A DNA stretch of 24,987 bases, taken from positions 1 to 24,987 of the IMG/VR virus record IMGVR_UViG_3300042691_006465; one strand, written 5' to 3'. The DNA comes from a virus. Positions 1 through 24,987 of this stretch are shown here, piece after piece; position 1 is the stretch's first letter; every line of letters starts with the position of its first letter. The position numbers and the translations under genes were made by a program. The notes under the pieces are model-generated. The model was not told the origin of the DNA, did not search any database, and worked only from the letters and a program-made list of their open reading frames with translations.

Positions 1-265
1 TGCCGTTCTTGCGAGCCATACCAATTAGCGCGGTGCGGTGTCTAAACTTGCCGTCAGCACCAATAGCAAAAAGATGTTGCATTAACTCTTTCTGCCAGTC
101 ACGCAGTTGCATCTTGTCACCTGCAAAGCCAGCAACAGTTTCCTTAGTTTGAATAGCAAAGGTATCTATAAAGTCTGCAACTTCCCAGCCACGAGATTTG
201 TTAAGGGCTGCTTTGTTTACAGGTGTTAGCCAAGTCGGTGGCCAAGACTCAATGTTGGCTGGCAC
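1..265 (-). CDS. terL: Terminase large subunit, N-terminal part (runs off the window)
   Basis: ATPase/nuclease motor that packages DNA into the prohead. I translated this by hand from a GTG at 265-263. It gives 88 codons beginning VPANIESWPPTWLTP and ending IGMARKNG at the window edge, which is the run-in to the Walker A loop (usual form RKNGKS/T). The stretch LRDWQKELMQHLFAIGADG resembles the N-terminus of actinophage and HK97-type large terminases. The start overlaps the end of terS by 17 bp, with AGAGGA about 11 nt upstream. The catalytic parts lie outside the window, so activity cannot be judged. Confidence 0.85.
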   Translation of the reverse strand, partial: MPANIESWPPTWLTPVNKAALNKSRGWEVADFIDTFAIQTKETVAGFAGDKMQLRDWQKELMQHLFAIGADGKFRHRTALIGMARKNG

Positions 266-698
266 GAGATCGCAGTTCCTCTAGCTTCGATTGACGTTTA
301 ACTTCTGCCACGCCTAAACGTGACCTGTCTGTTGGCGTAAATCCTAAGAGCGAAAGGTTAGCGACTAACTGGCGGTCAAGATCGCGCAAGGCTTTACGTT
401 CATCTGGTCGGTTGTTTTGAAGAACCTGAATGCGCAAGTTACGGCGTTCATCAAGTAACTCACAGGTCATAAGCAATAAATCAACATCGGTACTAGGGCT
501 AATCCAACTCTGACCCATGCCCCAAATGCGATCCCAAAGTTCTTGACCTGCGCTTAATAGCTGACGGCTAGGCTCTGGAATGTCATAGGCAGATGGCAAC
601 AGCACAAGTTCTTTCTGGTCTGGCAGTGTGCGCTTGCCGGGATTACCAGTAAGACGTTTCTGTTCTATCGGCTTTGGTGGTCTACCTCTCGGAGCCAT
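249..698 (-). CDS. terS: Terminase small subunit, P27 family
   Basis: DNA-recognition subunit that brings the packaging site to TerL. 149 aa, normal for the family. The basic N-terminus (MAPRGRPPKPIEQKRLTGNPGK) is the hallmark of P27-type small terminases; the middle is helical (residues ~45-110) and the C-terminus is charged. The ATG follows the methyltransferase stop by 2 nt and uses a GAGGA Shine-Dalgarno located in the last codons of that gene, so the two are translationally coupled. TerL follows directly. Family assignment rests on the N-terminal motif, length and position. Confidence 0.88.
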   Translation of the reverse strand: MAPRGRPPKPIEQKRLTGNPGKRTLPDQKELVLLPSAYDIPEPSRQLLSAGQELWDRIWGMGQSWISPSTDVDLLLMTCELLDERRNLRIQVLQNNRPDERKALRDLDRQLVANLSLLGFTPTDRSRLGVAEVKRQSKLEELRSRASQH

Positions 699-700
699 TC

Positions 701-1780
701 TCAGTCCTCAATCAGTTGTGCTTCTAAACCTGTTTGCTTTTCTAACCTATCAAGTATGACATCAACATACTTTGGATCAAGTTCAACGCCAAATCCTTGC
801 TGACCATTCCTATCGGCTGCTAACAAAGTTGAACCACTTCCTGTAAACACATCTAAAATCTTTGCACCTTTATCGATAAATGAAACACACCAATCCATAA
901 CAGGTGACGGCTTCATCGTCATGTGTTGTTTTTGTTCACCTGACCAATGATGCGATAGATGCCTGCACTGCTTTCCCAAATTAGTCCAAGCCAGTTCAAA
1001 TTCAGAGAAAGTTCTATCGTCATTTTTTTTGTGCCAGCAGAGCCAGTCATTTGTAACTGGTAACTCATCAGTGAAGTAATTGCCACCCCAAATAATTGCA
1101 ACTGGTGCTAGATCCAAAATCCATGCAATAGGTGGCTTGGAATTATCCCATTCCGAAACGTTGTTATTGATTCTGCCTTTGCCTAAACGTGTCCAAGAAC
1201 CTGCGCCAATGCCATACGGGGGATCAGTTACAACTGCATCAAAAGAAGTTTTGAAACGAGCAATTAAAGTTAAGTCGGTTGAATCGCCACAAATTACATG
1301 ATGCTTACCGACTGTCCAATGGTCACCTAGTTTTGCTCTTGTAGGAGCATCGTCAAAAGACAACGGCTCATTATCTTGGTCAGTGATTGGTGGCTCTAGG
1401 TTCTCAAATCCAAGTTCCTCTAACTCCCAGCCGTTAGCATCAAGTTCTAAAAGTTGGTCTGCTAGAACCTTGTCATCCCACTCGGCAAGTTCAGCTGTGC
1501 GGTTATCAGCTAGTGCAAATGCTTTGATCTGATCCCAAGTCCAGCCGCTAGGAGTTCGTGCAATTGCTATCTCTGTCCAGCCCAAAGACTTTGCAGCTTC
1601 AAGAGTGCCGTTGCCGGCTACCACAATTGAGTCAGGCGTTACAACAATTGGTTTACGTTGCCCAAACTTTTCTAATGAGCTAGCGATTGCCTTTAGGTTC
1701 TTGCCGTCATGCTTGCGAGCATTGGCAGGATCGGCGGTCAGGCTGTTTATGTTTACGGTTTCGATGCGCAGTTCAGTCAT
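701..1780 (-). CDS. ParB-like domain fused to DNA N6-adenine/N4-cytosine methyltransferase
   Basis: 359 aa. Residues ~8-95 form a ParB/sulfiredoxin-like domain (VAGNGTLEAAKSLG at 54-67 matches the GNxRLxAA motif). Residues ~150-350 form an amino-methyltransferase with catalytic motif IV DPPY at 186-189 and SAM-binding motif I FTGSGS at 312-317. Because IV precedes I, it is beta-class. DPPY favours N6-adenine as the product. No cognate endonuclease is adjacent, so it is an orphan enzyme, probably masking phage DNA from host restriction or marking it at the packaging end. A putative leaderless promoter sits directly before the ATG. Target sequence unknown. Confidence 0.88.
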   Translation of the reverse strand: MTELRIETVNINSLTADPANARKHDGKNLKAIASSLEKFGQRKPIVVTPDSIVVAGNGTLEAAKSLGWTEIAIARTPSGWTWDQIKAFALADNRTAELAEWDDKVLADQLLELDANGWELEELGFENLEPPITDQDNEPLSFDDAPTRAKLGDHWTVGKHHVICGDSTDLTLIARFKTSFDAVVTDPPYGIGAGSWTRLGKGRINNNVSEWDNSKPPIAWILDLAPVAIIWGGNYFTDELPVTNDWLCWHKKNDDRTFSEFELAWTNLGKQCRHLSHHWSGEQKQHMTMKPSPVMDWCVSFIDKGAKILDVFTGSGSTLLAADRNGQQGFGVELDPKYVDVILDRLEKQTGLEAQLIED

Positions 1781-1786
1781 GGCTTT

Positions 1787-1792
1787 AGTCTA
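1787..1792 (-). promoter_or_regulatory. Putative leaderless -10 element of the methyltransferase gene
   Basis: Minus-strand TAGACT, then exactly 6 nt (AAAGCC), then the ATG at 1780. That places +1 on the A of the start codon, as in actinobacterial leaderless mRNAs, and no Shine-Dalgarno is visible. The hexamer fits TANNNT. No good -35 is seen. An identical hexamer with the same spacing precedes the gene starting at 3061. Confidence 0.45.
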
Positions 1793-1902
1793 CGCAAAAA
1801 CCGCGCAAATCCGCCATTTTTCAAAACTGGGAATTTCGCGGGGATGCACAAAGAGTTGGGTCGGGGTATTGCTCGGCAAGGGTATGTGAGATTTTGACCC
1901 GT

Positions 1903-1924
1903 CCCCCCTTTATACGGTGGGGGG
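1903..1924. other. GC-rich inverted repeat between HNH and terminase genes; possible cos region
   Basis: Six C (1903-1908) and six G (1919-1924) form a perfect inverted repeat with a 10-nt spacer that contains the HNH stop codon. The adjoining stretch 1781-1902 is otherwise non-coding and has further G/C runs (GGGTCGGGG near 1858-1866, GGGT near 1880-1883). In cos phages with an HNH packaging nuclease, the cohesive end typically lies between the HNH and terS genes. No T-tract follows on either strand, which argues against a terminator. The cleavage site cannot be read from sequence alone. Confidence 0.35.
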
Positions 1925-2215
1925 TTTGTTCCCTCTGCGACTATTACACGACCTATGTGCTGGTATTAGTGGGCTTGTCTGGTCACCGGGGTAGTAGTGG
2001 TCAGCTGTAAAGGGGTCATCAGCCTTGCGACCTAATCCGCATAACCAACAGACTGTTGCTGAATCTCTTACTAACTTAGCTTGCTTGGCATAATTGCCTT
2101 TGTAGTGAGGTCTTGTGGCGTTCCTAGTCGCATCTGCTACCTTTTGGCAGGTATCGCATAGGGATGGATTACGGTGTAAGGCTTTGCACTTCAAACATGG
2201 TTTGTTAAATGCCAT
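1910..2215 (-). CDS. HNH endonuclease, packaging type
   Basis: 101 aa. An N-terminal CxxC pair (C8, C11) is followed by CDTC, then the HNH core: CWLCG, ADHYYPG and HRSCNSRRG. HNH proteins encoded next to the terminase are needed with TerS/TerL for cos cleavage in many phages. Only the ParB-methyltransferase intervenes before terS here. The first 11 bp overlap the end of the Ntn-hydrolase gene. The stop codon lies inside a G6/C6 inverted repeat. A generic homing role is the alternative, but the location favours packaging. Confidence 0.8.
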   Translation of the reverse strand: MAFNKPCLKCKALHRNPSLCDTCQKVADATRNATRPHYKGNYAKQAKLVRDSATVCWLCGLGRKADDPFTADHYYPGDQTSPLIPAHRSCNSRRGNKPPTV

Positions 2216-2768
2216 TTGCTTTAGTCATTACCTTGCCGTTGGTGTAGGAGCGGTACTGATCCACAGTCCCCCTAGTGTTGGGGTCGTGCATACTTGCTGC
2301 TTCCATAGCTCTTAACGCAGATAGATCGTGGTTCTTATTCCAACCCACTAAGTATTGCTTGTCTACTAATGCGCCTATTGCTAGCTCTGCGCCTGATCCT
2401 ATTGCCCAGTAAGGGCTGGCTGTTAGTACGCTTAGGTTCTCGCTGATGAGGAATGCTTTGCCATGCGTAACCAGTAAGGCTTCTGCTTCAATGTCATCAT
2501 CCTTGACCTTGTTCTCTATCAACGGCATTACCTTAGTAACCAGCCACTTCATCCAGTTGCCTGACTTAACTACATCTACTGGTGGCTTTGGGTATTCAAT
2601 CGAGTACTGCAACTGGTCACAGACTCTTGCGCTCCCGGCTACACCAATAATCCATGTGTCTTGCTGAACAATCTTGTGCATGTCGGGGTGAATAAGGTTT
2701 GAGGTTATGCCTTGGTCTGCTGTAAGTGTGGCGAAGTTGTTGCCTGTTGTTGTGATGATCGTGGTCAT
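2205..2768 (-). CDS. HslV/proteasome beta-like Ntn hydrolase (putative peptidase)
   Basis: 187 aa, close to HslV in length. The N-terminus MTTIITTTG matches the HslV-type start in which Met removal exposes a catalytic Thr (T2). LTADQG places an Asp at residue 18 (17 in mature numbering), K32 sits near the catalytic-Lys position, WIIGVAGSAR matches the IAGFAG-type strand, and AIGSGAELAIGAL (122-134) matches the conserved GSGxxxAxxA element. No propeptide. No HslU/ATPase partner is visible, so it may act alone, use a host unfoldase, or be a regulatory homologue. ATGA overlap with the upstream 98-aa gene implies coupled translation. Confidence 0.75.
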   Translation of the reverse strand: MTTIITTTGNNFATLTADQGITSNLIHPDMHKIVQQDTWIIGVAGSARVCDQLQYSIEYPKPPVDVVKSGNWMKWLVTKVMPLIENKVKDDDIEAEALLVTHGKAFLISENLSVLTASPYWAIGSGAELAIGALVDKQYLVGWNKNHDLSALRAMEAASMHDPNTRGTVDQYRSYTNGKVMTKANGI

Positions 2769-3061
2769 AGCTTCATTCCGTCTGTTAGGTGTACGCCGTA
2801 TCTAACTAGATCAGCTGCTGACTGCATCCCTGCTAAGTATTCGTTCGTAATAGATGAATCACCCAGTACGCGATAGGCAGCCATTGCTTCTATCTCTGCA
2901 TCTAAGACGGATGCTATTGCCATGCGTGTAATGCCAACGCTTAGGCTCATGCGCTTGATGCTGGCTTCTAGCTTGTCAATGTCTGCTTCTGGCTTGTTCT
3001 TTAACGCTGACCTCACTAGGTCATTGTGAATCGTCACGCCAACGGTATCTGTCCAGTTCAT
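2765..3061 (-). CDS. Hypothetical helical protein, partner gene of the Ntn hydrolase
   Basis: 98 aa, not recognised. Predicted all-helical: residues ~25-70 are a long amphipathic stretch, and ~72-92 (NEYLAGMQSAADLVRYG) a second helix. No Cys motif, membrane segment or signal peptide. It is the first gene after a putative leaderless promoter and overlaps the protease-like gene by 4 nt (ATGA), so the two likely form a co-expressed pair. A substrate, adaptor or inhibitor role is conceivable but unsupported by sequence. Confidence 0.75.
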   Translation of the reverse strand: MNWTDTVGVTIHNDLVRSALKNKPEADIDKLEASIKRMSLSVGITRMAIASVLDAEIEAMAAYRVLGDSSITNEYLAGMQSAADLVRYGVHLTDGMKL

Positions 3062-3067
3062 GCGCTT

Positions 3068-3073
3068 AGTCTA
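3068..3073 (-). promoter_or_regulatory. Putative leaderless -10 element before the 98-aa gene
   Basis: Minus-strand TAGACT, 6 nt (AAGCGC), then the ATG at 3061, the same geometry as at 1787-1792. No Shine-Dalgarno precedes the ATG. The TAGAC core occurs two more times just upstream on the same strand (near 3083-3087 and 3099-3103), partly inside the preceding small gene. No convincing -35. Confidence 0.45.
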
Positions 3074-3190
3074 TTAAGGTCTAAGACTTGATTTGTCTAT
3101 TGACACGTTGGCTGCTTGTAAGCATTCCCAATAACTCTCGTGGTCTTGTGTATCACAACCAGCACGACAGATGCCATTAGGTTCAGTCAT
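3074..3190 (-). CDS. Small Cys/His protein (38 aa), conserved actinophage type
   Basis: Translated by hand: starts MTEPNGICRAGCDTQDHES and continues with YWECLQAANVSID. The pattern CxxGC...DHxSYxECLxxANV is familiar from small proteins in many actinophages whose function is not known. The three Cys and one His could bind a metal. The ATG overlaps the upstream gene by 8 nt (ATGACTGA), as expected for a real operon member. The TAA is directly followed by the putative leaderless promoter for the next gene. Confidence 0.65.
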   Translation of the reverse strand: MTEPNGICRAGCDTQDHESYWECLQAANVSIDKSSLRP

Positions 3191-3383
3191 TGTCATAACC
3201 CTCTGCTGGTATTACTAAATGATTGTTGTCAGATAGGTTTTTATAGGCTTTGCTTATTGAATACATACATCTAACGCAAAAGGATTTAGGTGCAATAGTT
3301 CCAAGTACGCCTAGCTCAGACTTTTCATCTAGAACCATAGTCACCTGCGCATCGTAACCGCAAGCAATACATTGTGCTTTCAT
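3183..3383 (-). CDS. Small zinc-ribbon-like protein
   Basis: 66 aa with CxxC at residues 5-8 and CxxC at 36-39 (FCVRCMYS), a layout consistent with one zinc ribbon. No other recognisable domain. The start overlaps the HNH stop by TAATG, and the end overlaps the 38-aa gene by 8 nt, so it is translated within the early operon. Function unknown; a DNA- or protein-binding accessory factor is plausible. Confidence 0.7.
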   Translation of the reverse strand: MKAQCIACGYDAQVTMVLDEKSELGVLGTIAPKSFCVRCMYSISKAYKNLSDNNHLVIPAEGYDND

Positions 3384-3664
3384 TAGTCATCCCAACTATT
3401 CTTTAGCCAGCCCTCAGCCTTACCTATTGCCGGGTTCTGCGTTATGTAAGTGTGGCAAGGTCTACAAAGTAGCGCAAGGTTATCCCTATCCACAATGCTT
3501 CCACCTCTAGCGCGTGTCTTGATCTCGTGTACGTCTGTTGCATAGGCAATAGCGCAACGCTGACAGGCTGGGAAGTCCCGTAGCAACTCTCTTACCAACT
3601 TACGGCGTTCAGTTGCGTACAGGCTTTCCATCTTTTTAGAGCGTGGTCTTATCGGCTTAGTCAT
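3383..3664 (-). CDS. HNH endonuclease (second copy type)
   Basis: 93 aa. The basic N-terminus (TKPIRPRSKKMESLYATERR) is followed by CQRC, DVHEIKTRARGG (the His-containing strand), an Asn in DRDNLALL, and CRPCH, a complete Cys4-HNH nuclease core. It is unlike the packaging HNH at 1910-2215 and sits amid replication-region genes, so it is more likely a free-standing nuclease, or a recombination or homing enzyme. Its first 8 nt overlap the previous gene, so it is well integrated in the operon. Confidence 0.8.
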   Translation of the reverse strand: MTKPIRPRSKKMESLYATERRKLVRELLRDFPACQRCAIAYATDVHEIKTRARGGSIVDRDNLALLCRPCHTYITQNPAIGKAEGWLKNSWDD

Positions 3665-3914
3665 TGAACTTTAAGTCCCTGACTACTGACATACACCGTT
3701 GCTTCATTACTTGCATTGCTACATGAAGCGCAGGGTCAGGGTCACTAATCTTTATCTCTTGCAGTGCTTCAATGATTGTGTCCCTGTATGCGATCAGGCT
3801 CTTGTTGCGGTAACAACTAGGGCATAAGTCGTATTGACGTTGTAGCTCGTAGACTGACCACCAGCCATCCGTTTGATTGGATGACCGGTGGCAGACTGCA
3901 CACTTACTTTTCAT
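3657..3914 (-). CDS. Small zinc-finger-like protein
   Basis: 85 aa. CAVCH near residue 5 and CPSCYRNK near residue 32 give a CxxC...CxxC zinc site. The remainder (~40-85) is helical with a DPDPALHVAMQVMKQRC segment. Overlaps its upstream neighbour by 11 nt and the HNH gene by 8 nt. Family not recognised; conserved-hypothetical type in an early phage operon. Confidence 0.7.
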   Translation of the reverse strand: MKSKCAVCHRSSNQTDGWWSVYELQRQYDLCPSCYRNKSLIAYRDTIIEALQEIKISDPDPALHVAMQVMKQRCMSVVRDLKFND

Positions 3915-4107
3915 TAGTGAACGGCTTAGTTAGTTCATCTGTGTATGCGTACTCACGGTCTAGCTTTGCGAAGATTGGCTCTAATGAGTCACCCTCACTG
4001 TTTAGGTGTACAAACTCCATCTTGCTATGGTGCATTGCTAGGCGATAGCCAGCAAGAAACGTCACTATTGTCACTGTCACTACTGATAAAACTAAGGCGA
4101 TAATCAT
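3904..4107 (-). CDS. Small single-pass membrane protein
   Basis: 67 aa from the ATG at 4107, which overlaps the SSB stop as ATGA; a TTG 6 nt earlier is less likely. Residues 1-23 (MIIALVLSVVTVTIVTFLAG) form one transmembrane helix, followed by a polar cytoplasmic or extracellular tail. Could be a superinfection or host-takeover factor, as small membrane proteins in early phage operons often are. No homology recognised. Confidence 0.68.
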   Translation of the reverse strand: MIIALVLSVVTVTIVTFLAGYRLAMHHSKMEFVHLNSEGDSLEPIFAKLDREYAYTDELTKPFTNEK

Positions 4108-4478
4108 AACCAAGGGTCACTTTCTGGTGCTGTTGCTTTTGCTTTGGATGCCTTAACTACTGCTGCAATTTCATTGGCAGTGATTTCAACGGATGTACGC
4201 TCAACGCCATTCTTGTCCTCGTACTTTACTATTTTGCATTTACCAATAACCAAGATTGCTTGACCTTTTTTTAGTGTGTCAGCTGCTGATTCAGCAACTC
4301 CACCAAACAAAACAATGTCGAAATAGTTAGTATCACCATCTGACCATGTCCCGTCTGGTGCTTTTTTTCTGTCGTTACATGCAATACGCAACTTGCAACG
4401 GCTAAGACCTGATGCCGTTACTTGAAAGTCTGGCTCAAAGACCAAATTTCCTTGCGCAGTTATTGTTGGTAGTGCCAT
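4104..4478 (-). CDS. ssb: Single-stranded DNA-binding protein
   Basis: 124 aa. OB-fold with LPTITAQGNLVFEPDFQVTA at the N-terminus, then SRCKLRIACNDR, NYFDIVLFGGVAESAADTLKKG and QAILVIGK strands, as in bacterial SSB. It ends in a short acidic/hydrophobic tip (ESDPWL) like the SSB C-tail that recruits partners. Strong Shine-Dalgarno AGGAG 7 nt upstream; TAATG overlap with WhiB. Works with the RusA and annealing proteins just upstream in the operon. Confidence 0.92.
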   Translation of the reverse strand: MALPTITAQGNLVFEPDFQVTASGLSRCKLRIACNDRKKAPDGTWSDGDTNYFDIVLFGGVAESAADTLKKGQAILVIGKCKIVKYEDKNGVERTSVEITANEIAAVVKASKAKATAPESDPWL

Positions 4479-4810
4479 TACATTGCTCCTGCTTCTCTTA
4501 ATCGCTCACGGTATGTGCGCGAATTCTTTGCTTGATTTGTTTCTTGTTGAATCGTGTGTTTGTATTCTTCGTCTATTCGTATTGGCGTGATGCCAAAGAA
4601 CCTGCGTAAAGCTACACGTTCCTTGTCTGATGTTCCTGCCCACCAACCCTCAACCTTTACCTTTAACGAATAATCAAGGCAAGCATCAAAGATTGGACAC
4701 CGTAGGCAAGTCTTTTTAAGTAAGTCCTCAACTTTGGGACTTATGTTATTGGTTGGAAAGAACAACTCTGGGTCTAACCCAATACAAGCTGCGCCGTCTG
4801 TGTTAAACAT
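4478..4810 (-). CDS. WhiB-family Fe-S regulator (first of two)
   Basis: 110 aa from the ATG at 4810 (Shine-Dalgarno GAGG 6 nt upstream; an upstream TTG is less likely). Cys at 9, 35, 38 and 44 give the C...CxxCx5C ligand set of a [4Fe-4S] cluster, followed by GWWAGTSDKER, the WhiB turn motif (usual GVWGG). WhiB proteins bind the primary sigma factor region 4 and change host or phage promoter choice. C-terminal ~35 residues are basic/helical. Overlaps rusA at its start. Confidence 0.88.
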   Translation of the reverse strand: MFNTDGAACIGLDPELFFPTNNISPKVEDLLKKTCLRCPIFDACLDYSLKVKVEGWWAGTSDKERVALRRFFGITPIRIDEEYKHTIQQETNQAKNSRTYRERLREAGAM

Positions 4811-5222
4811 CCTGCACCTCGCTTGCAATTATCTGGCAACCAATTCTGTCTGTGGCGTATTGCTTAGATGCGCTCACAGCTATTACTAAAGCATCGTCTG
4901 TGTAAAGACCGCCAGTTGTCAATCCATCAAAGGTTGAGCGAATCAACTTATCTAAATCAGGCTTAACGCTGGGCCACTTGCGATTGACGGTCTTAGGTCT
5001 AGGTAAATGAAACACAAGCGCAATCTCTACCGGGCTTGTTATTGTCCACTGCTCTGCATTGGGCCATTTACTAGCTCGATACTCTTGCGTTTGAGTTGCT
5101 ACGGCTTCACGCCAAGGCTTAACTTTCTTGCTTGACTCAACCATAACCACGCGACCATTCTTCACAAAGCCATTCTTAGAACCTTGCGGTGCTGGCTCGC
5201 CCTCAACAAAGTAACTAATCAC
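4803..5222 (-). CDS. rusA: RusA-type Holliday junction resolvase
   Basis: 139 aa from a GTG at 5222 that overlaps the previous stop (GTGA) and gives the classic beginning VISYFVEGEPAPQGSKNGF; a TTG 12 nt upstream is possible. Acidic residues in KPDLDKL (D89, D91), TFDGL (D99) and YTDD (D109, D110) correspond to the metal-binding aspartates of RusA. Resolves branched DNA before packaging. Neighbours SSB and annealing protein complete a recombination module. Confidence 0.88.
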   Translation of the reverse strand: MISYFVEGEPAPQGSKNGFVKNGRVVMVESSKKVKPWREAVATQTQEYRASKWPNAEQWTITSPVEIALVFHLPRPKTVNRKWPSVKPDLDKLIRSTFDGLTTGGLYTDDALVIAVSASKQYATDRIGCQIIASEVQDV

Positions 5223-5518
5223 ACGCCTATCCAAATCGCTAGAACTGCGCCATGTGATTCCTTACGTTTTGCTTTACCGTAACCAACTTTTTTAATCCAA
5301 CCAGCACGAGCTGCTTTGTTCATAATTGCGCCTGATGCGTTGTTCTTATGCTGACCAACTTCCCCAGACGGCAAGCCAGTGATAGCCAATACATCCTCGC
5401 TTGTGAACTCAATGCCTTGCTTTGCAAGTTGCATAATTGCAATAAGTGCTTGGTCAGCCCAATCCACATGTGCATCCAAAGTTAGTTGCATACCTTTTTC
5501 TTTTAGATCACTCATCAT
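5219..5518 (-). CDS. Hypothetical protein, possible winged-helix fold
   Basis: About 99 aa; the start is ambiguous among two tandem ATGs (5518, 5515), a TTG at 5521 and an internal ATG at 5488. HVDWADQALIAIMQLAKQG and FTSEDVLAITG, then NASGAIMNKAARAGWIKKVGYG and a short terminal strand (VLAIWIGV), look like a winged helix. I recall similar proteins beside RusA in actinophages, function not established. Overlaps neighbours on both sides. Confidence 0.7.
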   Translation of the reverse strand: MMSDLKEKGMQLTLDAHVDWADQALIAIMQLAKQGIEFTSEDVLAITGLPSGEVGQHKNNASGAIMNKAARAGWIKKVGYGKAKRKESHGAVLAIWIGV

Positions 5519-5657
5519 CAACCACCAATCTCAGCTGCGATACCAACGAATCATGTTGTTCTTGTATCTGACGCGGTAATGATTGCGCAAATGCCATTAT
5601 CAACATGCCAAAGAATCCACCTAACAGAAATAACACTGCTCCCAATACAAAACTCAT
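5508..5657 (-). CDS. Small membrane protein (49 aa)
   Basis: Translated by hand: MSFVLGAVLFLLGGFFGMLI plus MAFAQ forms one transmembrane helix, followed by a polar tail SLPRQIQEQHDSLVSQLR and VVDDE. The ATG overlaps the annealing-protein stop as ATGA, and the TGA lies just after the start of the next gene, so it fills an otherwise empty gap with the coupling typical of this operon. Function unknown. Confidence 0.6.
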   Translation of the reverse strand: MSFVLGAVLFLLGGFFGMLIMAFAQSLPRQIQEQHDSLVSQLRLVVDDE

Positions 5658-6217
5658 GCGCCTAACTCAACTTTCTTGTAATCAAAAGCGATTCTTAAAA
5701 CTCGCTTCTCTTCATCAGTAAACGCTCCACTTTGAATAAGTGGCACTACTTCACTTAGTTCAACAAGTGAGCCTGCATTCTTAATGCGTTCAATCATTTT
5801 GTGACTTGCTGTACTAAATTCTTTAGATGCTTTAGTTGCTGGCTTGTTTTCGCCGGGTGCTTCCTTAGCCCATAGATCAAGCGCAACACCAAAGCGCATT
5901 GCTGCGTTTCTAATTGCGTTACCGATTGCACCTTTAGTCATGTCGAACTTGTCGCGCCCTTGTGGTTCGCCGTAGCCGTATCTAGTGACACCGCAGATTG
6001 TTAGCTCAATCCATAGACCGCCATTATTGTCAAACGCTGGCAGTCCTGCATCCGTAAATGCTAAAGGCTTCCAAGTCCATAGTGGGTCTACTTGGAGCAA
6101 ACGATCTGTTACCCAAGCGTGGCTGACGTAATCTAATTGCAGTCCGCCAGTTGGCAGCTTCTGAATCTGCTCTTTGGCAAATGGTGCGCGTAACGCATCC
6201 TGCTGTTCCTGTTTCAT
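5654..6217 (-). CDS. Rad52/Sak-like single-strand annealing protein
   Basis: 187 aa. LDYVSHAWVTDRLLQVDPLW, GLWIELTICGVTRYGYG and KGAIGNAIRNAAMRFGVALD match the pattern of phage Erf/Sak/Rad52-superfamily annealing proteins; the C-terminal ~50 residues are a helical tail. It would anneal ssDNA for recombination and replication together with SSB and RusA downstream. Start ATG overlaps the previous stop (ATGA). The exact subfamily is not certain. Confidence 0.72.
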   Translation of the reverse strand: MKQEQQDALRAPFAKEQIQKLPTGGLQLDYVSHAWVTDRLLQVDPLWTWKPLAFTDAGLPAFDNNGGLWIELTICGVTRYGYGEPQGRDKFDMTKGAIGNAIRNAAMRFGVALDLWAKEAPGENKPATKASKEFSTASHKMIERIKNAGSLVELSEVVPLIQSGAFTDEEKRVLRIAFDYKKVELGA

Positions 6218-6435
6218 GCTTTGTTCCTGTTCTCTTGAATGTTTTGAAGCTTGCCTACGAGTGTGTAGAAGTCTTGACGGCTCATCTTGGTTGTGTCAAA
6301 AGGTTTATCAAGTAGGGCTGACATAAACTCAACCTGATGCGCTGGATGTGTGATGCCTATGTATTCAAGCATCTTTCTAATCTTGTGCTTTTCATCTAGT
6401 GATGCGCGTTCCATTCCAAAAGGTACGAAGCCCAT
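6214..6435 (-). CDS. Hypothetical helical protein (73 aa)
   Basis: Contains LDEKHKIRKMLEYIGITHPA, followed by HQVEFMSALLDKPF and SRQDFYTLVGKLQNIQE, all helical. The layout of helices around a G-I-T turn is reminiscent of small DNA-binding phage proteins but no family is recognised. TAATG overlap with the upstream membrane protein and ATGA overlap with the annealing-protein gene, so it is co-translated with the recombination genes. Confidence 0.7.
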   Translation of the reverse strand: MGFVPFGMERASLDEKHKIRKMLEYIGITHPAHQVEFMSALLDKPFDTTKMSRQDFYTLVGKLQNIQENRNKA

Positions 6436-6557
6436 TAGTTACCACCTAACGCAAACCAAGTGCCAACAAATAAAACCCAACCTGCACCAACCAGAGCCAG
6501 TGCAGTTAAGATTTCACCTATGAATCTTGCGCGTGGTGTCCAGTTCCAGTTAGTCAT
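6435..6557 (-). CDS. Small membrane protein (40 aa)
   Basis: Translated by hand: MTNWNWTPRARFIGEILTAL followed by ALVGAGWVLFVGTWFALGG. One transmembrane helix (~16-37) after a Trp/Arg-rich N-terminus. Stop and start codons overlap both neighbours as TAATG, a strong sign that it is a real gene. Function unknown. Confidence 0.62.
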   Translation of the reverse strand: MTNWNWTPRARFIGEILTALALVGAGWVLFVGTWFALGGN

Positions 6558-6718
6558 TAGGCACCTACTTCGTAACATTCGCTGCAAAAGTCCATAGTCT
6601 TTACAGTTGCAAGTTCTTTTTTAGTTTGAGCTTCTAACAAAAAGCCATGCTCTGTGCAAAGAGCCATGTATTTCCAGTCTTTGTTGCTTTCATCTGCTTT
6701 GATGATTTCTGGTTTCAT
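6557..6718 (-). CDS. Small Cys/His protein (53 aa), first gene of its operon
   Basis: Translated by hand: begins MKPEIIKADESNKDWKYMAL, then CTEHGFLLEA and DFCSECYEVGA. C21, H24, C45 and C48 could form one zinc site. It is the first gene after the 129-bp gap at 6719-6847, with GAAGGA about 9 nt before the ATG and a promoter-like element upstream. Ends in TAATG overlapping the next gene. Confidence 0.62.
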   Translation of the reverse strand: MKPEIIKADESNKDWKYMALCTEHGFLLEAQTKKELATVKTMDFCSECYEVGA

Positions 6719-6742
6719 TGCTTTGTTTCCTTCGCTTCTCTC

Positions 6743-6759
6743 AGAACCTGTGTGGTTCT
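6743..6759 (-). promoter_or_regulatory. Hairpin in the 5' leader of the 6718 gene
   Basis: AGAACC-ACACA-GGTTCT on the minus strand: a perfect 6-bp stem with a 5-nt loop, lying just downstream of the putative start of transcription and about 25 nt before the ATG. A 5'-end hairpin of this kind can stabilise mRNA. No T-tract follows, so it is not a terminator. Confidence 0.4.
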
Positions 6760-6767
6760 TCCTTATG

Positions 6768-6776
6768 TGTATAACA
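6768..6776 (-). promoter_or_regulatory. Putative extended -10 promoter
   Basis: Minus-strand TGT-TATACA matches the extended -10 form TGnTATAAT at six of eight defined positions. No clear -35. Predicted start near 6761, giving a ~43-nt leader for the gene at 6718. The rest of the 6719-6847 gap is A/T-rich with nothing else recognisable. Confidence 0.35.
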
Positions 6777-6847
6777 TTACGGCAGAGAACAGACTTTATG
6801 CGCCAATTTAGGTAACAATTTGATAACGTGTCGTTCGTACATTTGTT

Positions 6848-7186
6848 CTAATTTGTGTAGGCAAAAACCCTTAGAAACCTGCGCTTTTCTAGTTTGTCCT
6901 TTGGAACCTTGCCAGACTTACTTAGTTTGTAACGCTCATCAGGTGTCATTCCACCCCACATACCCCATTTTTCATCTAGCCCGATCTCTAGGCAGAAGCC
7001 CACAACTGGGCATTCTTCGCATAGTCGTTTAGCTGTGGCGTATAGGTGCGGTTCATCATTCTCTGGAAAGCAAGTATCTGGGTGCGAATCTCTACAAGCT
7101 GCGGAGTACATCCATGAATCTGGAGCAGTACAGATCAGGCACATTCCTGAATCTATCCACGCTTCATGGTCGCAATCTTTGAGCAT
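6848..7186 (-). CDS. WhiB-family Fe-S regulator (second, with extra N-terminal Cys motif)
   Basis: 112 aa. C31, C56, C59, C65 form the WhiB ligand set (C...CxxCx5C), then GMWGGMTPDERYKL, the conserved turn and basic helix. AACRDSHPDTCFP is the standard WhiB opening. Unlike most WhiB proteins it has a preceding ~25-residue segment with C5, H7, C16 and C19, which could hold a second metal. It begins 8 nt after the loader-like gene and is followed by a promoter-bearing gap, so it is placed to act between replication and downstream early genes. Confidence 0.9.
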   Translation of the reverse strand: MLKDCDHEAWIDSGMCLICTAPDSWMYSAACRDSHPDTCFPENDEPHLYATAKRLCEECPVVGFCLEIGLDEKWGMWGGMTPDERYKLSKSGKVPKDKLEKRRFLRVFAYTN

Positions 7187-7193
7187 CCATCCA

Positions 7194-7535
7194 TTATGGT
7201 CGCTTGAGTCCTAGTTCCACCAATTTGGCTCGCACATCATCTGGCATTCCTTGCGATCTAGGACTTGACCCAATAGCTCGTACGTTATCTATTTCGTGTT
7301 CGCGTGATCTATGAGCAGTCCACATTGCGTTGAGGTGTGCTGGCATTACAGTTTCTGTTGCTGATTTGTAGTGCTTGCCAACTGCATCACGAGCAAACTC
7401 AAAGTCCATAGTTTCGCTTAGTGCTAATGACCAGCCTTCAACTTTTGCCCTAAACGCTGATTCGTCAGCTGCACCAAGTCGGGCATCTATCGCCATTGCA
7501 ACTGCTAACACTTTGCCTACATCTGCTTTGTTCAT
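7194..7535 (-). CDS. Possible replicative helicase loader/inhibitor (G39P-like)
   Basis: 113 aa. Helical N-terminal region (KADVGKVLAVAMAIDARLG), then WSLALSETMDFEFARDAVGKHY and the segment TVMPAHLNAMW. MPAHL followed by a flexible C-terminus is typical of small actinophage proteins next to a replisome organiser, similar in layout to G39P-type helicase loaders. It overlaps the initiator gene by ATGA, which matches an O/P-like initiator-loader pair. Assignment is by pattern and context. Confidence 0.55.
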   Translation of the reverse strand: MNKADVGKVLAVAMAIDARLGAADESAFRAKVEGWSLALSETMDFEFARDAVGKHYKSATETVMPAHLNAMWTAHRSREHEIDNVRAIGSSPRSQGMPDDVRAKLVELGLKRP

Positions 7536-8308
7536 TGTTCTAGTTCCTTTGTTTCGTTCTCTAGGTTCTTAAGCCAGTCCATTGTCTTTGTGAACTTGCT
7601 TTGCTTAGTGTTGCGTTGTGCTGCCAGTCGCAACTGATCGTATTGCTTGCGTAACTTACCGGGACTCATAATATTGCCACGCCAAAAGTTATCTGCTTGA
7701 CACCACTCGATAGCTTTAGTGATTTGTTCCCAACTGCGTTCGTCAATCCTGTTAAGTCGTTCCATGTCACTTAGCCATTTATCGGTAATCTCTGGCCTGC
7801 GTGAGCCGTTGTCTGCAATCAAGTCAGCTAGCAAATTGCAGGCATGAATAACCTCGTTGTCGTAGACACGAGTATTTAAGGATGGTTCTAAGGATGGTTC
7901 ATGGATGGTTAGGGTGAACCCTGCTTCACCCCGTTGTGTAGTGGGCTTCACCCCGTTATTGCGCTGTGCTTCACCCCGTTCTGCATCCTGCTTCACCCGG
8001 TGCTTAGTTGAGCCGTCACATTGTTTAGGGCAACGCACAAGAATTTCGTAACGGTTAGGTCTGCGATCACCACGAGTATCAGCATTGCCACCTTTATTAA
8101 CGTGGCACACAATCTCACCCATGTTGATTAGCTTCTGAATGCAAGTTTGAACTGATCGCTCACTGATGTTTGCGTATTTTGCAAGCGTTGTTATTGACGG
8201 CCACGCTCCACCATCGCCATCATGGTTTGCAATACCAAGCAGAACTAATTTGTCTGAGCCGCTAGCTTGTGAATGATGCAGACACGCTGCAATGGATTCG
8301 ATACTCAT
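7532..8308 (-). CDS. Replisome organiser (lambda O-like), with iterons in its own coding sequence
   Basis: 258 aa. N-terminal winged HTH (residues ~20-90; WPSITTLAKYANISERSVQ, then TCIQKLINMGEIV) of the phage replication-initiator kind; a low-complexity, iteron-encoded linker (~98-145); and a C-terminal helical domain with QADNFWRGNIMSPGKLRKQY, found in many replication proteins. It would bind the origin and recruit a loader (next gene) and host helicase. The start has no Shine-Dalgarno of its own but overlaps (ATGA) a nine-codon ORF with a strong one, implying coupled translation. Confidence 0.8.
   Translation of the reverse strand: MSIESIAACLHHSQASGSDKLVLLGIANHDGDGGAWPSITTLAKYANISERSVQTCIQKLINMGEIVCHVNKGGNADTRGDRRPNRYEILVRCPKQCDGSTKHRVKQDAERGEAQRNNGVKPTTQRGEAGFTLTIHEPSLEPSLNTRVYDNEVIHACNLLADLIADNGSRRPEITDKWLSDMERLNRIDERSWEQITKAIEWCQADNFWRGNIMSPGKLRKQYDQLRLAAQRNTKQSKFTKTMDWLKNLENETKELEQ
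7880..7910. repeat. Three GGATGGTT direct repeats beside the iterons
   Basis: GGATGGTT occurs at 7880-7887, 7892-7899 and 7903-7910, with 12- and 11-bp spacing (about one helical turn). One lies in a different reading frame from the other two, so they are not merely a coding repeat. They flank an A/T-rich spot (TATTTAAG at 7873-7880), as expected next to an origin. Confidence 0.5.
7923..8002. repeat. Four iterons; candidate replication origin inside the initiator gene
   Basis: GCTTCACCCCGTT at 7923-7935, 7945-7957 and 7968-7980 is identical, and a variant GCTTCACCCGGTG lies at 7990-8002. Spacing is 22, 23 and 22 bp (two helical turns), so all sites face one side of the DNA. The copies are read in different frames (HRVKQ, ERGEA, NGVK, QRGEA), showing selection on DNA not protein. 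The location in the linker region of the initiator matches the lambda O/ori arrangement. Confidence 0.7.
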
Positions 8309-8334
8309 AAAGCATCGCCGATAAGATGAGTCAT
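8305..8334 (-). CDS. Nine-codon leader ORF coupled to the initiator gene
   Basis: ATG at 8334 encodes MTHLIGDAL and stops at a TGA that overlaps the initiator ATG (ATGA). It has a near-ideal Shine-Dalgarno AAGGAG (8340-8345) 5 nt upstream, whereas the initiator start has none. Ribosomes terminating here could reinitiate on the initiator, so the leader probably sets its expression. The peptide itself shows no stalling motif I recognise. Confidence 0.5.
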   Translation of the reverse strand: MTHLIGDAL

Positions 8335-8338
8335 AATG

Positions 8339-8359
8339 ACTCCTTCCACATTAAGGAGT
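8339..8359 (-). promoter_or_regulatory. Hairpin that sequesters the leader-ORF Shine-Dalgarno
   Basis: On the minus strand ACTCCTT (8359-8353), a 7-nt loop, then AAGGAGT (8345-8339): a perfect 7-bp stem. The downstream arm is the Shine-Dalgarno of the nine-codon ORF, so folding would block translation of leader and, by coupling, the initiator. A temperature, RNA or protein switch is possible; no aptamer-like domain is recognised. Confidence 0.5.
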
Positions 8360-8368
8360 TGTTGAACA
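8353..8368 (-). promoter_or_regulatory. 16-bp element, copy 2 (candidate RHH operator)
   Basis: Minus-strand TGTTCAACAACTCCTT matches TGTTAGACAACTCCTT at 8899-8914 in 14 of 16 positions. The two copies lie upstream of the two transcription units on either side of the RHH regulator gene. This one overlaps both the 11-bp inverted repeat and the Shine-Dalgarno-blocking arm. Confidence 0.4.
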
Positions 8369-8398
8369 GGGTCATTCCGTATTGGTTTGACCCTGTTC
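8364..8398. repeat. 11-bp inverted repeat at a putative promoter (operator candidate)
   Basis: GAACAGGGTCA (8364-8374) and TGACCCTGTTC (8388-8398) form a perfect inverted repeat with a 13-nt loop. A -10-like TACAAT lies at 8406-8401 on the minus strand, putting the predicted start inside the repeat. Neither strand has a following T-tract, so a repressor site is more likely than a terminator; a leader hairpin is also possible. Confidence 0.45.
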
Positions 8399-8408
8399 CT
8401 ATTGTACT

Positions 8409-8714
8409 CTAAAGGTTTTCTTGGAACTCGACTTTAGACCATTTAAGGCGCAAGGCTTCTGCTACTGCTTGACGTTCAATCTCTGGCAGGTTAGCGATCT
8501 CGTCAAGGCTAACTTCTACCATTTCAGAACCGCACAGGAACTCTAGAACTGCAACTATTACTAGCTGATGTTCGTCAAACTCTGGCTCATCTATGTTGTC
8601 TATTACTTCCCAGACCTTAGCCCAATCAATCGGCGTAACTGCATCGTGATTCTGAAACAGTTTGTGGTCTGCCATCCAAGTTGTTTGCACCAACTGTTCT
8701 GATGGTGTTCTCAT
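8409..8714 (-). CDS. Acidic hypothetical protein downstream of RHH regulator
   Basis: 101 aa from the ATG at 8714, which has AGGAG 7 nt upstream and overlaps the RHH stop as ATGA; a longer in-frame reading begins upstream without signal. Strikingly acidic: about 21 Asp/Glu against 7 Lys/Arg. HQLVIVAVLEFLCGSEMVE and IERQAVAEALRLKWSKV are helical. Family not recognised. Translated with the RHH protein, so it may be its partner; a DNA-mimic role is speculative. Confidence 0.68.
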   Translation of the reverse strand: MRTPSEQLVQTTWMADHKLFQNHDAVTPIDWAKVWEVIDNIDEPEFDEHQLVIVAVLEFLCGSEMVEVSLDEIANLPEIERQAVAEALRLKWSKVEFQENL

Positions 8715-8866
8715 TGCTTTGCTCCTGTCATTAGCTCTATTGCTGATCTGATTACTTGACTTACATTGGCGTTGTGTTGATGCGCCCATTGCTTAACCGC
8801 AAGCATCTGCTCATTGTTAAGACGCAGGGCAATCATGTTCTCTTTGTTTTCTTTTTCGTCAGCCAT
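8711..8866 (-). CDS. Ribbon-helix-helix DNA-binding regulator
   Basis: 51 aa, found by hand translation. After a charged N-terminus, MIALRL (11-16) is the beta ribbon, NNEQMLAVKQWAHQH the first helix and NVSQVIRSAIELM the second, the CopG/Arc layout. Such dimers bind short operators. Promoter-like sequence and a 16-bp element lie upstream, with a second copy of the element before the initiator gene, which makes autoregulation and control of replication genes plausible. GGG-containing Shine-Dalgarno 6 nt from ATG. Confidence 0.72.
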   Translation of the reverse strand: MADEKENKENMIALRLNNEQMLAVKQWAHQHNANVSQVIRSAIELMTGAKQ

Positions 8867-8884
8867 TGCTAACCCTTTCTACTC

Positions 8885-8912
8885 TTTGTATGACAGTAAA
8901 GGAGTTGTCTAA
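8885..8912 (-). promoter_or_regulatory. Putative promoter of the RHH gene
   Basis: Minus-strand TTAGAC (8912-8907), 16-bp spacer, TACAAA (8890-8885); predicted start about 12 nt before the ATG at 8866. The -35 lies inside the 16-bp element, so a bound regulator would occlude RNA polymerase. Confidence 0.4.
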
Positions 8913-8914
8913 CA
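8899..8914 (-). promoter_or_regulatory. 16-bp element, copy 1 (candidate RHH operator)
   Basis: TGTTAGACAACTCCTT on the minus strand, 14/16 identical to 8353-8368. It covers the putative -35 of the RHH gene, the usual geometry of an autorepressor site. Confidence 0.4.
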
Positions 8915-8930
8915 TCCGCAAATAGGCAAA

Positions 8931-8970
8931 GTAAATGCCACCCGACAAAGCATAAGCGAGTGGCATCTAC
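8931..8970 (-). terminator. Stem-loop after the 73-aa gene; weak terminator candidate
   Basis: Arms GTAGATGCCAC and GTGGCATTTAC pair over 11 positions (one G-U), loop 18 nt, followed on the minus strand by TTTGCCTATTT. The T-tract is poor and the loop long, so readthrough is likely. A second 6-bp hairpin (TCTAGG-GATCG-CCTAGA, 8973-8989) overlaps the stop codon just before it. The promoter for the RHH unit begins immediately after. Confidence 0.4.
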
Positions 8971-8984
8971 GGTCTAGGGATCGC

Positions 8985-9206
8985 CTAGAGCTGCGCAAGT
9001 TTTCCTAACCTAGCACGAAGATGCGCCAAATACACAATGGCATCATCTAGTTCTTCCAGCGTTTCTAAAACTATCTGCTCGCCTGATTTGGTTTCAATGC
9101 TTTGTTCAGTACCCCGGCTGTATTGCTCATCACCTGTACCCATAATCCTAGAGCGCAAAGACTCAACGCATCGCGTAACTTGGTCAGCTAGTTCTTCACT
9201 TGTCAT
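8985..9206 (-). CDS. Hypothetical helical protein, MazG-like in layout
   Basis: 73 aa. IMGTGDEQYSRG, then EQIVLETLEELDDAIVYLAH and LRARLGKL: two helices with an acidic E-x-x-E/D pattern, reminiscent of small MazG-like phage proteins (nucleotide pyrophosphohydrolase fold), but too short to be sure of catalysis. Last gene before a double hairpin, so it probably closes the upstream transcription unit. Overlaps the 34-aa gene by 11 nt. Confidence 0.62.
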   Translation of the reverse strand: MTSEELADQVTRCVESLRSRIMGTGDEQYSRGTEQSIETKSGEQIVLETLEELDDAIVYLAHLRARLGKLAQL

Positions 9207-9300
9207 GGACTAACCTGAACTCACTGCATACGCGACACGTTTCATAATCGCCCTCTGTTGATTTAACGTATAGCCAATCGTGGCTACAAGATTTTGGCAT
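9196..9300 (-). CDS. Small zinc-finger-like protein (34 aa)
   Basis: Hand translation MPKSCSHDWLYVKSTEGDYE followed by TCRVCSEFRLVHDK. C5, H7, C22 and C25 can form one zinc site. Such C-x-H...CxxC mini proteins are common in actinophages. GGA lies 6 nt before the ATG. The first 17 nt overlap the HNH gene, the end overlaps the 73-aa gene by 11 nt. Confidence 0.52.
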   Translation of the reverse strand: MPKSCSHDWLYVKSTEGDYETCRVCSEFRLVHDK

Positions 9301-9811
9301 CTGCTTTCCATTCTGTTAGGAACTTATCTCTCTTAGATAAATTGCAATCTCTACAAGCTGGCACAAGATTACCTATCGAATGAGTACCACCTTTAGAAAT
9401 CGGTATGACGTGATCTATCTGTATATCTTCCTTGCTTCCACAATAAAAACAATTAGAACTGTATAACTTTTTTATTTCCTTTTCAAAAATCTTATAGATT
9501 CCGTTAGAGCGTTTAGCAACTCTGCGTTTTAAGTTATTTACTTTTATCTTGTCTGGATTATTTTTACGATAAATCGCAGAGTTAAGTGCAATTTTTTCTT
9601 TATTTTGAACTGTGTAATTGCGCTTATAGATTTTGGCTTTATCTTTATTCAATTCACGACGTTCTTTTATTTTGTCTGCATTTTCTTGACGATAAATCAT
9701 TTCGCAATTACTGCATCTAGGTTGCAAACCGTCTGTTTTGTTGCGCCGATCTTTATTAAAATCATCGAAAGATTTTACGACATTACACTTGCGACAAAGT
9801 TTTGTTTTCAT
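9284..9811 (-). CDS. HNH endonuclease with N-terminal zinc domain, A/T-rich, likely mobile
   Basis: 175 aa from the ATG at 9811, 1 nt after the phosphoesterase stop (a TTG at 9820 is an alternative; neither has a clear Shine-Dalgarno). C6-x2-C9 and C33-x2-C36 form a zinc module with KSFDDFNKDRRNKTDGLQ between, then a Lys/Asn-rich linker, then the HNH core CFYCG, IDHVIPISKGG, GNLVPACRDCN. The gene is visibly richer in A/T and in AAA/AAT/ATT codons than its neighbours. It separates two genes that otherwise would be adjacent, as expected for a free-standing homing nuclease acquired by transfer. Confidence 0.85.
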   Translation of the reverse strand: MKTKLCRKCNVVKSFDDFNKDRRNKTDGLQPRCSNCEMIYRQENADKIKERRELNKDKAKIYKRNYTVQNKEKIALNSAIYRKNNPDKIKVNNLKRRVAKRSNGIYKIFEKEIKKLYSSNCFYCGSKEDIQIDHVIPISKGGTHSIGNLVPACRDCNLSKRDKFLTEWKADAKIL

Positions 9812-9812
9812 A

Positions 9813-10997
9813 TCAGACAATCAACAAATCAGACCAGCCACCGCCACCAACTGTAAGCGTTAGCATTCCGGCAGGTGCGGCTTGACCACTTGAATTCTGG
9901 AACCAAGTGCTTCCGCCGTCTAAAGCAGGTGACTGAATAAAGGTTTTTGCTCCTGATTGTTCTACTCGTAAGTGATGTAGATGCCCACTCAATAACAAAG
10001 TCGCTTCACCAATATCTTGCATTCCATGACTTTGCTTCATCCACCAATCAACCGCTTTACCTCTGAACTGATGCCCATGAGCTAGACCTACAACTGTGCC
10101 AGCCATGTCTAGGGTGACTGTAAGTGTGTCGTACTTAGGGAACACAAAACTAACGTGCTTATAATCAGGGTGATCAGCCAGCGCATCAGCTACGGCTGAA
10201 GCTGCATCCAAAGCAAATGAATCCGTGTAGGTAGTTGCCATTGAGTTTCCAACGCGCACAGCTTCATCGTGATTACCGGGAACGCAAGGCACAATCACAC
10301 GTTCAGCCAAAGGCGCGAATGTCCTAACCATGTGCAAAAGCAAACGGCGATAGACACGAATCTGTGAAGTTAGGTCTAGGTCTGTACGCCAGATGTGCTT
10401 GCCACCCTGCGAGTTCATACCCTCAATGCAGTCACCCAATTGCGGTAGGTAGATTGTGTCAATCTCTCGACCTGCCTTGCGCAGTTCTTTGAGTCTGGCA
10501 ACGGCTAAATCGGTCTTGTGTAATACGTTTTTAATAATGCCCTCAGAACCCTCACCGTCAATCTTTCCAACTTGGGTGTCCGCAAGTACCACAACAAAGG
10601 CTACGTTGCTCACAGATGCCTTTACGGGCTTCCTAGGGGTATTGCTAGGCTTCCACTTCGCAACTATGTCCAGCAATTCCTGTGGGTCTACCTGAACAGA
10701 GCCACTAGACGGCACGAACGTAGCTCTAAACGACTCTAGCCAATCACCATCCCATCGCTGCCACTTGCTACGGCGCAGACCTGTAATACGCCACTTGGCA
10801 GGGTCTAGTTCAAACTCAGCCAGCAGTTCAGCGTGATCAGGTTCATCGCCTACGGGTCTAGGGACTGACTTTAGAACACCACCTGTTGAGTCGTATTCAA
10901 TACCGGGTTCAAAGCCAGCAGGAATAGATTTAGCAACGCGCTTGCGCTGTTCGTCATCCCCTAGCTTTGATAAATCGTCTGTAAGACTCATGGGCAT
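9813..10997 (-). CDS. Calcineurin-like metallophosphoesterase
   Basis: 394 aa. The metal-binding motifs appear in order: DTQ at 140-142 (in place of the usual DxH), GD at 188-189, GNHD at 241-244, GH at 308-309 and GHLHH at 338-342. The N-terminal ~125 residues are a separate region with a Trp-rich stretch (WRITGLRRSKWQRWDGDWLE), possibly for nucleic-acid binding. Common in actinophages; could be a nuclease/phosphodiesterase, substrate not known. GAGGGA Shine-Dalgarno 5-6 nt before the ATG; overlaps the HTH-like gene. Confidence 0.85.
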   Translation of the reverse strand: MPMSLTDDLSKLGDDEQRKRVAKSIPAGFEPGIEYDSTGGVLKSVPRPVGDEPDHAELLAEFELDPAKWRITGLRRSKWQRWDGDWLESFRATFVPSSGSVQVDPQELLDIVAKWKPSNTPRKPVKASVSNVAFVVVLADTQVGKIDGEGSEGIIKNVLHKTDLAVARLKELRKAGREIDTIYLPQLGDCIEGMNSQGGKHIWRTDLDLTSQIRVYRRLLLHMVRTFAPLAERVIVPCVPGNHDEAVRVGNSMATTYTDSFALDAASAVADALADHPDYKHVSFVFPKYDTLTVTLDMAGTVVGLAHGHQFRGKAVDWWMKQSHGMQDIGEATLLLSGHLHHLRVEQSGAKTFIQSPALDGGSTWFQNSSGQAAPAGMLTLTVGGGGWSDLLIV

Positions 10998-11239
10998 TTA
11001 CATCCCTCTGCGCTAGTACTGCGGTTGCGGTGTCGGTTAATGGTTTGACGGCTTATGTTGTAGCCGTTACTGGTTAGTATCTTTGCAAGATTGGAAGGGC
11101 TTGAATCAGGATCATCTAGTGCTTTGTTTAGTGCTTTGGCTTCTGCTGCGCTTAGGGTCTTAATGATTTCAGCAACGCTACAAGATGCTTTCTTTCGTCT
11201 AACATTTTCTAAATCGTCAAGTAAGGTCACGGTGACCAC
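10988..11239 (-). CDS. Small HTH-like DNA-binding protein
   Basis: 83 aa from a GTG at 11239 (80 aa if the GTG at 11230, which has GGTGG 5 nt upstream, is used). SVAEIIKTLSAAEAKALNKA and SNLAKILTSNGYNISRQTIN, then RHRNR, resemble an HTH with a recognition helix around ISRQTINRHR, followed by a Cys-containing tip. It has its own promoter at the boundary between lysis and early genes and a 13-bp palindrome over its start, so it may be an autoregulated switch protein. Confidence 0.65.
   Translation of the reverse strand: MVTVTLLDDLENVRRKKASCSVAEIIKTLSAAEAKALNKALDDPDSSPSNLAKILTSNGYNISRQTINRHRNRSTSAEGCKCP
11225..11237. promoter_or_regulatory. 13-bp palindrome over the HTH-gene start
   Basis: GGTCAC-G-GTGACC: perfect 6-bp arms around one central base, covering both candidate GTG starts. 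The position suits autoregulation by the encoded protein, but the palindrome also encodes the N-terminus, so chance cannot be excluded. Confidence 0.35.
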
Positions 11240-11247
11240 CTTTCGTC

Positions 11248-11276
11248 TAGATAAGTCTAGAGCGCAAGTACGTCAA
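11248..11276 (-). promoter_or_regulatory. Promoter of the early region (HTH gene)
   Basis: Minus-strand TTGACG (11276-11271), exactly 17 bp, then TATCTA (11253-11248), 8 nt before the GTG at 11239. The -35 is five of six to consensus. It overlaps the stop codon of the preceding lysis-region gene and lies at the late/early boundary, so it plausibly starts early transcription. Confidence 0.5.
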
Positions 11277-11551
11277 TTCGTTGTTTTTTTGGTGCGTGTC
11301 GGTTTAGTAACCAGTTCCTCAATGTTGTTAAGGCGATAATCAAGGTCTTTAATGTTGGACTCTATGCGGTTTACGGTGTTAGCAATATCCGGGAGCGACT
11401 TGCCACCATTGGCTGCTGGGTGGATTGGATAAGTAGCTTGATCTATGTACGCCTTGATGGGCTTAACAATGCCCCATTTGATAGCCATTCCTGCAAGCAC
11501 TGCAATCGCTGAGAGTGCTGCTGCGTATTGCCCTAGTTCAATTAGTCCCAT
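11273..11551 (-). CDS. Membrane protein with C-terminal coiled coil (holin-like)
   Basis: 92 aa from the ATG at 11551, which overlaps the previous stop (TAATG); an ATG at 11566 gives five more residues. One hydrophobic segment (YAAALSAIAVLAGMAIKWG), then a loop and a heptad-like helix (VNRIESNIKDLDYRLNNIEE), ending in a basic tail. This form is common for the second holin/antiholin in actinophage lysis cassettes. It is the last gene before the early promoter. Confidence 0.65.
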   Translation of the reverse strand: MGLIELGQYAAALSAIAVLAGMAIKWGIVKPIKAYIDQATYPIHPAANGGKSLPDIANTVNRIESNIKDLDYRLNNIEELVTKPTRTKKTTN

Positions 11552-12000
11552 TACGGTTGCCACCATTTAACTTGTCGCTGATCTGAGTAACACTTACCAC
11601 CCACAACTTTATACTGTGCCACGATTGGGTGCTTAGTCTTTGCTTCCCACCACATAGTCCCTTGCCAGTCTTTAGTTGTTTGCGGTGTGAATGAGAACGT
11701 GGTTGTGCCTGTGCTGTCTTTCCCATTAGGAGTTAAACGCACAAGCCTTAACTTGACGTATTTAGGTCGCTTAGTGCAGTTGATGTGCAGCTGAACGAAG
11801 AACAAGGAACGCTCACCGTTTAATACAAACGGCTCACAGCCTGCAAAAGTCTGCCACTTACCAGTGACCTTTTGGGCATTGTCGTTCTTACACAGTCCAG
11901 ACTTCTTAGCAGTTGCAACTAAGTAAGGCTCACTGGCCTGAGCAGGTGAACTTGCAATTAAGGAAATGACTAGAGCGCAGGCTATTACTAGCCGTGTCAT
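11551..12000 (-). CDS. Secreted protein with signal peptide in lysis cassette
   Basis: 149 aa. MTRLVIACALVISLIASSPA plus QA is a clear Sec signal peptide, cleaved after AQA near residue 22. The mature part has four Cys (CKN, AGC, INC, GKC), able to make two disulfides, and a beta-rich composition. Not recognised as a known lysin. Follows the M23 peptidase with TAATG overlap; possible wall-binding or envelope-disrupting helper. Confidence 0.75.
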   Translation of the reverse strand: MTRLVIACALVISLIASSPAQASEPYLVATAKKSGLCKNDNAQKVTGKWQTFAGCEPFVLNGERSLFFVQLHINCTKRPKYVKLRLVRLTPNGKDSTGTTTFSFTPQTTKDWQGTMWWEAKTKHPIVAQYKVVGGKCYSDQRQVKWWQP

Positions 12001-12464
12001 TACTTCTTTTTAGTCTTTTTCTTGACAACAGGTGCAGCAACTTTAGTCTTTGCCTTTGCAACTGCTGATGCTTTCTTTGTACCGATCAACAAGTAAGGGT
12101 CAAGGTCTGTGCCTGCGCTCCATCTAATGTTGTTCCGGAGTTCTGCGTGAAGATGTGGCCCGGTTGAGTTGCCTGTATTGCCAGACTTAGCAATGACTTG
12201 TCCAGCCTTAACCTTGTCACCCGGCTTAACTAGGGTGCTTGATAGGTGAGCATAGATAAACCAACCGCTATCTAACTTCTGGACTAATTGAGTTCCGTAA
12301 GACTTTCCCCAAGATGCGTTCTCAATCTTGCCATCAGCTACTGCAAGAACGTCAGTGCCAACAGGAACTGCGTAATCTACGCCTGTGTGATAACCCTTGC
12401 TCCACCACTTGCCTAGTTTCTTGTAGGGAGTGCTTGGTGTCTTGCCTGCGATTGGTGAACCCAT
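12000..12464 (-). CDS. M23 (LytM-type) endopeptidase, endolysin
   Basis: 154 aa. H26-TGV-D30, H73 and H104-L-H106 form the zinc and catalytic set of the LytM/lysostaphin family, with PVGTDVLAVADGKI and GNTGNSTGPHLHAELR framing them. Cuts peptidoglycan cross-bridge or stem peptides. No signal peptide, so export depends on a holin. The C-terminus is a Lys-rich tail (ends KKKTKKK) instead of a folded binding domain, probably for anionic wall polymers. Shine-Dalgarno GAGGA 7 nt upstream. Confidence 0.88.
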   Translation of the reverse strand: MGSPIAGKTPSTPYKKLGKWWSKGYHTGVDYAVPVGTDVLAVADGKIENASWGKSYGTQLVQKLDSGWFIYAHLSSTLVKPGDKVKAGQVIAKSGNTGNSTGPHLHAELRNNIRWSAGTDLDPYLLIGTKKASAVAKAKTKVAAPVVKKKTKKK

Positions 12465-12467
12465 TAG

Positions 12468-12647
12468 TTAATCCTCATCCTCTTGTCTTAAAGGCAATGT
12501 TACCAGCCAGATCAAAGCACCAACCAAGATAAGTAAGCCAGTTACTTTCTTAGCTGACCCATCCAAGGTGAAGTAAGCAGTGAGTAAACCTACGAACGTG
12601 TAAGTTTCAGCAGTGATCTCACGCAGGTAGGTCTTTAACCATTTCAT
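12468..12647 (-). CDS. Small membrane protein, possible holin partner (59 aa)
   Basis: Hand translation: MKWLKTYLREITAETYTFVG, LLTAYFTLDG, KKVTGLLILVGALIWLVTLP, LRQEDED. Two hydrophobic segments (~16-27 and ~35-52) with a charged C-terminus, typical of class II holins. AAGGAG 6 nt upstream and ATGA overlap with the Pro/Glu-rich gene. Directly precedes the M23 peptidase gene. Confidence 0.68.
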   Translation of the reverse strand: MKWLKTYLREITAETYTFVGLLTAYFTLDGSAKKVTGLLILVGALIWLVTLPLRQEDED

Positions 12648-13483
12648 TTCATTCTCCTTGGTAGTGCTAACTGGGTAACAATTACGGCAGCCACTACAAC
12701 AGACTGCGATTCTTCGCGTTCTTCTTCTGTCATGTCGCTACCAATGTTCATAAAGGCTTCCGCAGCTTCAAAGACTGCAACGATGCCGGGAACGCTTGCC
12801 AGTGCGCTAGGAACTTCTAGAGCAACAACTTGTGCAGATTCTTGTACAGGTTCTTCTGGCACTAAATCTGGTACTAAATCTGATGCGATAGGGCTTGGAT
12901 CAATAACAGGCTCAGGAGAAACCTCAGACACAGTTGGCGTAGGTGTAGTCGTTGGTTCAGGTGTAGGTTCAACGCTTGGCTCAGGGCTTGGGGTTGGCTC
13001 TGGTGTAGGCTCTGGTTCTTGTGTGGCTACGGGTATGGGTTCTGGTGTTGGTGTTGCTGTTTCTGACGGCGTTGCATCAGGTGTTGGTTCTTGCGTAGGC
13101 TCAACTATTGGCGTTGGCTCTGGTTCCAGACTTGGCTCAACGCTTGGGACTGGTTCAGGTTCAATGCTTGGTTCAGGCGTAGGTTCTAGCTCAGGAGCTA
13201 CACCGTTAAACCAACGGCGCGGATCATCTAGAGCAAGAGTGTCTGATACATAAACCGTGTAATCACCGGCATAACCACCCTCACAATACAAGCGCGGTAT
13301 TTCGCCACGACCATTAAAGAACTCGTTGGAATTATCCCAACCCACTCCAAACTCTTGCTGTTGTCCGTCAGGGGTTGCGCAAGTAATCGTGGTCATAACT
13401 GATTCTGCGAATGCAGAACTAGGACTAAGGAACATGAATGCTCCGACAAGTAGCGCAGTTAGGGCAACCCTTATGCGCTTCAT
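12644..13483 (-). CDS. Secreted Pro/Glu/Thr-rich repeat protein
   Basis: 279 aa. Signal peptide MKRIRVALTALLVGAFMFLS through SSAFA|ES (~26 residues). Residues ~27-95 form a small Cys-containing domain (CATPDG...YCEGGYAG). Residues ~97-200 are a low-complexity tract of PEPT/VEP/TPEP units. The C-terminal ~70 residues are hydrophobic/helical with an acidic TEEEREES segment. The PEPT tract looks like a wall-spanning spacer, so the protein may sit in the envelope. Located between holin and endolysin; may be a lysis helper or surface protein. Confidence 0.78.
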   Translation of the reverse strand: MKRIRVALTALLVGAFMFLSPSSAFAESVMTTITCATPDGQQQEFGVGWDNSNEFFNGRGEIPRLYCEGGYAGDYTVYVSDTLALDDPRRWFNGVAPELEPTPEPSIEPEPVPSVEPSLEPEPTPIVEPTQEPTPDATPSETATPTPEPIPVATQEPEPTPEPTPSPEPSVEPTPEPTTTPTPTVSEVSPEPVIDPSPIASDLVPDLVPEEPVQESAQVVALEVPSALASVPGIVAVFEAAEAFMNIGSDMTEEEREESQSVVVAAVIVTQLALPRRMK

Positions 13484-13726
13484 TTACTTCTTGCCGTTTG
13501 CCTTACCGAAAGCATCGTTAATTTCTGTTTCGTCAAGTTTGCCGTCTGCAATGTAGGCACGAGCAAGACCCTCTAGGACAATAGCCACACCAAGAATCGC
13601 AGCCATACTAGCTGACTTCCATAGTTCAACGCCGATGATCGAACCAGCACCGATTGTTCCCATGACGGATGCAACAACAACTGCAACCATGCGAGTAATT
13701 ATGTCTTTAACTTGCTTGCGCTTCAA
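13484..13726 (-). CDS. Holin
   Basis: 80 aa. Two transmembrane helices (MVAVVVASVMGTIGAGSIIG and ASMAAILGVAIVLEGLARAY) then the soluble tail DGKLDETEINDAFGKANGKK, typical of actinophage holins. Start is TTG at 13726, supported by GGAG 5 nt upstream. Opens the membrane to release the M23 peptidase. First gene of the lysis cassette. Confidence 0.78.
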   Translation of the reverse strand: MKRKQVKDIITRMVAVVVASVMGTIGAGSIIGVELWKSASMAAILGVAIVLEGLARAYIADGKLDETEINDAFGKANGKK

Positions 13727-13767
13727 TGTAACTCCAAAAGATTTAAGCGCAGGGTGTTAAGACAAGT

Positions 13768-13968
13768 TTACAGGCTTGCGATCTCATCAGCAGTTAGTCC
13801 AAGAGCTGCAAGTTTTGCAAGTGCGCTTTCACGAGTTGCAATTTTTGCATCGGCTTCTACCTGCCTTGCCACATTTGCTAATTGCTCTGACTTGTATAAA
13901 GTGTATTCCTCGTCAGTCATTGGTCGTACTTCATCATCAATTTGTACATTTGGTTTTGTAGTTGCCAT
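13768..13968 (-). CDS. Hypothetical protein between tail fibre and holin
   Basis: 66 aa. An acidic N-terminal half with EEYTLYKSEQLANVARQVEA (helical) and C-terminal ESALAKLAALGLTADEIASL, a UBA-like helical ending seen in small proteins at this position in other phages. Good Shine-Dalgarno AAGGA 7 nt upstream. Function not known; possible tail or virion-associated factor. Nothing further is visible in the 41-bp gap after it. Confidence 0.7.
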   Translation of the reverse strand: MATTKPNVQIDDEVRPMTDEEYTLYKSEQLANVARQVEADAKIATRESALAKLAALGLTADEIASL

Positions 13969-13978
13969 GTCATTATCC

Positions 13979-14848
13979 TTATGAGTTTTGGTAGCCGTAC
14001 ACGCGGATAGTGCCGCCTGTCATGGTAGCCCCGTTTGAGAGTACGACTAAATCATTGTAAGAAGTAGTTTGTCTGTGCAAACCAACATGGTGCATTGCGC
14101 CAACATCACCATTTGTATATTGACTGTGAAACCTTGTGTGCTTAATTGTAAAAGGATCAATAATCTTGCAATCTAATTCGACAAAAAAAGCAGTACATCT
14201 ACCAGCGTATTCAACTCTATTTGCGTTTGGACTTCCTGCCCCTGAAACCGCACTGCCTGAATACGCAGTTTGTACAAATCCTGAATCGTATGATGCGGTT
14301 GAAGGTGTACCACTTACCCCAAGTCTTAAACTTATGTAATCGGTTGTACTAGCAGAACTATTATTAATAAAAACTTGGTAAGAATCATATGTTGCACTAA
14401 AACAATTACTTACTGTCACCGATGAAACTGCTGTGCCGATTGTTTGTGCGGCAATTAAAGTTAAACCTGATGCGCCTGTGGCAGCAGCAGCCACAGTTGG
14501 GAAGAAAATAGAAACACCTGCTGAAGTGAAGTACAGAGTTCCACCAGCGTTTTCAACTAGTGCCAATGAGCCAGCAGTTGAAACTGTTGCTGTTCCTGCT
14601 GTGATCGTGCAAACACCAGCACCAATGTTCTGAATAAACAAAGTATCACCAGCATTAAACAGGTCAGTATTGACCGTGATCGTTGTGGCAGTTGCTTTAT
14701 TCATTACAACTCTTGTGCCTTTATCGGCAGCAACTAAAGTGTAAGAATCAGTTTTTGTTGAGACTGTCTGGTTGTAGTCGTTCGCTTGTAGCGCATTAAC
14801 CTGAGCAGCAGTTAGAACCTGCCCTGCTGTGAAAGTTTGTAAAGCCAT
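13979..14848 (-). CDS. Tail fibre / receptor-binding-type minor tail protein
   Basis: 289 aa. The N-terminal anchor FTAGQVLTAAQVNALQ is common in phage tail fibres and baseplate proteins. Residues ~25-110 (SYTLVAADKGTRVVMNKATA) are a beta-rich shaft module seen in many environmental phages. The C-terminal ~150 residues end in GGTIRVYGYQNS, a beta-sandwich type tip. Likely contacts the host surface. Shine-Dalgarno AGGAG 4 nt from the ATG. Host receptor cannot be predicted. Confidence 0.72.
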   Translation of the reverse strand: MALQTFTAGQVLTAAQVNALQANDYNQTVSTKTDSYTLVAADKGTRVVMNKATATTITVNTDLFNAGDTLFIQNIGAGVCTITAGTATVSTAGSLALVENAGGTLYFTSAGVSIFFPTVAAAATGASGLTLIAAQTIGTAVSSVTVSNCFSATYDSYQVFINNSSASTTDYISLRLGVSGTPSTASYDSGFVQTAYSGSAVSGAGSPNANRVEYAGRCTAFFVELDCKIIDPFTIKHTRFHSQYTNGDVGAMHHVGLHRQTTSYNDLVVLSNGATMTGGTIRVYGYQNS

Positions 14849-14855
14849 TATGCTC

Positions 14856-16082
14856 CTAGAATCCTAAATGTCCATCGTTGAGTAAACCAAATTCAAGGTC
14901 ATCAAGAACAAGGCTAGCATAATCAAGGGTTTGAAAGCCAAATGTAATACGGTGCGAGAATGGCGCAATGGTGTGAGCAATCTTAATAATACTTGCGTAT
15001 TGGTTTATCTGTGAGCCTACTTGATTAGGTGTGAATTTAATCTGGCAGACATCACCAATTTCCAAACCTAGAACGTCAATCTGATCCGCACTGCTCAGAG
15101 CTTCTAGTTGTACCGAAAGTGTTTCAAATCTGTACTCAGGATTCCTAAACTGATTCAGCAGATAGTTAGCCAGAGACTCAGCATCATCATCTGAGTTCAT
15201 TAACAAACCAGACTCGATTAGTGCCTGTTGCCCATAGTTACTTATGGAATCAGAGTCTGTTGCTATCGCAGTTCCACCAGTTGCTCTTTCAATCTGAATG
15301 TAGTTGTAAAGCAATTCAGAACCATAGATAACTTGCACTTCACTAAACTCAACACCTGAACCATCATCAGCAAAGATAACTTGACCTGCTGAAACTGGCG
15401 CGACAGTTCGATCCTTGAAAATTAAGTTGCCATCTTTACCAATGAAAATAGAACCGGGTTCTGTGCTGGTCACTAGCTGTAAATACTCTAGAGCGTTTGC
15501 GCCATCATCAACTACATCTGCCTGCAATAACTGTGAGCCTGTGTCTATGGCTCGTAAGTCAGTAGGCCAATCAACATCAGGGCGATCTAGAACAGCGTTG
15601 ATTCTTGCACCAGTTAATTCTGATGTAGCCGTGTGAGCAGACAGAGCGCGTTGTGCTAACAAGGTGAAACCATCCACGCAGTCGGCAGTGGTAACTGATA
15701 AACCTGATAGATCGTAGTTTAGATTCCAGTCATCTACTACACCATAGAAAACAGCAGATCCAGCAGTTTCGACTTTAATTGTTCTCTTAGGAATAATCTG
15801 ACCATAGAAAGGACTGCTTGTGTTTTGTGGATCGAATACTCGTGCATTATTGTTCAGCTCTATGGTGGCGTTGCCGGCTGTAAATCTTTCTAACTGACGT
15901 GACTTACCACGCGACACACTGACAGAACGCACATACTCAGACACGTCATAAAATAACGTGCCGCCCAAAGTGAATTCTGTATTGTCCAGAACGCCTTGCT
16001 CCGCGCTGTCAAGAATAAAGAAGTTGCCACCTAGACCGCTTAGATCAAAACCCAATTCAACTGTTGTTGCTGGCACTGACAT
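14856..16082 (-). CDS. Minor tail / tail hub protein
   Basis: 408 aa, directly downstream of the tape measure with no gap. The N-terminal ~110 residues (YVRSVSVSRGKSRQLERF, FYGVVDDWNL) are beta-rich, as in a distal-tail or baseplate hub module. The central part (DGANALEYLQLVTSTEPGSI, IFIGKDGNLIFKDR) and C-terminal part (IEIGDVCQIKF-type strand, SHRITFGFQTL) resemble hub proteins that combine Dit/Tal functions. Small phages often have one such protein at the tail tip. Confidence 0.72.
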   Translation of the reverse strand: MSVPATTVELGFDLSGLGGNFFILDSAEQGVLDNTEFTLGGTLFYDVSEYVRSVSVSRGKSRQLERFTAGNATIELNNNARVFDPQNTSSPFYGQIIPKRTIKVETAGSAVFYGVVDDWNLNYDLSGLSVTTADCVDGFTLLAQRALSAHTATSELTGARINAVLDRPDVDWPTDLRAIDTGSQLLQADVVDDGANALEYLQLVTSTEPGSIFIGKDGNLIFKDRTVAPVSAGQVIFADDGSGVEFSEVQVIYGSELLYNYIQIERATGGTAIATDSDSISNYGQQALIESGLLMNSDDDAESLANYLLNQFRNPEYRFETLSVQLEALSSADQIDVLGLEIGDVCQIKFTPNQVGSQINQYASIIKIAHTIAPFSHRITFGFQTLDYASLVLDDLEFGLLNDGHLGF

Positions 16083-18365
16083 TTATGCGCTCGCAAATAC
16101 TGGGCCTGAAGTCTTTTCAAACTTCTTAATTGCATCTACAATTTCTCTGCCAACCTGTGCGCCGTTTGTACCCATGCCAGCATTTACCGTGATGTTGTAT
16201 GTGTTGCCCATGCCAGCATTGCGACCTGATAAAGGCACGACTGCTTCTGGCCCGGCTTCACCGATAAGAGCAAGAGTTGGCCCGGTAACAATTCCACCAG
16301 CTGCCATTGCAGGGATTCTTGCTAACTTGTTAAGCAGTCCCTGACTTACAGCAGGAGTAGTTGGTTTCTTTGCAGAACTAGCTTTGGCTTTAGGTTTAGC
16401 CTTAGTCTTTGATTCAACTGCCGATACTGCCGCAGCAGCTGATTCAGTCGCTGGACTTAGTATGTTGCCACTCGCATCTATGGTAAATCCAGCAGCGGCG
16501 ATAGCAGCGCGCACACCATCCACAAGTGCTTGACCTGCTGTAATGCCTGCCTGATAGAACTGAGTTGCAGCAGATGTACCAAGTTCTTCTGCTACTGATG
16601 CAGTTGCGGTAATTAAAGTATTAACCTGATCTACAACAGTTGCGCCACCAGCAATAATTTCATCGGCAATCTTTGTGCCTGCATCTGCTCCTGCTTCGAG
16701 TACTTGACCAATAGCAGTTTCAGATAATCCCATAGACAAAAGCGTTTTGACTTTAGTTCCAAAGTCCTGAGCCTTAGTAGCTTGCGCAATTAAGTTCTCT
16801 AGGAATGAGCCTGTTTCCGAAGTAGCAGCTGAACTGAAATTTATGACACCTGTAATCGAACTGGTTACAGAACTTGCATAATCTTTGAATTTTTGTTTAC
16901 CGTCAGCTAGAGCCTGATTGGCAGCAGATAGGGCTTCTGTGAACTTAGCAATCTTTTCAGTAGCAGCTTTACTTGCACCACCAACAGACTTAGATGAACC
17001 ACCGCCACCACCCGGCGTGTCAATAGATTCAGCAAGACCTTTGGCTTCCGCAGCAATCGCAGAAAGATTAGATTGTTCTTTTTTCATTTCAGCACTGAAA
17101 TTGCCAAAGGCAACAGCACCGTCATCAAGTGATTTAACTAAACCATCAAAGTTATAAGTGATTTCTGTAAATCTGCGTGACTGACCTGTTAAAACAGCAA
17201 AGGCATTTTCTGCTTTACCAATGTAGTTAATGACTGTGATAATGGCATTTCCAACTTGCACAAAAGCAATTACAACTCCGCGAATGGTTTTGTAGATAGC
17301 CTGACCCCACGACATAGTTGCATCAGTAGATTTAACTAAAGCTGCCACTATTAACAAAAGAACAGTAGGTATTAAAACTACGCGCTTTATCAAGAACTGG
17401 AATGCAGTAGCAAGACCTTGTACTAGCTTGATCATGTAGCCAACAGCAATCATTGCCGGGCCAAGTGCAGCAGCAAAGAAACCAATCTGAATTGCAGTAA
17501 CAATAGCGGTAGGCGAAAGAGTCTTAAAGGCTTCAATAAACTTTTGCAGATTTGGTAGCACTTGATTACGAATGATGCCAACTACGTTAATCATTACTGG
17601 CATAAGTACCGCACCAAAAGTACCTGATAAATCCTCAACCTGCGCAGCTAAGAATTTCTTTTGATTAGCAAGACCATCAGCGGTACGAGCTACGTCACCT
17701 TGCTGTAATGCGGTATCTCTAAGAATCAGAGCGTAGGCAGCCTGTGACTTTTGAGCAACTGATAGGACACCCTGACCGTTATAGATTCCTAAGTTCAGTG
17801 CTTCCTGTCGTAGACGTACATCATTGAGAGCAACACCGAAACGCTTTAGCGGTTCTGTTTCCCCAGATAGACCAGAGCGCAATGCAGTAAGAGCATCTTC
17901 AATAGGTACGTTGTTGAACGAAGCCATGTCGGCTGCAAGTTCAACTAACCTAGTAGACATCTTTGCAGATTCAATTCGACCAATACCAAAGGCTTGGAAC
18001 AAGTTGCCGTAAGTACCAGCAGCTTCTAACGCTGCTCTACTTGATACACCAAGAGCCGTAGAGGTTGTACGACCCCACTTAAAGATTTGATTTGCTTGCT
18101 CACCAAAGACGGCAGTTACTTTAGCCTGCGCTTCTTGCAAGTTGGATGCGTCATTTATTGTCTTGTTTACAACAACGCCAAGACCTAAAAGAGGAACAGT
18201 TACGTTTCGAGTTAATGAGCGACCAGTATTAACTAAACTAGCTGAGAAAATGCTAGCGGTTGTATTTAACTTGTTGAAGCCACCCTCGGCAGCCTTTACC
18301 GCTGCAATGGCTTTGTCTAAACCTTTAGGATCAAAGGTCGTAGTAATCGGAACAATAATTGCCAT
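16083..18365 (-). CDS. Tape measure protein
   Basis: 760 aa, the longest gene in the window. The N-terminus (VPITTTFDPKGLDKAIAAVK) and a helix-rich body are typical; two or three hydrophobic segments lie at about 290-345. A Gly/Ser tract (GGGGGSSKS) breaks the middle, and a Lys/Ala-rich stretch precedes the C-terminal GGIVTGPTLALIGEAGPEAV, the signature found in many tape measures. By the general 0.15 nm per residue rule the tail would be ~110 nm. Confidence 0.9.
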   Translation of the reverse strand: MAIIVPITTTFDPKGLDKAIAAVKAAEGGFNKLNTTASIFSASLVNTGRSLTRNVTVPLLGLGVVVNKTINDASNLQEAQAKVTAVFGEQANQIFKWGRTTSTALGVSSRAALEAAGTYGNLFQAFGIGRIESAKMSTRLVELAADMASFNNVPIEDALTALRSGLSGETEPLKRFGVALNDVRLRQEALNLGIYNGQGVLSVAQKSQAAYALILRDTALQQGDVARTADGLANQKKFLAAQVEDLSGTFGAVLMPVMINVVGIIRNQVLPNLQKFIEAFKTLSPTAIVTAIQIGFFAAALGPAMIAVGYMIKLVQGLATAFQFLIKRVVLIPTVLLLIVAALVKSTDATMSWGQAIYKTIRGVVIAFVQVGNAIITVINYIGKAENAFAVLTGQSRRFTEITYNFDGLVKSLDDGAVAFGNFSAEMKKEQSNLSAIAAEAKGLAESIDTPGGGGGSSKSVGGASKAATEKIAKFTEALSAANQALADGKQKFKDYASSVTSSITGVINFSSAATSETGSFLENLIAQATKAQDFGTKVKTLLSMGLSETAIGQVLEAGADAGTKIADEIIAGGATVVDQVNTLITATASVAEELGTSAATQFYQAGITAGQALVDGVRAAIAAAGFTIDASGNILSPATESAAAAVSAVESKTKAKPKAKASSAKKPTTPAVSQGLLNKLARIPAMAAGGIVTGPTLALIGEAGPEAVVPLSGRNAGMGNTYNITVNAGMGTNGAQVGREIVDAIKKFEKTSGPVFASA

Positions 18366-18368
18366 GAT

Positions 18369-18890
18369 TTACCTGTTCCTTTTTAATTCATTATTCAACG
18401 AGGTGCTTAACCCCTTAATTGTACCTTCAACTTGATTTATGACATAAGGTAATTCACGTTCGGCAGCAGGGTAGACGTACCGGGAAGCCTTAGCAATTGA
18501 ATTAAGTTTGTTGATCATAGCTTTACCAGATCGGGTTTTACCCTTGGCTTTGCGACCTGCCATGTCTGCAATCTGGAATGAAGCAGCACCAGCAGCATTC
18601 TTTCCTTTAGCACCTACAACAATAGAAACTAAGGATGTTTCATTGCGTTGTGCCTTTTTAGAAAAGTTGGTTTTGACCTTTGCCGTAACGCCTGACGGTT
18701 GCCATCTTGTGCGCCCATTATGGATCATGCCACGCAAAGGTGCTTGGTTGGGGATGTTGGATTGAATTGCACTGGCAACTGGTTGTGCGCCAGTTCTTAA
18801 GTCTTTACGGGCTTCTTTAACAATCTCTTTGTCTAGCTTGTTGAGAACTCTAACGGTGTCAGCAACCCCAGTGACTCTAGATGTTGCCAT
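18369..18890 (-). CDS. HK97 gp10-like / minor tail protein
   Basis: 173 aa. A basic, Ala-rich protein with LNKLDKEIVKEARKDLRTGA, a conserved style of start in HK97 gp10-type tail-completion proteins, then a Lys/Arg-rich middle and a C-terminal helix (ERELPYVINQVEGTIKG). Usually gp10-like genes precede the tail terminator; here it lies between the chaperones and the tape measure. A minor tail protein identity is the alternative. TAATG overlap with the chaperone fusion. Confidence 0.62.
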   Translation of the reverse strand: MATSRVTGVADTVRVLNKLDKEIVKEARKDLRTGAQPVASAIQSNIPNQAPLRGMIHNGRTRWQPSGVTAKVKTNFSKKAQRNETSLVSIVVGAKGKNAAGAASFQIADMAGRKAKGKTRSGKAMINKLNSIAKASRYVYPAAERELPYVINQVEGTIKGLSTSLNNELKRNR

Positions 18891-19290
18891 TAGTTCCCCT
18901 GACTGTTTCGCCAGCGCAGATACATTCCCATTGTGAAAAGCATACGCTCAGATTCTTCCATTAAGACTGACGGAGCAATGCCAGTCTCACAGGATAGATA
19001 AGCCAAATGCCAGTGTTGGGATGTGTCACCCAACCCAGTTATTTTGGGCTTTCTTCACTCGCTTCAATAGTTTCAACTTCATCGCACCATTCGTCAAAGG
19101 TAAGTTTTGTCTTGCCTTTACGTTCTAGCCAGTGCCATGCAAGCCACAGTAGATCAGTAATGCGAAAGTCTGTTTCAAGTGATGCAACCGACTTAGTGAA
19201 CTTGTCCTCAAATGCAACAAGGTCACGCGCAGTAGCAGATACTTCTTCTACTGTTTCATCATTAAAAGTTACGCGCAGGTTGATTTTCAT
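18890..19290 (-). CDS. Tail assembly chaperone fusion (gpG-T like), -1 frameshift product
   Basis: Ribosomes reading the 83-aa chaperone slip -1 on CCCAAAA (19048-19042) and continue from 19042 to a TAA at 18892-18890, adding 50 residues (ITGLGDTSQHWHLAYLSC, ETGIAPSVLMEESERML, FTMGMYLRWRNSQGN) for a 133-aa product. The extension has the HWHLAYLS...PSVLMEE...YLRWR pattern of actinophage chaperone C-terminal halves, and has no start codon of its own. Tail tube assembly on the tape measure needs both forms in a fixed ratio. Confidence 0.82.
19015..19048 (-). promoter_or_regulatory. Programmed -1 frameshift signal: slippery heptamer plus hairpin
   Basis: In the zero frame C-CCA-AAA is followed by the TAA stop. 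Seven nt after the heptamer comes GTTGGG, an 8-nt loop and CCCAAC (stem 19034-19029 with 19020-19015), a perfect 6-bp hairpin at a standard stimulatory distance. This heptamer has the X-XXY-YYZ form. Frame, spacing and encoded extension all agree. Confidence 0.82.
19039..19290 (-). CDS. Tail assembly chaperone, short form (gpG-like)
   Basis: 83 aa from the ATG at 19290, 2 nt after the major tail stop; a TTG 42 nt upstream would overlap that gene and is unlikely. MKINLRVTFNDETVEEVSAT, LVAFEDKFTKS, WLAWHWLERKGKTKLTFDEW. Beta strands then helices, the usual fold of phage tail chaperones. Ends in ESPK-TAA immediately after the slippery site. Confidence 0.85.
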   Translation of the reverse strand: MKINLRVTFNDETVEEVSATARDLVAFEDKFTKSVASLETDFRITDLLWLAWHWLERKGKTKLTFDEWCDEVETIEASEESPK

Positions 19291-19292
19291 AG

Positions 19293-19700
19293 TTAGACAG
19301 TACCTCGTGTGACTGTGCCTGATGTTGGCCAAGTTACTGAGAATGTTGCAATGTCACCAACAGAACTTGCAAACGGCGAGTAGCTGTTGACTAAGCAAGT
19401 TGCTGTGTAGCTTGGGTTGGTTGAATTTACAGTTCCTGATGTTGGAACGATAACAACTGTTGCAAGTGTGTTGTAAAGAGGAAACAGTGTTGCATCAACT
19501 GAGGCTGCGCCAAAGTCCTGCATGAACTGAAGTGTTACTGATCCACTCTTTAGACCACCAATACGGGTGCGGAAATCGCCACCGAATGCGGTTGTTTCAA
19601 GGTCATCTGATTCCAAAGCGAGTTCCACGCTGTTTAAGTTAGCGGACAGATTAACTCCAGCCACTGTAATTTTGTAATCCGTTGCGGCGAATTTTGGCAT
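19293..19700 (-). CDS. Major tail protein
   Basis: 135 aa. FAATDYKITVAGVNLSANLN, then VELALESDDLETTAFGGDFR, GGLKSGSVTLQFMQDFGAAS and a beta-rich remainder ending TFSVTWPTSGTVTRGTV. The D/ETTAFG and GSVTLQF motifs are characteristic of small tail-tube proteins of actinophages. Position between tail terminator and chaperones agrees. Tail tube subunit, high copy. Confidence 0.88.
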   Translation of the reverse strand: MPKFAATDYKITVAGVNLSANLNSVELALESDDLETTAFGGDFRTRIGGLKSGSVTLQFMQDFGAASVDATLFPLYNTLATVVIVPTSGTVNSTNPSYTATCLVNSYSPFASSVGDIATFSVTWPTSGTVTRGTV

Positions 19701-19713
19701 TCGGTATTGCTCC

Positions 19714-20121
19714 TTAGTCTGCGTAGCAGAGAACTACGAACTCTGCCGATAAATAGTTTACCTCACCAACAAGTAGTTCCCCATAGTTGCGCATATCTGT
19801 AACTCTGAGATCGAACGCCTTGCCACCAAGTGTCTTGTTTGATTCTATCGCTAGTTTAATGCTCTTACTTCCAGTGCTTGAAATGTAAGCATCTATGGAG
19901 TTCTGCCCAGAGCGTTCTGAAACCCTGCCTACGATTACCTGAACTGAGAATGTGTAGGTCTGCATCCCACGCGCAAACGTATCGTCGTAATTAACGCCAA
20001 TTGGAAAGACAATGGCAACTGGTGGGTTGATGTTGTCAGGCTGAAAGTCTGAAACCCGTAGCCCACTAATCGTGGCTAGGTTAGCTTTGATCCCAGCGCG
20101 TAGCTCTGAAATGGAAGCCAT
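19714..20121 (-). CDS. Tail terminator / tail completion protein
   Basis: 135 aa. SISELRAGIKANLATISGLR at the N-terminus, then beta-strands (PVAIVFPIGVNYDDTFARG, YTFSVQVIVGRVSERSGQ) and a helix followed by EVNYLSAEFVVLCYAD. This is the layout of gpU-like tail terminators, which cap the tail tube before it joins the head. Start codon overlaps the connector stop. No separate head-tail stopper gene is visible between it and the connector. Confidence 0.7.
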   Translation of the reverse strand: MASISELRAGIKANLATISGLRVSDFQPDNINPPVAIVFPIGVNYDDTFARGMQTYTFSVQVIVGRVSERSGQNSIDAYISSTGSKSIKLAIESNKTLGGKAFDLRVTDMRNYGELLVGEVNYLSAEFVVLCYAD

Positions 20122-20726
20122 TAAGCAAAGTTCCTAACCCGGCGATAAGGCGCAACCAACTGCTCAACGTCAGGGTCTAGGTAACGGCTAACTCGCATCG
20201 CGCCCATGTCCCCGAAGCCAGCTATGCCGAGAGGACTATCTAAACGCTTAAAGATACGGCTGCTCTGAATGATGCAAGCCTGTGTAATCGAGATAGGCAC
20301 AGATGCCCACCCAAATACTGCGGTTAGTTTGATAAGTGCCTGATCTGACTCAACTGGAAATAGGTAGTTTTCAACAGCGCGAATCCGTGTGTATGGAACT
20401 GCAAGACCATCTACGTTGCCGTTAAGTGGTTCTAGTTGATAGTCACCGACTGCCCATGTTGTATCAAAGATGCCATCGCCAGCAGATGAAGTTTGTAGCG
20501 TTAAGGCTGTACCTGATACATCGTCAATCTGAGTAACGTAAGAATCGTCAGCTGCGTAGTAGCGTGTGGCTGTTCCAGATGAGTAAAAGTATCGGCCTGC
20601 GTGTCCGTCAATAGCTCGTGATGCAGACTCAATAGCCATTTCAAGCAGGCTGTCATCTACGTTGTCAGAAATGCGTAGGGCTGATTTAACCTGTGCAAGG
20701 GTGGCATAGCCGTTGGTGATCGCCAA
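20121..20726 (-). CDS. Head-tail connector (HK97 gp6-like)
   Basis: 201 aa from a TTG start with AGGAG 5 nt upstream. YATLAQVKSALRISDNVDDS, LLEMAIESASRAIDGHAGRYF is the standard start of gp6-type connectors, with a beta-rich middle (TWAVGDYQLEPLNG) and a C-terminal helix ending in LDPDVEQLVAPYRR. It binds the portal and docks the tail. The sugar cassette lies just upstream, separated by 25 bp. Confidence 0.85.
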   Translation of the reverse strand: MAITNGYATLAQVKSALRISDNVDDSLLEMAIESASRAIDGHAGRYFYSSGTATRYYAADDSYVTQIDDVSGTALTLQTSSAGDGIFDTTWAVGDYQLEPLNGNVDGLAVPYTRIRAVENYLFPVESDQALIKLTAVFGWASVPISITQACIIQSSRIFKRLDSPLGIAGFGDMGAMRVSRYLDPDVEQLVAPYRRVRNFA

Positions 20727-20751
20727 AGTAACTCCTAAAGTCTTTACTATT

Positions 20752-21612
20752 CTACTTGCGTTCTGCTAATGCCCTACGGATTCCCTCACGCAGACTGATT
20801 TTAGGAACGAAATACTGATGCGATAAATGCTGTGTGCCTACTCGATACTGAACACCTACTGGCGCAGTCTCGATGTGGTTAAACACAGGCTTGTAACCTG
20901 CTTCCTCGCAGACCATTTCAGCAAGGTCATTAAAGCTAGTGGCTTGTCCTGAACATAGATTAAACGTGCCTGTGTAACCGGTTTGAACATGCCAAAGCAC
21001 AGCCTGAACTATGTCCTCAATGTGGATGAAGTCGCGCACCTGCTCACCATCGCCCCAAATGTCAAAGGGGTCTGCCTTTCCTAGAGCGCGGTCAATGAAA
21101 CTAGGAAACGGATAATCAGCATCTTGGTCTGAGCCGTAACCTGAGAACGGTCTAAAGATAAACACGTTTGAGTCAGTTACAAACTGCGCCAAGTATTCCC
21201 CGGTAAGTTTTGCCCAGCCGTAAGTCAGGTCAGGATTCCTAACCGCATCAAGGTTCAAATCCCATTCATCTAGACGGTGACGGCGGTGTGTGGTTTGTAG
21301 GTCTATTGGGTAAGCAGCAGAGCTAGAGAAGTAGACCACGTTCTTAGGCTTAGTGCTTTGCACCCAGTTAAAGAACTCTGCATCTATTGACAGGTCAGTT
21401 GCCACAGATAATGGCTCACCCTCGATAGTTGCGCGACCACCAACAATGGCTGCTAAGTGAATCACTAGATCAAACTGTTCTGTATTGCTCTTGAAGAAAT
21501 CCCTGCAATCATGGCCGTCTTTTAGGTCAATGCCTGTTATGTCGCTATCTGGCAAAGCCTTAACAAAGTTGCGACCAACAAAACCCTTATGCCCAGTAAT
21601 AAGGATCTTCAT
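20752..21612 (-). CDS. NAD-dependent sugar epimerase/reductase (SDR, GDP-fucose-synthase-like)
   Basis: 286 aa from the ATG at 21612 (TAATG overlap with the preceding glycosyltransferase). Gly motif G7-x2-G10-x2-G13 near the N-terminus, SSSAAYP with S97-S99, and catalytic Y131-x3-K135, then FRPFSGYG, an extended-SDR arrangement. Modifies an NDP-sugar (for example reduction/epimerisation to a deoxyhexose) that the adjacent transferases could use. The exact sugar cannot be read from sequence. Confidence 0.85.
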   Translation of the reverse strand: MKILITGHKGFVGRNFVKALPDSDITGIDLKDGHDCRDFFKSNTEQFDLVIHLAAIVGGRATIEGEPLSVATDLSIDAEFFNWVQSTKPKNVVYFSSSAAYPIDLQTTHRRHRLDEWDLNLDAVRNPDLTYGWAKLTGEYLAQFVTDSNVFIFRPFSGYGSDQDADYPFPSFIDRALGKADPFDIWGDGEQVRDFIHIEDIVQAVLWHVQTGYTGTFNLCSGQATSFNDLAEMVCEEAGYKPVFNHIETAPVGVQYRVGTQHLSHQYFVPKISLREGIRRALAERK

Positions 21613-22286
21613 TACCAAGCCTTTACGTTCTCAACGTCATTGCTGAATTCTGTGGCTAGGTATTCAGCAAAGATAGCCTGATCGCCGTTGTGCATTTCAA
21701 CTGTGTTTACAGCTGCGTATCTATCGTCATGGACTGCCTTGCCGTTTGTGTAGTGCATGTGTTCAATAATTACCTCTGGCAAGTAGTTCACGTTCTCTAA
21801 AGCGTTACCCATCGCAAGCCAATAGTTATCTAGGAACAAGTGCTTTAAGGCTGGCGGTGACATAAAGCCAGTAGCCCTAATGATCTTGCTAGACATGACT
21901 ACGGCAGTAGGCAAGTTCTCGCCTTGCAGTAAATCGTTGCCGTAAGCAATGCCCGGCTCTGTGCCAATAGCTTCTGCAAGTTTCGTATCCCAGCCACCTG
22001 TGCGCGGTAAGTGATCATCACCCATAAAACAGATGTAATCGTAGTCAGGCGCAAACCATAAAGCCCAGTGGTTAAGTGTCCCGTTCATTCCCATACGGTC
22101 AGCGATACAAACCTTGACGTTATCTAGCCCAGCAGTTTCTGCCATAAGTCCGTTATAGGTTTTAACATCATCTGCATCTATTGCAAAGATGACCTCTGTA
22201 AAGTCAGCCGTTGCGTTGATCGCTTCAAACAATCTAATTGCGTTATCGTTGCGCCCTCTTGTAGGAATGATTGTAAGCATTCTCAT
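21612..22286 (-). CDS. Glycosyltransferase, GT-A/GT2-like
   Basis: 224 aa from the ATG at 22286, which overlaps the previous stop (ATGA). MLTIIPTRGRNDNAIRLFEA opens like GT2 enzymes, and FMGDDHLPRTGGW (D90-D91) is a DxD-like metal/nucleotide site. HMHYTNGK near 178-187 could be catalytic. Transfers a sugar from an NDP donor. Family clear at fold level; acceptor unknown. Confidence 0.8.
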   Translation of the reverse strand: MRMLTIIPTRGRNDNAIRLFEAINATADFTEVIFAIDADDVKTYNGLMAETAGLDNVKVCIADRMGMNGTLNHWALWFAPDYDYICFMGDDHLPRTGGWDTKLAEAIGTEPGIAYGNDLLQGENLPTAVVMSSKIIRATGFMSPPALKHLFLDNYWLAMGNALENVNYLPEVIIEHMHYTNGKAVHDDRYAAVNTVEMHNGDQAIFAEYLATEFSNDVENVKAW

Positions 22287-23086
22287 TGGTTTACCAGTTT
22301 CCAAAATGTATCGCCTGCCTTATCTACCATGTGGCGCAGTGCATCTGCATCGTGCCAATCTTCAACGCTAGTTATTCCTACGTTTTCGTTAGTGTGAATC
22401 CTGCAACCTGAAAGCACCGCTTCCATAACTGCTCTGCACTCTGACTCAAAGGCTAAGGGTAAATGCACAAACCATTCGCACCTTGCCATAGCATCTAGGA
22501 CATGTTCACGGGGTACATCCGTAAGAGCTTTGAACTCATAGCCTGCCTGAGCTGCCCAAGCGTGAGCGCGTAGCTGACCTTTTAAGGGATGATTCCTAGC
22601 AGCCCACAATGCAAATGGTTGCTTGTCCATGTGGTCATAGCACTTGCTGGTATCGAAATAGCTTAGAACCTGCGCTGTCTTGCGTGGCTTTGACCAAGAT
22701 AACTCTTTGCGCATGTGTGCCGGGGTATGGGTTACGAATAATCGAGAGCCACGAATCAGAGCGTTAAGCCCTGCGCGTGGGGTTTGTAAGTGATGCACAA
22801 ATACGAACGGGTCATACTCGCTCAACCTATTCAACTGCTGATCTGTGAACGCATCTGTTCCTGTGACAATGACTGAATCGAATTGGTGTATGTCATGTGT
22901 ATCGAATGTGTATGGCGTAACAATCTCGATCTCAAAGCCCAGAGGTGCTTGCATGCGGTATTCGTAGTCTGACATTTCTGCCCCACCTGCAAACTGCCCC
23001 GTGAATAGTCCTGTGGGACTCACAGAGCCACCGAGAGCCACGTTAGGCGCGTTCTCTATGTGATGTGTATACCAGCCGATTTTCAT
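22283..23086 (-). CDS. Glycosyltransferase, GT-B-like
   Basis: 267 aa from the ATG at 23086 (MKIGWYTHHIENAPNVALGG), 2 nt after the previous stop; the longer in-frame reading overlaps that gene without signals. C-terminal E214-x7-E222 (FESECRAVMEAVLSGCRI) is the GT-B donor-binding motif. Shorter than the usual 350+ aa, so the N-terminal domain is reduced. Related in form to its neighbour at 23089-24264. Confidence 0.75.
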   Translation of the reverse strand: MKIGWYTHHIENAPNVALGGSVSPTGLFTGQFAGGAEMSDYEYRMQAPLGFEIEIVTPYTFDTHDIHQFDSVIVTGTDAFTDQQLNRLSEYDPFVFVHHLQTPRAGLNALIRGSRLFVTHTPAHMRKELSWSKPRKTAQVLSYFDTSKCYDHMDKQPFALWAARNHPLKGQLRAHAWAAQAGYEFKALTDVPREHVLDAMARCEWFVHLPLAFESECRAVMEAVLSGCRIHTNENVGITSVEDWHDADALRHMVDKAGDTFWKLVNQ

Positions 23087-23088
23087 GC

Positions 23089-24264
23089 TTAGAGTCGCTC
23101 GTAGGCTTTTGTTTCTAAAACCGTAAGTACGGGTTTCCAATGCTCCTCAAAGACGGTATCCGCGTTATACGCCTTAGCAAACTCTTGTGCCTTTTCTGAC
23201 CTGCCACGACCACGCTGATAAGCCTGCTCTAGGGCATCAACAATTGCAGGAACGCTTGGCATGTGGAACCAAGAGGACTGCGGTGCATCCCAAAGCGGTT
23301 GCCCGTCAATTAGCCAGCCGTCACCTAGTAGCTCGGTTGAAGCTGCAAAGTCGCTGATGATTACTGGTGTGCCACAGGCTTGTGCTTCCACAGTAGGAAT
23401 ACCAAAGCCCTCGCCGTAAGAGGTTGCAAGCAAAACATCCATAGCCGTATAGATCGTGGCTAGAGTCTGCTGGTCTATACCATTGCGATAAGTGTAAGGA
23501 TCAACAAACTTAAACTTTTCTTCTGGCACTCCACAGGATTGAAGCAACTGCAATAGTCTGATTCCGCCCAATGCGCCCATCTGATCTGTGTGCAGATACA
23601 GAACAACGTCATCGTGCTTCTGGGCAAACATAGAGAACGCAAGAATGTTCTCGCCAAATGCTTTGCGATTAGGGCTTACGCCTTTATTGGCTGCGTTCAT
23701 GCCAATAACGAACTTGTCCTCGCCTACGCCAATGTATTCTCTGCCAGTAGTTCCCTTGTGGCGTTTCATTGGCTTAAAGACTGGCTCGATACCGTGTGGC
23801 GCATAAAGGGACTCAATGCCTACGTTCTCAATCATTGACTGACCGTACTGGCTCATAGCGATAGGGGTAACTGCATCACGCGCAAGCCACTTAGTAACTT
23901 CTGGCGGTACTGGTAAATGATCAACTGGAACCCAGCTAGCCACGTTCCAATCTAGCCAGCGATCACCCTTAAATACCCACACGTCATACAGCGTAAAAAG
24001 AATGTGACCTTGCTTAGGGTGGCGCGTTGTCCAATCGTGCATGTGTGCTGGGACTACATCGTTTGAATACAAGTCTGCGCCACGTTGATAAACGGGCATA
24101 CCGTTCCAGTCTGTGTTGCTTCCCTCTAGACCGTAGTTGTTGAAGATCGCAACATCGTGACCAAGTGCTTTGAGTCGCTGTGTTACTTGTGCTGTTTGAG
24201 TTCCATAGCCAGTATTCGCCCACGGCGCGTTACTGTTCCAGCCAATTGCTAATGGTTTTGACAC
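23089..24264 (-). CDS. Glycosyltransferase, GT4-like (GT-B fold)
   Basis: 391 aa, GTG start with GGA 7 nt upstream. The N-terminus GWNSNAPWANTGYGTQTAQV and C-terminal YGEGFGIPTVEAQACGTP, with E285-x7-E293, are typical group-1 transferases. First gene after the capsid terminator and starts the sugar cassette. The usual structural order has capsid followed by connectors, so this is an accessory insertion. Likely substrate: a virion protein or a host-surface polymer. Confidence 0.88.
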   Translation of the reverse strand: MSKPLAIGWNSNAPWANTGYGTQTAQVTQRLKALGHDVAIFNNYGLEGSNTDWNGMPVYQRGADLYSNDVVPAHMHDWTTRHPKQGHILFTLYDVWVFKGDRWLDWNVASWVPVDHLPVPPEVTKWLARDAVTPIAMSQYGQSMIENVGIESLYAPHGIEPVFKPMKRHKGTTGREYIGVGEDKFVIGMNAANKGVSPNRKAFGENILAFSMFAQKHDDVVLYLHTDQMGALGGIRLLQLLQSCGVPEEKFKFVDPYTYRNGIDQQTLATIYTAMDVLLATSYGEGFGIPTVEAQACGTPVIISDFAASTELLGDGWLIDGQPLWDAPQSSWFHMPSVPAIVDALEQAYQRGRGRSEKAQEFAKAYNADTVFEEHWKPVLTVLETKAYERL

Positions 24265-24289
24265 AGGGGATTCCTTTATTCGCAGGTGC

Positions 24290-24317
24290 TTTGACCTTAC
24301 ATTAAAACATGGTCAAA
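24290..24317. repeat. 7-bp inverted repeat downstream of capsid terminator
   Basis: TTTGACC (24290-24296) and GGTCAAA (24311-24317) with a 14-bp A/T-rich spacer, arms 21 bp apart, between the terminator and the sugar cassette. It could be an operator, or help the neighbouring terminator. No promoter is recognisable in this gap. Confidence 0.3.
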
Positions 24318-24322
24318 TAAAA

Positions 24323-24362
24323 GTAGAACCCCACCAAGCCTGCGCTCCCGGTGGGGTTCTAC
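24323..24362 (-). terminator. Strong intrinsic terminator after the major capsid gene
   Basis: GTAGAACCCCACC and GGTGGGGTTCTAC form a perfect 13-bp stem (24362-24350 with 24335-24323) with a 14-nt loop, followed on the minus strand by TTTTATTT. It lies 17 bp after the capsid stop. It would keep capsid mRNA in excess over downstream genes. Confidence 0.92.
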
Positions 24363-24379
24363 GGTTTATGGTTTCCTAA

Positions 24380-24987
24380 TTAGGAAGCTGCACCAGCAAA
24401 GTACTTCACATGTGAAGTCTGGATTAGGTTTCCATCCACGCGCATTGTGGCGCGGAATGTAATTAGGTCATTCTGGAATGCGTAATCGTCTGAACGATCT
24501 AGGCGCAATCCACCAACGGTGCGAGCAAAGTAACTTGGCAAGTGACCAAAGATTACTGACTTCGCGCTTGTTGCTGGGGATGCCATAGCTGGGTTCTCAA
24601 AGATTGGGTAACCAAGCAATAGATCACGAGCATCAGCAGTTAGGGACGGGCTAAACAAGTACTGTCCAGCAGTGTCCTTTAACTTACGAACAGCAGAGAT
24701 CGCCTGAGCGTTCATTTGCCATCCTGTACCCGGTAGGGTGCGACCTGCGGTATCAACACTGTAAACCAAGTCAATTAGGTTGTCAGCGGTGAATGCGCCA
24801 GATACTGCGGTAGAACCAGTGATACCTGAACCAGCAGCAGTAACGATACCTGTTGGCTGAGTTGTACCAGTTCCAGTTGTTAGTGCGCCATTGACTGCAT
24901 AGCCAAGTGCGTTACCGGTCTGAGTTGCAAGGAATCCAAGAATGTCCACGCCTGCATCTTCAACCATTTCACGGCTGATCTGAGTTA
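24380..24987 (-). CDS. Major capsid protein, C-terminal 202 residues (5' end outside window)
   Basis: Reads TQISREMVEDAGVDILGFLA and continues GNALGYAVNGALTTGTGTTQ, PTGIVTA, then SVDTAGRTLPGTGWQMNAQA, ending FRATMRVDGNLIQTSHVKYF. The VEDAG.DI helix, GTGTTQPTGI segment and final strand are typical of HK97-fold capsid proteins. The reading frame stays open to the window end. Followed by a terminator, then accessory sugar genes. N-terminal scaffold/delta region is not visible. Confidence 0.9.
   Translation of the reverse strand, partial: TQISREMVEDAGVDILGFLATQTGNALGYAVNGALTTGTGTTQPTGIVTAAGSGITGSTAVSGAFTADNLIDLVYSVDTAGRTLPGTGWQMNAQAISAVRKLKDTAGQYLFSPSLTADARDLLLGYPIFENPAMASPATSAKSVIFGHLPSYFARTVGGLRLDRSDDYAFQNDLITFRATMRVDGNLIQTSHVKYFAGAAS

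Follow-up and report, generated by a model that had tools for sequence, protein, structure and literature searches.

Origins of the kind considered here are already known from phage lambda (O and ori), from the plasmids pSK41 and pPR9, and from the Vibrio cholerae phage satellite PLE (RepA and ori). In lambda, the origin is situated in coding sequence, between the N-terminal DNA-binding domain and the C-terminal partner-binding domain, and has several iterons beside an AT-rich opening region (PMC7466680, PMC6022878). The iterons are 18-bp hyphenated inverted repeats, i.e. dyads (PMC6022878). In phage P27, synonymous changes to the iterons abolish plasmid replication (PMC7466680, PMC6022878). 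The initiators of pSK41 and pPR9 have a winged-helix N-terminal domain, origin boxes in the center of rep, a dispensable linker and a C-terminal domain that is retained by host group (PMC5703833). In pPR9 a segment of about 500 bp, comprising the N-domain and the origin, was exchanged; the new domain belongs to PF13730 and a mini-replicon replicates (PMC5703833). The passages of PMC8263062 used here describe module swapping in PLE, with replication by cognate pairs only, and report no residue-level pattern for RepA and ori. PLE differs from the phages described below in having an intergenic origin and two known types rather than dozens.

The window, that is, the whole stretch of 24,987 bp analyzed here, is a metagenomic contig deposited as an IMG/VR virus record. 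The host of the source phage is probably an actinobacterium, because the window carries two WhiB genes. These WhiB-family genes (6848-7186 and 4478-4828, minus strand) belong to the early region, where genes for Sak (single-strand annealing), RusA and SSB are close by. Elsewhere on the minus strand there is a DNA methyltransferase gene (N6_N4_Mtase, 701-1780) with a weak ParB-like N-terminal match and, beside the structural genes, a sugar gene block (20752-24264) that encodes an NAD-dependent epimerase, a group 1 glycosyltransferase and two proteins with no Pfam match.

The window resembles lambda O/ori-lambda and the Stx phage origins in the in-gene placement and in having iterons beside a probable opening region; of the dyad symmetry of lambda iterons, the window has one clear instance. 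It differs from lambda in the repeat sequence, in the direct half-site array closed by one dyad, in a constant AACCATCC triplet that takes the place of a simple AT tract, and in the DnaD-like C-terminal part of the protein. The first-pass annotation had called the repeats unlike lambda iterons; this holds for their sequence only. Lambda iterons are dyads as well (PMC6022878), and most relatives of the window have full dyads. With pPR9, which is compared by its description in a review only, the window shares a PF13730 (HTH_36) N-terminal domain. Unlike the window, pSK41 and pPR9 are Firmicutes (staphylococcal) plasmids, and pSK41 has boxes with A+T tracts and an N-domain of the RepA_N family, not HTH_36; RepA_N (PF06970), by which the pSK41-type class is defined, was absent from the initiator of the window in the Pfam search. 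The PICI rep-ori differs from the window in that its origin is downstream of rep, it has two iteron sets and its replication module consists of a primase homologue with rep.

Initiator gene and repeat array of the window

The features of the locus are as follows.

7532-8308, minus strand: replication initiator gene, 258 aa, O-like, with an HTH_36 winged helix, a linker and a DnaD-like C-terminal part (Pfam, PHROG, AlphaFold2 model)
8120-8161, minus strand: recognition helix, residues 50-63 (ERSVQTCIQKLINM); model helix H50-63 with pLDDT 93-97, top mutual-information columns
7990-8002, minus strand: iteron half-site 1, variant CACCGGGTGAAGC, two mismatches to AACGGGGTGAAGC
7968-7980, minus strand: iteron half-site 2, AACGGGGTGAAGC, exact copy
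7945-7957, minus strand: iteron half-site 3, AACGGGGTGAAGC, exact copy
7923-7935, minus strand: iteron half-site 4, AACGGGGTGAAGC, exact copy
7912-7931, no strand assigned: terminal dyad of half-site 4 (GGGTGAAGCA) and an inverted half-site (GGGTTCACCC), its center 11 bp from the first AACC copy
7880-7910, minus strand: three copies of AACCATCC, the constant module and putative DNA-opening element (11-12 bp steps, frames and codon choice in relatives, local instability)
7871-7975, minus strand: linker, residues 112-146, predicted to be disordered (pLDDT below 50), coding for most of the array
7538-7858, minus strand: C-terminal helical part, residues 151-257, with PHROG DnaD-like matches; common to loci L008-L020

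The initiator has an HTH_36 domain (PF13730) at residues 16-64 (E=2.1e-11, 43.9 bits against a cut-off of 25) and matches PHROG 8540 (2.5e-34) and 391 (5.3e-32), both annotated as "replication initiation O-like", over most of its length. The C-terminal half matches the PHROG DnaD-like helicase loader (1.3e-19) and replisome organizer (3.4e-19) families, and there is also a weak Pfam match to DnaD_N. In the AlphaFold2 model the winged helix is confident, with pLDDT 94-97 in the core, and the C-terminal part, which probably recruits a helicase or a loader, is helical. A sequence search of solved structures with the initiator gave nothing useful. A fold search with the full-length model found weak winged-helix and DnaD/Rep matches only, among them the DnaD and Rep structures 9a5c, 4pql, 5kbj and 4pt7, and none was below E=0.001. 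The 113-aa protein encoded downstream has no Pfam family, and its PHROG matches are all of unknown function. No lambda P gene was recognized among the replication genes scanned.

The array lies about 300 bp inside the initiator gene, between the DNA-binding and partner-binding domains of the coding sequence, and the repeats encode most of the disordered stretch 112-146. The 13-mer GCTTCACCCCGTT is exact at 7923-7935, 7945-7957 and 7968-7980, and a copy with two mismatches is at 7990-8002. The steps between copies are 22, 23 and 22 bp, in agreement with the 22-23 bp reported in the first-pass annotation, and the 24,987 bp of the window hold no further close copies. The inverted half-site that closes the array had been overlooked there. 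The window array thus has four direct half-sites and one clear dyad, whereas most relatives have full dyads; three of the four copies are in direct orientation and lack a well-matched partner arm. In 100 dinucleotide shuffles the number of 13-mer copies had a mean of 0.5 and was never four. The copies are read alternately in two frames, giving the peptides RGEA and GVK or RVK. When synonymous codons were shuffled with the protein held fixed, none of 1000 shuffles gave three exact 13-mers, 11 gave two, and 3 gave four copies at two mismatches or fewer. The earlier view that the repetition is kept at the DNA level is borne out by these frames and shuffles.

The adjoining block of three repeats at 11-12 bp, also described previously, was found as GGATGGTT at 7880, 7892 and 7903 (steps of 12 and 11 bp), and a single further copy, on the opposite strand, lies far off at 15668. 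The AACCATCC copies occupy two reading frames, encoding T-I and E-P-S. This easily melted region is directly beside the iterons, with 40% GC compared to 60% in the array, and for instability positions 7873-7912 rank at the 95th percentile of the window.

Repeats and layout in relatives

Scans of viral and genome contigs yielded 87 distinct sequences including the window, and later nine more. The named isolates that were also read are the Arthrobacter phages Decurro, Arielagos, Galaxy and KellEzio, Curtobacterium phage Root, Vibrio phage K67 and Sphingopyxis phage VSN-002. Close homologues were few in an order-wide genome search, with 30 of 396 genomes matched, mostly weakly. A DNA search with the array alone found Pseudomonas phages at 73% identity, and a collection of E. 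coli genomes gave no DNA-level match to it.

Near relatives (93-97% identical) keep the repeats: L004 and L005, at 97 and 93% identity, have the same iterons as the window. L006 (65% identity) has the repeat GGGGTGACATC and L007 (57%) has GGGGTGTCGTC, while other relatives have GGTGACG, GGTGTCC, GGTCGCA, GCGGTG, GGATGC and so on. The first-pass annotation had held that relatives keeping the amino acids but not the repeats would speak against an origin. Distant relatives have neither the same amino acids nor the same repeat, yet the geometry of their arrays is the same, and the differing repeat matches their own recognition helix. Such a shared geometry with a helix-matched repeat is better support for an origin than simple conservation of the repeats would be.

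Among 57 non-redundant phages, the phage's own 6-nt core occurs 4.0 times in its own linker, compared to 0.25 times for the cores of other phages. Spacings of own cores on the same strand peak at 19, 22-24 and 42 bp, and the copies are in more than one frame in 45 of 54 phages. Full dyads rather than seven-mers were counted outside the gene, because seven-mer counts there are too noisy in GC-rich phages; the initiator genes (41.5 kb) contain 148 own-core dyads, and the 443 kb around them contain 58.

The position of the AACC copies relative to the iterons is fixed. A dyad with at least 7 of 8 pairs is centered exactly 11 bp before AACC or AACT in 48 of the 87 genes, and each other offset from 5 to 21 occurs in 0 or 1 genes; offsets of 22-24 are the reflection of the next AACC copy. 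When the last palindrome was located without reference to AACC, 45 of 58 genes had the next AACC at a distance of 11 bp. No recognizable array or AACC block was found in L082, and L068 and L074 have partial ones.

The AACC block is under constraint at the DNA level. Its copies in relatives are mostly 11 or 12 bp apart and occupy more than one frame in 32 of the 34 phages that have two or more. There are 1.55 copies per gene, compared to 0.66 under synonymous shuffling. Relative to the rest of the same genes, the block is enriched in the codons TTA for Leu (26% against 4%), CCA for Pro (40 against 15%) and TCC for Ser (49 against 18%), and its GC content falls to 52% within genes of 63% GC. Across 57 relatives no other stretch of the linker region is as unstable: the block is +0.20 kcal/mol per step over the gene mean, and elsewhere the value is near zero. 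The natural reading of these properties is that the block is probably a DNA-opening element made of phased repeats.

Pseudomonas phage JBD68 (L322:1475-3694), a distant relative, has an HTH_36 gene annotated as "hypothetical protein" in which AACGGGGTGCAA-type repeats are spaced 22-23 bp apart and the array is closed by a GGGTGCAACGGTTGCACCC dyad; the gene also has copies of AACCACC. The gene is directly before one for an IstB/DnaC-like AAA ATPase, which is followed by a protein with a DnaB-helicase N-terminal domain. From this arrangement, the array is probably the origin of JBD68. Vibrio K67 and Sphingopyxis VSN-002 also have arrays in the same style. In K67 (L279, gene 1444-2373), GGGTGTCAGAGTGACG-type repeats are followed by TCCTAACAACT copies about 12 bp apart, not by AACCATCC. 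Judging by the K67 copies, the constant element may differ by host group.

The loci L008-L020 have the C-terminal part of the window initiator, a different N-terminal part with a weak HTH_36 match, and other linker repeats. Two pairs of helix and repeat are present: SIATVDRAK with CCTAGCCCCAAAAATGATGC and PNTMDRAK with CCTATACCCACCAGTGGGGATA. Therefore, the N-terminal part and the repeats differ together while the C-terminal part is retained. This pattern is like that reported for pPR9 (PMC5703833) and, in the passages of PMC8263062 used here, for PLE RepA/ori.

The recognition helix and the iteron sequence

Mutual information and prediction were computed for 61 phages below 85% identity, and Mantel tests for 59 non-redundant phages. 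In a blind scan of the 99 columns of the domain, residues 55, 52, 49, 51 and 54 were the top five in mutual information with the half-site core, and all are in or beside the recognition helix. In leave-one-out prediction of the 6 bases of the half-site, the error was 0.97 when six helix residues were used and 1.67 when the remainder of the domain was used; permutation gave 2.25, the lowest of 500 permutations being 1.82. The sequences are related, and the control in the Mantel tests removes only the signal shared with the rest of the domain. In partial Mantel tests on the 59 phages, the helix correlated with the repeat when the rest of the domain was held constant (r=0.53, p=0.0002), whereas the rest of the domain did not when the helix was held constant (r=0.03, p=0.35). 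Of the pairs below 60% identity in the remainder of the domain, 85% of those with identical helix residues have exactly the same core, as do 1% of those whose helix residues show four or more differences.

Lys55 accompanies T at the central base (TGTC), and Arg55 accompanies A or G there. In the window Thr55 occurs with GTGAA. Identical helices were predicted rightly, the informative case being Root (L278), in which RTVQRS pointed to GTGACG and nine copies are present. For helices without an identical match, prediction failed at all six new loci (0/6: L296, L303, L311, L313, L315, L319); in L303 the predicted core is present twice, yet it is not the repeat. L311 and L315, with the helix RAVQQA (Gln55), have the same GGTGAAGC repeat as the window (RSVQTC), in the form of full dyads, i.e. 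one iteron with a different recognition helix. L007 has mixed half-sites, GTGTCG with GTGGCG, and L059 has GTGGCG with GTGACG, in arrays or dyads; both were possibly caught in the middle of a change of specificity. In the literature searched, mostly outside subscription journals, there was no report of a helix-iteron pattern and no description of a constant AACC element at a fixed distance.

Probable replication origin and alternative explanations

All of the computational evidence favors the earlier proposal of a candidate origin in the linker of an O-like initiator. Positions 7871-8002 are very probably the replication origin of the phage, situated where its own initiator gene codes for the linker. 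We conclude that this putative origin consists of variable, self-specific iterons beside a constant element at which the DNA would open. The suggested GC-skew check, run on the whole window, gave no switch at the site and no origin signal.

We infer the binding of the iterons, the opening of the strands and the use of the site as an origin from its layout and from the covariation. Judging by the latter, the winged helix of the initiator would bind GGTGAAG half-sites. Half-sites two helical turns apart, together with the inverted closing half-site, would align dimers or tetramers along the same side of the double helix. The resulting strain could open the adjoining AACCATCC block, given its helical phasing and local weakness, after which the host helicase and primase would be brought in by the DnaD-like C-terminal part. 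The repeats and the recognition helix are in one gene; therefore, a change of specificity must alter both. The N-terminal part and the array could be replaced together as a single cassette, with the C-terminal part left in place.

The array might instead be mainly an operator, with the initiator binding its own coding sequence and limiting transcription of the early operon rather than starting replication. The covariation indicates that the domain reads the sites and is silent on the consequence of binding, and winged-helix regulators are among the closest folds. However, the array is well inside the gene, the unstable, phased AACC block abuts it at a fixed 11 bp, as an origin would have it, and both the O-like and DnaD-like families and the loader and helicase neighbors in JBD68 point to replication. 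Autoregulation in place of replication is thus improbable, although the two roles could coexist. Scans for promoters and terminators were at chance level.

The full palindromes in most relatives, and the one in the window, would also be compatible with RNA hairpins in the early mRNA, acting as an attenuator or a processing signal. Such hairpins are hard to reconcile with the unpaired half-sites of the window or with arm sequences that follow a DNA-binding helix, and no terminator-like site is present in 7000-9300; we regard them as extremely unlikely. Just as little can be said for the view that selection acted at the protein level on a repetitive, low-complexity linker peptide and that the DNA repetition is its by-product, in spite of the predicted disorder and the repeated RGEA and EPS peptides. 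This is already contradicted by the tests of frame and covariation: the copies are in different frames, synonymous shuffles fail to reproduce the repeats, the AACC block of GC-rich phages has an excess of the otherwise rare codons TTA, CCA and TCC, and the repeat sequence tracks the recognition helix. A replication origin remains by far the preferred explanation.

Origins within initiator genes are known, but studies of how a binding protein and its site change together, when both are encoded in one short stretch, have covered a handful of pairs. The present set gives 59 non-redundant cognate pairs directly from sequence; the specificity residues are located, and the control with the rest of the domain is without effect. 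The pairs form a natural data set for winged-helix recognition, make it possible to call origins from a single gene in phages that lack annotation, and point to a constant element that is possibly a DNA-opening module. The residue-to-base pattern may be new, as may the two-part architecture that is fixed across at least two bacterial phyla.

A more general proposal is advanced tentatively, as one that may well fail. The HTH_36 phage initiators would encode their own recognition, in that the helix at about residues 49-56 sets the iteron by a readable residue-to-base rule (K55 with TGTC; R55 with TGAC or G at that base) and the copies of an array change in concert. All such origins would share a constant AACC(A/G)TCC element, with steps of 11-12 bp and the first copy 11 bp from the center of the last dyad, that is read by a conserved partner or at a single-strand step. 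If this is true, actinobacterial and proteobacterial phages would have in common a class of origins defined by the AACC(A/G)TCC element.
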